Of a stretch of DNA of 56,530 bases, positions 1 to 56,530 are shown one piece after another. A model generated the notes under the pieces. The model made no database searches and had not been told where the DNA came from. It was given only the letters and a program-made list of their open reading frames with translations. The position numbers and the translations under genes are program-made. The first letter of the stretch is position 1; each line of letters starts with the position of its first letter. The DNA is taken from NCBI GenBank assembly GCA_945889315.1, contig CAMDBP010000009.1, positions 1 to 56,530 on the forward strand, given 5' to 3'. This DNA is from Chitinophaga pinensis (GTDB taxonomy: Bacteria; Bacteroidota; Bacteroidia; NS11-12g; UBA9320).

Positions 1-741
1 ACATGGATAGCAAGTCCTATTGCTCTTGCAGCAAAATATTCATTTGAATCTAAGTCAGAATCTAAGACACATTTCGCATTAGGTACAATAATGGCCTCAT
101 CAGGTTATCTGCTACAAGCACAGGGTTTTGGTGGTATCCACTGGGCTACTGTAACAAGAGGTGATCGTAAGTCGAATGTTAGTTTTTCTGCCGGATATGC
201 CTATGCAAAGTTGTATAAGGATAATAGCAATTATATCGGCAGGAAATACAAGGTGCAATACCCTATAATTGAGAGCAATTATTATTATTATTCTGGTTTG
301 GAATCTAGCGTGGATGAAGAACTTCGCAATAAGGGAGTAGGTTACTATCAACAAATATACAGCCCCAATAAAGCTCGAGGATCGTTAGTCTTGGGTATTT
401 CGGGTATTACGCCAATTGGTCAAAAAGCAAGTTTTATCTTTGATGCCTTAGCGTTTATAGGCACTCAATATGGATTGGAATACGTTGATTCTCGTGTATA
501 TCCTAATATTACATATCAAACTGGGACGGGTACTTATGCAACCGATGACATCACGGTAGCGGAGTATAAAACTGCTAAAATCGGAATTAAGCCGACGGTG
601 ATAATTATGCCCGCCATACGATTTAACAGGAGTTACAACAAAGCTTTTCAGGTAGCTCTTGCTGGCGTTATTGCAAAGGACAACTATGGTGACATCATCT
701 CTTTCCCAGTGCCTACGGTAAGTTGGTTGAGACAATTTTAA
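1..741 (+). CDS. Outer-membrane beta-barrel protein, 3' part (5' truncated)
   Basis: The reading frame is open from the first base of the window to the stop at 739-741, so the N-terminus lies outside; the first internal ATG, at 91, is probably not the start. The visible 246 residues alternate polar and hydrophobic residues, are rich in Tyr, Gly and Ser, and end in VSWLRQF with a terminal Phe. A terminal aromatic residue is typical of outer-membrane barrels and is the Bam recognition signal. No enzymatic motif is visible. By inference it is a Bacteroidota-specific barrel of unknown cargo. It is followed by 109 noncoding bases before the cyclophilin gene on the same strand. Confidence 0.6.
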   Translation, partial: TWIASPIALAAKYSFESKSESKTHFALGTIMASSGYLLQAQGFGGIHWATVTRGDRKSNVSFSAGYAYAKLYKDNSNYIGRKYKVQYPIIESNYYYYSGLESSVDEELRNKGVGYYQQIYSPNKARGSLVLGISGITPIGQKASFIFDALAFIGTQYGLEYVDSRVYPNITYQTGTGTYATDDITVAEYKTAKIGIKPTVIIMPAIRFNRSYNKAFQVALAGVIAKDNYGDIISFPVPTVSWLRQF

Positions 742-850
742 ACTCTCTATACTCGTCACTTCTCTGATGAAAGACATTGCTGTTACGGCACTGTGAATAA
801 TATCGTCCGAATTGGCTCGTACTTCTCGCAGACCCTCTTATTTTTGTGCC

Positions 851-1732
851 ATGCGAAATACCATTATTCTTAGCCTTGCATTGCTATCTAGTTGTGCCTT
901 ATGGAAAGGTAAAACCTCCAAAAATTTAACTGTTTGGGTAAATAGCTCTACGATCGCTTGTACCAATCCAGATCAACAATGTCTTCAAGTTAATGAAGGT
1001 AACCAATTCCCAGCTAATTGGTCTTCTATTACTTCCAAAATAGACGGATTTGAATACAAACCAGGTTACATTTATAAGCTGGAAGTAAGCAAAACAAAAG
1101 CGGCCAAAGAACCTACAACAGCTGCTAAAACGCAATATACCTTAGTGAATGTCTTAGAAAAAAGACCCGATTTAAAGGAAGAAGGTTTGTATGTTTATAT
1201 TCAAACTAGCCTAGGGGATATTGTGGGAAAGCTTGACATGGAAAGGGCTCCGCTTACGGTAGCCAATTTTGTAGGATTAGCAGAAGGAACGCAGGCTAAT
1301 ACTGCTAAGCCCCTCGGTACGCCATTCTACGACAGCATCATTTTTCATCGCGTAATTCCTGGTTTCATGATACAAGGAGGAGATCCCTTGGGTGTGGGCA
1401 TGGGTGGACCCGGGTATAAATACAGAAATGAAATACACCCAGATTTGACTCACGATAAACCCGGCATTTTCAGCATGGCTAATTCTGGCCCTAATACCAA
1501 CGGAAGCCAATTTTTTATCACTCATGTTGCAACGCCTTGGTTAGATGGCAATTATAATATTTTTGGAAATGTAATTATGGGACAAGAAGTAGTAACTGCC
1601 ATTGGTAATACTCCTCGTGGACAAGCAGACAAGCCGAAAACTCCCGTTTATATGACCAAAGTGCAAATTATACGAATAGGTGACAAAGCCAAAAAATTTG
1701 ATGCAACCAATACCTTCAAATCCATGCAATAG
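851..1732 (+). CDS. DUF4377-cyclophilin lipoprotein (peptidylprolyl isomerase)
   Basis: The protein has 293 residues and probably catalyses prolyl cis-trans isomerisation in the periplasm or at a membrane surface. I start it at ATG 851, because the following residues form a lipoprotein signal with lipobox LSSC (Cys15); the frame is open upstream but that extension would bury the signal. Residues about 25-105 resemble DUF4377 (paired Cys around IACTN and QQCLQV, then GFEYKPGY). Residues about 115-285 are a cyclophilin domain, with FHRVIPGFMIQGGD near 163 and the NGSQFFIT core near 216. The stop codon overlaps the GTG start of the next gene by one base, so the two are probably co-transcribed. 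The domain pairing is unusual. Isomerase activity is inferred from the motifs. Confidence 0.85.
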   Translation: MRNTIILSLALLSSCALWKGKTSKNLTVWVNSSTIACTNPDQQCLQVNEGNQFPANWSSITSKIDGFEYKPGYIYKLEVSKTKAAKEPTTAAKTQYTLVNVLEKRPDLKEEGLYVYIQTSLGDIVGKLDMERAPLTVANFVGLAEGTQANTAKPLGTPFYDSIIFHRVIPGFMIQGGDPLGVGMGGPGYKYRNEIHPDLTHDKPGIFSMANSGPNTNGSQFFITHVATPWLDGNYNIFGNVIMGQEVVTAIGNTPRGQADKPKTPVYMTKVQIIRIGDKAKKFDATNTFKSMQ

Positions 1733-2580
1733 TGCAGAGCTCCATACTGAACAAAGAATATAAAATTAAAGGTAGTCGTAATCGAATAATGACGGCTGAC
1801 CTATCGTATACAGCTTCGCAGGAAGAAGTTCCGCTAGTGATATTTGCACATGGTTTTCAAGGATTCAAAGACTGGGGACCCTGGCCACTTGCAGCGGAAA
1901 TTTTTGCTTCTAAAGGATTTCCGTTTCTTAAATTTAATTTTAGTCATAACGGAACAACACCGGCACATTTAACCGATTTTGTGGATTTGGAAGCTTTTGG
2001 TCAAAATAATTTTATGCTTGAGTATGATGACCTCGGTTTCATAATCGATTTTGTTCATCACAAAGCGAATACATTTGATTTTGTGTGGAATCAAGAAATC
2101 CACCTGATTGGTCACAGCCGTGGTGCGGGAATTTGCCTGCTTAGAGCTGCACAAGACGAACGCATCACTAAATTAGCGACATGGGCTGGTGTTTCAGATT
2201 TAGAGCGTTACCTGGAGCTAAAAGAATACCAGGCTTGGAAAAAAGATGGCGTTCATACGATTCTAAACAAACGAACAAATCAAGAAATGCCTATTTACTT
2301 TCAGTTTGTAGAAGCGTATGCTGAAAATGCAATTACCTTAAATATGGGCACCAACCTGGAAAAAATTGAATGTCCGTTGCTCATCGTACACGGCGAAGAT
2401 GACACTGTTGTGCGCATAGATAACGCACATACTATCTATAATGAGGTACAACATGCCCTTATTGCCGAAATAGAAAATGGAGACCATACCTTTGGGATGA
2501 AGCATCCTATGACAGAGCGAAAAATAACCAAAGCATTTGCAGAGGTTATTTCTGAAACCTTAGCGTTTTTTAGTTTATAA
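1732..2580 (+). CDS. Alpha/beta-fold hydrolase
   Basis: This 282-residue cytosolic protein has no signal peptide. The alpha/beta hydrolase signature is clear: an HGFQGFKDW oxyanion region near residue 41, the nucleophile elbow GHSRGAG near 126 with Ser128, a likely acid in HGEDDTV near 220, and a catalytic His in GDHTFG near 250. It most resembles dienelactone-hydrolase-like or acyl-esterase family members, but the substrate cannot be told. The GTG start overlaps the previous stop; ATG 1789 is an alternative that would drop 19 residues. The flavoprotein gene begins two bases after its stop, which suggests an operon. Confidence 0.82.
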   Translation: MQSSILNKEYKIKGSRNRIMTADLSYTASQEEVPLVIFAHGFQGFKDWGPWPLAAEIFASKGFPFLKFNFSHNGTTPAHLTDFVDLEAFGQNNFMLEYDDLGFIIDFVHHKANTFDFVWNQEIHLIGHSRGAGICLLRAAQDERITKLATWAGVSDLERYLELKEYQAWKKDGVHTILNKRTNQEMPIYFQFVEAYAENAITLNMGTNLEKIECPLLIVHGEDDTVVRIDNAHTIYNEVQHALIAEIENGDHTFGMKHPMTERKITKAFAEVISETLAFFSL

Positions 2581-2581
2581 A

Positions 2582-3799
2582 ATGCCTAGAGAGGTGGCTA
2601 TAATTGGTGGCGGTGCAGCAGGTTTTTTTACAGCTGTTAACCTAGCAGAAAAAGACAAGAGCTGCCATATAACCCTGTATGAAGCTAGTAATAAAGTACT
2701 TGCCAAAGTACTCGTAAGCGGTGGCGGCAGGTGTAATGTAACCAATACCATAAGTGACCCAACTGAACTGATCAAAAAATATCCTCGTGGGCACGACTAT
2801 TTGAAACCCGTATTTCAAGAATTTAATACATCTCACACCCAAGATTGGTTTACTTCTAGAGGAGTTCCTTTAAAAACCGAGGATGATGGACGCGTATTTC
2901 CCTTGAGCAACACCTCGCAAACCATCTACAATTGCCTCACTAATTTGGCTCAAAAATTAGGAGTAACTGTAAAACTGAGCCATCGACTTAAGGCTTTGTA
3001 TTATTCAGAAAAAAAGTGGCAGTTGGTGTTTAACGATGAAGTTGTTTCTGCTGATGTAGTGGTACTCGCAACGAGCGGAAATACTCAGATATATAAGATT
3101 TTAGAACACTTAACCATTCCCTTAATACCTCCGCTCCCATCGTTGTTTACGTTTAATGCAGAGCCACATCACCTAGAAGCATTGGCTGGAGTTAGCGCTT
3201 CTACTGTGCTTACGAGTATCAAAGAAATTAAAAAGAGTCAAGAATCAGGACCTATTTTAGTAACACATTGGGGGTATAGTGCTCCGGCTATTCTTAAACT
3301 AAGTGCTTGGCATGCCAGAGAATTAGCCAATTTAAATTATACATTTACGTTGGTCATTAATTGGAATAGCTATGACATCAACCTATTGCGTGTTGCGTTT
3401 CAGAACTATCAACTTGCTACCCCAAAAGACAAGGTGTACAGCTGGCGTGATCACGGATTATCGAAGCGGTTGTGGCAAGAATTAGTGGCTAAAGCAGAAC
3501 TCAAAGAATATACAAATTGGTCAGAAATAGGAAAAAAAGGAATAGAACGGCTTATTCAAGCACTTACGGCATTTGAGGTTCCTATTACCAAAAAAAGCAC
3601 CTTCAAAGAGGAATTTGTTACTGCCGGAGGTATTGATTTAGCTAACGTTGAGTTGAGTACATTTCAAGTAAAACAGCACCAAAATCTATATGCCGTTGGC
3701 GAGTTATTAAATATTGATGCCATTACAGGTGGGTTTAATTTTCAAGCAGCTTGGAGTGGAGGTTTTTTAGCAGCCCAATCCATAAGCAACACTAAATAA
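2582..3799 (+). CDS. BaiN/HI0933-type FAD-dependent oxidoreductase
   Basis: The product has 405 residues. An N-terminal dinucleotide-binding Rossmann motif (IGGGAAGFF, residues 8-16) and the family hallmark SGGGRCNVTN near residue 45 place it in the HI0933/BaiN flavoprotein family. The C-terminal FAD-contact segment (AVGELLNIDAITGG, about 372-385) is intact. The family is widespread, and most members have no assigned physiological substrate despite the BaiN label, so I give no symbol. It is the third gene of a tightly packed plus-strand run (overlap, then a two-base gap). It uses an ATG start. Confidence 0.85.
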   Translation: MPREVAIIGGGAAGFFTAVNLAEKDKSCHITLYEASNKVLAKVLVSGGGRCNVTNTISDPTELIKKYPRGHDYLKPVFQEFNTSHTQDWFTSRGVPLKTEDDGRVFPLSNTSQTIYNCLTNLAQKLGVTVKLSHRLKALYYSEKKWQLVFNDEVVSADVVVLATSGNTQIYKILEHLTIPLIPPLPSLFTFNAEPHHLEALAGVSASTVLTSIKEIKKSQESGPILVTHWGYSAPAILKLSAWHARELANLNYTFTLVINWNSYDINLLRVAFQNYQLATPKDKVYSWRDHGLSKRLWQELVAKAELKEYTNWSEIGKKGIERLIQALTAFEVPITKKSTFKEEFVTAGGIDLANVELSTFQVKQHQNLYAVGELLNIDAITGGFNFQAAWSGGFLAAQSISNTK

Positions 3800-3850
3800 A
3801 ACCTACAAGCTACTTTTTTCTTTATTTTTTTCTTAATCTTCGCATTCGAA

Positions 3851-5539
3851 ATGATACAACAATTTCAATTAGTTTTTCTATTCCTTATATCAACCTTAAG
3901 TGTAAGGGCTCAGCTTATAGAACTTGATATTTTACAAGTTTCAACAAAAAGTGATGGCATTGATAAAGCCAGAGAAGCCTATGCTAAGGGGAATTATGCA
4001 ATAGCGGAATCGCTATTTTATACAGAATTAGAAAAAGGAAATTTTACTGCCATCGATTTTTTACGTTTCGCAAATACATTAACAACGAATGATAAGGACG
4101 CTTTAGCGAGAGAATTTTACGCTGAGTACGCCAAAAATTCTGATAATTCTCATGCAACAATGCTCTTAGCACAAATTGCAGAAGACTTAAAAAACAACCG
4201 TCTATCTGCGAGGTTTTATGCCACAACAACGTTTTCTACGTTAACTCAAAACGACACTAAATTTTATGCCGTGGTGGATGGCAAAATGATGTCTTTTGAT
4301 AAGGACTGTGAAGGGAATTTACACCACAAAAAAGAAATATTACATGGCGTTACCCATTTGAAATTTGCCTCGGCAGCTTTTTTTAATGAGGGAAACAGTG
4401 CAATTGCGAGTCTTATTGATTCTGTAACCCAAAAAAGCGGGCTATATTTATTAAATCAAAAAAAAGGAGCCTGGACAAAGCCAATAAAACTTCTCTCCGA
4501 TGAAGAAAATAATTATGCTTTTCCATTTATAGATGAAGTCAATAAGGCCTTATACTTTTCATCTGACAAACCTGGAGGACAAGGTGGATATGACATTTAC
4601 TTAGCGAATATATCGGGAAAGCACATTCAAAAACCCATCAATTTAGGCAACATCATTAACAGTTCTGGGAACGATATTAATGCCAAACTGCATAACGGAT
4701 GGTTGTATATGAGTTCTAACGGTCATGTGAGTCTTGGAGGATATGATCTGTATAAATATCAGCACCGTGATGATGATCAAGCTATTTTAATTAATTGTGT
4801 AGACTTCAATTCAAAGAAAAACGAATTTTCTATTTTCCCGGAAGAAAGTCAGACTTTAGTAAATCGCATCAACAAGGACGGAGGAAGTTTGGTAACGTTT
4901 CAGAAAACGAAAGCATCATTCAATCACAAAGGAACCGTAGTAAATAAAAGCGGAAAGCCAATTAAGAATGCTTATATCATTTTAAATAATCCTTTGGTAA
5001 AGGGTGCAGGTGAATATACCATTACCGATTTAATGGGCAACTACAACTATAAAACTAGTCAAGACTTTACCACAGGCGTGGGGAGAGTTTTTGCAGATGG
5101 ATATCAGTCTAAATCATTTATCGTGAGCAACGAAACTACTTCCATTGTTCTTGATGATATTCAACCCGTTGAAATAACGAAGGAAGTACTAAAAACTATT
5201 TACGTCCATACCTCTAAGTTAGATTCTCTTGTTCGTGATTCCACAACCAATAGTAAGCCTGGTGTAGACCATGATGGAGCACATAAATCGATCTCTAAAC
5301 AACCAGCAACTAAAGTTGGATATTATATTATCATAGGCTCAGCATACAATTATACCCAGGCTTATAAACTTTGGAACACGTGGTTAGTTGATTTTGAAGA
5401 TGCTGAAATATTAGCGTATGAAAACGATCTATATCGAATAGGTTTTTTTGCCGGTTCTACGGAAGAGCAAGCAACGCGTAGTTTTAATCTAGCTAAGGAA
5501 AAGAAAAAAGATATTTGGATTTTAAGGCCTGCTCATTAG
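3851..5539 (+). CDS. PorE-like TPR/PD40 propeller protein with C-terminal SPOR domain
   Basis: The product has 562 residues. It has a signal peptide (about 1-20, ending VRAQ), TPR-like helices (about 40-120), PD40/WD40-like propeller strands with YFSSDKPGGQGGYDIY near 238 and YMSSNGHVSLGGYDLY near 285, a carboxypeptidase-regulatory-like beta domain (about 360-440, GKPIKNAYIILNN), and a C-terminal region (about 489-560) that reads as SPOR: YYIIIGSAYN at its start and YRIGFFAGSTEEQA near its end. Known PorE proteins have TPR, propeller, regulatory domain and an OmpA domain. Here the peptidoglycan-binding end appears to be SPOR instead. By inference it is periplasmic and anchors an envelope complex at denuded septal glycan. 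It converges on the LysE gene with a 15-base gap. Confidence 0.72.
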   Translation: MIQQFQLVFLFLISTLSVRAQLIELDILQVSTKSDGIDKAREAYAKGNYAIAESLFYTELEKGNFTAIDFLRFANTLTTNDKDALAREFYAEYAKNSDNSHATMLLAQIAEDLKNNRLSARFYATTTFSTLTQNDTKFYAVVDGKMMSFDKDCEGNLHHKKEILHGVTHLKFASAAFFNEGNSAIASLIDSVTQKSGLYLLNQKKGAWTKPIKLLSDEENNYAFPFIDEVNKALYFSSDKPGGQGGYDIYLANISGKHIQKPINLGNIINSSGNDINAKLHNGWLYMSSNGHVSLGGYDLYKYQHRDDDQAILINCVDFNSKKNEFSIFPEESQTLVNRINKDGGSLVTFQKTKASFNHKGTVVNKSGKPIKNAYIILNNPLVKGAGEYTITDLMGNYNYKTSQDFTTGVGRVFADGYQSKSFIVSNETTSIVLDDIQPVEITKEVLKTIYVHTSKLDSLVRDSTTNSKPGVDHDGAHKSISKQPATKVGYYIIIGSAYNYTQAYKLWNTWLVDFEDAEILAYENDLYRIGFFAGSTEEQATRSFNLAKEKKKDIWILRPAH

Positions 5540-5554
5540 TTTAACTGCCTAAAG

Positions 5555-6223
5555 CTAAATGAACATATTTTTCACTATAGCCAAAACTCCCAAGCTTATA
5601 AATACCACACCTACGATAACCGTTAGCTTGTTTCCCATAATATCAATGAATTTATCTTTATATTTACTAGCCAATTTAACATAGATCCAAAGGACGGTAA
5701 AAGCTCCAAATACTGCTCCTAAAGCAAATGCAATTCTTGTGGAGTAAAAATAAGTTCCTGTAAAATCTAGACGAATTAAACCTTCTGTTAAATCTGTTAA
5801 CATTCCCGTTTGTATAAGTAAAAGCCATGTCAACCAATAAAACATTAATTGAGGGTTGGCAAGTGCTAATAAAAATCCTTTATACAAATAATTATGCCCC
5901 CCGATTTCCGTACTAACCTCCTTGGTGGGCGCTGTCTTGTTTTTTATGAACACATAACGAATACCAATAAGAATAAAAACAAAACCAACAGCTACAGTTA
6001 TTATCGATTTATAACCTTGTAATACATCCGCATAGCTCACACCCCAAATAGCGATTAGTACATACGGTATTTCAGGTAAAACACCTCCTAATGCTAGCCA
6101 TAGTGCTGCTTTCCTATTTTTAGTGAGTGCTGTTTCTATTACGGATGCGTTTACCAGTCCGAGCATTAAAGAACCATAGGCACTTAGCACAGTAGACACT
6201 AAAAAAGCGATAAGTACATTCAA
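5555..6223 (-). CDS. LysE/RhtB-family translocator
   Basis: The product has 222 residues and about six hydrophobic segments (roughly 3-25, 38-60, 70-90, 115-137, 160-182 and 198-220). The length, topology and an early Gly/Pro-containing helix pair fit LysE/RhtB exporters, which drive amino acids or related metabolites out of the cell. The segment LALANPQLMFYWLTWL is typical of the mid-protein NP motif of this family. The substrate is unknown. It is transcribed away from the DUF3127 gene across a 79-base divergent region and converges with the SPOR protein gene. Confidence 0.75.
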   Translation of the reverse strand: MNVLIAFLVSTVLSAYGSLMLGLVNASVIETALTKNRKAALWLALGGVLPEIPYVLIAIWGVSYADVLQGYKSIITVAVGFVFILIGIRYVFIKNKTAPTKEVSTEIGGHNYLYKGFLLALANPQLMFYWLTWLLLIQTGMLTDLTEGLIRLDFTGTYFYSTRIAFALGAVFGAFTVLWIYVKLASKYKDKFIDIMGNKLTVIVGVVFISLGVLAIVKNMFI

Positions 6224-6284
6224 GGTTCCAAAAGTTGTTTAAAAAAACTTATTGTCCAAATGCGGCTAACATCTTTAGTAGTTA

Positions 6285-6292
6285 TAAACTTG
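6285..6292 (+). promoter_or_regulatory. Near-consensus -7 box upstream of DUF3127 gene
   Basis: TAAACTTG matches the Bacteroidota -7 consensus TAnnTTTG at all but one position and ends 10 bases before the ATG at 6303. No convincing -33 TTTG was found at the usual spacing. Confidence 0.4.
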
Positions 6293-6302
6293 CATTAATA
6301 TT

Positions 6303-6683
6303 ATGAATAATTTAACAATAGAAGGCAAAATAGTTCAAATATTACCCTTACAAGAAGGTAATAGTACGCGTGGTGCATGGAAAAAGCAAGATTTTATTTT
6401 GGAAACTACCGAACAATATCCTAAAAAAGTTTGTATCAGCTGTTGGGGCGAAAAAGTAGATGAACTTCAAAAATTTCAACCTAATGAAACATTATCTATA
6501 GCCATAAATGTAGAAAGTAGAGAATATAACTCTAAGTGGTACACCGATATAAAAGCATGGAAAATGGACAGGGCTGGTAATAATAGCTCCACTTCTAATG
6601 CCAATACTCCCATACAAAATGTATCAGACGACATAGTAGGTATGAGTTTTAGCAGTGATGACGAAGGTGACTTACCATTCTAA
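6303..6683 (+). CDS. DUF3127 domain protein with SSB-like acidic tail
   Basis: The product has 126 residues. The N-terminal 90 residues (LTIEGKIVQILPLQEG, FILETTEQYPKKVCISCWGEK, REYNSKWYTDIKAWKM) match DUF3127, a Bacteroidota OB-fold-like family often likened to single-stranded-DNA-binding proteins. A Ser/Asn-rich linker follows, and the protein ends in SSDDEGDLPF. An acidic tip with a terminal DLPF/DIPF is the partner-recruiting tail of SSB proteins. By inference it binds single-stranded nucleic acid and recruits repair or replication partners; this is not proven for the family. A hairpin plus T-run follows at 6710. Confidence 0.75.
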   Translation: MNNLTIEGKIVQILPLQEGNSTRGAWKKQDFILETTEQYPKKVCISCWGEKVDELQKFQPNETLSIAINVESREYNSKWYTDIKAWKMDRAGNNSSTSNANTPIQNVSDDIVGMSFSSDDEGDLPF

Positions 6684-6709
6684 CTAGTACCTATTAATAA
6701 ATTCTATAT

Positions 6710-6752
6710 TGGTTAAAATCACCTTTTGCCGTTCAGGTCTTAACCATTTTTT
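6710..6752 (+). terminator. Rho-independent terminator after DUF3127 gene
   Basis: The arms TGGTTAA (6710-6716) and TTAACCA (6740-6746) pair. Inside them ACCT and AGGT form a second short stem, and six T residues follow at 6747-6752. It sits 27 bases past the DUF3127 stop codon. Confidence 0.55.
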
Positions 6753-6830
6753 AATTAAGATATGGTCGCTTTACAATCTTAGGATATTATCCATAAGTGG
6801 TTTTTAATTTATTCCTTTATTTTTACTCCT

Positions 6831-7334
6831 ATCAAAAAAATTCTCTTAATATCAGACACACACGGCTATATGGGTTCTGAAATACTCGAAAAAGCACTCC
6901 TTCACGATGAAGTATGGCACGCTGGAGATTGGGGTGATATGGAACAGACGAGTGATAAACTTTGCGCCGCTGCTCAGGTAAGAGGGGTTTTCGGAAATAT
7001 TGATGGGCGCGCTATTCGAAAAACATATCCTGAAGAATTGTTTTTTGAACTAGATGGACTAAAAGTATATATGACCCATATTGGCGGTTATCCGGGTAGG
7101 TATCAGGAAGGAATTAAGGACAGGTTAACAAGCTTAAAGCCTAGTTTATACATTTGTGGCCATTCTCATATTTGTAAAGTTATGAGAGATAAATCGCTAG
7201 ATTTAATACACTTCAATCCAGGAGCTATGGGTAACAAAGGATTTCATACCAAAAGAACTATGTTAAGTTTTGCTATAAACGATGGCAAACTTATTGATAT
7301 AAACGTATTAGAATATGATCGAAATAAAGAATAA
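6831..7334 (+). CDS. YfcE/MJ0936-type metallophosphoesterase, non-canonical ATC start
   Basis: This small calcineurin-like phosphoesterase carries metal-binding motifs SDTHG (DxH), GDWGD, GNID and GHSH, with a late ICGHSHICK. The first ATG in frame (6870) lies after the DTH motif, so a protein starting there would lack its first metal ligands. The frame is open upstream to a stop at 6780-6782 and contains no ATG, GTG or TTG. The codon ATC at 6831 stands where homologues have Met, followed by KKILLISDTHG. A TATTTTTA box at 6818-6825 (one mismatch to the -7 consensus) lies five bases upstream. I therefore infer initiation at ATC, giving 167 residues, or a sequence error. The 3' end overlaps the PorE-like gene by 20 bases. 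Confidence 0.7.
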   Translation: MKKILLISDTHGYMGSEILEKALLHDEVWHAGDWGDMEQTSDKLCAAAQVRGVFGNIDGRAIRKTYPEELFFELDGLKVYMTHIGGYPGRYQEGIKDRLTSLKPSLYICGHSHICKVMRDKSLDLIHFNPGAMGNKGFHTKRTMLSFAINDGKLIDINVLEYDRNKE

Positions 7335-9243
7335 CGTCTGGTACTATGGGGTTTTAACCTTTCTATTCGTTTCATGTGCATTAACCCAAACTGCACAAGG
7401 GCAGACCGAGATCCCCAAGAAAGCAATGGAACTTTTCAATAAAGGGCTTGCGCAACAATCTTACGGTGAATATGATGAAGCCATTTCCCTTTTTAATCAA
7501 GCCTTAAAAAAAGCACCACAATATATAGACGCTTTGGATGCTTTGGCAAACACTTATCAGCGCAAAAAAGACTTCCCTTCGGCCATCACAAATTACAAAA
7601 AGATTTTAATGCTTAAGACTGACCATGTATTTGCCTTGTATGAGTTAGGCGATATTTATTTTGGTATGGATAATTTAGATTCCGCAGATTATTTCTACAA
7701 ATCTTTTTTAAAAGTTAATGCTACGGATGATAAATATGCAACTATCGCCAGAGAAGCACTCGAAAATATCGATTTTGCCAAATATGCTAAAGCACACCCG
7801 GTTAACATCACACCGGTAAACCTCGGTCCAAGTATCAATACTATAGAACAAGAATATTCACCTGCATTTGCCATTGACGAGCAGACCTTATACATTACTA
7901 GAAGAGTTGGAGACTTAAAAGATTCTAGACCCAACGAAGACATTTATTATGCTACACGAAGTGGAGACACATGGAATCCTATTCGAAATTTAGGACCGCC
8001 TATAAATACCATCGAAAATGAAGGTGCATTTAGTGTATCTGCAGACGGACACTACATATTTTTCACCTCGTGCAGTCGTTCAGGTGGTCTAGGACAATGT
8101 GATATATGGATTACTATTGACAAAAATGGCGCATGGTCTGAGCCCTTAAACTTACAAAAACCAGTTAATAGCAAATATTGGGAATCTCAACCTTCTATAT
8201 CCTCTAATGGCAAAGTCCTTTATTTTACCAGTGATAGACCAGGTGGTTTTGGTGGTACCGATATTTGGATGTCTAAATTTGGAGATAAGGGCTGGGAAGA
8301 ACCTATTAACCTGGGTAAAGAAATTAACACCTCTAAAGACGAGCAATTTCCGTTTATACACTCCGATAATACGACCCTTTACTTTAGCTCTATGGGACAT
8401 CTAGGCATGGGAAAGAGTGATATTTTCGTAACACATTTAATGCCGGACGGCACATTTGGAACCCCTAAAAATCTTGGCTACCCCATAAATACCACGGGTT
8501 ATGATTGGAATATGGTAGTGGCTCGAGACGGTAAAACCGCTTATTACAGCAGTGATAATAAGCCAGAGGGAAAAGGTGGACTGGATATTTATTCGTTTGA
8601 ACTACCCGAAGAGTTGCAAGCACAACGTGTAAGCTATGTGAGAGGAACGGTGATTGACGCCAAAACAAAAAAACCATTGGCAACAAGTGTATCCTTAACC
8701 CCTTTAAACGGAAGTGAGAGCACTTCGTCCTACACAGATGCTATAAAAGGACAATTTATGGTGCCGCTGAAGTCGGACATTCAGTATTCTTTAACCATTG
8801 ACAAAAAAGAATACTTATTTCACTCCGAATATTTTGATATGCCAAATGTGCCCAGCGATCAGCCATTTGAGCTAAAAATAGAATTGCAAAAATTAGAGGT
8901 AGGTAAAACGGTGGTACTTAATAATATCTTCTTTGATACAGATAAGTTTGAATTGAAAACCCAAAGTAAATCGGAGTTGGAAAAACTCAAAGAATTTATG
9001 ACTTTGAATGCGGAAGTAAGCATTGAAATTGGAGGACATACAGATAATGCAGGTAGTAGTAGTTATAATCAGAAATTATCCGAAAATAGAGCAAAATCTG
9101 TTTATCAGTATTTAACGACAAATGGAGTTTCTGGCGCTAGATTAAGCTACAAAGGCTATGGTGATACTGCACCAATAGCAAGCAACACCTCAGAAACGGG
9201 AAGAGCTCGCAACAGACGAACCGAATTTAAAGTGGTAAAATAG
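7315..9243 (+). CDS. PorE-like TPR/PD40/OmpA protein (T9SS-associated)
   Basis: The product has 642 residues. It has a signal sequence (about 1-29; a lipobox-like VSCA is present but the AQG cleavage site is also plausible), TPR helices (about 30-165), PD40 propeller blades (about 170-430; YFTSDRPGGFGGTDIWMSKF is a textbook blade), a carboxypeptidase-regulatory-like domain (about 440-520), and a C-terminal OmpA domain (about 531-642) with NIFFDTDKFEL, GGHTDNAG and a terminal NRRTEF segment. This is the domain order of PorE, which links the type IX secretion machine to peptidoglycan. Homologues with other roles share the layout, so orthology needs a tree. It converges with purN, overlapping it by 17 bases. 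Confidence 0.8.
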   Translation: MIEIKNNVWYYGVLTFLFVSCALTQTAQGQTEIPKKAMELFNKGLAQQSYGEYDEAISLFNQALKKAPQYIDALDALANTYQRKKDFPSAITNYKKILMLKTDHVFALYELGDIYFGMDNLDSADYFYKSFLKVNATDDKYATIAREALENIDFAKYAKAHPVNITPVNLGPSINTIEQEYSPAFAIDEQTLYITRRVGDLKDSRPNEDIYYATRSGDTWNPIRNLGPPINTIENEGAFSVSADGHYIFFTSCSRSGGLGQCDIWITIDKNGAWSEPLNLQKPVNSKYWESQPSISSNGKVLYFTSDRPGGFGGTDIWMSKFGDKGWEEPINLGKEINTSKDEQFPFIHSDNTTLYFSSMGHLGMGKSDIFVTHLMPDGTFGTPKNLGYPINTTGYDWNMVVARDGKTAYYSSDNKPEGKGGLDIYSFELPEELQAQRVSYVRGTVIDAKTKKPLATSVSLTPLNGSESTSSYTDAIKGQFMVPLKSDIQYSLTIDKKEYLFHSEYFDMPNVPSDQPFELKIELQKLEVGKTVVLNNIFFDTDKFELKTQSKSELEKLKEFMTLNAEVSIEIGGHTDNAGSSSYNQKLSENRAKSVYQYLTTNGVSGARLSYKGYGDTAPIASNTSETGRARNRRTEFKVVK

Positions 9244-9829
9244 TGAGGTGACTCAAACCCCGTTTTTCTCTAATCCAAGCCTCAATGGTCGGTGCAAAAT
9301 GAGTGTGTTCTAATCCTTGTATTTTCATTTTAATAGATGCTAGGGTTTCTGTCACTGGATTTAATTCCGTCCTATACTGAGCAAGTACTTTGCCTTTGTC
9401 AAACATTTCATTTACCTCATGAATAGTTATTCCTGTTTGGTGTTCTCTATTCGCTAATACTGCTTCATGCACATGCTCGCCGTACATATCTTTTCCGCCA
9501 TAAAATGGCAAGAGACTTGGATGGATGTTCACTATCCTTCCTTCAAATGCTTGAGTAACCTCGCTTGGCACAAGTTTTAAAAAACCTGCTAAGATGATGA
9601 AGTCGATCTTACGACTATTCAATTGCGCTAAAATTGTTGCAGAATACCACTCTTCTTTGCCCCAATAGTGTGCACTTATGCTGTGTTTTTGAGCTACGGC
9701 AAAGGCCCCTGCTTTTTTTCTATTACACCCTAAGGACGTAATCTTAATATCGGCATGTTGGTCAAAGTATTGCATTATGGCATCAGCGTTCGTTCCTCCG
9801 CCAGACGCCCAAATTTCGACGTTTATCAT
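9227..9829 (-). CDS. purN: Phosphoribosylglycinamide formyltransferase
   Basis: The product has 200 residues and is cytosolic. It transfers the formyl group from 10-formyl-THF to GAR in purine synthesis. It shows the phosphate-binding SGGGTNAD motif near residue 9, the catalytic NIHPSLLP near 99 (Asn and His of the triad), and an Asp in NEMFDKG near 141 that completes the active site. The length is normal for PurN. The ATG overlaps the stop of the upstream DUF4837 gene (ATGA), which suggests translational coupling. The 3' end overlaps the convergent PorE-like gene by 17 bases. Confidence 0.92.
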   Translation of the reverse strand: MINVEIWASGGGTNADAIMQYFDQHADIKITSLGCNRKKAGAFAVAQKHSISAHYWGKEEWYSATILAQLNSRKIDFIILAGFLKLVPSEVTQAFEGRIVNIHPSLLPFYGGKDMYGEHVHEAVLANREHQTGITIHEVNEMFDKGKVLAQYRTELNPVTETLASIKMKIQGLEHTHFAPTIEAWIREKRGLSHLTILPL

Positions 9830-10896
9830 TTGATTATTAAAGAATTAACTAACACTTCTAACTCTCTTAACTCTGTCACTTTTCGCTCGTTGGGGTAGTA
9901 CAGAAATCCTTCTACAAAAATAAGGCGCCCTTTCTTTTCATCTAGAACTAACCTAATATACGATGGTCCGCCCATAAAGTCACCTTTCACATCCCACCAT
10001 CCTCGTATTACAGCGCTATACATGCCTTTAAACGCTTCATCTTCTCGCACAGGTTTGAAAGCTGTGGAATAGCCAAGATAAGATCCCTCTGTGGGACCTG
10101 GAATATATTTTTGTGTAAACTCGTTCCGTATTTTGAGCAAGCCTGCTGTGGTTAATTCTTCTTTTGACGTATACGGAACTGAAAACAATATAATGTTGTG
10201 CGCCAACTCTTTACCAGAGGAAACTTTGCGTACCCATGTAAAATCTTTCGTATGGATTGATACTTTATAGGTAGATGGTATTTTAATGGCATATCCTTTT
10301 TGGGTCAAGGATTGGAGATAAAAACTATCCTTTTTCCCAGCACTGTTACCCACGAGTTTACGTAACCCTGTTTTCGCTTCGTTTTCTAACGCCAATATCA
10401 ATAAATCATCTTTTTTATCCCTTAATTTAGCTTCCATTTCAGCCTTATTTTTTGCCAAGACAAAGAATACATTTTGATTTGTAGCGAATACATCTTCCTT
10501 CAATACACCAAAAGAATTGGGATTACTCTGAATGACGTTAACTAACTTATCAATAAGCTTAGGATCAAATACTTTTCTCAAGGCTGGAGCACCTTCTGGC
10601 GTAAGAAAAACAAAAATATCGTGATGCGTTTGGAAATACCCTTTGAAAAATGTTTCATCCGTAAAGAGCACCTTAAACATATCTTCTCCTGGAGGTGGCT
10701 GACCTTCTAGCGACTTGCCAAATATACTTTTTACGGCTGTCTTAAATCCGCTATCTGCACTTTGAGCGTCGGTAATAATTACCAGTTCTGCTAACGCGCC
10801 GCTTGAGCTAGGTAACATGGCTTTTTTTTCGCTCTCTGATAATGTACATGAGAACAAAAGCAGAGCAAGCACGGAGATTTTGATTGCAGTATTCAC
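9826..10896 (-). CDS. DUF4837 family lipoprotein
   Basis: The product has 356 residues. It starts at GTG with a lipoprotein signal ending in LFSC (Cys17). The segment LPSSSGALAELVIITD and the late GWWDVKGDFMGGPSYIRLVLDEKKGRLIFVEGF-type strand pattern match DUF4837, a Bacteroidota envelope family without a known function. It lies between a lytic transglycosylase (7-base gap) and purN (4-base overlap) on the same strand. By inference it is attached to the inner leaflet of the outer membrane and acts in envelope maintenance. Confidence 0.72.
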   Translation of the reverse strand: MNTAIKISVLALLLFSCTLSESEKKAMLPSSSGALAELVIITDAQSADSGFKTAVKSIFGKSLEGQPPPGEDMFKVLFTDETFFKGYFQTHHDIFVFLTPEGAPALRKVFDPKLIDKLVNVIQSNPNSFGVLKEDVFATNQNVFFVLAKNKAEMEAKLRDKKDDLLILALENEAKTGLRKLVGNSAGKKDSFYLQSLTQKGYAIKIPSTYKVSIHTKDFTWVRKVSSGKELAHNIILFSVPYTSKEELTTAGLLKIRNEFTQKYIPGPTEGSYLGYSTAFKPVREDEAFKGMYSAVIRGWWDVKGDFMGGPSYIRLVLDEKKGRLIFVEGFLYYPNERKVTELRELEVLVNSLIIK

Positions 10897-10903
10897 CTTT
10901 TAT

Positions 10904-12196
10904 TTATTTGTATATTTTTAACCGTTGTTTAGGATGAATAGTACTTCCCTTTATGCCATTCCACTGTCTGAGTTGAGTAATGGTAACATGATGACGCGTG
11001 GCTATTTTTTGTAAATTATCTCCGTGCTTTACCGTATAGTAGACAACCGTTGGCTTTTTTACTTCTACAACTGGGGCTATACTTTCTGTTTCCAGCGCAG
11101 CTGAATCTTGTTGTACTTTACTTAATTCTGTTATTTCACATTGATTAAGATAGTAAAGATGTACTTTATTCTCTGGAACATGCAAAAGGTATCCATTCCC
11201 ATTATAAGGTATCGATGTTACTTTTAATTCAGGATTAAAACGAAGTAATTCTTCAGTTGATATTTCTAACTTATCGGCTATTATTTTGAAGTTTAGGCCT
11301 TCGTCACAATATACTTTTTGTGTTAAAAAGGAAGTGGCATCATAAGGAACTGGTGTAATGCAATACTCTGAGTGATAATTCATGATGTATGCCATCGCAA
11401 TGAACTTAGGAACGTAGTTTTGCGTTTCGCGAGGCAAGTATGGATATATTCCCCAAAAATTGGTACTTCCTGACAATCGAATGGCTTTGCGGACATTACC
11501 CGGCCCGCAATTATAAGATGCCAAAGCAACTAACCAATCTCCATAAACCGCATACATTCTTTTTAGATAGGAACATGCTGCTCGCGTACTTTTTTCTAAT
11601 GATCTTCTCTCGTCAACACTGCTATTGATGGTCAAGTCATATTCTTTGCCTGTAGCTGACATAAATTGCCATGCTCCAACTGCACCAGAATGTGATCTAG
11701 CATATGGATTTAATCCTGACTCAATAATAGATAAATACTTGATCTCTAATGGCATATTATACTCTGCAAGAATTTCTTCATAAATAGGAAAAACATACTG
11801 CGATTTAGTCACCATTATTTTTAGCTTATCCTGCCATCTTGTTCCAAAAAAATCTATTTGCTTTTTAACCAACTCGTTGTAATCCATCGGTATTTCAAAT
11901 TGCAGCTTGCTTACATGATACCTGTACAAGTTTTCATCCAGTGGCAGTTCATTCGAATCAAAGGTAACCACACCGAATATATCCAATGGAATCTCGAACT
12001 CCGTTTCCATCATTGGCACCACGGCTCCCTGCAGAGAATCAGATGTGTCAATTGGTTCAATTCGAATTGAGTCCACTTTGCTACTTTTGGGAGGCTTTAT
12101 ACCCTCTTTCTCACCATAATTAGTTGCATCTCGCTGCGATGCGAATAGGGCAAATGGGAGTGTGACAAAAAGTAATGCTATTGTGATTATTCTCAT
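10904..12196 (-). CDS. MltD-like lytic transglycosylase with LysM domain
   Basis: The product has 430 residues with a signal peptide (about 1-19, ending LFAS). A Slt-type transglycosylase domain spans about 130-290: the catalytic Glu is in SIIESGLNPYARS near residue 158, followed by GAVGAWQFM and by LASYNCGPGNVRKAI. A degenerate LysM-like region lies near 310-355, and a clear LysM ends the protein (about 386-430, YTVKHGDNLQKIATRH). Such enzymes cut peptidoglycan to 1,6-anhydromuropeptides during wall remodelling. It is transcribed divergently from ald. TACTTTG upstream, one base short of a -7 box, may be part of its promoter. Confidence 0.87.
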   Translation of the reverse strand: MRIITIALLFVTLPFALFASQRDATNYGEKEGIKPPKSSKVDSIRIEPIDTSDSLQGAVVPMMETEFEIPLDIFGVVTFDSNELPLDENLYRYHVSKLQFEIPMDYNELVKKQIDFFGTRWQDKLKIMVTKSQYVFPIYEEILAEYNMPLEIKYLSIIESGLNPYARSHSGAVGAWQFMSATGKEYDLTINSSVDERRSLEKSTRAACSYLKRMYAVYGDWLVALASYNCGPGNVRKAIRLSGSTNFWGIYPYLPRETQNYVPKFIAMAYIMNYHSEYCITPVPYDATSFLTQKVYCDEGLNFKIIADKLEISTEELLRFNPELKVTSIPYNGNGYLLHVPENKVHLYYLNQCEITELSKVQQDSAALETESIAPVVEVKKPTVVYYTVKHGDNLQKIATRHHVTITQLRQWNGIKGSTIHPKQRLKIYK

Positions 12197-12308
12197 TGCT
12201 TACAAAGTAAAAAGGTTTTGTGCTAAAATAACTCCTTGTTTACTAACATATTGTGAAAGTGTTCAATTATATATAATTATGCGGTATATTGCATCTTAAT
12301 TTTAGTGC

Positions 12309-13535
12309 ATGAGTACCGTGTCAAACCCATCATTTGGAGATCTAGCTAGAGAAGCTAGTTTACAACCTCAAGAAAAACTTTTTACTGAGCAAAAGGATAA
12401 CAAGTCCCTGTCTATTGGTATCCCGAAAGAAACTACTTTTCAGGAACATAGAGTCCCGCTATCTCCTATGGCTGTTCAATTACTTTCTAAACAAGGACAT
12501 TCGGTTAAAATTGAATCAGGATGTGGTGACAAAGCAAACTTTACAGACCTAGATTATAGCAGTATGGGAGCTGAAGTAAGTCACGACAAAAAAGAAATAT
12601 ACACCTGTGATATAATTATTAAAATCGCACCTCCAACAGAAGATGAGATTGACCTCATGAAACCAGGGCAGATCTTACTAAGCGCGATACAGTTAGTTCG
12701 TGCAAAAGAGGTAGTATTTAAAAAAATGCTTGCCAAAGGCATTACTGCTATCGGTTTTGAATTTTTACGCGATGACGACGGTTCTTTGCCCATTATTAGA
12801 AGCATGAGCGAAATTGCAGGCAGAGCGTCTGTATTAATAGCTGCAGAGTATTTGAGCAATTATAATTCAGGAAAAGGTGAGCTATTTGGAGGAATACCAG
12901 GCATTCAGCCTACTCAAATTGTAATCATAGGTGCAGGCGCTGTGGGTGAATACGCTATGAAAGCAGCTATCGGCCTTGGAGCATCTGTAAAGGTTTTTGA
13001 CAACAGTACACAAAAGCTTCGAAGACTTGAAAAAAGTATAGGAACACGTGTTCATTCTTCTACTCTAATACCCCAAATACTCGCAAAAGCACTTGCAGAT
13101 TGTGATGTCGCTATTGGTGCATTGCGCAGCCCACTAGGCTTAAGTCCATGCGTAGTAACTGAAGAAATGGTCAGTAATATGAGACCAAAATCTATCATTG
13201 TAGATGTGAGTATAGACCAAGGCGGTTGTTTTGAAACTTCAGAAACCACCAATCACAAAATGCCGGTATTTGAAAAACACGGTGTGGTACATTACTGCGT
13301 ACCTAATATACCTTCCAGATTTTCGCGTACATCTAGTTATGCATTGAGTAATATCCTAACGCCGCTCCTTCTGCGTATATCTGACGAAGGGAATATACAA
13401 GAGTGCCTTCTTAATCACGAAGGTCTGCGCAAAGGAACTTACATTTATAAGGGAAAACTAACCAATTCGGTAATAGCAGAAAAATTCAATCTCCCCAAAC
13501 GAGAGATTGAATTTTTAATTGCGGGCCTTAGATAA
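12309..13535 (+). CDS. ald: Alanine dehydrogenase
   Basis: The product has 408 residues. It catalyses NAD-dependent interconversion of L-alanine with pyruvate and ammonia. The N-terminal domain has GIPKETTFQEHRVPLSP, with the substrate-binding Arg near residue 48, and KIAPPTEDE. The NAD Rossmann motif is GAGAVGEYA near 207. The ending YKGKLTNSVIAEKFNLPKR is a Bacteroidota-type tail, about 35 residues longer than the classical enzymes. A related ald commonly neighbours porX and tsaE in Bacteroidota, but here it is about 8 kb away. TAATTTTA (12297-12304) is a one-mismatch -7 box 4 bases before the ATG. A strong hairpin lies inside the 3' end of the coding sequence. Confidence 0.88.
   Translation: MSTVSNPSFGDLAREASLQPQEKLFTEQKDNKSLSIGIPKETTFQEHRVPLSPMAVQLLSKQGHSVKIESGCGDKANFTDLDYSSMGAEVSHDKKEIYTCDIIIKIAPPTEDEIDLMKPGQILLSAIQLVRAKEVVFKKMLAKGITAIGFEFLRDDDGSLPIIRSMSEIAGRASVLIAAEYLSNYNSGKGELFGGIPGIQPTQIVIIGAGAVGEYAMKAAIGLGASVKVFDNSTQKLRRLEKSIGTRVHSSTLIPQILAKALADCDVAIGALRSPLGLSPCVVTEEMVSNMRPKSIIVDVSIDQGGCFETSETTNHKMPVFEKHGVVHYCVPNIPSRFSRTSSYALSNILTPLLLRISDEGNIQECLLNHEGLRKGTYIYKGKLTNSVIAEKFNLPKREIEFLIAGLR
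13480..13516 (+). terminator. Hairpin with T-run inside the 3' end of ald
   Basis: A perfect 14-bp inverted repeat (13480-13493 with 13503-13516) surrounds a 9-base loop. Its outer bases are A5 and T5, so on the plus strand the stem ends in a T-run, as in an intrinsic terminator. It lies wholly inside the ald coding frame, ending 16 bases before the stop codon. On the minus strand it would equally serve yidC-region antisense transcripts. Its function is inferred from its shape only. Confidence 0.45.
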
Positions 13536-13556
13536 ATTCTAGCCCCCTTTGTGTTA

Positions 13557-15365
13557 TTACTTTTTATTGTTTTTAGCTGGCCTACCTGACTTAGGATCAA
13601 TGCCTCTTTTCTTGGCCATGTCTTCTAGTCTTTTCTGTAAACCTGATTTCTTAGTTACAATCTTCTTCTTTTTGTTCTCTTGTATTTGTTGATGCAGTTT
13701 ATCTTCATCAATCACAAACTTGCGAATTATATAATTTAATAAAATAGTAAAACATGTAGAAAGAAAGTAGTAAAAACTTAGTGCCGCTGCATAGTTATTG
13801 AAAAATCCTAGGAACATTATGGGCATAATGTACATCATGGTTTTCATTGGACCTACCATTTGACTTGTGCTTTGACTATTAATGTAGGTATACAAGATAG
13901 TTACCGCCGTCATTAGCAAGGTAAATAAACTAACGTGATCTCCATAAAAGGGTATTTCAAAGCCATTCGGAAAATCATAAATACTGTCATAGCTACTCAA
14001 GTCTTCAGCCCACAAAAAGCTTTTTTGACGTAACTCAATGCTCGAAGGAAAAAACCTAAACATAGCAAAAAGTATTGGCATCTGAACCAATTGAGGCAAA
14101 CAACCTCCTAACGGACTAACACCCGCTTGCTTGTATAGTTTCATTTGCTCTTGCTGAGCCTTGGCCATATCATCACCCGTTTTGGTCTTAATTTCATCTA
14201 GTTCTGGTTTTAACAGCTTCATTTTTGCTGTTGACTTATACACCTTAAACATAGGGAAGAACAATGCCAACTTAATAATGAGGGTAAGTAGAATAATGAT
14301 AAGACCGTAATTCGTAAAATATTGGTTTAGCCAATTAAATATAGGAATAACCAATCCTTTGTTTACCCACCCAAAAATACCCCAACCTAAAGGTATCATT
14401 TTTTGTAGGCCAATACCTTCTTCTTTCAAAGTTGGGTAATGGTTAGGACCATAGTATAAGTCCATATCTTCTAAAACACTGTTTTGTTCTAACGGGATAA
14501 AAAATTGTGCTTTTACATCTTTTACGTATGCCGCTGCTTCGTTCTCTGGCGTTTTAACCTCTATTTGTGTCCCTTGCTCCGAAAACTGCGTGTTACTGAT
14601 AAGCGTTTGATTAAAAAACTTTTGTTTAAAAGCCACCCATTTTACGTTGGCTTGAAGTTTCTCTTCGTCATCGCTGGTTTCACTCAGGTAATCTACATCT
14701 TCGTCTTGCGCATAGCTGTAGTACACTGTACTTACCGACCGCTCATCTTCTACCGTTTTTTCTTGCCCTTGAATTGCGCTAGACCAGTCTAGTACTGCAT
14801 ACCTATTATTGGGTGAGATTATGTCTTTTATGCCCTCAAAATTTACTTTGTAATCGACCTTGTATGAATTAGGTGAAAGTGTATACGTTTGTATGATTCT
14901 GGCATTATTTAGAAGATTAGCTGTCATAACCACTTGGCTATCCCCTATTATTTGTGTCTCAAAGGAAGTGTTAAGTGTATTAATTGATGCGCCATTAGCC
15001 AACGGTATGGTATAACCTAACTGGGTCTGTCCTTTGTCAAATAATACTAAAGCAGATGAATCATATCGCTTGAATTTGGTTAACGTTACTTTCTTGGGTG
15101 TACCACCAATACTACTAAAATCAATCTCCAAAAGATCGTTTCGAAGCGTAGTGATTGTTTCCGTTAGATTAGTATCTACAGCAAGGGAGAGACTGTCGTT
15201 ATACGAAACTTGAGCAGTATCTGCTGTGGCCGGGGTAGTTTCAACGGAATCTTCCGTAGATACTTTTTGATTGGTTAGTTCTTCTTGATTTTGTTTACTA
15301 AAAAAGTAAAACCCAATGAATAAAAAAAAGATTAATACGTAACCAATGACAGAATTTTTTTCCAT
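13557..15365 (-). CDS. yidC: Membrane protein insertase YidC
   Basis: The product has 602 residues. YidC inserts and folds inner-membrane proteins. An N-terminal transmembrane anchor (about 7-22) is followed by the large periplasmic P1 domain (about 80-335), as in Gram-negative YidC. The conserved five-helix core (about 345-560) contains NYGLIIILLTLIIKLALFF, GGCLPQLVQMPILFAMF and a late FNNYAAALSFYYF helix. A basic tail ends the protein (KKKIVTKK and GRPAKNNKK), suiting ribosome contact. A consensus -7 box lies 16 bases upstream of its ATG. Its 3' end faces ald across a 21-base gap. Confidence 0.95.
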   Translation of the reverse strand: MEKNSVIGYVLIFFLFIGFYFFSKQNQEELTNQKVSTEDSVETTPATADTAQVSYNDSLSLAVDTNLTETITTLRNDLLEIDFSSIGGTPKKVTLTKFKRYDSSALVLFDKGQTQLGYTIPLANGASINTLNTSFETQIIGDSQVVMTANLLNNARIIQTYTLSPNSYKVDYKVNFEGIKDIISPNNRYAVLDWSSAIQGQEKTVEDERSVSTVYYSYAQDEDVDYLSETSDDEEKLQANVKWVAFKQKFFNQTLISNTQFSEQGTQIEVKTPENEAAAYVKDVKAQFFIPLEQNSVLEDMDLYYGPNHYPTLKEEGIGLQKMIPLGWGIFGWVNKGLVIPIFNWLNQYFTNYGLIIILLTLIIKLALFFPMFKVYKSTAKMKLLKPELDEIKTKTGDDMAKAQQEQMKLYKQAGVSPLGGCLPQLVQMPILFAMFRFFPSSIELRQKSFLWAEDLSSYDSIYDFPNGFEIPFYGDHVSLFTLLMTAVTILYTYINSQSTSQMVGPMKTMMYIMPIMFLGFFNNYAAALSFYYFLSTCFTILLNYIIRKFVIDEDKLHQQIQENKKKKIVTKKSGLQKRLEDMAKKRGIDPKSGRPAKNNKK

Positions 15366-15381
15366 GAAAATTTATAAGGTG

Positions 15382-15389
15382 CAAATGTA
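15382..15389 (-). promoter_or_regulatory. -7 promoter box of yidC
   Basis: On the minus strand this reads TACATTTG, a perfect match to the Bacteroidota -7 consensus TAnnTTTG. It ends 16 bases before the yidC ATG. No matching -33 element was seen. Confidence 0.55.
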
Positions 15390-15414
15390 AAAGTATTCAC
15401 TAAAAACAGAAGGA

Positions 15415-16638
15415 TTACAATGAGAAGTAAGACATAAAAGAAGATAATTGAGATAAACTCTGCAATACTTCCTTGTCTGACCTCTGTTTTGGTAAAGTAT
15501 CAGCTGAAAAATCAATAGATTCTGTTAACGATTGTGCGCTTTTGGTGTTGTTAAAATGCTCACTTAGAAATAAACTTCTGTTGTTAAAATAGGATAGCGA
15601 ATAATCCAACAACAAATATTCTTTCACTTTAAGCAGTATCTCATTTAAATTTTTACCTATTGCACAAAGGTACTCAAGCCCCGAACCATCCACCATGAGT
15701 GGATTAACCACAGCAAATTTACCTCTATACAAGGCATTTAGCAATTTTAGCTTGATTCCAGTATTTTGATTGGTGTACAATACATTAATGTGTGCGTCGC
15801 GGATTAATAAGTGAATCTGTTCCGTGGTTAAATTAGATCTCAGCTCCACATTAGCAAAGTGCGCACATAACTGAATTAATTCCTTTGGGGGATTATTTCC
15901 TGCAATAATCACAGGAGTATTGGGTAATTTGGAGAATACATGATTTACAAGCTCTATTGCCGCCATATAGTTTTCTGGAACAGAAAGATTTCCATGGTAC
16001 AGTAAGTATTTACCTTGCGCTCCAGGATAATCCATATCGTTATTACTGTGAAAAGCCGGAACATACATCACATTGGCATATTTTCTATCAAAATAAGCGT
16101 AATCATTGGGGCTTATGGCTGTAACTAATTGAGCATGTTTAAGCACGCTTTCGTGCTTCCTTAGTTTTTCGGCCTCTATTCTAAAAAAATATTTTTTAAA
16201 GTAGCTAAATTCAGATTTTTCTAAATGCTTGTAGTAATGATGCTCAATATTATGCGCTCGCACTATTTTAAAGCGCTTGCCAAGTAACGGATTTGTAATA
16301 TGATACGTACAATGTAACCCTTCAAAAAGAATAGGTGCAGAGTCTTTTAACAGGTTATCTAAAAGTTCTTCCCCATTTCTTGAATTTACAATATAGGGTG
16401 TACTTCCCACAAATGGGTTTTTGAACGTACTCCGTTTGTAGTAATAAAGTGCTTTTGTAATCTTACGTAATTTGGATTTATTTTCAGCCCTACCGTATTG
16501 ATACATGTGTAGAATAACCTCAATTCCTTGATGGTGAAGCGCCTCTACTTTATGATATATATCAATCACTCCCCCATAATCTGCAGGATAAGGCACATCA
16601 AATGCTACAATATGTAATTTCTTAGGTAAGATTTGCAT
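15415..16638 (-). CDS. Glycosyltransferase (GT4/GT1-like fold)
   Basis: The product has 407 residues and no signal peptide. It has an N-terminal GT-B half with VPYPADYGGVIDIYHKVEAL near residue 13, an acceptor-side His in RAHNIEHHYY, and a donor half with LLYHGNLSVPEN near 203 and the IKLKLLNALYRGKFAVVN element near 294. The usual E-x7-E sugar-nucleotide motif is weak. About 35 residues beyond the usual end are low-complexity and Ser-rich. It overlaps the upstream glycosyltransferase gene by 17 bases, so the pair likely makes one surface glycan or glycoprotein modification. The substrate is unknown. Confidence 0.75.
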   Translation of the reverse strand: MQILPKKLHIVAFDVPYPADYGGVIDIYHKVEALHHQGIEVILHMYQYGRAENKSKLRKITKALYYYKRSTFKNPFVGSTPYIVNSRNGEELLDNLLKDSAPILFEGLHCTYHITNPLLGKRFKIVRAHNIEHHYYKHLEKSEFSYFKKYFFRIEAEKLRKHESVLKHAQLVTAISPNDYAYFDRKYANVMYVPAFHSNNDMDYPGAQGKYLLYHGNLSVPENYMAAIELVNHVFSKLPNTPVIIAGNNPPKELIQLCAHFANVELRSNLTTEQIHLLIRDAHINVLYTNQNTGIKLKLLNALYRGKFAVVNPLMVDGSGLEYLCAIGKNLNEILLKVKEYLLLDYSLSYFNNRSLFLSEHFNNTKSAQSLTESIDFSADTLPKQRSDKEVLQSLSQLSSFMSYFSL

Positions 16639-17707
16639 AAAATTTTAACAAGGATTTTTCTTCGTTATCCCAAGTTCTAATTTGGCGTGCAATTAAACAG
16701 TTTTTTCTTAGTAAACCATAAAATTCTGAATCAGATAAAAGTAAATTAACAGCTTTTTTAATTTCATTTGGCTCTGCAGCCGCCAAACAACCGCATTGAT
16801 ATTCATTTTCCATCCTTTTATACTCAGGAAATGGCATCGTTATCGCGGGAATTCCGCATTGGATGTAATCAAAAAACTTGTTGTTCAGAGATAAGTAGTA
16901 GCTTAAACCAAGATTATCGGCCACATTTATTCCTGCAAAAGCACCTAAGGTGTAATCTCTCAATTTTATAGGGTTTAGTTCGCCTAAGAATATAACTTTA
17001 TTTTCTAGATTTAGTTCTAAAACTAAGCGTACTAGCTCTTCTTTGATATCACCATTTCCCGCTATATACAAGAGTATATTAAGGTCTTGCATTGCTTTTA
17101 TTGTGGCTTCAAGTCCCCTGCCCTTATTTAGCGCACCTTGATACAAGAGATATTTTAGGTCTTTTTCAGTATGCGTAAGACCAAAACCAACCGGGCAATT
17201 CCGGATTACTTCAAATGCTACACTGTATTTTTCGGTATACGCGTCTGCTATACCTTGACTTACAGTTATTGCGTTGCTTAATTTAGGTACAAGATATGCT
17301 TCTAGTTTCAGCCAAATTGCTCGTTTAAAAGATCTTTCTATAAGCTCAGGTACTTCGGTAAAATATTCATGCGAGTCATAAACGAGTTTTTTACCTTTTA
17401 ACTTACACGCAAAATACGCAGCAGGCAAGGTGTCTAAATCTACTGCATGAACAATATCAAACGAGGTAAAAATGAGCTTACAAAAAATACGGAGATTGAA
17501 AACAAGATAAAATAACGGCCCTTTATTAATTAGGAATTTAAATCGTTTTTGGACGTATGGCTGAGTTACTATTGGTGCAGCACTCTTTGCCCTACCCCAA
17601 AGTGACACTTCAAAATGTGAAGATAACGATGTACATATACGTATCATGCGCTGATCGTAAATAACGTCGTTTATGACAATAGCTATTAGGCTTGGTTGTT
17701 TGTCCAA
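16622..17707 (-). CDS. Family 4-type glycosyltransferase
   Basis: The product has 361 residues. It has a GT-B fold with N-terminal NDVIYDQRMIRICTSL, the typical DIVHAVDLDTLPAAYFA stretch near 84, KLVYDSHEYFTEVPEL near 108, LLYQGALNKGRGLE near 186 and, in the donor domain, YIQCGIPAITMPFPEYKRM near 286. It probably transfers a sugar from a nucleotide donor to a lipid-linked or protein acceptor. The start is TTG at 17707, which overlaps the 3' end of recQ by 22 bases; its 3' end overlaps the next glycosyltransferase. It appears to be transcribed as part of recQ-GT-GT. Confidence 0.78.
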   Translation of the reverse strand: MDKQPSLIAIVINDVIYDQRMIRICTSLSSHFEVSLWGRAKSAAPIVTQPYVQKRFKFLINKGPLFYLVFNLRIFCKLIFTSFDIVHAVDLDTLPAAYFACKLKGKKLVYDSHEYFTEVPELIERSFKRAIWLKLEAYLVPKLSNAITVSQGIADAYTEKYSVAFEVIRNCPVGFGLTHTEKDLKYLLYQGALNKGRGLEATIKAMQDLNILLYIAGNGDIKEELVRLVLELNLENKVIFLGELNPIKLRDYTLGAFAGINVADNLGLSYYLSLNNKFFDYIQCGIPAITMPFPEYKRMENEYQCGCLAAAEPNEIKKAVNLLLSDSEFYGLLRKNCLIARQIRTWDNEEKSLLKFYANLT

Positions 17708-19578
17708 GTATAGGTTTGGTTTAATTTAGTTAGGTATTCGTTGTCCAATAACCATCTTATAATAGTAATTATTTGACTTTCTTCAAACGCTCCAAATGAA
17801 GAGAGTATTGTTTCTAAATCCAAATTTTTATTCAAGGTAAGTTGTTTTAGATTTTCAATTAGCACCGAAATTTGAACTGAGCTGAGCTGTGATTTTTTGG
17901 TAAGCCTACAAACATCACATTTGCCACAGGTTTTCTCACGTGTTTCACCAAAGTAGGCCAGTAAATAATTCTCCCGACATGCGGTGTTAACAGACTCATA
18001 ATTAGCGATATAGTGTTTTCTATATTCATCTCTTTCTCTGAGTATAAGATAGTTTTTCTTGTCTATTCCTATCTTGGTTGGTCTCGCCTCAAGGTACGTT
18101 AGCGTATTACCTTCTTGCGCATCTACAAAATCAATGATGCCATCCGTGTGTAATTTTTGTAACGCTTTTCTAACTACACTCACACTACTTTTTTGACGGG
18201 AAGCCAGTTCATTTATTTTTACAGCCACGTAATGCTCAAATAACCCTCCATAAGACCTCAATAGTAGCTTAATAAATGGGTCTTGATGCTCATATTTCAC
18301 TTGATATGCGTACAAGTCTTCATTACTTACAACAAACCTCAATTTAGGCAATTGAAAGGTTTGCTCATTGAGTTTTAGAAAGCCCATACTGTGAAGCACA
18401 TTTGTACAATTAACGACATTCCAAGTTGCAATTTTAAACTTTTCAGAAAATTGAATAAGGTCAATTGGATAGGTGATTCCTTTGCCCGAGGTAAACGCTA
18501 TTTGATGGTGATTGTAGAGGCAATTAAGGGTATGTTCCAATTGCGATGTGGTTGGGTAACTCGTCCATAACTCTGTAGTTATTTCTTTTTCTGCGAGAAG
18601 CACACAATACGCTTCAAGACCATCTCTACCTGCTCTTCCTGCCTCTTGATAATATGCTTCAGGGCTGTCAGGTTTCTCATAATGTATGACAATTCTTACG
18701 TCGGGTTTATCTATACCCATTCCAAAAGCATTGGTGCAAACTACCACACGGGTTTGATTATCTATCCAAGATTGCTGCACTTTACTCCGTTGGTCGTTAT
18801 CTAATCCTCCGTGGTAATGCAATGCTACAATTCCATTTTGACGCATAAATGCAGCTACTTCCTCACACTTTCTGCGCGTGTTGGCATACACCAGTGCGGT
18901 ACCCTTTACTTTTGATAAAATTTTAGCTATTCGTGTGAGTTTGTTACTATCGCGAAGTACTAAATAACTCAAGTTATCTCGTTTAAAAGATTGTCGGTAG
19001 CTTTTGTGCGCACTATTAAATCCTAAAAAACGTAGGATATCTGCTTGCACCGTATCCGTCGCCGTAGCGGTTACGGCAATAAAATTAGTCTTCGGAAGTA
19101 ATTCCCTAAGCTCCCCTATTTTGAGATATTCTGGCCTAAACTGGTGACCCCATTGAGAAATGCAATGTGCCTCATCTACCACCAAAAAACTAACTGACAT
19201 ATTGACCAAATAACTTCTAAACTGGGCCGTGGCTGCACGCTCTGGACTCAAATATACAATCTTGTACTTGCCATTTAGTGTGTTTTGCATTTCGGTTTCT
19301 ATCTCACCGCTACTCATGCCGCTGTGTAAGGCTACTGCCGAAATACCTCGCTTGGTAAGATTATCCACTTGGTCCTTCATGAGTGCTATTAGTGGACTAA
19401 ACACGAAACAAACGCCGTCCTTGGCCAGTGCCGGTAATTGATAACATATACTTTTTCCGCCTCCCGTGGGAAGTAAAGCAAGGGTATCTTCACCGTTCAT
19501 TACCGAGAGAATAATATCTCGTTGTAATGGTCTAAATGAGTCAAATCCCCAATATTGTTTAAGTATAGATTCTAACAA
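17686..19578 (-). CDS. recQ: RecQ family ATP-dependent DNA helicase
   Basis: The product has about 630 residues and unwinds DNA in a 3'-5' direction during repair. From the start used here, Walker A PTGGGKSICYQLP lies near residue 38, DEAHCISQWGHQFRPEY near 131, TATATDTV near 162 and QEAGRAGRDG near 307. The zinc-binding Cys set (TACRENYLLAYFGE, then CGKCDVC) follows near 528-550. I see no clear HRDC domain. I start at TTG 19578. GTG 19602 is in frame, but its last base pairs overlap the -7 box at 19602-19609, so a transcript from that promoter would lack it. Its 3' end overlaps the glycosyltransferase gene. Confidence 0.9.
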   Translation of the reverse strand: MLESILKQYWGFDSFRPLQRDIILSVMNGEDTLALLPTGGGKSICYQLPALAKDGVCFVFSPLIALMKDQVDNLTKRGISAVALHSGMSSGEIETEMQNTLNGKYKIVYLSPERAATAQFRSYLVNMSVSFLVVDEAHCISQWGHQFRPEYLKIGELRELLPKTNFIAVTATATDTVQADILRFLGFNSAHKSYRQSFKRDNLSYLVLRDSNKLTRIAKILSKVKGTALVYANTRRKCEEVAAFMRQNGIVALHYHGGLDNDQRSKVQQSWIDNQTRVVVCTNAFGMGIDKPDVRIVIHYEKPDSPEAYYQEAGRAGRDGLEAYCVLLAEKEITTELWTSYPTTSQLEHTLNCLYNHHQIAFTSGKGITYPIDLIQFSEKFKIATWNVVNCTNVLHSMGFLKLNEQTFQLPKLRFVVSNEDLYAYQVKYEHQDPFIKLLLRSYGGLFEHYVAVKINELASRQKSSVSVVRKALQKLHTDGIIDFVDAQEGNTLTYLEARPTKIGIDKKNYLILRERDEYRKHYIANYESVNTACRENYLLAYFGETREKTCGKCDVCRLTKKSQLSSVQISVLIENLKQLTLNKNLDLETILSSFGAFEESQIITIIRWLLDNEYLTKLNQTYTWTNNQA

Positions 19579-19601
19579 AGATGAAAATGCCGTTACAAGC
19601 A

Positions 19602-19609
19602 CAAATTTA
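19602..19609 (-). promoter_or_regulatory. -7 promoter box of recQ operon
   Basis: The minus strand reads TAAATTTG, a perfect TAnnTTTG match, 23 bases before TTG 19578. It overlaps the alternative GTG start at 19602, which argues for the downstream TTG. Confidence 0.5.
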
Positions 19610-19745
19610 ACCGTTTGAACTCTATTTTAAGCGAAACCTTTACTTTTAGGATGCAGTAGATAGTTCCACTCCGACTATTCCGTGTACTGAAAAAAGTTTT
19701 GTTTAATTCAGTAGATTTAAAATCCGTTAAGTGTACAAAAACTGC

Positions 19746-21113
19746 TTAAAGATTCCACTCTTCGCCCCTACTAGGAATAGTCACCTTGCCCTGAAAATCA
19801 GTGCCTAAGGTTTCTTTTAAATCGTACATTGCTTCTTCTTCGCCATGCACAAAGAATACATTTTTCAAATCACTATTATCGCTCTTTTCGAAGTAATCTG
19901 TGAGTCCTACAATATCAGGATGGGCACTAAATACGTCTGTTTGACCAATTTTGGCATACACATATTTATCTTGTCCTTTAATACGAATGATGCTTTTGCC
20001 TTCTAAGAGCTGTGCCCCAAGTGTACCCGGTGAGCAAAATCCAGCAATCATAATAGCGCACATAGGATTTTGAACATGATCTCCAATATGTTGTTGAATA
20101 CGCCCTCCTTCCAGCATTCCTGCACTACTTACAATGATACAAGCCTCACGAAATAGTTCCATGTCTTCCACATCATCATTATCTTCTACAATGTGCAAGC
20201 TTTTAAAATCAAACAAGCTTCCTTCATCCTTTTTGTAGTGTTGTGCTTCTTCGTTTAGATAGTGTGAAAATTTATTGTGAATATTGCTACTTGCAAGTGC
20301 CAAGGGACTATCTGCGAACACTCTAATTGGCGGCAGTTTCCCTTCATTAAATAGTTTTTTAAGCGTAAATAAAACCGCTTGCGTACGTCCAACACTAAAC
20401 GCAGGAATGATTAGTCTTCCATCTTGCTTTACACAAGTGGCCGTTACTTGTTCTAGCAAGACATCTTCTGGGCTTCGGGTTTCCTTATGCTTTCTGTTCC
20501 CATACGTAGTTTCCGTAATTAATGCATGTAAGCCCGGCATTGGCTTCGAATCTACAATAAGTTTGGAACCAGGATTTCCGATATCACCTGTAAAACCAAT
20601 TACTTTCTGCTTTCCGTTTTCTTCTATAACCAAGCGAACACTGGCAGCACCTATAATATGTCCTGCTTCGTAAAAGGAGAAAGACACTCCCTCACTTAAT
20701 TCGAAATTTTTGTAAAACCCTAAGGTTAATAGTTGATCTACCGCTTTTTTTACCTCATGAAAACCATATAATCGAACACTCTTTTTACGATTGGTCGCAT
20801 TGTTCTGTATATTAACGGAATCTGCCCACAGTTTTTCAAGTAAAAAGGCAGTGGGTTCTGTACAAATTATCTCACCTTTAAATCCCTGTTTTACCAGATT
20901 AGGAATATTCCCACTGTGGTCTATGTGAGCGTGGGTTAATATAAGAACGTTTACCGTTTTGGGATCAAAAGGAAAGTTTGAATTGATTTCCTTATTCGAT
21001 TTATCCTCATAATCGATACCACAATCGATTAAGATTGTATATCCATTTTCTAGCTTTAATAAGTGCATGCTGCCCGTAACTTGCTTGGCAGCTCCCCAAC
21101 ATGTGTATTTCAT
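19746..21113 (-). CDS. MBL-fold beta-CASP hydrolase
   Basis: The product has 455 residues. The metallo-beta-lactamase motif THAHIDHSGNIP lies near residue 57, with further metal ligands in EAGHIIGAASV near 150 and in GFTGDIG near 173. The beta-CASP part follows (RTQAVLFTLKKL, VFADSPLA, SSAGMLEGGRI) and the late motif FFVHGEEEAM near 424 supplies the last His. Family members are RNA or DNA nucleases, including RNase J/CPSF-like enzymes, so an RNA-processing role is likely but not established. It begins 12 bases after the M28 peptidase gene and closes the porX-tsaE-M28 run. Confidence 0.85.
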   Translation of the reverse strand: MKYTCWGAAKQVTGSMHLLKLENGYTILIDCGIDYEDKSNKEINSNFPFDPKTVNVLILTHAHIDHSGNIPNLVKQGFKGEIICTEPTAFLLEKLWADSVNIQNNATNRKKSVRLYGFHEVKKAVDQLLTLGFYKNFELSEGVSFSFYEAGHIIGAASVRLVIEENGKQKVIGFTGDIGNPGSKLIVDSKPMPGLHALITETTYGNRKHKETRSPEDVLLEQVTATCVKQDGRLIIPAFSVGRTQAVLFTLKKLFNEGKLPPIRVFADSPLALASSNIHNKFSHYLNEEAQHYKKDEGSLFDFKSLHIVEDNDDVEDMELFREACIIVSSAGMLEGGRIQQHIGDHVQNPMCAIMIAGFCSPGTLGAQLLEGKSIIRIKGQDKYVYAKIGQTDVFSAHPDIVGLTDYFEKSDNSDLKNVFFVHGEEEAMYDLKETLGTDFQGKVTIPSRGEEWNL

Positions 21114-21125
21114 CTCCTTCTGTAC

Positions 21126-22271
21126 TTAGCGTGCAATTATAAGTCTAGATTGCAGTAAAACAGAATTGTGTGCATTGTAGATGCTAACAGAGTACAAACC
21201 ATTCGTTAAATTTTGGATATTAATTACGTTTTCTGAGGTTACTTCTGTACTCAAAACTTGCTGTCCCAACGCATTGGTTAAGATAACGTGATTCATTTCG
21301 TTATCGCTGCCGATGATCTTAACCCAATTTGAAGCTGGGCTGGGATACAAGTGGCTAATGAGATTTGAGGTTTGCGATACGTTTGCGGAAGTATTGATTC
21401 GCGCAAAATAAAGTGTGGATGCAACTGCTCCTTTTATCACCTCAGTGGTAGCAGCGATATCCATATTTTCTAGCTTATCGTTTGCACTATGATAATTGGG
21501 ATCAACGGACTCCTGATATAATCCCATTATTACATATCCAGCATTTTGAAACGGCATGTAATCAGACCCATAGGCATTAGATTGAACAGGGATTAGTGTA
21601 GTGTATAAGTTGATTAAACGACCCAGCGTATCTGTTTTTAAACTAGACATAGCATTATTAGTAGATGGATTGTCGTCTACATCTCTTTCGCATTTTATAC
21701 GTGTGTTATTTTGGCCTAATGTCCCACCCAATTGATCCAAATTGAGCATAAGTTGGATGTTATCATTTGCAGAAAGCGTATTGTTTACGTAATGATTACT
21801 TCCATGCAAACCTTGCTCTTCCGCCCCAAAATTAATGATCCTCACTCCCACTTTACAGTCTGTATTCTTGAGTATACGCGCTATTTCAAGTGTTGCTGCT
21901 ACGCCACTACCATTATCATTTGCCCCAGGACTTATACTTACTGCGTCTAAATGAGCACCTACGATAATCCAGGCATCTGACTGCGATCCAGGCTTTTCAA
22001 TGATTACATTGTACGAATTTTTAGTTCCGTACTTAAAGGTGTCTATAACCGGAGCATAGCCTAATTGGGTATATTTATTTACCACCCATTGCGTTGCACT
22101 ATCGTACGCTGTGCTGCCTGTCACTCGAATGCCAATGCGTTGTAATTCGGAGATTATCTGTTCAATACTATCCACGCGTTGCGCTTCTTTGGCAATACGA
22201 TATTCCCATACTTGCGCTTGGGCAGAAAGAAGTATGGCTAAAAATCCTAATGAAGTGAGTATTCTCTGCAT
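21126..22271 (-). CDS. Secreted M28-type zinc aminopeptidase with T9SS sorting domain
   Basis: The product has 381 residues with a signal peptide (about 1-19, ending SAQA). Zinc ligands of family M28 are visible: the His and Asp of VGAHLDAVS near residue 104, GANDNGSG near 115, the double Glu of FGAEEQGLHGS near 149, and an Asp in LNLDQLGG. It should release N-terminal amino acids from peptides outside the cell. The C-terminal 80 residues (SHLYPSPASNWVKI, then LTNGLYSVSIYN and a terminal LIIAR) are a T9SS type A sorting domain. Its start overlaps the end of tsaE by 25 bases. It is encoded beside porX, the T9SS regulator. Confidence 0.88.
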   Translation of the reverse strand: MQRILTSLGFLAILLSAQAQVWEYRIAKEAQRVDSIEQIISELQRIGIRVTGSTAYDSATQWVVNKYTQLGYAPVIDTFKYGTKNSYNVIIEKPGSQSDAWIIVGAHLDAVSISPGANDNGSGVAATLEIARILKNTDCKVGVRIINFGAEEQGLHGSNHYVNNTLSANDNIQLMLNLDQLGGTLGQNNTRIKCERDVDDNPSTNNAMSSLKTDTLGRLINLYTTLIPVQSNAYGSDYMPFQNAGYVIMGLYQESVDPNYHSANDKLENMDIAATTEVIKGAVASTLYFARINTSANVSQTSNLISHLYPSPASNWVKIIGSDNEMNHVILTNALGQQVLSTEVTSENVINIQNLTNGLYSVSIYNAHNSVLLQSRLIIAR

Positions 22272-22669
22272 TCTTGCGAAGATAGTGCTATATTAACGGT
22301 TAAAACACGATCTTCAGGTAAGAACGTCGCAATTTTCTCTGGCCATTCAATAAAGCATAAATTGCCCGAATCTATGTATTCCATAAACCCGATATCTTCG
22401 ATTTCTTCTGTGGAATTTAAGCGGTATAAATCAAAATGATAAATAGTCTTTTGTGCTACATCATAGGCATTAACAATAGAAAAAGTAGGACTATCTACAT
22501 CGCTATCATTTCCTCCCATAGCGTTTATATAACGTTTAACTAACGTTGTTTTACCCACGCCAAGGTTTCCTTGAAGCAAAACGATATTTTTTCCAGACGC
22601 TATTTGCGCTATCAAAGCATTACCTAATTTTGAAAATTCAGATTCTAAATCACAAATCACTATCTTCAT
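22247..22669 (-). CDS. tsaE: tRNA threonylcarbamoyladenosine ATPase TsaE
   Basis: The product has 140 residues. TsaE is the ATPase partner of the TsaB-TsaD complex that makes t6A at position 37 of ANN-decoding tRNAs. Walker A is GNLGVGKTTLVKRY near residue 34. The family motifs DSPTFSIVNAYD, YHFDLYRL and FIEWPEKI follow in order. I use the ATG at 22669; the GTG immediately before it is an alternative. It lies 6 bases after porX and its end overlaps the M28 gene. The tsaE-porX pairing is common in Bacteroidota. Confidence 0.93.
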   Translation of the reverse strand: MKIVICDLESEFSKLGNALIAQIASGKNIVLLQGNLGVGKTTLVKRYINAMGGNDSDVDSPTFSIVNAYDVAQKTIYHFDLYRLNSTEEIEDIGFMEYIDSGNLCFIEWPEKIATFLPEDRVLTVNIALSSQECREYSLH

Positions 22670-22675
22670 CACCCC

Positions 22676-24235
22676 TTATTTTGGTTCTAAAACAATTAGC
22701 GGAATCAGCATTTCTTCCATCGAAATTCCTCCGTGTTGAAAGGTATCTTTATAATACTTGGCATAATGATTCAAGTTGTTGGGATACACGAAAAAATCAT
22801 TCTCTTTACTAAACACAAAACGACTGCTCACGTGCTGAGTTGGCAACAACGCATCTGAGGGCGTGGCTATCTCAAATACTTCTTTAGGATCGTAGGTCAT
22901 ACGTTTTCCCGTTTTGTAACGTAAATTGGTGGTGGTGTCTTTATCCCCCACAATTTTTACGGCATTATCTACTTTAACAGAACCATGATCTGTCGTGATT
23001 ACCAATTTCACTTTCTTACTGCTCAAGTACTTAATTGCATCTAAAAGCGGCGAATGGTCAAACCAACTTGAGGTTAATGCCCTATAAGCTGCTTCATTTT
23101 CTGCCAGTTCTCGAACTATTTTAGAATCTGTACGTGCATGCGACAGTGTATCTATGAAATTATAAACGATGGTAAAAAATTCTTCTTGCGCTATATTGGG
23201 CAATTGCTCTACCATTTGCTTGGCGCTGCTTAGGTTCGTGACTTTTACATACTTTGATTCGTATCCCACTCGCAATCGCTTAAGCTGATCGTTCAAGAAA
23301 AACTCCTCATGTAGGTTTTTTCCTCCTTCGTCTTCATCATTACTCCATTTATCTCCAAATCGTTTCTCAATATCGCTGGGCATTAAACCACTGAAGATTG
23401 CATTTCGCGCATACTGGGTTGTTGTAGGTAAAATGGCCATGTATAAATCTTCACTTGTTGTCCGGTAATATTTACTAATTTCTACTTGAATTGCTTTCCA
23501 CTGATCAAACCTAAGATTATCCAATAACAACAAGCAAAATGGTTCGCCTTTTTGTTTGTGTGGCAAAACTCCTTTTTGAATAAGGTGGTGTGACATGAGC
23601 GGATTTTCTTCGTTATCCCCATTGGCATGCACAAATTTGAGGTAGTTTTTAGCGATATACTTGCTAAACTCTCTATTTCCATCCTGTTTCTGGGTTTTTA
23701 GAATTTCCTCCATGCCGGTTTCTTCTGAGCCTGCCATTTCGGTTTCCCAATACACTAGTTTTTTATACATCTCCTTCCACTTAGGCCAATCTAAGTAGTC
23801 CATAAATGCCATACCTATATTTCTAAAATCTTGTTGATACCGCTGTGTTACACTCTCGGTTTCAAGGCGTTTGCCTTCGGTAAGCTTAATAATGGTACTT
23901 AATATTTGCCTTGGATTTACGGGCTTAATTAGGTAATCCGCTATTTTTGAACCGATTGCATCTTCCATAATATGGTCTTCTTCGCTTTTAGTAATCATTA
24001 CCACAGGAAGATTACCTTGAAGTTCTTTAATTATTTTAAGTGCCTCTAGTCCAGAAATACCAGGCATATTTTCATCTAAAAAAACCAAATCATAATGATG
24101 TGTTTTAACCTTTTCAGTGGCATCTAAGCCATTGGTAACGGTTGTTATTTCATATCCTTTCTCTTCTAAAAAAAATATATGAGACTTCAGGTGATCAATT
24201 TCATCGTCAGCCCACAGTATTTTAATTTTACTCAT
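22676..24235 (-). CDS. porX: PorX, response regulator with PglZ domain (T9SS regulation)
   Basis: The product has 519 residues. An N-terminal receiver domain (1-125) has the acidic pocket Asp10/Asp11, the phosphoacceptor Asp54 in FLDENMPG and a conserved Lys in IKPVNP. The remainder (about 200-519) is an alkaline-phosphatase-like PglZ domain with metal-site stretches LLLLDNLRFDQW and ITTDHGSV and a late HGGISMEEMLIPL. This pairing is diagnostic of PorX. PorX with the sensor kinase PorY controls T9SS in Porphyromonas gingivalis, where the PglZ domain acts as a zinc phosphodiesterase on nucleotide substrates. It is divergent from the HD phosphohydrolase gene. Confidence 0.95.
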   Translation of the reverse strand: MSKIKILWADDEIDHLKSHIFFLEEKGYEITTVTNGLDATEKVKTHHYDLVFLDENMPGISGLEALKIIKELQGNLPVVMITKSEEDHIMEDAIGSKIADYLIKPVNPRQILSTIIKLTEGKRLETESVTQRYQQDFRNIGMAFMDYLDWPKWKEMYKKLVYWETEMAGSEETGMEEILKTQKQDGNREFSKYIAKNYLKFVHANGDNEENPLMSHHLIQKGVLPHKQKGEPFCLLLLDNLRFDQWKAIQVEISKYYRTTSEDLYMAILPTTTQYARNAIFSGLMPSDIEKRFGDKWSNDEDEGGKNLHEEFFLNDQLKRLRVGYESKYVKVTNLSSAKQMVEQLPNIAQEEFFTIVYNFIDTLSHARTDSKIVRELAENEAAYRALTSSWFDHSPLLDAIKYLSSKKVKLVITTDHGSVKVDNAVKIVGDKDTTTNLRYKTGKRMTYDPKEVFEIATPSDALLPTQHVSSRFVFSKENDFFVYPNNLNHYAKYYKDTFQHGGISMEEMLIPLIVLEPK

Positions 24236-24352
24236 AATTGGTTTTCGTATTTTATCATTTTATTAGGTAACCTTTGCAGAAATGCAAGGACATTTGTTAT
24301 ACCTTGCAAAGCAAGTAATAATTCAACTCTTAAAACAATAATTTATTACACT

Positions 24353-25567
24353 TTGAACAAAAAGAAAATAATAAACGATCCTATATATGGTTTTATAACC
24401 ATTCATCACGACATCGTTTTTGATTGTATCCAGCTACCAGAGTTCCAACGTTTACGCAGAATTAAACAATTAGGGCTAACTCATTTGGTGTATCCCGGAG
24501 CATTGCATACTCGTTTTCAACATGTTATAGGCGCTATGCACCTGATGGACATGGCACTTAAAAATCTACGCGGTAAAGGAATTGAAATCTCGGTCGAAGA
24601 AGAAATTGGCGCGTTATTAGCCATTCTTTTACACGATATTGGACATGGACCATTTTCACATAGTTTGGAGCACAGTATTCTTACAGATGTGCATCATGAG
24701 CATATTTCTAGTGCACTTATGCAGCAGATTAATGTAAAAATGGAAGGCAAATTGGATCTTGCTATTGAGATATTTGAAGACCGGTATCCGAGAAAATTCT
24801 TTCATCAATTGGTTAGCAGTCAATTGGATATGGACCGATTAGATTATTTACGTAGAGACAGTTTTTATACCGGAGTATCGGAAGGAACCGTAGGAATTGA
24901 ACGTATAATTCAAATGCTCAACGTCCGAGATAATCATCTCATCGTTGATCAAAAGGGTATTTATTCAGTCGAAAAATTTTTGATGGCACGTCGATTTATG
25001 TACTGGCAAGTATATCTGCACAAAACTTCAATCGCTGCCGATACCATGTTACTCAGCATTTTAAGACGAGCTAAATACCTAATAAGTAAGGATGTTCAGT
25101 TATTTGCGAGTCCATTTTTGTCCTTTTTCTTAACTAATAATTTTAGGACGGAAGACTTACAACGTGCTGATGTAATAGAGAATTTTTGTAATTTGGACGA
25201 TAATGAAATCATAAGTGCTATCAAAGTATGGCAATATGCTGAGGATAAAACCTTAAGTGAACTTTGCAAGATGATTATCAATCGTAACCTATTCAAGATA
25301 GCAGTAGCAGATGAGGCCATTACACTCGAAGAAGTAAGCCAGCAAAAAAGCTTTGTTGCCACTAAACTGGGTATCTCTTTAGAAGATGCTGATTATTTTG
25401 TAGTTACGGGTAAACTGAGTAATAACACCTACTCTGCAGATGGCGATAGTCTTAAAATTGGAATGAAAGAAGGCGGGTTAAAAGAACTATCCGAGACTTC
25501 TGAAATTTATAACCTTTCGCAAGTTAATAAGCCTCATATTAAATATTTTATAACCTCTTTAAAATAA
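24353..25567 (+). CDS. HD superfamily phosphohydrolase (dGTPase-like)
   Basis: The product has 404 residues. HD-domain metal ligands are visible in HTRFQHVIGAMHLM near residue 47, LLHDIGHGPFSHS near 92 and SSQLDMDRLDYLRRDS near 152. The family includes dNTP triphosphohydrolases and related phosphohydrolases; the substrate here is not known. I start at TTG 24353 (giving NKKKIINDPIYGF, the usual family beginning). An in-frame ATG at 24179 would add 58 low-quality residues and run back into porX, so I reject it. The gene sits directly upstream of lpxD, an arrangement often seen in Bacteroidota. Confidence 0.85.
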   Translation: MNKKKIINDPIYGFITIHHDIVFDCIQLPEFQRLRRIKQLGLTHLVYPGALHTRFQHVIGAMHLMDMALKNLRGKGIEISVEEEIGALLAILLHDIGHGPFSHSLEHSILTDVHHEHISSALMQQINVKMEGKLDLAIEIFEDRYPRKFFHQLVSSQLDMDRLDYLRRDSFYTGVSEGTVGIERIIQMLNVRDNHLIVDQKGIYSVEKFLMARRFMYWQVYLHKTSIAADTMLLSILRRAKYLISKDVQLFASPFLSFFLTNNFRTEDLQRADVIENFCNLDDNEIISAIKVWQYAEDKTLSELCKMIINRNLFKIAVADEAITLEEVSQQKSFVATKLGISLEDADYFVVTGKLSNNTYSADGDSLKIGMKEGGLKELSETSEIYNLSQVNKPHIKYFITSLK

Positions 25568-25569
25568 GT

Positions 25570-25577
25570 TAAATTTG
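25570..25577 (+). promoter_or_regulatory. -7 promoter box of lpxD operon
   Basis: TAAATTTG matches TAnnTTTG exactly. It starts 2 bases after the HD-gene stop and ends 7 bases before the lpxD TTG, so a transcript from it would have almost no leader. Confidence 0.55.
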
Positions 25578-25584
25578 CGGTCTA

Positions 25585-26613
25585 TTGACACTAACAGCAG
25601 CAGAAATAGCAACAATTGTAAACGGTACGGTAGAGGGTAATTCTAACGCTAGTATTGCCAAGGTTTCTAAAATTGAGGATGCTTCCTCTGATAGTTTGTG
25701 CTTTCTTTCCAATAAGAAATACATACATTATTTAAAAACAACCAATGCTGGTATTGTTTTGATAGACGACACCATTCAACACATACCTGAAGGCTTAACC
25801 GTGATACGATGTTCACATCCGTACGTAGCTTTTTGTACAATACTTATCCAATATTTCGATTACAAGGATCCCAATCAAGGAATTCATCCTACCGCAGTAA
25901 TAGAACCATCTGCTAAAATTGGAGCGAATTGCCACATTGGTTCACATGCCTACATTGGCAATGGTGTAGTTATAGGAGATAACTCTAAAGTGATGGCTAA
26001 CACCTGCATTTACGAAGACTCTATAATTGGACGCAATACAACCATACGTTCGAATGTATCTATTTATTATCAAACTGTTATTGGTGATGATTGTCTCATT
26101 CACTCTGGAACAGTAATTGGCGCCGACGGATTTGGTCACGCACCATTACCAGACGGTACTTACATAAAAATACCACAGATTGGAAATGTAATAATTGGGA
26201 ATAACGTAGAGATAGGAAGTAACACTTCCATTGATAGAGCCAATATGGGAAGTACTAGTATTGGAAACGGATGCCGAATAGACAATCTCGTGCAGATTGC
26301 ACACGGAGTTGAAATAGGTGAAAATACCGTACTAGCAGGTGGCGTGTTTGTCGCTGGTAGTACAAAAATTGGATCTAACTGTGTTTTCGCTGGACAAGCA
26401 GGCGTAGTTGGACATATTACCGTAGCTAATGGCACTCAATTAGGTGGACAAGCAGGCATTAATAAAGATATTACAGAACCAAATGGTGTCTATACGGGAT
26501 CTCCACACCAATCATTCAAAGAGGAGATGAAGTCACGAGTAATGTGGCGAAACTTACCTAAATTAGAGCAACGCGTTAGAGAATTAGAACAACAATTAAA
26601 ATCGGATAAATAA
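25585..26613 (+). CDS. lpxD: UDP-3-O-acyl-glucosamine N-acyltransferase
   Basis: The product has 342 residues. LpxD adds the amide-linked hydroxyacyl chain in the third step of lipid A synthesis. Residues about 1-95 form the uridine-binding domain (SLCFLSNKKYI, CSHPYVAF). The rest is a left-handed beta-helix of hexapeptide repeats ending in helices (VRELEQQLK). The active-site His lies in GADGFGHAP near residue 178 or in the VQIAHGVEIG turn near 238. The start is TTG at 25585, supported by the family beginning LTAAEIATIVNG. The following lpxC/fabZ starts 3 bases after its stop. Confidence 0.95.
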   Translation: MTLTAAEIATIVNGTVEGNSNASIAKVSKIEDASSDSLCFLSNKKYIHYLKTTNAGIVLIDDTIQHIPEGLTVIRCSHPYVAFCTILIQYFDYKDPNQGIHPTAVIEPSAKIGANCHIGSHAYIGNGVVIGDNSKVMANTCIYEDSIIGRNTTIRSNVSIYYQTVIGDDCLIHSGTVIGADGFGHAPLPDGTYIKIPQIGNVIIGNNVEIGSNTSIDRANMGSTSIGNGCRIDNLVQIAHGVEIGENTVLAGGVFVAGSTKIGSNCVFAGQAGVVGHITVANGTQLGGQAGINKDITEPNGVYTGSPHQSFKEEMKSRVMWRNLPKLEQRVRELEQQLKSDK

Positions 26614-26616
26614 GGA

Positions 26617-28020
26617 ATGAAAATTTTTCAAACCACTATAAAAGCAGCAGTTAGCATTTCTGGCGTTGGTCTGCATACGGGTAATACTGTAACGCTTACC
26701 TTCGAGCCCGCCCCTGAAGATCACGGATACGTTTTTCAACGAATAGACTTACCAGGTGAGCCAAAAGTAAAAGCAGATTGTGACCTGGTTGTAGATACTT
26801 CAAGAGGCACGACTATTGAAGATAACGGTGCGCGAATCAACACCGTAGAGCACGTATTAGCAGCGTTAGCAGGTTTAGAAATAGACAATTGTCTTATTAA
26901 ACTGAATGCTCCGGAAACACCAATAATGGATGGAAGCAGTAAGCCATTTGTAGATTTATTGCTAGCCACGGGCATAGAAACCCAAAAGAAAGAAAGAGAA
27001 TATTTTGAAATCGCTAACCGCATCAATTATGCAGACGGAAAAGGTGTAGAAATGATGGCATTGCCCGCCAATGATTATAGACTTACCGTTATGGTAGACT
27101 ATAACTCTCCTGTGTTGGGTAGTCAACATGCGAGCATTACGAATCTTAATGATTTCAAATATGAAATAGCCAGTTGCCGTACATTTTGTTTCCTACATGA
27201 ATTAGAAGCACTGGTAAAGAATAATTTGATCAAAGGTGGTGACTTAAATAACGCTATTGTTATAGTAGACCGTGTTATTGAGGAAAGTGAAATGGCTAGT
27301 TTAGCCAAGCTCTTCAATAAAGATTCTATAGAAGTTAAGAAAGAAGGAATTTTAAATAACGTTGAGTTACGTTTTCAAAACGAACCTGCACGACATAAAC
27401 TGCTGGATATTATTGGAGACTTAGCCTTAGCCGGAGTACCTTTAAAGGCACAAATACTAGCTGCTAGACCAGGTCATGCTGCCAATGTAGAATTTGCTAA
27501 GAAAATAAAGAAAGCATATTTAGCTTCTAAAAAAGCAAGTAAATTGGACAACAATGTTCCTGTTTATGACCCCAACATTCCTCCACTATATAATTATCAG
27601 CAATTAGCTGATATTTTACCACATAGACATCCATTTTTGCTCGTAGATAGAGTAATTCGTTTAACCGAAAATGAAGTCATCGCTGTTAAAAATATAACCG
27701 GTGATCAATATTTTTTTCAAGGACATTTTCCAGGAGAGCCGCTCATGCCAGGAGTTTTACAACTTGAGGCAATGGCACAAGCCGGTGGCGTTTTGGTTTT
27801 GGCCGACAAAGAAAACCCAGAAAAATGGAGTACCTATTTTGTAAAGATAGAAAACGCCAAGTTTAAAGACAAAGTAGTTCCAGGTGATACCCTAGTTATT
27901 CGAATGGCACTAACTGCTCCTGTAAGACGAGGTCTATGTATGATGAAAGGAGAAGCGTTTGTAGGTAATAGACTAGTGTGTGAAGCCAATATGATGGCCC
28001 AAATTGTAGAAAATAAATAA
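26617..28020 (+). CDS. lpxC/fabZ: Bifunctional LpxC deacetylase/FabZ dehydratase
   Basis: The product has 467 residues and is a natural fusion typical of Bacteroidota. Residues about 1-305 are LpxC, the zinc deacetylase committing to lipid A: SGVGLHTG near 14, the zinc His in NTVEHVLAALAG near 79, MDGSSKPF near 109, and HKLLDIIGDLALAG with its metal ligands near 258. Residues about 325-467 are FabZ, the beta-hydroxyacyl-ACP dehydratase, with the catalytic His in LPHRHPFLLVDR and the catalytic Glu in PGVLQLEAMAQAGG. The fusion ties fatty-acid and lipid A supply together. It lies between lpxD (3-base gap) and lpxA (1-base gap). Confidence 0.96.
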   Translation: MKIFQTTIKAAVSISGVGLHTGNTVTLTFEPAPEDHGYVFQRIDLPGEPKVKADCDLVVDTSRGTTIEDNGARINTVEHVLAALAGLEIDNCLIKLNAPETPIMDGSSKPFVDLLLATGIETQKKEREYFEIANRINYADGKGVEMMALPANDYRLTVMVDYNSPVLGSQHASITNLNDFKYEIASCRTFCFLHELEALVKNNLIKGGDLNNAIVIVDRVIEESEMASLAKLFNKDSIEVKKEGILNNVELRFQNEPARHKLLDIIGDLALAGVPLKAQILAARPGHAANVEFAKKIKKAYLASKKASKLDNNVPVYDPNIPPLYNYQQLADILPHRHPFLLVDRVIRLTENEVIAVKNITGDQYFFQGHFPGEPLMPGVLQLEAMAQAGGVLVLADKENPEKWSTYFVKIENAKFKDKVVPGDTLVIRMALTAPVRRGLCMMKGEAFVGNRLVCEANMMAQIVENK

Positions 28021-28021
28021 G

Positions 28022-28804
28022 ATGATTCAACCTTTAGCATATGTAAACCCCGGAGCTAAACTGGCAGACAGTGTGGTAATTGAGCCATTTGTTACCATCC
28101 ACAAAAATGTAGAAATAGGCGAAGGAACTTGGATAGGTTCTAACGTAACCATCATGGAAGGTGCACGCATTGGTAAAAATTGTAAAATATTTCCAGGTGC
28201 CGTAATTTCCGCAATACCTCAAGACATGAAGTTTGATGGAGAGGAAACCACAGCCGAAATTGGTGATAATACAACCATTCGAGAATGTGTCACTATTAAT
28301 AGAGGCACAGCGTCCAAAGGAAAAACCATTATTGGGAAAAATTGCCTACTTATGGCCTATTCTCACATTGCACATGACACCGTATTAGGTAATAATGTAA
28401 TAATTGGCAATGGAACTCAAATAGCGGGCGAAGTGACTATCGCTGATTTTGCTATATTAAGCGGATTAGTCGCTGTGCATCAGTTTGTTAACATTGGTCC
28501 ACATGTCATGATAAGTGGTGGTAGTTTGGTGCGAAAAGATGTGCCTCCTTATACAAAAGCTGCACGTGAGCCGCTTAGTTATGAGGGTGTGAACAGCGTA
28601 GGACTTAGAAGACGCGGTTACAGTGCTGAGAAGATTAGTGAGATACAAGAAATATATAGAAATCTATTCTTACGAGGCATGAACAATGCAAAAGCACTTG
28701 TTAAAATAGAAACAGAAATGCCGGCGACGCAAGAACGAGATGAGATCATCAGTTTTATTCGTGCTTCAGACCGTGGGGTTATGAAAGGCTACTTGTCGAG
28801 ATAA
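28022..28804 (+). CDS. lpxA: Acyl-ACP--UDP-GlcNAc O-acyltransferase
   Basis: The product has 260 residues. LpxA makes the first acyl transfer of lipid A synthesis. It is a left-handed beta-helix of hexapeptide repeats; the catalytic His is in AYSHIAHDTVLG near residue 117. The downstream region has the usual GLRRRGYSAEKISEIQEIYR helices. It completes lpxD-lpxC/fabZ-lpxA, and its stop overlaps the start of the ABC ATPase gene by one base (TAATG), suggesting one transcript. Confidence 0.96.
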   Translation: MIQPLAYVNPGAKLADSVVIEPFVTIHKNVEIGEGTWIGSNVTIMEGARIGKNCKIFPGAVISAIPQDMKFDGEETTAEIGDNTTIRECVTINRGTASKGKTIIGKNCLLMAYSHIAHDTVLGNNVIIGNGTQIAGEVTIADFAILSGLVAVHQFVNIGPHVMISGGSLVRKDVPPYTKAAREPLSYEGVNSVGLRRRGYSAEKISEIQEIYRNLFLRGMNNAKALVKIETEMPATQERDEIISFIRASDRGVMKGYLSR

Positions 28805-29415
28805 TGCTTCGCATTACGTGCACAGATATTGCTAAACGATACCTTCAAGAAGTTCTTTTTAAGGACTTTAACTGTATGTTTGAACAAAATAACCGCTATG
28901 TAATCTTAGGTTCCAATTCTTCGGGCAAAAGCACACTACTCAAAATTATAGGCGGAGCAATATCTCCTACTAAGGGTCAAACACACTACTCTATAGACAC
29001 AGGCACAGAAAATATCTTTAGTTTTTGTAGTCCGGAGATGCATTTATTGGATGACTTTACGGTTAAAGAATTATTTGAACTTCATTTTCAATTCAAAAAA
29101 CCTAAGATAAGCCTAGAGGAGCAATATAGTGAAGCTAATCTCAGTGCTTTTTTGTCTAAAACATACGGAGAACTTTCTTCGGGACTTAAAAATAAGATAA
29201 AGCTTTCGTTGGCTATTTTTACGGAAACACCCGCCCTATTGCTGGATGAGCCGTGCACCAATTTTGACGAGGTTAACACAAAATGGTATCAAGATATGAT
29301 AGAAACCTATTGTCAAAATCAATTAATCATTATTGCTTCTAATCAAATTAGTGAATATAAATTCTGCACAGAACAAATACATTTGCACTCATTTAAACCT
29401 TTAATCAATCGTTAA
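28804..29415 (+). CDS. Stand-alone ABC-type ATPase with altered signature and switch His
   Basis: The product has 203 residues and only a nucleotide-binding domain. Walker A is GSNSSGKST near residue 37 and Walker B is ALLLDEPC near 144. The signature reads ELSSGLKNK rather than LSGGQ, and the position of the switch His reads SNQISE with Asn. No permease partner is nearby. The one-base overlap with lpxA suggests a role linked to the envelope, perhaps as the ATPase of a membrane transporter encoded elsewhere, or a non-transport function. The name of the family cannot be given from sequence alone. Confidence 0.72.
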   Translation: MLRITCTDIAKRYLQEVLFKDFNCMFEQNNRYVILGSNSSGKSTLLKIIGGAISPTKGQTHYSIDTGTENIFSFCSPEMHLLDDFTVKELFELHFQFKKPKISLEEQYSEANLSAFLSKTYGELSSGLKNKIKLSLAIFTETPALLLDEPCTNFDEVNTKWYQDMIETYCQNQLIIIASNQISEYKFCTEQIHLHSFKPLINR

Positions 29416-29416
29416 T

Positions 29417-29893
29417 ATGAAAAAAATTAGTTACCTAATTATCATCTCTGCTTCCTTCATGGCATGCAACACCGCAACTCAATCTGAAGAATCACAAGAA
29501 ACCGTTGCCGGAAGATACGGCGATAGTACTTGGAATGCAGAAGGTGCACTTACAGGGGAAGAAATAATGGACTCATTAGCTGGAAAAGATTCTATCTACG
29601 TAACCGTTAGCGGTAAAATTAAAGCAGCTTGTCAAGCTAAAGGATGTTGGATGAATATGGATATAGCTGGTAATGAAATGTTTGTAAAATTTAAGGATTA
29701 TAGTTTTTTCGTACCTAAAAACAGCGCAGAGCATCCTGCCACACTAAGAGGTTGGGCCTATTTGGATACTGTTTCGGTGAAAGATCAACTAGAATATGCA
29801 AAAGATGCGGAAGCAACAGAGGAGGAGATTGCAGCTATTATAGCTCCTAAAGTAGAACTCACTTTCACTGCTGACGGTGTCATAATTGACTAA
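29417..29893 (+). CDS. DUF4920 lipoprotein
   Basis: The product has 158 residues with a signal ending in a lipobox (FMAC, Cys17). The C-terminal two thirds match DUF4920: VSGKIKAACQAKGCWMNM near residue 60, FVKFKDYSFFVPKN and RGWAYLDTVSV. The paired Cys and Met residues in AACQAKGCWMNM could bind a metal, but that is only an inference. It starts 2 bases after the ABC ATPase stop and precedes a small cytochrome lipoprotein by 21 bases. Confidence 0.75.
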   Translation: MKKISYLIIISASFMACNTATQSEESQETVAGRYGDSTWNAEGALTGEEIMDSLAGKDSIYVTVSGKIKAACQAKGCWMNMDIAGNEMFVKFKDYSFFVPKNSAEHPATLRGWAYLDTVSVKDQLEYAKDAEATEEEIAAIIAPKVELTFTADGVIID

Positions 29894-29914
29894 TTCGCAA
29901 CCAAGACCTAGGAT

Positions 29915-30310
29915 ATGAAATGGATTATTTTTTCGGCATTTGTACTCACTATTATAGCCTGTGGACAAGGAAATAACGCCGAAAAAGCAGATATGTACAA
30001 AGCATCCGAATTAAGTGCCATGATGCGCGAAATGGTAATTTGGAGCAACGAAGCTAAAGCTACGCTTGCTGCAGGCGATACCATTCAGGAGGTTCCTGCT
30101 TCTTTTTATAAACTCGTTGATAAAACTGCCACCCGAGGAGAACATTTGGAAGACGCTTTTAAAGCTATGGCACCGGTATACACCAATGCACTAAAAGGTA
30201 TCGAGCGAAAAGATTCACAGCAATTTTATTACAGCATGAGTATACAAGCATGTAAAAACTGCCACAGTGTATACTGCGGAGGCCCTTTAGCAGTTATTAA
30301 CCAGTTATAA
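29915..30310 (+). CDS. Small c-type cytochrome lipoprotein (cytochrome c'-like)
   Basis: The product has 131 residues. It has a lipobox TIIAC (Cys16). The rest is helical, and the C-terminal CKNCH near residues 112-116 is a single covalent heme c site. One C-terminal CxxCH on a four-helix body resembles class II (cytochrome c'-like) proteins. The partner electron carriers are not in the window. It is the last gene of the plus-strand run from lpxD and faces the geranylgeranyl-reductase gene across a 24-base convergent gap. Confidence 0.72.
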   Translation: MKWIIFSAFVLTIIACGQGNNAEKADMYKASELSAMMREMVIWSNEAKATLAAGDTIQEVPASFYKLVDKTATRGEHLEDAFKAMAPVYTNALKGIERKDSQQFYYSMSIQACKNCHSVYCGGPLAVINQL

Positions 30311-30334
30311 TAGATTGCTCTTTATTGAATTACT

Positions 30335-31570
30335 TTACTTGAATAAAACCCGCAAGTAAAACATAGGATTAGTAAACTTCTTACGTAAATCTACATCGTC
30401 AAACATAAAGGTAATAGTCTCTTTTAATTCATCATTACGCTTAATTTTACCTATCATCCAATTAAATAACCAAGGATATTTGATTAGCTTTTGCATCCAT
30501 GTGCTCACCATGAGCTCACCTCCTATTTTTTTATAAACGGTGTGGTCGTATTTACGTAATTCGTTCGCGCTGAAATCATTAATAGATAAAGAGTCACGTG
30601 CTTGTTCGGCAGCCCATTTACCACTAAACATGGCATTACCTATTCCTTCTCCCGTAAATGGATCTATAAGTGACCCTGAGTCTCCGACCAGCATAAATCT
30701 AGTGCCACTTATTGGTCTATTCTTTTTGCTTCCTAGTGGTAGTCCCCAACCATGTATTTTACCTTGAAGCTTAGCATCTTTGAAGCGGTCTTTGAATTTA
30801 TCACTTTCAAGGACTTCAAGGATTAGTTTTTTGAGATTTACTTTTTTCTTACTCACATATTTACTCAGCATACCGATTCCTATGTTGGCCTGTCCATTAG
30901 GTAATGGGAAAATCCAAAAATACCCTGGTAAACTTTCATTCACAAAATGTAATTCAATAAACCCATCTTCGTGAAGCCCTGTAACTCCGTCGTAATATGC
31001 ACGTAATCCTGCACAATGATGTTGGTGTTCCATCTTATATCCTCCGTACTTTTTGGCCACCAGTGCTCGTGTACCTTCTGCACTTATAAGCAACTTCGCT
31101 CTTATTTCTATCGTTTCTGAAATTACTATAACACCGGTTTCATCAATAACTACATCTTTAACTTCAGTACCTTCCAGCACTGTTGCAAATTTTCGATCTA
31201 ATTTTTGAAACAACCAATAATCGTAATCTACCCTTTTAGTTACAAATCCGGGACTGTGCTCTGTTTCATGGGGCTTATGCTTAAAAGGAATAGCTATTTC
31301 ATTTCCGTCTGGAGCCGAAAAAATAACGCCCCAACTTGGTATAAAACCGTCTTGGTCGAGTTTTAACTCATCTAACCATGCTGGATTTAATTTTTTTAGC
31401 TGGCTTACAACTTTACCACTTAAGGCATCACCGCAAATTTTGTCTCTTGGATACACTTCCTTTTCAACAACTACGTGAGGTATCCCAAATTGTGCTAAGT
31501 AAAGCGATCCACTACAACCAGCTGGTCCAGCTCCGATGATAACAACATCTGTTTCTATGCGTTGACTCAA
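30335..31570 (-). CDS. Geranylgeranyl-reductase-family FAD oxidoreductase
   Basis: The product has 411 residues. The FAD-binding GxGxxG motif is IIGAGPAGCSG near residue 11. CGDALSG near 46 and the late GDSGSLIDPFTGEGIGNAM near 294 are the family fingerprint. Such enzymes reduce isoprenoid side chains or act on related lipids; the substrate here is not clear. The start is TTG at 31570. A single-mismatch -7 box, TTAATTTG, lies 20-30 bases upstream. It converges with the cytochrome gene. Confidence 0.8.
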   Translation of the reverse strand: MSQRIETDVVIIGAGPAGCSGSLYLAQFGIPHVVVEKEVYPRDKICGDALSGKVVSQLKKLNPAWLDELKLDQDGFIPSWGVIFSAPDGNEIAIPFKHKPHETEHSPGFVTKRVDYDYWLFQKLDRKFATVLEGTEVKDVVIDETGVIVISETIEIRAKLLISAEGTRALVAKKYGGYKMEHQHHCAGLRAYYDGVTGLHEDGFIELHFVNESLPGYFWIFPLPNGQANIGIGMLSKYVSKKKVNLKKLILEVLESDKFKDRFKDAKLQGKIHGWGLPLGSKKNRPISGTRFMLVGDSGSLIDPFTGEGIGNAMFSGKWAAEQARDSLSINDFSANELRKYDHTVYKKIGGELMVSTWMQKLIKYPWLFNWMIGKIKRNDELKETITFMFDDVDLRKKFTNPMFYLRVLFK

Positions 31571-31631
31571 TTCTTTTAGTAAATAGCTTACAAATTAAAC
31601 AATAGATATTTGGCTAATTAGCAAATGGTCA

Positions 31632-33911
31632 CTATTTGGTTATGATCAATTTTTGGGTAGCAAACTGCTGCGAAGTGGTTTGTAAGGAAACAAAATAAAT
31701 CCCATTTGGCAAGGCCAATCCATGGTTTATTGCCGCTCCAGAAAGTGTAGAGCCGCTTGCTAATACTTGCCCGCTGAGGTTGCTAATGGTATAAAACAAA
31801 GGCTCATTAGAAGAAGTATACACTGCAAATTTATCATTTGTAGGATTTGGAACTATGCGGAAACTTATTGGATCGGGTATAGCAATACGATTAGTCCGTT
31901 TTTCCTTTCCTTGCACAAAGTGTATTCCACCTCTGGAATTACCAATAATCATATCTGAAATTCCGTCTCCCGTAATGTCTGCAACGGCAGGATAGGTATT
32001 TTTTCCCCAATCTTTGGTATAGACCTCATTGGTATAGGAGCGTTTCATATAATCAGTAATCGCCTCAAAATCTTGCGTTAAGTCCGACGGAATATCGAAG
32101 ATCTTAATATTTCCCTCATCACAACCCACGGCAAGACATCTTACACCCTTTTCATAATCAATTATTTGAGGTGCAGAATTACCATAGTAGTAGTAAATCA
32201 AAGAATCATAAAAACTGGTATCGCCCAAGAACCTTTGAGAAATAAGTTCGTTAACCACAATGCCTCCTAGGCTATCCGTTACCCACGTAAATTCTGGTGC
32301 ATTCAGCGTTCCCGTATTCGTGTAGTAGACTACGGTCCCGCCATAATTGCCCAATAACATGTCCAATTTACCATCATTATTCATGTCTAACAGCGCAGGC
32401 GCAGCATTTCCATCCACGGTAATACTTGAAAAGGTTTCTGTTTTAAACGTAAATGAAGGATTAGTAGAACTTCCTGTATTTTCGTAATGAGCGATGGTTC
32501 CGTCTTGCTTACCCAGCAGTAAATCTAAATCAGCATCACCGTCTAAGTCACCAAATGCAGGCACCATGCCTCTGTATTCCTTCGCTTTCAACGCGATAAA
32601 ATCAGTATTCATCTCTTTAAAGTCAGGACTTGTAGATGTACCTACATTTTGGTAGTACACCAAAAAATCAGTGGTGTCTCCCGTAACGGCGTGATTACCT
32701 GATGTGGCCAGTATAAGATCCTGGTCTCCGTCACCGTCTATATCTGCAAATACTGGAGTCACTCTACCCCCTAGGTCAATCATGTCTCCTGCTAAAAAAT
32801 CCGTTCTTTCCAAGTTAAATATTGGCGTATCATCTGTACCCGAATTTAAAAATAATAAAACATTATCTGTTTCGTGTATGGCATACGATCTTCTATCCTG
32901 CTCGTTATTCGCTAAAATCAAGTCCTTGATCCCGTCAAAATTTACGTCTAGATAAAACATTGCTGGTGCTATCGGAATTTTGGCCTCATCCGCTGCGGAA
33001 AAGAATGAGGTATCGATGCTAATAAAAGTGTCTTTGTAGTAATTTAAATCTTTCTTGCCATTTTCTAAAAAGTATATAGGATTTGTTGACCTTTCGGATG
33101 ATCCAAAAAACATATCATTATCACCATCTCCATCGTTATCAAAAAATAATAACGTCTTAGAAGCTGTATGTTTTTTCTGCTTATAATATGCTTCATAGTA
33201 ATCACACGTAGCATTTATTATTATATCCGCCCCAAACTCATCTACCCCACCGTAGCATTTGTCTACAATGGTAAAACCAATTTCGGACAAGGGATTTCCC
33301 AGTTCAACGCTGTTGTTACAATTAAAGATAATTTTTGATCCAATGCTATTTAAGTTGGTAATAAAGTCCATATCGGAATCTCCATCTATATCATATATAG
33401 CCGGCAAACATCCATTTACTTGAGATAGTTTTTTATTTGGGCTCCATGAAACGTAGTTGACCTTATCAAAAGCAAACAATCCTTTACCCGCTTCAAATTG
33501 AGGCAACGTGTTAGATACGTTTTTATAAAGGAACACGGAATCCACCAAATACATCCATAAATCGGGTTTACCGTCTGCGTCAAAATCATGCAACTGCATA
33601 AATTGTTCACCCTTTGGAAAAAAGTCTTCATAACTAGGCTCATACCTGTAATTCGTTACTCCTTTTACGGTTACCGCTATAAAAACCAGCGCTTTATTAC
33701 CCGTCCTATCAAAAACAAATAAATCCATCTTCCCATCTTGATTAAAATCATAAGGAGAAAACTGAGGTTGATTTAATCCACCTGCCAAGGCTAAACTCAA
33801 TACACTACCATTTTCGTCTCTAAAAACAGGAGTCGACGAGATTTCAAATAATTGTGCTTTAAGATTAAAAGCAAATAACACTATAATAGACAGTAGGTAT
33901 AACTTCTTCAT
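31632..33911 (-). CDS. VCBS/FG-GAP repeat protein with T9SS sorting domain
   Basis: The product has 759 residues with a signal peptide (about 1-19, ending LKAQ). At least eight FG-GAP/VCBS blades with Asp-rich calcium loops are visible, such as FDADGKPDLW, YDIDGDSDMDF, FDNDGDGDNDMF, ADIDGDGDQDLI, GDLDGDADLDLL, LDMNNDGKLDML and ADITGDGISDMI. They form a beta-propeller. The C-terminal 75 residues (RIVPNPTNDKF, then LPNGIYFVSLQT and a basic end) are a T9SS sorting domain. It is probably a surface adhesin or scaffold; no enzyme motif was seen. It is divergent from murF across 62 bases. Confidence 0.85.
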   Translation of the reverse strand: MKKLYLLSIIVLFAFNLKAQLFEISSTPVFRDENGSVLSLALAGGLNQPQFSPYDFNQDGKMDLFVFDRTGNKALVFIAVTVKGVTNYRYEPSYEDFFPKGEQFMQLHDFDADGKPDLWMYLVDSVFLYKNVSNTLPQFEAGKGLFAFDKVNYVSWSPNKKLSQVNGCLPAIYDIDGDSDMDFITNLNSIGSKIIFNCNNSVELGNPLSEIGFTIVDKCYGGVDEFGADIIINATCDYYEAYYKQKKHTASKTLLFFDNDGDGDNDMFFGSSERSTNPIYFLENGKKDLNYYKDTFISIDTSFFSAADEAKIPIAPAMFYLDVNFDGIKDLILANNEQDRRSYAIHETDNVLLFLNSGTDDTPIFNLERTDFLAGDMIDLGGRVTPVFADIDGDGDQDLILATSGNHAVTGDTTDFLVYYQNVGTSTSPDFKEMNTDFIALKAKEYRGMVPAFGDLDGDADLDLLLGKQDGTIAHYENTGSSTNPSFTFKTETFSSITVDGNAAPALLDMNNDGKLDMLLGNYGGTVVYYTNTGTLNAPEFTWVTDSLGGIVVNELISQRFLGDTSFYDSLIYYYYGNSAPQIIDYEKGVRCLAVGCDEGNIKIFDIPSDLTQDFEAITDYMKRSYTNEVYTKDWGKNTYPAVADITGDGISDMIIGNSRGGIHFVQGKEKRTNRIAIPDPISFRIVPNPTNDKFAVYTSSNEPLFYTISNLSGQVLASGSTLSGAAINHGLALPNGIYFVSLQTTSQQFATQKLIITK

Positions 33912-33973
33912 ATAAACGGTTTTTTATAGAGCACTAAAATACCACTTTTGTTGCACAGCAATAACTATTTTTT

Positions 33974-35239
33974 GTGAACCTTACAAAATTTTACAATCTA
34001 CTCATAGAAAATGAGTTTCGATTTACCACCGACAGCCGGGCAATAACTCCAGGATGCATTTTTTTTGCACTTAAAGGAGACAATTTTAACGGAAATACCT
34101 TTGCTATTCAAGCACTTGAAAAAGGTGCTGCGTATGCCGTTATAGATGAAAACATAGGCGAAAATGACAGACTCATCTTTGTTGCAGATGTGCTCATATT
34201 CATGCAAGAAGTAGCTAATTTTCACCGTAAGTGCTACGACATACCCGTTTTGGGAATATGCGGAAGCAACGGAAAAACGACAACCAAAAATTTGATTTAT
34301 GCCGTTTTAACCCGCAAATACAAAACACATTGCACGCAAGGTAATTTTAACAACCATATCGGCGTACCTATCACCCTATTGCAAATGCCGCAAGATGCGG
34401 AGATAGCCGTTATTGAGCTGGGCACCAATAATCCTGGTGAAATAGCCGCTTTATGCACCATTGCAGAACCTAATTTTGGCTTAATTACCAATATCGGGAA
34501 GGAACATTTAGAAGGATTTGGAACGTTGGAAGCAGTAGCCAAAGAAGAGAGTGAAATCTTTCATTATCTACTTAAATATCAGGGCACTGCGTTTATAAAC
34601 CAAGACGACGAATGGCTTACCCGAATGAGCCGAGGAATAGAAAAAAAGATCCTTTTTTCAAAAGAAAAATGCGATATTACTTCTCTGGTTCCTTCTATCT
34701 CATTTACCTACAAAAATATGGCCTTTACTTCTCCACTTATGGGAGATTATAACTTAGATAACATACTAACTGCAGTTGCTATTGGTGAATATTTCAACAT
34801 TGGATTACATGAAATAAAAGAAGGAATTGCCACGTACCATCCCGATAATAATCGCTCGCAGCTAATCGAAAAAGGCACCAACACCATAATACTTGACGCC
34901 TACAATGCCAATCCAAGCAGTATGCAAGTGGCTATACGCAACTTTGCCAACATGCCACAACCGCAAAAAGTACTTATTCTTGGTGACATGTTTGAAATGG
35001 GACCTACAGCTAATCAAGAGCACGATGAACTTTTACAATGGGCAGTAACTTTTGGCTTTACCCACATTTACACACTTGGACAGCATTTTGCCAGCATTTC
35101 AGTGCATAGCGGAATAACCACTCCATCCTCTATGGAAGAACTAGGCACTCAAGTAAAACGTGCTAATTATACCCAAACGGCATTCTTGATAAAAGGAAGT
35201 CGAGGTATGAAAATGGAAGGCGTTTTGGATTACTTGTAA
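33974..35239 (+). CDS. murF: UDP-N-acetylmuramoyl-tripeptide--D-Ala-D-Ala ligase
   Basis: The product has 421 residues. MurF adds D-Ala-D-Ala to the UDP-MurNAc peptide in the cytosol. It shows the N-terminal MurF domain (DSRAITPGCIFFALKGDNFNG), the P-loop GICGSNGKTTTKNLI near residue 95, the following NFNNHIGVPITLL, AVIELGTNNPGEIAALC near 142 and DAYNANPSSMQVAI near 312. The start is GTG at 33974. It converges with the chimeric gene; an inverted repeat fills the 35-base gap. Confidence 0.93.
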   Translation: MNLTKFYNLLIENEFRFTTDSRAITPGCIFFALKGDNFNGNTFAIQALEKGAAYAVIDENIGENDRLIFVADVLIFMQEVANFHRKCYDIPVLGICGSNGKTTTKNLIYAVLTRKYKTHCTQGNFNNHIGVPITLLQMPQDAEIAVIELGTNNPGEIAALCTIAEPNFGLITNIGKEHLEGFGTLEAVAKEESEIFHYLLKYQGTAFINQDDEWLTRMSRGIEKKILFSKEKCDITSLVPSISFTYKNMAFTSPLMGDYNLDNILTAVAIGEYFNIGLHEIKEGIATYHPDNNRSQLIEKGTNTIILDAYNANPSSMQVAIRNFANMPQPQKVLILGDMFEMGPTANQEHDELLQWAVTFGFTHIYTLGQHFASISVHSGITTPSSMEELGTQVKRANYTQTAFLIKGSRGMKMEGVLDYL

Positions 35240-35275
35240 GTACAAGTGTTGATTGCAAGAGATAAAGTTGTACTT
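35238..35275. repeat. Inverted repeat in the murF convergent gap
   Basis: AAGTACAA at 35238-35245 and TTGTACTT at 35268-35275 pair perfectly around a 22-base spacer between two convergent genes. It may be a weak bidirectional terminator, but it has no T-run. Confidence 0.3.
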
Positions 35276-35937
35276 TATTCTTTTCGGTTGCTTTCTTCTA
35301 CTTGCAACTTCATCAACTGCTCTACTGTGGCAATTTTTTCTATAATGATGCCCTTACTATCTAGCAAAAACATGGTAGGTGTACCCATTACCGCATAGTT
35401 CTTGAAATTAATCCCATTCATACCTTGCCCATCACAGTATTTAGCCTTCCATGGGAAGGAAGCTGCGGTGGTTTTATAAGTATTATGGTCGGTATCGGCT
35501 GCAATGGATACTATTTTTATCCCTTTGACAACCAAATCTTGGTAATTGCTTTTTAACCCGGCATTTAAGGAAAGTTTAATTCCCGTTCTAGCCTCAAAAA
35601 AAGCATATTCAATGACATTCTGAAGCCCTAAGTAGCTTGTTTTCCAAGCATAACTGTTCAAGTCTTTAGATGCTTCAGCATTAAATTCATTATACGTTAA
35701 ACTTACCAAGTAGGTAACATTTTGAATAGGACCTTTTTTGACAGAATGTTTAGGACTAAAGCCTATCTCGTAAAAATTACCCATACCCACTCTGTAATCA
35801 GGTGGAGTGGGACTAACCGGTTGGTTTGTGACAAAATCGTAGCGGGTTATATTTTTACCTGCATGACTAAAAATGTCTTGTGCATATAAATCAGAAATGC
35901 TCAAAAAGGCAATGAATATTAGTAGTTGTTTTCTCAT
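35275..35937 (-). CDS. Probable chimera: outer-membrane-like N-terminus fused to a thioredoxin-like C-terminus
   Basis: The product has 220 residues and two unlike halves. After a signal peptide (about 1-19), residues to about 130 look like Bacteroidota outer-membrane-barrel sequence (GNFYEIGFSPKH, VSLTYNEFNAEASK, NSYAWKTSYLGLQN, TGIKLSLNAGL). From about 131 it reads as the C-terminal half of a TlpA/DUF5106-like thioredoxin: VVKGIKIVSIAADTD, then GTPTMFLLDSKGIIIEK with the cis-Pro. The CxxC half and the rest of the barrel are absent. It looks like an in-frame deletion that joined two neighbouring genes. It overlaps the sorting-domain gene by 4 bases. A function is unlikely to be inherited from either part. 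Confidence 0.6.
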   Translation of the reverse strand: MRKQLLIFIAFLSISDLYAQDIFSHAGKNITRYDFVTNQPVSPTPPDYRVGMGNFYEIGFSPKHSVKKGPIQNVTYLVSLTYNEFNAEASKDLNSYAWKTSYLGLQNVIEYAFFEARTGIKLSLNAGLKSNYQDLVVKGIKIVSIAADTDHNTYKTTAASFPWKAKYCDGQGMNGINFKNYAVMGTPTMFLLDSKGIIIEKIATVEQLMKLQVEESNRKE

Positions 35938-36428
35938 ATTTTTATGATTGTAGTGAAGTAATTAAGATTTGTACCTGAAAGTCTTACCAGGTATTGAGCG
36001 CTAGGTAAAATGGGCATGTCTTCAAGGGTTAGTAGGTTATCGTTTACTGCAGCGGTTTTTTCAAAAACAGATCGTCCGTAGGAATCAAATATGGAAACCT
36101 GAACAGACGTCCATGAAAAATTAGAAAATCTAAAATTTAGCACCTCACGAAAAGGATTGGGATAGGTTGTGATCATAATTCCACCACTTAAGGGTGTTTT
36201 TAGCAGTTCTCGCCAATAGGTCTGTTGAAATCCTTGTTGAACAATTATATCACCTTGACAATTCCCTGAAACGGACTGTTGTCCTACAGTTTGTTTAATA
36301 ATAAATCCAGATGACGTGTTGGAAGACGCCCCTTGCGAACTGATCATTTGATGATGTAGCCGTTGAGCAAATACGCCGTTTGAAGCCAAAAAGGCCAAGC
36401 AAAATAGAAGTACGTAGTATTTTTTCAT
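35934..36428 (-). CDS. Short secreted protein with T9SS sorting domain
   Basis: The product has 164 residues with a signal peptide (about 1-21, ending VFAQ). The central part (HHQMISSQGASSN, IIKQTVGQQSVSGN, IIVQQGFQQ) is a small conserved module seen in many Bacteroidota secreted proteins. The last 80 residues (ITTYPNPFREVLNF to YLVRLSGTN) are a T9SS sorting domain. No catalytic motif is present. Its ATG precedes the chimeric gene, which it overlaps by 4 bases, so the two are likely co-translated. Confidence 0.78.
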   Translation of the reverse strand: MKKYYVLLFCLAFLASNGVFAQRLHHQMISSQGASSNTSSGFIIKQTVGQQSVSGNCQGDIIVQQGFQQTYWRELLKTPLSGGIMITTYPNPFREVLNFRFSNFSWTSVQVSIFDSYGRSVFEKTAAVNDNLLTLEDMPILPSAQYLVRLSGTNLNYFTTIIKI

Positions 36429-36469
36429 AGTTCTTTTAAGGGTGATTCATCAGTACTCTGTGTTTTTTT

Positions 36470-36694
36470 TTAAAATAGTGGCGCTAGCCGAGTAATATCT
36501 TGAGCAGGAATGACGCCGAAAAAGTGCTTCGTGGATAAACCGGGTGTAAGCGTATTCAGATGAGTGATTTCACTAAAAAAAAGATGAAGTAAGTTACCAG
36601 TACCCGATGGAACATAGATTTCTTTTATTTGATGTAAAGAAAATTTAAGATATTCTAGAAGAAAAAATAGAATAGAAGTTATACCCTTTTTCAT
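36470..36694 (-). CDS. Possible small protein, unassigned
   Basis: A 74-codon ORF starting at ATG 36694 encodes MKKGITSILFFLLEYLKFSL and more, with a hydrophobic N-terminus that could be a signal, then low-similarity sequence. It lies 41 bases upstream of the sorting-domain gene on the same strand. I do not recognise it, and it may be chance or decay. Confidence 0.25.
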   Translation of the reverse strand: MKKGITSILFFLLEYLKFSLHQIKEIYVPSGTGNLLHLFFSEITHLNTLTPGLSTKHFFGVIPAQDITRLAPLF

Positions 36695-36843
36695 AGCATT
36701 TAATCATAAAATTTAGATACAGAATTTCACTACACTAAATGATACACAGCATCATAAAGAGTAATAAAAACACTGTACCTAAAAATAGTAAATTTATTAG
36801 AGTTTTCATAGCCAAAAGAGCTTTACTAATAAATAAGCTATGC

Positions 36844-36902
36844 GAATATTGCATTAAAAACAGAAAAACAAACTATTATTTTAAAGAATATTGCACTAAA
36901 AA
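36844..36902. repeat. Near-identical 17-base direct repeat
   Basis: GAATATTGCATTAAAAA (36844-36860) recurs as GAATATTGCACTAAAAA (36886-36902), 16 of 17 matching, with 42 bases between starts. The second copy overlaps the spacer of the inverted repeat at 36866. Confidence 0.55.
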
Positions 36903-36913
36903 ATAGTTTGTTT
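36866..36913. repeat. 12-bp inverted repeat, 24-base spacer
   Basis: AAACAAACTATT (36866-36877) pairs perfectly with AATAGTTTGTTT (36902-36913). It could fold as a hairpin in RNA from either strand, or act as an operator-like site. Nothing else identifies it. Confidence 0.45.
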
Positions 36914-37125
36914 AATAGATTTATAAATAATGTATAAATAGTTAAACAAAGTGGCGTAAGACAGGCTAAAAACTAAAAGGTAAATCATCTTTTAAAGCTA
37001 TTTTAGATGACGATGGAGAATAATATCAAACTAAAATTAGAGTATCATATGCAGATAAAACATATTTTTTCTTCAAAATGAATTTGTGAGTATTGTGCCC
37101 TAAATAAAATTTAGGCTTTAATGAA

Positions 37126-38775
37126 TTACCCTTTGAGCAATTCTTTGCTTTGCTCCACCGCATGCGCTGTAAGTGTATCGCCACTTATCATTTTGGCAAT
37201 TTCGTTTATGCGTTCTTCACCTTTCAAGATTCGGACCTGCGTTTCAACACTAGAATCCTTTTCTGACTTATATACAAATAGATGATTTTGGCCTAAAGAA
37301 GCTATTTGAGGTAAATGCGTAATCACAATTACCTGTTGACTGCTGGACATTTGTTGCATCATTCCTCCCACTTTTCGGGCAATCTCACCACTTACACCTG
37401 TATCTATTTCATCATAAATACTACTTGGCATTTTTACGAAATCGGCTAAAATACTCTTCAAACTTAGGTTAATACGGGCTAACTCGCCCCCTGAGGCGGC
37501 TTTCTTTAAATCTGTGAACGAATTTCCTTTATCCGAGCTTAGCTTTATGGTTAAGTCATCACATCCAAAAGCATTCAATTCATGGCTCTTTGCTAAATCG
37601 AAGTGAATACGCGAGTGCTGCATTCCCAGTTGCGCAAGTAAGTCGTCTATACGCTGCTCAATTTGCGTTGCATTCTTTTTTCGTTTTTTACTTAATTGCA
37701 GGGCTTTAGTAAATAGTAGTGCTTCTTGTTTTGTTATGCTTTGCTCTAGTATGGCTATTTCTCCGGTCAGGCTTTCGGTAACGTTTAGTTTGCGTTCAAG
37801 TTCATTGCGCAGCGATATTAATTCAGGTATATCTGTGGCTCTATGTTTATTTTTTAAGTTGAATATCAAGCCTAATTTTTCGTTAACTTCTGTCAATCGC
37901 TCTGGATTCACCTCAATTCGCTCTGCATTCTTAGCTATTTCATGTGCTATATCTTGCATTTCAATTAACACACCATTTACACGATTATTTAATTCTTCGG
38001 TTACGGATATTTTTTGGGATTTAAGAATACTTTGTAACTCGTAAAGTAGAGAAGTTATCGCTATTTCAGAACCACTCACTAATTGATCAGCATCATTAAA
38101 CGTTCGGATTAAATCTTCTGCATTTTCCAAAAGGTCTTGTTCTACAGCAAGCTCAGCTTCGTCTATAAATTCTAACTTAACGGCAGCCAACTCATCAAAC
38201 AGAAATTGATTAAAGTCACTTTCTTTGGCTAATTCGGATTCTTGTTGGCGATACTTTTCGAGCGTAGTGTTATCTTTTTTCAAAGTTTTTAAGTCGTTTG
38301 CATAGGCTTTTTGGTCCTCTAATAATCCTGTGAGGATATCTAAACTGTAATACTGAAAATCGGTTTTAAATAACTGAAGATTATCATGTTGAGAATGAAT
38401 TTCAATCAGATTCGCTCCTAATTCTTCAAGTGATTTCAGATTAACGGGAGTGTCATTTATAAAGGAGCGACTTTTACCGCTACTAGTAATTTCTCGTCTT
38501 AAGATAGTTAGCTCTTCATAGTCTAGATCATGCGTATTAAAAATATGTTGAAGTTCATACCCTCTGACATCAAACGTAGCTTCTATTATACACTTATCTT
38601 CTTTATTTCGAAGGGAAGAAATATCTGCACGTTTGCCAAGAGCTAAACCCAAAGCACCTATTAAAATAGACTTACCTGCACCCGTTTCACCCGTTATAAT
38701 GTTCATCCCTTTATCAAAATGCATATCTACATCTGAGATCAGGGCATAATTTTTTACTTTTAGACTTATGAGCAT
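37126..38775 (-). CDS. recN: DNA repair ATPase RecN
   Basis: The product has 549 residues. RecN is an SMC-like protein that tethers DNA ends in double-strand-break repair. Walker A is TGETGAGKSILIGALGLALG near residue 28. A coiled-coil middle follows (about 150-370), then the ABC signature AASGGELARINLSLKS near 430 and Walker B YDEIDTGVSG near 457. I start at ATG 38775 (MLISLKVKNYA, the family beginning); a longer in-frame start at 38811 would add 12 residues. A perfect -7 box lies 9 bases upstream, which fits the shorter form. It is divergent from surE. Confidence 0.95.
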   Translation of the reverse strand: MLISLKVKNYALISDVDMHFDKGMNIITGETGAGKSILIGALGLALGKRADISSLRNKEDKCIIEATFDVRGYELQHIFNTHDLDYEELTILRREITSSGKSRSFINDTPVNLKSLEELGANLIEIHSQHDNLQLFKTDFQYYSLDILTGLLEDQKAYANDLKTLKKDNTTLEKYRQQESELAKESDFNQFLFDELAAVKLEFIDEAELAVEQDLLENAEDLIRTFNDADQLVSGSEIAITSLLYELQSILKSQKISVTEELNNRVNGVLIEMQDIAHEIAKNAERIEVNPERLTEVNEKLGLIFNLKNKHRATDIPELISLRNELERKLNVTESLTGEIAILEQSITKQEALLFTKALQLSKKRKKNATQIEQRIDDLLAQLGMQHSRIHFDLAKSHELNAFGCDDLTIKLSSDKGNSFTDLKKAASGGELARINLSLKSILADFVKMPSSIYDEIDTGVSGEIARKVGGMMQQMSSSQQVIVITHLPQIASLGQNHLFVYKSEKDSSVETQVRILKGEERINEIAKMISGDTLTAHAVEQSKELLKG

Positions 38776-38784
38776 ATTACGTAG

Positions 38785-38792
38785 CAAATGTA
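38785..38792 (-). promoter_or_regulatory. -7 promoter box of recN
   Basis: The minus strand reads TACATTTG, an exact TAnnTTTG match, ending 9 bases before ATG 38775. A TTTG about 16 bases further upstream could be its -33 element. It supports the shorter RecN start. Confidence 0.6.
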
Positions 38793-38977
38793 AATTAATA
38801 TTATCAAACAAACGGATAAAAATATTATCATTTAACGACTTTTATCTACCCAAACGAGTCGCTGTAAAGAATGATGCTTTTGAAGTGTTTAATACGGTAA
38901 TTGCAAGAAATGTCTAATATAACAAACACAGTTAGCAAGGTGAGCGTTGTCTGCACTTCATTAACTAACCGTTACCC

Positions 38978-38985
38978 TAAATTTG
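38978..38985 (+). promoter_or_regulatory. -7 promoter box of surE
   Basis: TAAATTTG is an exact TAnnTTTG match, ending 9 bases before ATG 38995. It overlaps the alternative TTG start at 38983, which argues for the ATG. Confidence 0.6.
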
Positions 38986-38994
38986 CACCTCAAC

Positions 38995-39768
38995 ATGAGC
39001 GATACAAGACCTTTAATATTAATAAGTAATGACGATGGAATCACCGCGCCTGGAATACTAGCGACCGTTGAAGTTATGAAAACATTTGGTACTGTAGTGG
39101 TAGTTGCGCCTGACAGCCCTCAAAGTGCTATGGGACATGCCATCACCATAAACAAACCACTTCGATTGGTAAGGAATCATCAATTCGGTCCAGAAGTTGA
39201 AAGCTACCATTGTAGTGGGACTCCTGCAGATTGCGTGAAGTTAGCAATAGATAAAGTACTGCATCGCAAACCTGATTTATTGGTTAGTGGAATAAACCAT
39301 GGTTCTAATTCCTCCATAAACGTAATATACAGTGGTACAATGAGTGCAGCCATGGAAGGTGCCATAAGCGGCGTAACTTCTGTAGGATTTTCATTACTCG
39401 ATTTTAGTTGGGATGCCGATTTTGCAGCATCCAAAGTGTTTATGCAAAAAATAATCGCTTCTGTTCTAAAAAACGGTTTGGGTGAGGGTGTATTACTAAG
39501 TGTAAACATACCAAATGTGCCAGAAAGCGAGATAAAAGGTGTGAAAATATGCCGACAAGCCCTTGCAAAGTGGGTCGAAGAATTTGATCACCGAAAAGAC
39601 CCTCACGGTCGTGATTACTATTGGCTTACTGGGAAATTTAGTAATATGGATAAGGGAGAAGACACTGATGAATGGGCACTTGCCCATAACTATGTTTCTT
39701 TAGTACCCGTTCATTTTGACCTAACGGCACATCATGCGATACAAAATCTTAACACATGGGATATATAG
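38995..39768 (+). CDS. surE: 5'-/3'-nucleotidase SurE
   Basis: The product has 257 residues. SurE is a metal-dependent phosphatase that removes phosphate from nucleoside monophosphates in the cytosol. The metal site is ISNDDGI near residue 10 (Asn12, Asp13, Asp14). The substrate site APDSPQSAMGHAIT follows near 38, then YHCSGTPADCVKLA near 71 and VSGINHGSNSS near 95. I start at ATG 38995; the in-frame TTG at 38983 lies within the -7 box. The small membrane protein gene follows by 19 bases, then lpxB. Confidence 0.94.
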   Translation: MSDTRPLILISNDDGITAPGILATVEVMKTFGTVVVVAPDSPQSAMGHAITINKPLRLVRNHQFGPEVESYHCSGTPADCVKLAIDKVLHRKPDLLVSGINHGSNSSINVIYSGTMSAAMEGAISGVTSVGFSLLDFSWDADFAASKVFMQKIIASVLKNGLGEGVLLSVNIPNVPESEIKGVKICRQALAKWVEEFDHRKDPHGRDYYWLTGKFSNMDKGEDTDEWALAHNYVSLVPVHFDLTAHHAIQNLNTWDI

Positions 39769-39787
39769 AGTACCCCTTGAATAACCG

Positions 39788-40078
39788 ATGAAAGAAATAG
39801 TTAATACGCGAATTTTAGGCTTTATAATAGGCATAGTTACCCCTCTTGTTATACTATACGGGGTCAATATTTATAATTTTCCCAATCTTACATTTAGCAC
39901 TTTTTTAAATACAGGATTTCAAACCGCTTTACTAAGTCCTTATCTAAAGATTGGCGCATTATTTAATCTAGCTCCATTTTTTTTGTTTATCAATATGGAT
40001 AAACTTAAAACGAGTCAAGGAATTGTTTTTGCAACCATCTTCATTGGTTGTTTCATTGTTTATTTCACCTTAATGTAA
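39788..40078 (+). CDS. Small three-helix membrane protein
   Basis: The product has 96 residues and three hydrophobic segments (about 8-27, 49-68 and 76-95). No family is recognised, although a short membrane protein between surE and lpxB is common in Bacteroidota. The stop lies 2 bases before the lpxB ATG, so the genes are likely co-translated. A role in lipid A synthesis or transport is only guessed from the neighbourhood. Confidence 0.65.
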   Translation: MKEIVNTRILGFIIGIVTPLVILYGVNIYNFPNLTFSTFLNTGFQTALLSPYLKIGALFNLAPFFLFINMDKLKTSQGIVFATIFIGCFIVYFTLM

Positions 40079-40080
40079 TT

Positions 40081-41169
40081 ATGAAATACTACTTTATATC
40101 AGGAGAAACATCCGGTGACAATCATGCTAGCCGCGTTATGGTTGAGCTCAAAAAGCTAGATAAGCAAGCGATTTTTAGGGGCATGGGAGGAGATATGAGT
40201 CATGCCGCTGGGCAAGAATTGGTTTTACACCAAAAAGAGATGGCGATTATGGGTTTCTCAGAGGTTTTAGGTAGTCTTTTAAAAATCCTTATAAATATTC
40301 GAAAAATTAAGAAAGATATTTTAACCTGGAAACCGGATATACTTATCTTGGTAGATTACCCTGGTTTTAATTTTAAAATAGCTAAGTACGCATACAAGCA
40401 TAATATTCCTGTTCATTACTATATATCACCTAAGGTATGGGCATGGAAAGAAGGTAGAGTAGAACTCATCAGGAAATATGTAAGTGAGCTGTATTGCATA
40501 TTACCGTTTGAAACAGACTATTTTGCCAAGAAAGGAATAAAAGCTACATATGTAGGCAATCCAAGTAAAGAAACGGTTGATGAATTTTTATCAACCAATA
40601 CCTTAACCAATGGAACGAACAAGATTGCATTATTGCCCGGCAGCCGAAAACAGGAAATAAACACCTCCTTACCGATAATGCTGGAAGCCATGAAACAATT
40701 TCCAAAGTACGAAGCGATTGTGGCGCAAGCCCCTGGATTTGATGAAGCATTTTATCATGCAATTGACCCTACCCTCAAACTCATACCAAATGACATGTAT
40801 GTATTGCTTGCGCAATGTGATGCTGCTATCGTTACTAGTGGCACTGCTACACTTGAAACCGCTTTACTTAATATACCTCAAATCGTATGCTACAAAACGA
40901 CCAAACTAAGCTACGCTGTTGCTAAATCTGTTGTAATGTTAAATTACATATCATTGGTTAATCTGATTCTTGAAGCGCCTTGTGTTAAAGAATTAATCCA
41001 AGATGATTTTGAAGCAGAAAAGCTTGGTTACGAACTCAATCTGCTGTTAAAGTCAAAGGAAAAGAGAGCTAAAATGGAAGCATACTATGAGGAATTACAT
41101 GAACTTATCGGATTAAGTTACCCTTCTGTAAATGTAGCAAATAAGGTATGGCAGAGCCTTTCTAATTAA
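40081..41169 (+). CDS. lpxB: Lipid-A-disaccharide synthase
   Basis: The product has 362 residues. LpxB joins two acylated glucosamine units to make the lipid A disaccharide. It shows SGETSGDNHASRVM near residue 7, RGMGGDMSHAAG near 33, the catalytic-site region IMGFSEVLG near 57, and LLPGSRKQEI near 183. TSGTATLETALLNIPQIVCYK near 258 binds the nucleotide donor. I start at ATG 40081. An in-frame upstream ATG at 40048 would overlap the membrane protein gene and does not fit the family N-terminus. Confidence 0.95.
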   Translation: MKYYFISGETSGDNHASRVMVELKKLDKQAIFRGMGGDMSHAAGQELVLHQKEMAIMGFSEVLGSLLKILINIRKIKKDILTWKPDILILVDYPGFNFKIAKYAYKHNIPVHYYISPKVWAWKEGRVELIRKYVSELYCILPFETDYFAKKGIKATYVGNPSKETVDEFLSTNTLTNGTNKIALLPGSRKQEINTSLPIMLEAMKQFPKYEAIVAQAPGFDEAFYHAIDPTLKLIPNDMYVLLAQCDAAIVTSGTATLETALLNIPQIVCYKTTKLSYAVAKSVVMLNYISLVNLILEAPCVKELIQDDFEAEKLGYELNLLLKSKEKRAKMEAYYEELHELIGLSYPSVNVANKVWQSLSN

Positions 41170-41230
41170 ACCAGCATTTAACGCACATTTCTAAGTTCAC
41201 CCTAAGATGGGCTATTATATGAATAGGCAA

Positions 41231-41264
41231 AAAAAAATCCTCTCACAATGTGAGAGGATTTTTT
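41231..41264. terminator. Bidirectional intrinsic terminator between lpxB and rplT
   Basis: A long stem (41232-41245 with 41251-41264) encloses the loop CAATG. The core is CCTCTCA/TGAGAGG, flanked by A7 on one side and T6 on the other. It sits in the gap between convergent genes, so it can end both transcripts. Confidence 0.85.
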
Positions 41265-41290
41265 AAATTATAATTTTTAGCTTTTTAAAT

Positions 41291-41638
41291 TTATTTTTTC
41301 ACTTGTTTTACAACAGCTGCAAATGCTTCAGGGTGATTCATTGCTAAGTCAGCAAGAACTTTTCTATTAAGTTCTATACCTGCAGCGTGAATTGCTCCCA
41401 TAAACTGTGAATAGCTCATTCCGTGTAATCTAGCACCTGCATTAATACGGGTAATCCAAAGACGACGGAAGTTACGCTTGTTATTTTTTCTATCTCTGTA
41501 TGCATATTGCCACGCTTTTTCAACGGCGTTTTTAGCTACTGTCCATACATTTTTTCTTCTACCAAAGTATCCTTTGGCATGTTTCATCATTTTTTTGCGT
41601 CTTCTCCTAGAGGCGACGGCGTTTACTGATCTTGGCAT
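41291..41638 (-). CDS. rplT: 50S ribosomal protein L20
   Basis: The product has 115 residues, very basic. It has the signature [18 protein letters not shown], then [31 protein letters not shown] and the conserved C-terminal [13 protein letters not shown]20 binds 23S rRNA early in assembly and represses its own operon in many bacteria. It lies 99 bases downstream of rpmI and ends before the terminator at 41231. Confidence 0.97.
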
Positions 41639-41718
41639 TTTTCTTTTTTTCTTTTTAAACTAGGCGGACTAACACGTTTATGTTTTTCACTTTGATTAGG
41701 CCTGAATAATGGTACAAT

Positions 41719-41735
41719 GTTCTATCCTGTAGAAC
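41719..41735 (-). other. Hairpin between rpmI and rplT
   Basis: GTTCTA (41719-41724) pairs with TAGAAC (41730-41735) around a 5-base loop. It lies just 3' of rpmI, 80 bases before rplT. It may be a processing or autoregulation site, but this is not shown. Confidence 0.35.
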
Positions 41736-41737
41736 GT

Positions 41738-41938
41738 TTACTTTCCAATTCTTAATAAGAATTTAACGTTGCTTAAATCCGCTTGGTGGACTAAACCGCT
41801 GTGTCTAAGAGCAAGTTTTCTTTTCTTAGACTTCTTAGTTAAGATGTGACGCTTAAAAGCGTGCTTTCTTTTGATTTTACCTGTTCCCGTGATTCTGAAT
41901 CTCTTCTTTGCACTGGAGTTGGTTTTCATTTTTGGCAT
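41738..41938 (-). CDS. rpmI: 50S ribosomal protein L35
   Basis: The product has 66 residues, basic, with the family's [14 protein letters not shown] start and the middle [16 protein letters not shown]. It lies 20 bases after infC and before rplT, the standard infC-rpmI-rplT order. No further function is implied. Confidence 0.96.
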
Positions 41939-41958
41939 CTGTTTCTCTCTTTTTAAAT

Positions 41959-42492
41959 TTATTTTGGTGCTAAAACTATAATCATTTTTTTGCCCTCCAT
42001 CTTAGGCAATTGCTCAAGCTTGGCTACTTCATTTAGCTTTTCAGCAAACTGAAGTAGTAGTAACTCTCCGCGTTCTTTATATATAATGGTTCTACCTCTA
42101 AAAAATACATAAGCTCTCACTTTGTGTCCTTCTTCGATAAATTTCTCAGCATGTTTCAGCTTAAAATTAACGTCATGTTCGTCCGTGTTAGGGCCGAAAC
42201 GTATTTCTTTAATATCTGTTTTGACTGCTGTTGATTTAAGCTCTTTTGCCTTCTTCTTTTGGTCATACAGGTATTTTCGGTAATCTGTTATTTTACAAAC
42301 AGGAGGTTCCGCTTTGGGCGATACCTCAACTAAATCAAGCTCTAGCTCTTCCGCTATTTTCAACGCTTCATCTAAAGGGTATACACCTTGTTCCACATTG
42401 TCACCAACCAGACGAACTGGATCGGCAATGATGTACTCATTAATTCTGTGGGGATCTTTAACTCTACCCCTAAATGGTTTTTTCTTCTTCAA
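41959..42492 (-). CDS. infC: Translation initiation factor IF-3
   Basis: The product has 177 residues. IF-3 binds the 30S subunit and checks start codon choice. The N-terminal domain runs from [16 protein letters not shown] to [16 protein letters not shown], and the C-terminal domain from [18 protein letters not shown] to KMIIVLAPK. The start is a TTG at 42492, 7 bases after the thrS stop codon; the frame has no ATG before it. A rare start here resembles the AUU of other infC genes, which gives feedback control, but whether TTG works the same way is unknown. Confidence 0.95.
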
Positions 42493-42499
42493 ATACTGT

Positions 42500-44431
42500 T
42501 TATTGTTCTGTTAACAATGTATTAAAATAAGTCACAAAATCGTGCAACTTAAACTTGCCTACGTCTCCATCGCCTTGAATTCTAACCGAAACCTCTTCAT
42601 TATCAGACTCTTCCTCTCCTACTATTATCATAACAGGAATTTTGGTAGCCCAAGCATCGCGGATTTTTCGGCCAATTTTCTCGGCTCTTTCATCAACAAG
42701 GCCGCGAATATCGTTTTTTCTTAGATATTTTAAAACTTTATCTGCGTAATCGTGATACTTCTCAGAAATAGGTAAAATAGCTACTTGCTCAGGACTTAAC
42801 CATAACGGGAAATTACCTGCGGTGTGCTCAATCAAGATACCTATAAATCTCTCCATGCTACCAAACGGTGCGCGGTGAATCATTACTGGTCTATGTTTTT
42901 CATTATCAGGTCCTATATAATCAAGGTCAAATCGTTCGGGCAAGTTATAATCCACTTGTATCGTACCTAATTGCCAGCTTCTGCCCAATGCATCTTTTAC
43001 CATAAAATCTAGCTTAGGACCATAAAATGCCGCTTCACCATATTCAGTTACAGTTACCAAATCGCGTTCTGCCGTAGCTTCTATAATTGCTGCTTCTGCT
43101 TTCGCCCAGTTTTCGTCACTTCCGATGTATTTCTCTTTGTTATTGGGATCTCTGAGTGATATTTGTGCTGTAAATTTTTCGAAACCTAGTTTTTTAAACA
43201 CCAACATTACAAGGTCTATAACGTCTACAAACTCTGCTTTTAATTGGTCTGGTGTACAGAAAATATGGGCATCATCTTGGGTAAATCCTCGCACACGGGT
43301 AAGGCCATTTAATTCACCACTTTGTTCGTAGCGATAAACCGTTCCAAACTCTGCTACACGATAAGGTAACTCTCTATAGCTCTTAGGTTTAAACTTAAAA
43401 ATCTCGCAATGGTGCGGGCAATTCATAGGTTTAAGTAAAAACTCTTCGTCTTCGTTTGGCGTGCGAATAGGTTGAAAAGAATCTTGGCCGTATTTCTCAT
43501 AATGACCAGAGGTAACGTATAATTCTTTTTTACCAATATGCGGAGTAACTACTTGGTGATAGCCGCGCTCAATTTGTGCTTGGCGCATAAAATTCTCTAA
43601 TCGATCACGCAATGCGGCACCTTTGGGCAACCACATGGGTAAGCCTGCTCCTACTTTCTCACTGAACATGAAGAGTTCCATCTCTTTACCCAGTTTTCTG
43701 TGATCTCTGCGTTTGGCTTCTTCCAGCAATTCTAAATGCTCGGTAAGCATTCCCGCTTTGGGAAACGAAACACCATAAATACGTGTCAGCGATTTATTCT
43801 TTTCATCTCCTCTCCAATATGCTGCAGCTACGTTTAGTAGTTTCACCGCTTTAATAGATGAGGTATCTGGGATATGCGGCCCACGACATAAGTCTGTGAA
43901 ATTTCCTTGTTTGTAAAAGGTAATTTGACCATCTTCCAAACCCGAAATTAAGTCTAATTTATATTCATCACCTTTTTCGGTAAAATAAGCAATAGCATCC
44001 GCTTTAGACACTTCTGATCGCTCAAAAGCACTAGCGGTCTTTGCCAATTCCATCATTTTCTTTTCTACTTTTTCAAATTCCGAAGAAGAGAAACTGTGCT
44101 CACCGAAATCTACGTCGTAATAAAAACCAGCATCAATGGCGGGCCCAATACCCAATTTAACTCCTGGATAAAGAGCTTCTAATGCTTCTGCGAGCAAGTG
44201 CGAACTGCTGTGCCAAAATGTTTTTTTGCCATCTACGTCTTCAAACTTAAGTAAGCTAAGCGTGGCATCTTCGTGTATCGAACGTGTAATGTCCCATATC
44301 TCATCATTTACTTTTGCACTTATAATTACGCGTGCAAGTCCTTCCGAAATGCTTTTTGCAACGTCTAACGCCGAGCTTCCTTTTGCTACTTCACGTACGG
44401 AACCATCAGGCAATGTTATATTTATATTCAA
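42500..44431 (-). CDS. thrS: Threonine--tRNA ligase
   Basis: The product has 643 residues. It charges tRNA-Thr and edits mischarged serine. Domains run TGS (about 1-62, [19 protein letters not shown]), the editing domain with [10 protein letters not shown] near 73, and the class II catalytic core: [14 protein letters not shown] near 334 supplies the zinc Cys, and motif 3 is [17 protein letters not shown]. The anticodon-binding domain is C-terminal. The start is TTG at 44431. It is encoded between the TPR lipoprotein gene (27-base gap) and infC. Confidence 0.97.
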
Positions 44432-44458
44432 AATAGTGTTATCCTAGGATGTTTTGTA

Positions 44459-45484
44459 TTACTTCATTTGGCCTAATCGGGTAAGCCCCTCTTTAGCGAG
44501 TGCAAAATTAGGGTCTATTTGCAAACAACGCTTATAATTTTGCACGGCAAGTTCATTCTTTTTTTGTAATTCAAGACATTGCCCAATTCTGTTATACCCT
44601 TTGGCAAAATCTTCTTTGAGCTTTACGCAGATCTCAAAATGATTAAGTGCTTCGTTATATTTTTCTTCTTCGGCCAAAATATTGCCAGCGTTATAATAGG
44701 CATAATAGTGTGTCGCATTCAAATCGATAGTACGTTGATAATCGTCCATTGCCTTACCTGCTTGACCTCGCTTTTGATATTCTAATCCTCGAGCATAATG
44801 CGCCTCATCGCTGCTTGGATCTACAGTAATGGCGTTATCGAGGAATTGCATTCCCTTTTCGCCATTGCCCATCGCCAAATACAGTTGTGCTAGTTGCATG
44901 GAGCTATTATAATCGGAGCCTAACAAGAGTATAGTCTGTTTAAAATTTTGGATGGCAGTGGCGGTATCCCCTTGTTCTTTGTTGAGCATTGCCGTAAAAA
45001 AAGTACCTTGAGCATGCTGTGGATTAACAGCTAGTAGTTTACCAAATTTAATTTTTGATTTATCAAATTGCCTTACGAAATAAAGAAATTGTGCATGCTT
45101 AAAAATCGCTTCTTGATCCTTAGGATTTACTTCTTCTGCTTTTACGTATTGCTCCAGTGCTAATGTGGTTTTATCTGCCGCAAAAAGAACATCTCCTAAT
45201 TTGTAGTAATGGGATACTACTTCAGGTTGTAGTTCTATGGCTTTTTGGTAATCGTTAATCGCCAATTCATATTTTTTTTCATTCACGAGTACTTCTGCGC
45301 GAAACACATAATACTCTGCATTATCAGGTGTTTGGTCTATTTTTTTACTCCATTCTCGTGCTTCTAGACTAAGCGTGGTATCGTTTGCTAAGCTTACCGA
45401 TTTAGTACTAAAAATATTGCAGCTTGTAAAAAGCATAGACTCTGCAACTAGTCCTACTAGTACTATAAAAAGTATTTTTTTCAA
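44459..45484 (-). CDS. TPR-repeat lipoprotein
   Basis: The product has 341 residues. The TTG at 45484 yields a signal peptide with lipobox FTSC (Cys22), directly behind a perfect -7 box; a longer frame from ATG 45529 would put 15 polar residues before the signal, so I reject it. The body is tandem TPR units (about 50-340), for example YELAINDYQKAIELQP, YVKAEEVNPKDQEAIF and YQRTIDLNATHYYAYY. TPRs bind partner proteins. It is presumably an outer-membrane lipoprotein, co-transcribed with thrS across a 27-base gap. Confidence 0.8.
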   Translation of the reverse strand: MKKILFIVLVGLVAESMLFTSCNIFSTKSVSLANDTTLSLEAREWSKKIDQTPDNAEYYVFRAEVLVNEKKYELAINDYQKAIELQPEVVSHYYKLGDVLFAADKTTLALEQYVKAEEVNPKDQEAIFKHAQFLYFVRQFDKSKIKFGKLLAVNPQHAQGTFFTAMLNKEQGDTATAIQNFKQTILLLGSDYNSSMQLAQLYLAMGNGEKGMQFLDNAITVDPSSDEAHYARGLEYQKRGQAGKAMDDYQRTIDLNATHYYAYYNAGNILAEEEKYNEALNHFEICVKLKEDFAKGYNRIGQCLELQKKNELAVQNYKRCLQIDPNFALAKEGLTRLGQMK

Positions 45485-45491
45485 GGTGTGG

Positions 45492-45499
45492 CAAATGTA
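45492..45499 (-). promoter_or_regulatory. -7 promoter box of TPR-thrS-infC operon
   Basis: The minus strand reads TACATTTG, a perfect TAnnTTTG match, ending 7 bases before TTG 45484. It probably drives the TPR-thrS-infC-rpmI-rplT run and supports the TTG start. Confidence 0.6.
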
Positions 45500-45605
45500 C
45501 AAAATAGAACGGTTTTTATAAATAGCCATTTGACGACCAGTTGGCTATATTTATGCTAAATTACATTATGATGGTTATCATATATACGATATCTGCCCAT
45601 AATCC

Positions 45606-45613
45606 TATCTTTG
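45606..45613 (+). promoter_or_regulatory. -7 promoter box of homogentisate dioxygenase
   Basis: TATCTTTG is an exact TAnnTTTG match, 21 bases before the ATG at 45635, so the leader here would be longer than for recN or surE. Confidence 0.5.
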
Positions 45614-45634
45614 CCTCACAAGGACAACACAAAG

Positions 45635-46789
45635 ATGCCACATTACCATAAATTAGGAAGCATACCGCCCAAAAGACATACACAACATCGCAGACCAGAT
45701 GGCGAGTTATACAAAGAGGAACTTTTTAGTACCGAGGGTTTTAGCAACAGCTACAGTTTGCTGTATCACCACTATCCTCCTACCGCCATTATCAAAGTAG
45801 ATAAGCCTATAAATCTGAAGCCTGAGTTAGCTGGGGATATGGAGATGCTGCACCGAAGTTTTAAAAGTTTTGACGTGGCGCCAAAGGATGATTACCTAGA
45901 AAGTAGAGTCATACTGCTCACAAACAATGACTTACAGATATGTATGGCTTGTCCTCGTAAGAGCATGACCGAGTATTTCTACAAAAATGGCGATAGTGAT
46001 GAGGTTATTTTTGTGCACAAAGGAAGTGGCACGTGTAAGACCAATTACGGTCAACTTAAATTTAAGTACGGTGATTATTTAGTTGTACCTAGAGGCGTTA
46101 TTTACCAAATGGAATTTGATACGGAAGACAACAAGTTGCTCATTACGGAAAGTCACAGTCCGATCACCTATCCCAAACGATACGTTACCAAAGGAGGGCA
46201 GCTGTTAGAGCATTCTCCCTATTGTGAGCGCGATATTCGTCAACCCGAGAATTTAGAAACCATTATAGCCGAAGGCGAGTTCTTAATCAAAACCAAAAAG
46301 GAAGATAAACTGTACCCTTACACCTATAAATACCATCCTTTTTGTTTAATCGGTTGGGACGGTTACCACTATCCATTTATCTTTAGCATACACGATTTTG
46401 AGCCAATAACCGGACGTATACACATGCCGCCTCCGATACACCAAACCTTTGAAGGCCATAATTTTGTGATTTGCAGTTTTGTTCCAAGGTTATTTGATTA
46501 TCACCCATTGAGCATTCCTGCACCTTATTGGCATAGCAATATTGACAGTGATGAAGTAATGTATTATGTGGATGGTCAGTTTATGAGTAAAGGCCATGTA
46601 GAGCCTGGACAAATGAGTTTACATCCAGGTGGCATACCTCACGGACCTACACCAGGAGCTGCTGAAGCAAGTATTGGTAAAAAAGAAACAGGTGAACTTG
46701 CGGTAATGATAGACACATTTAAGCCACTTAGAGTTACCAAAGCTGCATTAGACCTAGAAATAAAAGATTACCATTTACATTGGTTGTAG
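45635..46789 (+). CDS. hmgA: Homogentisate 1,2-dioxygenase
   Basis: The product has 384 residues. HmgA opens the ring of homogentisate in tyrosine breakdown, with iron and oxygen. The family N-terminus MPHYHKLGSIPPKRHTQHRR gives the start at 45635. The cupin core includes EVIFVHKGSGTCKTNYGQL and the iron-site His residues in NFVICSFVPR, DEVMYYVDGQF and LHPGGIPHGPTPGA near 333. The C-terminus is intact. No other tyrosine-degradation gene is beside it; the neighbours are folD and queE. The gene is close to typical Bacteroidota length. Confidence 0.9.
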   Translation: MPHYHKLGSIPPKRHTQHRRPDGELYKEELFSTEGFSNSYSLLYHHYPPTAIIKVDKPINLKPELAGDMEMLHRSFKSFDVAPKDDYLESRVILLTNNDLQICMACPRKSMTEYFYKNGDSDEVIFVHKGSGTCKTNYGQLKFKYGDYLVVPRGVIYQMEFDTEDNKLLITESHSPITYPKRYVTKGGQLLEHSPYCERDIRQPENLETIIAEGEFLIKTKKEDKLYPYTYKYHPFCLIGWDGYHYPFIFSIHDFEPITGRIHMPPPIHQTFEGHNFVICSFVPRLFDYHPLSIPAPYWHSNIDSDEVMYYVDGQFMSKGHVEPGQMSLHPGGIPHGPTPGAAEASIGKKETGELAVMIDTFKPLRVTKAALDLEIKDYHLHWL

Positions 46790-46802
46790 GTTGAGAATCA
46801 TC

Positions 46803-47402
46803 CTAATCTACCCCTAAGTACTTATGGGTTTGTAGACTAATGTACCACTTAGGGTTTCGAAGTACGTAATCGAAGATTAATTTTTCGGTTACGGCTCGCT
46901 TGTCCCATTCGGGTTGTAAGTATAGCTTACAGGTACTAGGAACCATTTTTTCATGTTCTTCTGCCCAGTTGATATCGCTTTTATTAAAAACGACAATTTT
47001 TAGTTCATTTGCCAGAGCCGCAGCCGAAGCAATCGGCGCTTTAAATTTTTTGGGCGAAAAGGTTACCCAGTCAAAATGGCCTTTAAGTTCGTACGCTCCG
47101 CTGGTTTCAAGATGCACCCGAAAACCTTGATCTTTAAATGCCTTGGTAATTTCAGTTAAGTCATACATCGCAGGCTCACCTCCAGTGAGTATTAGTATTC
47201 TACTTGGATGCTTTAGCGCCTCTTCTAATAAAAAATCAATAGACTTCAACGGATGTTTATCTGCATCCCAACTGTCTTTTACATCACACCACACACACCC
47301 TACATCACAACCACCCAAACGAATAAAAAAGGCCGATTGGCCGGTATACACCCCTTCACCTTGAATGGAGTAGAAATATTCCATTACTGGAAATGCCGTC
47401 AT
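46803..47402 (-). CDS. queE: 7-carboxy-7-deazaguanine synthase
   Basis: The product has 199 residues. It is a radical SAM enzyme making 7-carboxy-7-deazaguanine for queuosine or related bases. The start carries YFYSIQGEGVYTGQSAFF, and the iron-sulfur Cys set is GCDVGCVWCD (Cys32, Cys36, Cys39), a CX3CX2C pattern. LILTGGEPAMYDL follows near 71. Its ATG overlaps the folD stop (ATGA), so it is likely translated together with FolD. The other queuosine genes are not in this window. Confidence 0.93.
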   Translation of the reverse strand: MTAFPVMEYFYSIQGEGVYTGQSAFFIRLGGCDVGCVWCDVKDSWDADKHPLKSIDFLLEEALKHPSRILILTGGEPAMYDLTEITKAFKDQGFRVHLETSGAYELKGHFDWVTFSPKKFKAPIASAAALANELKIVVFNKSDINWAEEHEKMVPSTCKLYLQPEWDKRAVTEKLIFDYVLRNPKWYISLQTHKYLGVD

Positions 47403-48280
47403 AAACCTTGTTTCTTTTTAAAGCTTTTCAGTGTGTTGAAAAGCAAGCCATACCTGGTCATGGGTCCAACACCGCCTGGAACTGGCGTTATGGCACTACA
47501 ATTTGATTTTACCGCATTGTAATCTACATCACCCACGAGTTCATATCCTTTTTCATTATCAGTTTCTACGCGGGTAATTCCCACGTCGATTACCACAGCT
47601 CCTGGTTTCACCATGTCACCCTTTAAAAAATTTGGAATACCTACGGCTACAATTACAATGTCTGCCATTTTGGTATGTACCGAAATATTTTCCGTATATC
47701 GATGGCACAAGGTTACGGTACACTCACCAGGATTACCGCCACGGCTCATTAATATACTCATAGGTCTGCCCACAATGTTACTTCTGCCTATTACAACACA
47801 GTGTTTTCCTTTGGTTTCAATGCCATATTCTTCGATCAATTTAATCACGCCAAACGGCGTTGCTGAAATGTACGTATCCTCATTTTTAGTAAGTTTACCT
47901 ACACTTATGGAATGAAAACCATCCACATCTATTTCAGGATTGATGGCTTCTGTAATTTTGGTCGCATCGATATGATTAGGAAGTGGTAATTGTACAATAA
48001 GACCGTCGATATCCGCATTGGCATTAATAGACGTAATCAGCGCTAGTAATTCTAATTCCGATATATCTGCTTGCAGCCTATGAACACTAGAGTAGAAACC
48101 CACATATTCACAGTCTTTCTCCTTACTATTTACGTACGTTTTACTTGCTCCATCATCACCCACCAAAATTGCTGCAAGATGAGGTGCTCTTAATCCATTT
48201 GCACGGAGAGCTTCAACTTCAGCTTTAATATCGCCTCGAAGTTTTAATGCGAGAGATTTCCCATCTAAGTTTGTTGTCAT
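47399..48280 (-). CDS. folD: Methylenetetrahydrofolate dehydrogenase/cyclohydrolase
   Basis: The product has 293 residues. FolD converts 5,10-methylene-THF to 10-formyl-THF in two steps. It shows LVGDDGASKTYVNSKEKDCEY near residue 39 with the catalytic Lys, DIDGLIVQLPLPNHID near 92, VIGRSNIVGRPMS near 163 and the C-terminal VTPVPGGVGPMTR region. Its promoter -7 box is 7 bases upstream. The product feeds purine synthesis, and purN lies elsewhere in the window. QueE is encoded immediately downstream. Confidence 0.95.
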   Translation of the reverse strand: MTTNLDGKSLALKLRGDIKAEVEALRANGLRAPHLAAILVGDDGASKTYVNSKEKDCEYVGFYSSVHRLQADISELELLALITSINANADIDGLIVQLPLPNHIDATKITEAINPEIDVDGFHSISVGKLTKNEDTYISATPFGVIKLIEEYGIETKGKHCVVIGRSNIVGRPMSILMSRGGNPGECTVTLCHRYTENISVHTKMADIVIVAVGIPNFLKGDMVKPGAVVIDVGITRVETDNEKGYELVGDVDYNAVKSNCSAITPVPGGVGPMTRYGLLFNTLKSFKKKQGL

Positions 48281-48287
48281 GAGCGGT

Positions 48288-48295
48288 CAAAAATA
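48288..48295 (-). promoter_or_regulatory. -7 promoter box of folD-queE
   Basis: The minus strand reads TATTTTTG, an exact TAnnTTTG match, ending 7 bases before the folD ATG. Confidence 0.5.
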
Positions 48296-48339
48296 TAGAA
48301 TATTATTACCAATGTGAAGAGTTGATTATAACTTAAATG

Positions 48340-48347
48340 TATTTTTG
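48340..48347 (+). promoter_or_regulatory. -7 promoter box upstream of the 36-codon ORF
   Basis: TATTTTTG is an exact TAnnTTTG match, ending 6 bases before ATG 48354. It is divergent from the folD box 45 bases away. Confidence 0.5.
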
Positions 48348-48353
48348 TTCATT

Positions 48354-48464
48354 ATGACCCGTCAATTTGTTTCAAAATCACCCACCCTAGTGGATTTTTT
48401 GAGTTGTTTGCCAACGGATACGGATACTTTTGAGTTACTCACTCAGTGGCCAATACGAAACTAA
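48354..48464 (+). CDS. 36-residue ORF ahead of a lipoprotein-protease operon
   Basis: ATG 48354 opens a 36-codon frame (MTRQFVSKSPTLVDFLSC...) that ends at TAA 48462-48464, two bases before the TTG start of the lipoprotein gene. A consensus -7 box lies 6 bases upstream. The beginning resembles the S4-domain N-terminus of Bacteroidota pseudouridine synthases (QFVSKSPTLVDFL), so it may be a decayed remnant; alternatively it is a leader peptide. No function is claimed. Confidence 0.35.
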   Translation: MTRQFVSKSPTLVDFLSCLPTDTDTFELLTQWPIRN

Positions 48465-48466
48465 TT

Positions 48467-49141
48467 TTGATAAAATCTAAATACCTATTACGTATCACTT
48501 GTATAACCCTCATGGGCTGTAAAGCTCTAGAAGAAAAACCTATTTCTTTGGCAGTTACGCATTATTATCCTCTTGAAATCTGCAAAAAAAGTAGCTACAT
48601 GGTAACCGAGTATAGCCATGAAGCATTTCGTGAAAAAACAGACACTACTACTTATTTGCAAAAAGAAATTTTAGAAGATACATTCACCGATATTTATAGT
48701 AGTCTGGTTAATAAAATTGCCATAAGCGTTTCCAAAGAGTCTGGTAAAAATTGGATATTCGATTCGAATTCGATCCTAGAAAATGATGATAATTCAGCTG
48801 TTCGCACTAAAAATAATGCCCGAAAAATCGTTCTTAGTTTTCCGTTACGCGAATGTAAAACTTGGGATGTAATTGTATTTAATAATCAAGATGTTAAAAC
48901 AGCCATTGAATACAATTTAGATAAAAGTGCATCAGCTGTTTTAGGTAGGCAATACGCTAAAAGTGTTTGGCTAGACCTATGCACTCAAATAGACCCTATT
49001 CTAACGAATGTAGAAAACGAAGGTTATGAAAATCTTACAGGGCTTATTGAACGAAGGTATTCCTATATGGAAACTCAACCCGGCAAGAATAAAAACGGAA
49101 TAGAATATGTTAAAACGATTTATGAAACGAATTTGGATTAG
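48467..49141 (+). CDS. Lipoprotein of unknown function
   Basis: The product has 224 residues. TTG 48467 gives a clean lipoprotein signal with lipobox LMGC (Cys18), directly after the upstream ORF; GTG 48446 is in frame but adds 7 residues. The body is a mixed alpha/beta protein without a family I recognise (THYYPLEICKKSSY, FTDIYSSLVNKIA, WDVIVFNN). The 3' end overlaps the subtilase start by 35 bases, so the two are likely co-translated. By inference it may be secreted alongside the protease. Confidence 0.6.
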   Translation: MIKSKYLLRITCITLMGCKALEEKPISLAVTHYYPLEICKKSSYMVTEYSHEAFREKTDTTTYLQKEILEDTFTDIYSSLVNKIAISVSKESGKNWIFDSNSILENDDNSAVRTKNNARKIVLSFPLRECKTWDVIVFNNQDVKTAIEYNLDKSASAVLGRQYAKSVWLDLCTQIDPILTNVENEGYENLTGLIERRYSYMETQPGKNKNGIEYVKTIYETNLD

Positions 49142-50807
49142 TGTTCTGGTATTTATTTTATCAGCTGCAATACGTGAGGGGCTCTTAGCGCAAACGACCA
49201 ATGCCTACTTTATTCAATTTTCTGATAAGAGAAGTGAATCAAATATCCGTGCTACATTAAGTGAAAAAGCACTTGAAAGACGCACCAAATTTAATTTGAG
49301 TATTGATTTGTACGATATGCCTGTTTCCGCCAACTATATAGCGGCAATACTCCAAGATACCACCATTCAATTGAGGTATGCGCTTAAATGGCACAATGCA
49401 ATAGTGGTAAATTGCTCCAAAATGTCGTTATCCTATTTAGCAGATTTACCCTTTGTACGTGCGGTTAAATTTGTGGGGGAAACCCAAACCTTTAGATCTG
49501 CTAAAGGTCCGTTGTTTTATGCTCCAAGATTAGTGTTAAAAGACGCCAGCATGAAGGAAAGTGCTTATACCCAAGAAGATTATGGTGTTTCCTATGCACA
49601 GAATAAGCAAATTGGTGTTCCTTACCTACACCATCTAGGTTATACCGGCAAAGGAATAGATGTAGCCATTTTTGACGCAGGTTTTAAAAACATAAACGCC
49701 ATACCTTGTTTTTTAAAACATCAAGCCAACGATAGACTCACATTGGGCTATGATATTGCGCAGTTGGATAACATCCTTACCGATGCAGACAATCATGGTA
49801 CGGCAGTAACCTCCTGCTTAGGTGCATATCATTTAGGCCATTACGTGGGTTCTGCCCCATTAGCTAACCTTTTCCTTTTTCGCACAGAATATGGAGCCAC
49901 TGAAACGCCCTTAGAAGAGTTAAACTGGTGCAAAGCAGCCGAACTGGCTGATAGTGCAGGAGTTGATATGATTACATCATCTCTTGGGTATTTTAGGTTT
50001 GATGACACCACGCTTAGTTATCTACATAGGGATTTAGACGGCTTTACCTCCTACATTAGCTTAGGCGCAAGAATTGCCGTAGAAAAGGGGATTTTAGTCT
50101 TGAATAGTGCCGGGAATGAAGGTGATAATCCGTGGAGAAAAATCGGAACTCCTGCCGATGTTGCCACTGTACTAACAGTTGGTGCCGCAGGCATTGATAA
50201 TACTGCAGGCAGTTTTAGCAGTCAAGGATACAACGCCAAAGGAGATATTAAGCCAGATGTAGTAGCCTGTGGTGTGCTCACTTATGTAAGTAGCCCGAAG
50301 GGTAATTACTATCAAGGATATGGAACCAGTTATGCTACTCCCGTTGCCGCCGGAGGTGTAGCCTGTTTACTTCAGGCGTTTCCCCAACTTACGCCTTTTG
50401 AAATTAATCAGCTTATTAGATTAACGGCATCGCAATCCCAAAACCCCGATTCTATTATGGGTTACGGTGTGGCACAATTTGACGCGGCGTATAAGCTTCA
50501 GCACCTAAAAACAGCGACACCACTGGTTAGTGGGATTGTAAAAACAAACCCTAACGGACTGACACTATTCAAAGTACCCGGAGAAGTTTTACATGTTGGT
50601 GTGTACACCACGATAAAATTTTTAGGTATTTTACCGTACAAAAAATATGTATTGAAAGCGACGTTAAAAGGTCAACAAGAAGTAGTTCAAATCCCCTTTA
50701 ACCAACGCGCAAAATGCAATCAGAAATACACCATTAGACTTAGCACCAAATCAAACTTGGGTTCGAGAGAAATATCCAATGACTGCCTTTTCTTGTGTGA
50801 AAATTAG
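49107..50807 (+). CDS. Secreted subtilisin-like serine protease (S8)
   Basis: The product has 566 residues with a signal peptide (about 1-29, ending LLAQ). An inhibitor-like prodomain (about 32-140) is followed by the S8 catalytic triad: Asp near 190 in VAIFDAGF, His near 229 in DNHGTAVTS, and Ser near 407 in GTSYATPVAAGG. Asn of the oxyanion hole is in VLNSAGNEGDNP. The last 115 residues form a beta-rich region ending SNDCLFLCEN, without an evident T9SS sorting domain. ATG 49122 is an alternative start. It is paired with the lipoprotein gene and converges with the 1240-residue gene. Confidence 0.88.
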   Translation: MLKRFMKRIWISVLVFILSAAIREGLLAQTTNAYFIQFSDKRSESNIRATLSEKALERRTKFNLSIDLYDMPVSANYIAAILQDTTIQLRYALKWHNAIVVNCSKMSLSYLADLPFVRAVKFVGETQTFRSAKGPLFYAPRLVLKDASMKESAYTQEDYGVSYAQNKQIGVPYLHHLGYTGKGIDVAIFDAGFKNINAIPCFLKHQANDRLTLGYDIAQLDNILTDADNHGTAVTSCLGAYHLGHYVGSAPLANLFLFRTEYGATETPLEELNWCKAAELADSAGVDMITSSLGYFRFDDTTLSYLHRDLDGFTSYISLGARIAVEKGILVLNSAGNEGDNPWRKIGTPADVATVLTVGAAGIDNTAGSFSSQGYNAKGDIKPDVVACGVLTYVSSPKGNYYQGYGTSYATPVAAGGVACLLQAFPQLTPFEINQLIRLTASQSQNPDSIMGYGVAQFDAAYKLQHLKTATPLVSGIVKTNPNGLTLFKVPGEVLHVGVYTTIKFLGILPYKKYVLKATLKGQQEVVQIPFNQRAKCNQKYTIRLSTKSNLGSREISNDCLFLCEN

Positions 50808-50818
50808 CACTTGATTGA

Positions 50819-53800
50819 CTAGTCGTTTTTAAGAATTGGAATACGCTCAACATGCGCATCGTAATATACTTCTAAGAAGTACACGCCTTTAGCAAGCGGA
50901 AGTTCCACTTCTGCTTTTGTCGTATTCACTTTTATACTCTTAACTTCTTGACCTGTAATACTCAATACCCGTACATTTTTAATTAACTCTTTGCTTTCTA
51001 TGTGAATAGAGTGTGTAAATGGGTTTGGATATATCTTGGTAATAACGGAGGTTAATGCTGACACCTCTGCTCCGCTTACGAACGTAATGTAGGTGCTAGC
51101 CGAATCGTTGATAGTAAGTTGATCTGATGCATGTGAAACACTAAATTCAATATCTAAGATTCCCTTTTTAGAGTACGTTAAAGTACTGTCAAAGTACACT
51201 TGAAAAGACTCACCAGCTTTCATATTTAGTAGCTTTGAGCTTGTATAAACTGTGGATGTTTCATCAAAAGCCCTGCAACTTAACGTAATGTTGCTGAGGT
51301 TATTGATGCCTAAGTTAGCAATGATTGCAGAAGGTTTAAGTAGTGTGTTTTTAGGAAATTCTTGTCCGATGGATGGAAAATCTACTTTAACGATAGCCAC
51401 ATCATTACGGCGTATTACTAGGTAATTGGTTTTTAGCTCATTATTTAGTAAATTGTCGTCTGCATCGAGTAGCGTAGACGTAAACGTATAATCACCAAAT
51501 GTACCAGCACTATAAATGATGGATGATGAGATCGTAATTAAGGAATTAGGACTAAGCTGGCTTACCGCTAGCGTATCTTGGTATACCGCAACCGATGCAC
51601 TGTTTACAAGTGCGATCGCTATCCTAATGGAAGACATAGTATCTAAGCCATAATTTGCAATCCGAATGCTTGGTTTTAGCGTCTCGTTCAATTCTAACGT
51701 ATCTGTATTGGCAGGTAGTAAATGACTACTAATACCAATGTCTTTTGAAAATCGCGTACTGTAGGTGGTGTAAATAGTATCGTTAGGACCTGGTTTTTGT
51801 TCTAGCGTCCAATTATTAATGACGCTCACGTAGTAATCGCCCAAGTCATCAAATGCTAAAGTACTGAAGCTAATCACCTTAGACTCAGAAGTATCTAAGG
51901 AAACATTCAGCGAATCCAAATAAACACGTTTATTTGAGTTATTGATAATCTCAAGTGATATCCTAGCATCCACAATGGGATTAAACCCATTATTGCGTAT
52001 TTCTAGTATAGGTGAACTGGCTGTTGTATTTACGGGAATAACTCCTTTGGGTGTTTGTAAGCGCACAAGCACGAGATCATTACCCGTAACGACAGAGAAT
52101 GGCACTCGCATCGTATCGTTTACACGCCATTGATCTTTGAGAATGTATGCATTTGCCTCAAACACATATTCTCCGAAAGTATTAAGCACAATTTCCTTAA
52201 AAATTACCTGACTGATACTAATTGCAGCTAAGGACCTAAATGCTGTATCTCGATAAATTACCATACCATTACTATTCGTAATTTTTCCGATAATACGTAT
52301 AGAATCTTGGCGATTTAATCCTTCATTTTTAATATTGAGATAGGGTTTTATTTTGCTATTGAAGGGATACTTAATCGACTTGGGTGTAGTCACATTTTGG
52401 ATGGCAATATCATCTACTTTTCGGGATATTAAGGTGACTTTGGCAGAGTCGTTGCTAGGAAAACTATCATTCGCTAAGATGGTGTAAGCTCTAAATACAA
52501 TACTACCTGGCTCTGTAAGTTTCATATATTTAAACGTTTTAATGACGTTTAAATTAGCTCCAAGCGAAATAGTAAACTCATTGCTATCCAAAATTTTGCC
52601 TTTTGAATTCACTAATTCACCCCTAACTTTGAAATTATTTATAGCAGTAGCACCATAATTATCGACTCTAATGGTTGGCTGAAACGTATCTCTATTTAAG
52701 TCAAATACATCTCCATTAGCTGGTGAATATATTCGATTAACCCCTATGTCTCGGTTTTTAATAAGATCGAAAATAGACGACTTACTGTTATTGTCTAAGA
52801 TACTATCTGTCGATAGAAATGCAGTTACTTTGGCCGTAAATTGACCAAGATTGTATAAGCTAAATTTACCAAAATTAACCGTTGCTGTATCATCAGTATT
52901 CAATGAAACAATCTGATCTTTTGAAAATACTTGTTGAGCGAATCGATTTAGAATCTGCATTCTCACAATAAAGCTACCCTGATTTTGAAAACCATAGTTA
53001 ATGATTTTCGCCTTAAGTGGCAGCGAATCTGTAAGACTATATTCGATTGAATCACCATTTACAGGACTGATAATATCAAAGACAGCAATATCATTCGCCA
53101 CTTGTAAACGTGGTTGAATATTAAAATTAAAGTTAAAACCGGGAGAAAACGGAGTCCAAACCGAATCGCCTGCAGGAGCTGTAAAATAAAATGAATGAGG
53201 TCTTACTGGTGTTTCGTATTGAAAACTAAACCCCACGTTTGTATTGGTAGTTTGTCTTATCCCCACATAATATCCTCCACGTACCTTAACTTTGGGCAAT
53301 ACTGGCATAACAAAGGTGCCGTTAAACGTATAGGCCGTATCGGACATAAATAATACCGTACCCGGCAATTGGCCGGGACCATCATCTTCCCAAACCCCTA
53401 ACTGAAAACCGCGACCAACCACCGTAAAATCGACTTTTATTTGATTTATAAAGGACGCACCTTTTACATAAAATTTAGCTAAAAAATCTCCCGTAGATCC
53501 TGTAAATCCAATACCACCGGAACTACCTAAAAACGGATTAGCGTGTGAGTAATTATTATAACTCACTATACGTTCTTTAGAAAATGCATTATTGTTTAGC
53601 GAACTATCAAACTCTGCCGTAATGAGAAGAGAATCTGTACCTAAAAGTTTTGGCGTATAGGTATTGAAATAAACAAATTTCTCTTCGAACGGATTAATAG
53701 AGGCAACGGTGATGGTATCGTTATATGAATTGGCTCCACTTATCTTTAGAAATAATTTTTTATTGGTCACAGTGCTCTTACCGTAATTCGCAACAACTAC

Positions 53801-54541
53801 TTTAAGACTATCAGGCTGACGCATAAGCAAAGGAACAGTTCCTAATGCATAGGCTCTTTTAACCGCCAAATCGTGATTATACCTAGGATAAAACAAGGAA
53901 AGAGAAGGTTTAATGATAGAACTAAAATTAGTCAAACTGTCTAAGCCTGCCGCGCTAGAACCATACCTATATTTACTCTCATTAGACGAAACAAACCCGG
54001 TTACAGTGGAAGAATTTTCACAAAACCAGTCTATATTTCCATCCTGCTTTGTCGTTTGGCGATATTCTACTAAAACCTTAAGATTTTTTGCATTACCGGA
54101 GGTGTCCCATGTAAACTGATTTACTTGATTAAACTTAAAAAGCACATCGGAAGGTGAAGGATTAATCAAACCATTCGGATCTCCGCTATACACAAGAGTC
54201 ATCCCGTTACGCGCTTCTGCTAGCCAATTAAGAGCGCCGGTACCAAAGTTTGCTTGGGAGGTAGATTTGAGATATATCTTTAGTTGGCCACTGCCTCTAA
54301 TGGTATCAAATGAGTTATGGCTGAACGCCAACGCAGCTAATTGATCACCGTGTGTTAAATCCCCTAGTGTAGCTGCAGGATAAATCATAGCAAAACGACT
54401 GTAATAATTAGCTACAGTATCTGTTCTAAGCGGCCCAAAATTGGCATTGGAGAATCCTCCATTTCCTATTTGGGTATATTGCGCCGACGTCCATAGAGCA
54501 ATCAACTTAAAGACCGTTGTATATAAACTTCGTAGTAGCAT
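50819..54541 (-). CDS. Large secreted CARDB-like repeat protein with T9SS sorting domain
   Basis: The product has 1240 residues with a signal peptide (about 1-20, ending SAQ). Six repeats of about 112 residues start near 481, 595, 707, 819, 931 and 1044, each opening with (N/R/K)D(I/V)(A/G)(V/I) and reaching a P.I.I.NYG motif; a seventh, isolated copy lies near 222. They resemble CARDB-like Ig domains. A jelly-roll-like segment (about 335-470) interrupts them. The last 75 residues (KIYPNPFTHSIHI to LAKGVYFLEVYYD) are a T9SS sorting domain. It is probably a cell-surface fibre or adhesin. A consensus -7 box is 11 bases upstream. Confidence 0.82.
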   Translation of the reverse strand: MLLRSLYTTVFKLIALWTSAQYTQIGNGGFSNANFGPLRTDTVANYYSRFAMIYPAATLGDLTHGDQLAALAFSHNSFDTIRGSGQLKIYLKSTSQANFGTGALNWLAEARNGMTLVYSGDPNGLINPSPSDVLFKFNQVNQFTWDTSGNAKNLKVLVEYRQTTKQDGNIDWFCENSSTVTGFVSSNESKYRYGSSAAGLDSLTNFSSIIKPSLSLFYPRYNHDLAVKRAYALGTVPLLMRQPDSLKVVVANYGKSTVTNKKLFLKISGANSYNDTITVASINPFEEKFVYFNTYTPKLLGTDSLLITAEFDSSLNNNAFSKERIVSYNNYSHANPFLGSSGGIGFTGSTGDFLAKFYVKGASFINQIKVDFTVVGRGFQLGVWEDDGPGQLPGTVLFMSDTAYTFNGTFVMPVLPKVKVRGGYYVGIRQTTNTNVGFSFQYETPVRPHSFYFTAPAGDSVWTPFSPGFNFNFNIQPRLQVANDIAVFDIISPVNGDSIEYSLTDSLPLKAKIINYGFQNQGSFIVRMQILNRFAQQVFSKDQIVSLNTDDTATVNFGKFSLYNLGQFTAKVTAFLSTDSILDNNSKSSIFDLIKNRDIGVNRIYSPANGDVFDLNRDTFQPTIRVDNYGATAINNFKVRGELVNSKGKILDSNEFTISLGANLNVIKTFKYMKLTEPGSIVFRAYTILANDSFPSNDSAKVTLISRKVDDIAIQNVTTPKSIKYPFNSKIKPYLNIKNEGLNRQDSIRIIGKITNSNGMVIYRDTAFRSLAAISISQVIFKEIVLNTFGEYVFEANAYILKDQWRVNDTMRVPFSVVTGNDLVLVRLQTPKGVIPVNTTASSPILEIRNNGFNPIVDARISLEIINNSNKRVYLDSLNVSLDTSESKVISFSTLAFDDLGDYYVSVINNWTLEQKPGPNDTIYTTYSTRFSKDIGISSHLLPANTDTLELNETLKPSIRIANYGLDTMSSIRIAIALVNSASVAVYQDTLAVSQLSPNSLITISSSIIYSAGTFGDYTFTSTLLDADDNLLNNELKTNYLVIRRNDVAIVKVDFPSIGQEFPKNTLLKPSAIIANLGINNLSNITLSCRAFDETSTVYTSSKLLNMKAGESFQVYFDSTLTYSKKGILDIEFSVSHASDQLTINDSASTYITFVSGAEVSALTSVITKIYPNPFTHSIHIESKELIKNVRVLSITGQEVKSIKVNTTKAEVELPLAKGVYFLEVYYDAHVERIPILKND

Positions 54542-54552
54542 TCTAGAGCAAT

Positions 54553-54560
54553 CAAAAATA
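54553..54560 (-). promoter_or_regulatory. -7 promoter box of the 1240-residue gene
   Basis: The minus strand reads TATTTTTG, an exact TAnnTTTG match, ending 11 bases before ATG 54541. Confidence 0.45.
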
Positions 54561-54700
54561 CATCTTTCAACGAATTATACGGATTAAAACCAATTAATAA
54601 GCCTAATTTTCGACCTTAATATTCATTAAACACCCGCTTTACCCTCACAATGTTATAGCACAACAGCTAAAAAAGCTGGAAAAAAAATACTATACCCACC

Positions 54701-56530
54701 ATGCACAAACATACAAACGATCTCATACACGAATCCAGTCCTTACCTTTTACAACACGCGCACAACCCCGTAAATTGGCATGTTTGGAACATTAAAAATC
54801 TTTCGGAAGCAAAACAACTTGATAAACCCATACTCATCAGTATTGGGTACAGCAGTTGTCATTGGTGCCACGTAATGGAGCACGAAAGTTTTGAAAATGA
54901 GGTAATTGCAGCTTATATGAACGAAAACTTTTACTGCATAAAAGTAGATAGAGAAGAACGTCCAGATGTAGATCAAATCTATATGACTGCAGCTCATATT
55001 ATAGCTGGAAACGGAGGTTGGCCGCTCAATTGCTTTGCACTTCCAGACATCAAACCATTTCATGCAGGGACCTATTACCCCGCCGCAGGTTGGTTAAAAC
55101 TATTACAAACCGTAAATGAGCAATACCAGCAGCATCGCGAAAAATTGACTGATTATGCAATCCGACTTACCAAAGGAATACGGCTACAAGAAACCGCAAT
55201 AAGCGATAATCCAACCGAAAAACTAGATGCAAAAGAGATCGTAAAAACGGTGGAAAATTGGAAAAGCAATTGGGATATGACTGAAGGAGGAATGAAAGGC
55301 GCTCCAAAATTTCCAATGCCCAGTAATCTTCATTTCCTAATGGATTATACGCATCAATTTACAGATACGTACACCGACACTTTTATTCAGATTACCTTAG
55401 AAAAAATGGCCTATGGAGGTATTTTTGACCAACTAGCGGGTGGCTTCTCGCGGTACAGCGTAGATGCACTTTGGAAAGCACCGCATTTTGAAAAAATGCT
55501 TTATGACAATGCGCAACTACTTACCATTTATGCCAAAGCCTATAAAAAATTTGAGAATCCGCTCTATCTTGAAATTCTAACGAAAACAACCGATTGGCTC
55601 GTGCAGGAAATGAGAGATGCTTCAGGGCTCTTTTATGCCGCATTAGATGCAGATAGCGAGGGCGAAGAAGGAAAGTTTTATGTCTGGAAAACCGAAGAAG
55701 TACTCGAATTATTAGGCGAAGATTATGAGCTAGCTCGCATATACTATCAAGTAGATGGTAAAGGAATGTGGGAACACGGTAATAACATATTGCTACGCAA
55801 CCATCATCCTAGTGAAATTGCCCAACAACTGGATATAACCGAAGAAAATCTTGCACAGCGAATAGACCAAATTAACTCAAAATTACTCGCTGCTCGAAGC
55901 ACACGAGTACGACCAGGATTAGATGACAAGTGCCTAACTGCTTGGAATGCATTGCTGGCCACAGGGCTGGCAGAAACCTATAAAGCAACTGGCAATGCGG
56001 ATTATAAAATACGCGCACTTACATGTATAGATGCGCTGCTAAAACTACAGGTGCATCCCAACCAAATCTGGCATACCTATAAAGCCGGGAATTCTACCAT
56101 AAACGGTATGTTGGATGATTACGCATTTACCGCAGAAGCCTGTATAGCTGCGTTTGAAATAAGTGGCAACGAGCGTTATTTAAATACCGCCGATGAGATT
56201 ACTCAAAGGGCTATTCGCACATTTTACGATGTCGAAAAAGAATTGTTTTATTTCAATGAGCAAAATGAACTCATTGTAAGAACCACAGAAGTAAATGACA
56301 ATGTAATTCCATCTACGAATTCTGCCATGGCTGACGTGCTTCACAGTATTGGAGCAATCAATGGCAATACGCATTACCTCGAGTTAGCCGAAAATCTAAT
56401 TGGTAAAGTGCAGGCAAACATAAGCACCTATCCCAGTGGGCACAGTAACTGGGCTAGAGCACAACTAAAGTACACTATGCCTTATTTTGAGGTGGCAATT
56501 GTGGGAACCGATGCCGAAAAAATAGCCCAA
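54701..56530 (+). CDS. DUF255 thioredoxin-like protein (YyaL/SSP411 family), 3' truncated
   Basis: The frame is open from ATG 54701 to the last base, so about 610 residues are visible and the C-terminus (perhaps 70 residues) lies outside. The N-terminal [20 protein letters not shown] is the family start. The thioredoxin-like site is [16 protein letters not shown], with Cys53 and Cys56. A six-hairpin glycosidase-like domain follows ([14 protein letters not shown] near 195, [19 protein letters not shown] near 237, [13 protein letters not shown]). The biochemical activity of bacterial members is unclear. About 160 bases with no gene separate it from the divergent 1240-residue gene. Confidence 0.88.

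Follow-up and report, generated by a model that had tools for sequence, protein, structure and literature searches.

A probably non-functional fusion of barrel-gene and thioredoxin-gene fragments between recN and murF in a Bacteroidota genome

The window, that is the whole stretch of 56,530 nucleotides analyzed here, is contig 9 of a draft assembly (2.13 Mb, 98 contigs, about 91% complete) and carries on its minus strand an open reading frame (ORF) of 220 residues (35275-35937) with an ATG start. This ORF is a natural chimera in which the start of an outer-membrane barrel gene runs on into the end of an unrelated gene of thioredoxin type. We put a probability of roughly 85% on the reading that two broken genes were fused in frame by accident at a gene-turnover site, most likely giving a non-functional pseudogene whose frame is still open. 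The first-pass annotation, made from the letters alone, had already proposed a chimera of a barrel and a thioredoxin-like protein; this was borne out when the halves were searched separately, as the searches led to two intact parent families that meet at the same 8 bp. The whole protein matches Thioredoxin_8 alone in Pfam, at 26.5 bits and slightly below the cut-off, and third-position GC differs between its two halves (0.29 vs. 0.43).

The position of the join was given independently by two parental DNA alignments, one per side. In blastn comparisons, the barrel gene of G002, a genome of the same genus, aligns over 35552-35717 and the thioredoxin gene of L132 over 35345-35559, and the only bases common to both are GGGTTAAA (35552..35559, minus strand; codons G127, L128, and K129), which each alignment enters and then ends. 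The ORF thus has two separate intact parents with alignments meeting at one point, as is characteristic of a gene fusion, and the junction earlier suggested near 35540-35560 includes the measured interval. At the join the G002 barrel gene reads GGAGTAAAT and the L132 thioredoxin gene GGGTTGAAA, which makes it plausible, if impossible to prove, that the ancestral parents had a short word in common here. The exact join sequence was absent from viral contigs.

Residues 1-126 (35560..35937, minus strand) represent the 5' part of the barrel gene, which encodes the signal peptide, strands 1-4, and strand 5 up to its middle. A tblastn search with the chimera matched G002 over residues 1-129 only (52% identity, E 2e-35; 53% in a pairwise comparison of the N-terminal part), and the intact 207-residue protein of G125 over residues 2-118 (36% identity, E 4e-18), in agreement with the initial description of residues 1-130 as a signal and the first barrel strands. 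Intact barrel proteins of closer relatives are about 204-220 residues long. An AlphaFold model of the G125 protein with nine relatives has eight long strands at a pLDDT of 85, and in Foldseek its best PDB match is OmpA, with OmpW, NspA, OmpX, and others also found; the Pfam family OMP_b-brl matches these proteins weakly and exceeds the cut-off for the G695 homologue. The chimera departs from the family midway through strand 5 (115-135), at the position of residue 121 in G125, and the G002 sequence goes on as a barrel beyond the join point, to the end of its contig. The chimera has the signal peptide and N-terminal sequence of this OmpA-type family and its place behind a sorting-domain gene; a closed eight-stranded barrel reaching the C-terminus is lacking.

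The upstream gene (35934..36428, minus strand) encodes a T9SS type A sorting domain (Por_Secre_tail PF18962, 33.1 bits; TIGR04183, 32.2 bits; both above cut-off) and is the usual upstream partner of the barrel gene. It overlaps the chimeric ORF by the four bases ATGA at 35934-35937, so that both the intact frame and the four-base overlap recorded at first hold. The pair of sorting gene and barrel gene also occurs in G002, G125, G636, G758, and G695: in G125 the barrel gene begins within the stop of the sorting gene with a four-base overlap as in the chimera, and the identical overlap is kept in G636, G758, and G695. The barrel homologues of G102 and G558 likewise have a sorting gene upstream.

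Residues 127-209 (35311..35559, minus strand) are the counterpart of the last 83 residues or so of TlpA-like parents (51-64% identity), a 3' tail of alpha-beta character with a cis-Pro loop and no CxxC. In tblastn searches, the C-terminal part was 60% identical to L132 (residues 113-209), 51% to L133, and 57% to L134 (E 7e-37 to 3e-31); in pairwise comparisons it is 64% identical to L132, which in turn is 68% identical to L133 and 52% to L134. The intact relatives have 450 (L132) and 478 (L133) residues, and L134 is cut by the end of its contig; proteins of this type score above cut-off for AhpC-TSA and Thioredoxin_8 in Pfam and match solved TlpA-like structures such as 3hcz. All three carry FYQSDCGHCETAIEGLK, with the redox CxxC (CGHC or CGPC) a few residues ahead of the join point. 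The chimera retains the cis-Pro loop MGTPTMFLLD and the C-terminal beta-beta-alpha (GTPTMFLLDSKG), and its single Cys sits in YCDG, so that the loop without a CxxC had been correctly read. L135 and G016 (C22) carry orphan 3' tails of the same family that have lost the gene body and have broken frames; debris of this family therefore recurs and is not unique to the window.

The last residues of the ORF, about ten in number (LQVEESNRKE; 35275..35310, minus strand), come after VEQLMK and correspond to DNA that is intergenic in G018, beside murF. Window positions 35237-35316 align with G018 DNA over and past the stop of a TlpA gene (74% over 84 bp), and the stop TAG of that gene aligns to TTG in the window. 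The simplest reading is that this extension probably arose by read-through of a lost thioredoxin stop. The first assignment of residues 131-220 to the second half of a TlpA-type protein was right as to the thioredoxin tail; its boundary lay about four residues late (the break is at G127-K129), and the final ten residues or so are former intergenic sequence.

The chimera lies between a convergent murF-like gene (33974..35239, plus strand; 95% identical in G018, 92% in G003, and 90% in G012) and a recN-like gene (37126..38811, minus strand). recN and murF stand opposite each other over a gap in many genomes of the genus, and this recN-murF arrangement is found in G003, G012, G005, G004, G016, G010, G008, G011, G007, and G009. 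The gene content of the gap, 35240-37125 in the window, turns over within the genus. The gap holds the sorting gene and the chimera in the window, is 254 bp long and gene-free in G003, and contains two other genes in G012; in G018 a TlpA gene of 459 residues lies next to murF, then come a RelE-like and a FISUMP-like gene, and the contig stops before recN. The C-terminal part of the chimera is only 38% identical to the G018 TlpA gene, compared with 95% for MurF between the same genomes, and the two species thus carry different thioredoxin genes at one site.

Several further features of these loci were observed. Intact TlpA-like genes repeatedly lie behind FISUMP-like (major paralogous domain) genes (L132 2244-3425; L133 1514-2464 and 3273-3866; L077 12046-13011; L074 2-355), which suggests that the pair travels as a cassette. 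G018 (L074:1150-1540) and G008 (L077, near 11460-11850) have about 390 bp in common at 95% DNA identity, covering the end of the RelE-like gene, the leader, and the signal peptide of the TlpA genes; identity is 100% for the opening 60 bp of the TlpA gene and then falls sharply to about 57%, a pattern that reads as replacement of the coding body behind a conserved leader. With only 71% identity between MurF of G008 and MurF of the window genome, the leader seems to have been shared recently. Window positions 36925-36970 and G000:C24:18171-18217 carry a 47-bp repeat (87% identical; core TTAAACAAAGTNNNGTAAGACAGGC) that occurs at these two places only in the source genome, and 18 relatives all lack its core; the inverted words TTTGTTTAA/TTAAACAAA and a palindrome at 36866-36913 flank the repeat, which may be the end of a mobile element or serve in regulation. 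Upstream of the sorting-domain gene lies a 74-codon ORF (36470-36694, minus strand) that may be debris; a DNA search with this stretch gave no relative within the genus.

The searches for homologues covered 58 relatives, all 38 genomes of the family, a sample of 395 from the phylum, and 84,980 species genomes, the last in a scan sensitive to close relatives only. Full-length homologues of 220 residues, which the first-pass annotation had named as evidence against a chimera, were found neither in about 450 whole genomes nor in that scan. Among the relatives, the whole chimera matched G002 over residues 1-129 only and the others over residues 130-215 or so only; among the phylum genomes, G125 matched the N-terminal part and others the thioredoxin part, with a few matches extending shortly upstream. 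Searches of the source genome by DNA, protein, barrel family, and TlpA parents returned no second copy of either half, and the missing parts of both parents were not found elsewhere in it. The initial explanation, an in-frame deletion fusing two adjacent minus-strand genes, stands as regards an in-frame fusion of two genes; the intact two-gene arrangement that it predicted was sought and found in no relative, each parent occurring in its own cassette and the barrel homologues examined having no thioredoxin gene behind them, so that the step before the fusion is one that we infer. There were no matches in plasmids, phage matches were weak and of thioredoxin type only, and Rfam gave no match. 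A literature search brought up nothing directly comparable.

Chimeric ORFs and gene-fusion pseudogenes arise in bacteria through short-homology deletions. Here, the two parents would once have lain co-oriented within the recN-murF gap, and either a deletion at short homology (8 bp or fewer) or the insertion of one cassette into the other would have joined them, with illegitimate recombination of microhomology size as the route. An in-frame join would be expected by chance in about one in three cases, and the in-frame state therefore needs no selection. Loss of the thioredoxin stop after the fusion would then have added the ten or so terminal residues. The product would be made along with the sorting protein and exported through its signal peptide, and, neither closing a barrel nor performing thiol chemistry, would most likely misfold and be degraded. 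Closing an eight-stranded barrel takes more than 4.5 strands, and a thioredoxin tail without the CxxC, the first strand, and the first helix cannot carry out thiol exchange. The chimera was folded in AlphaFold with thioredoxin rows only, because MAFFT misplaced combined alignments of both parts; the mean pLDDT was 47, against 85 for the intact barrel, and with alignment rows for the C-terminal part only, the low confidence of the N-terminal half says little. With 4.5 barrel strands, no redox motif, and no confident fold, the product is probably inert.

The distance of each half from its intact relatives is about the same as the distances among these relatives, and so no decay since the fusion is evident; as neither half diverges faster than its intact relatives and the frame is open, the fusion would be either recent or kept. 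We infer a recent fusion pseudogene. That the fusion has instead become a working gene, its product exported, held or spaced by the half-barrel as an anchor or spacer, and binding through the thioredoxin remnant, we consider improbable: the open frame, the signal peptide, the ATGA coupling, and the lack of identity loss in either half relative to intact homologues would fit, but the barrel part lacks half of strand 5 and all of strands 6-8, the thioredoxin part lacks the CxxC as well as its first strand and first helix, the C-terminus is ragged from an apparent stop loss, the fusion is known from one genome only, and the orphan tails that this thioredoxin family has left elsewhere are clearly dead. 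Slightly less credit is given to translation, export, and retention by selection as a newborn periplasmic protein of half-barrel and half-thioredoxin. An assembly error at the join is about as improbable as a working gene; the assembly is a fragmented draft and the intact two-gene order is not seen in relatives, yet recN on one side of the join and murF on the other tie both sides to a single conserved locus, the frame is open over the join, and words near it that are repeated in the window do not exceed 13 bp. As the shared word is at most 8 bp and neither half has a second copy in the assembly, the assembler had no overlap to mislead it. A single old family with a new fold merely resembling two others, the alternative raised at first, would accord with the lack of a Pfam match up to cut-off for the whole protein and is contradicted by strong, separate, non-overlapping matches to two intact families, each continuing past the join elsewhere, and by the lack of any full-length relative; we regard it as almost certainly wrong.

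The accidental fusion offers a base-resolved case in which gene turnover between two conserved genes would have left an open and probably meaningless ORF. Automatic annotation would label it a hypothetical protein, and such ORFs should not be taken for new families; the chimera would be of broader interest only if its product were proved to be made and retained. Compared with the Bacteroidota OMP_b-brl (PF13505) barrels encoded behind T9SS type A sorting genes, it has the same residues 1-126, upstream gene, and four-base overlap, but thioredoxin sequence in place of strands 6-8 and half of strand 5. With the Bacteroidota TlpA/ResA-like thioredoxin-domain proteins (430-478 residues; Thioredoxin_8, AhpC-TSA) it shares residues 127-209 and the loop GTPTMFLLD, whereas the first 360 or so residues of the parent, CxxC included, are absent. 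It differs from bacterial fusion pseudogenes formed by short-homology deletion in that the genes come from unrelated cassettes at a variable intergenic site and their pre-fusion order is not recovered; like them, it links two truncated genes in frame at a point where they have a few bases in common.
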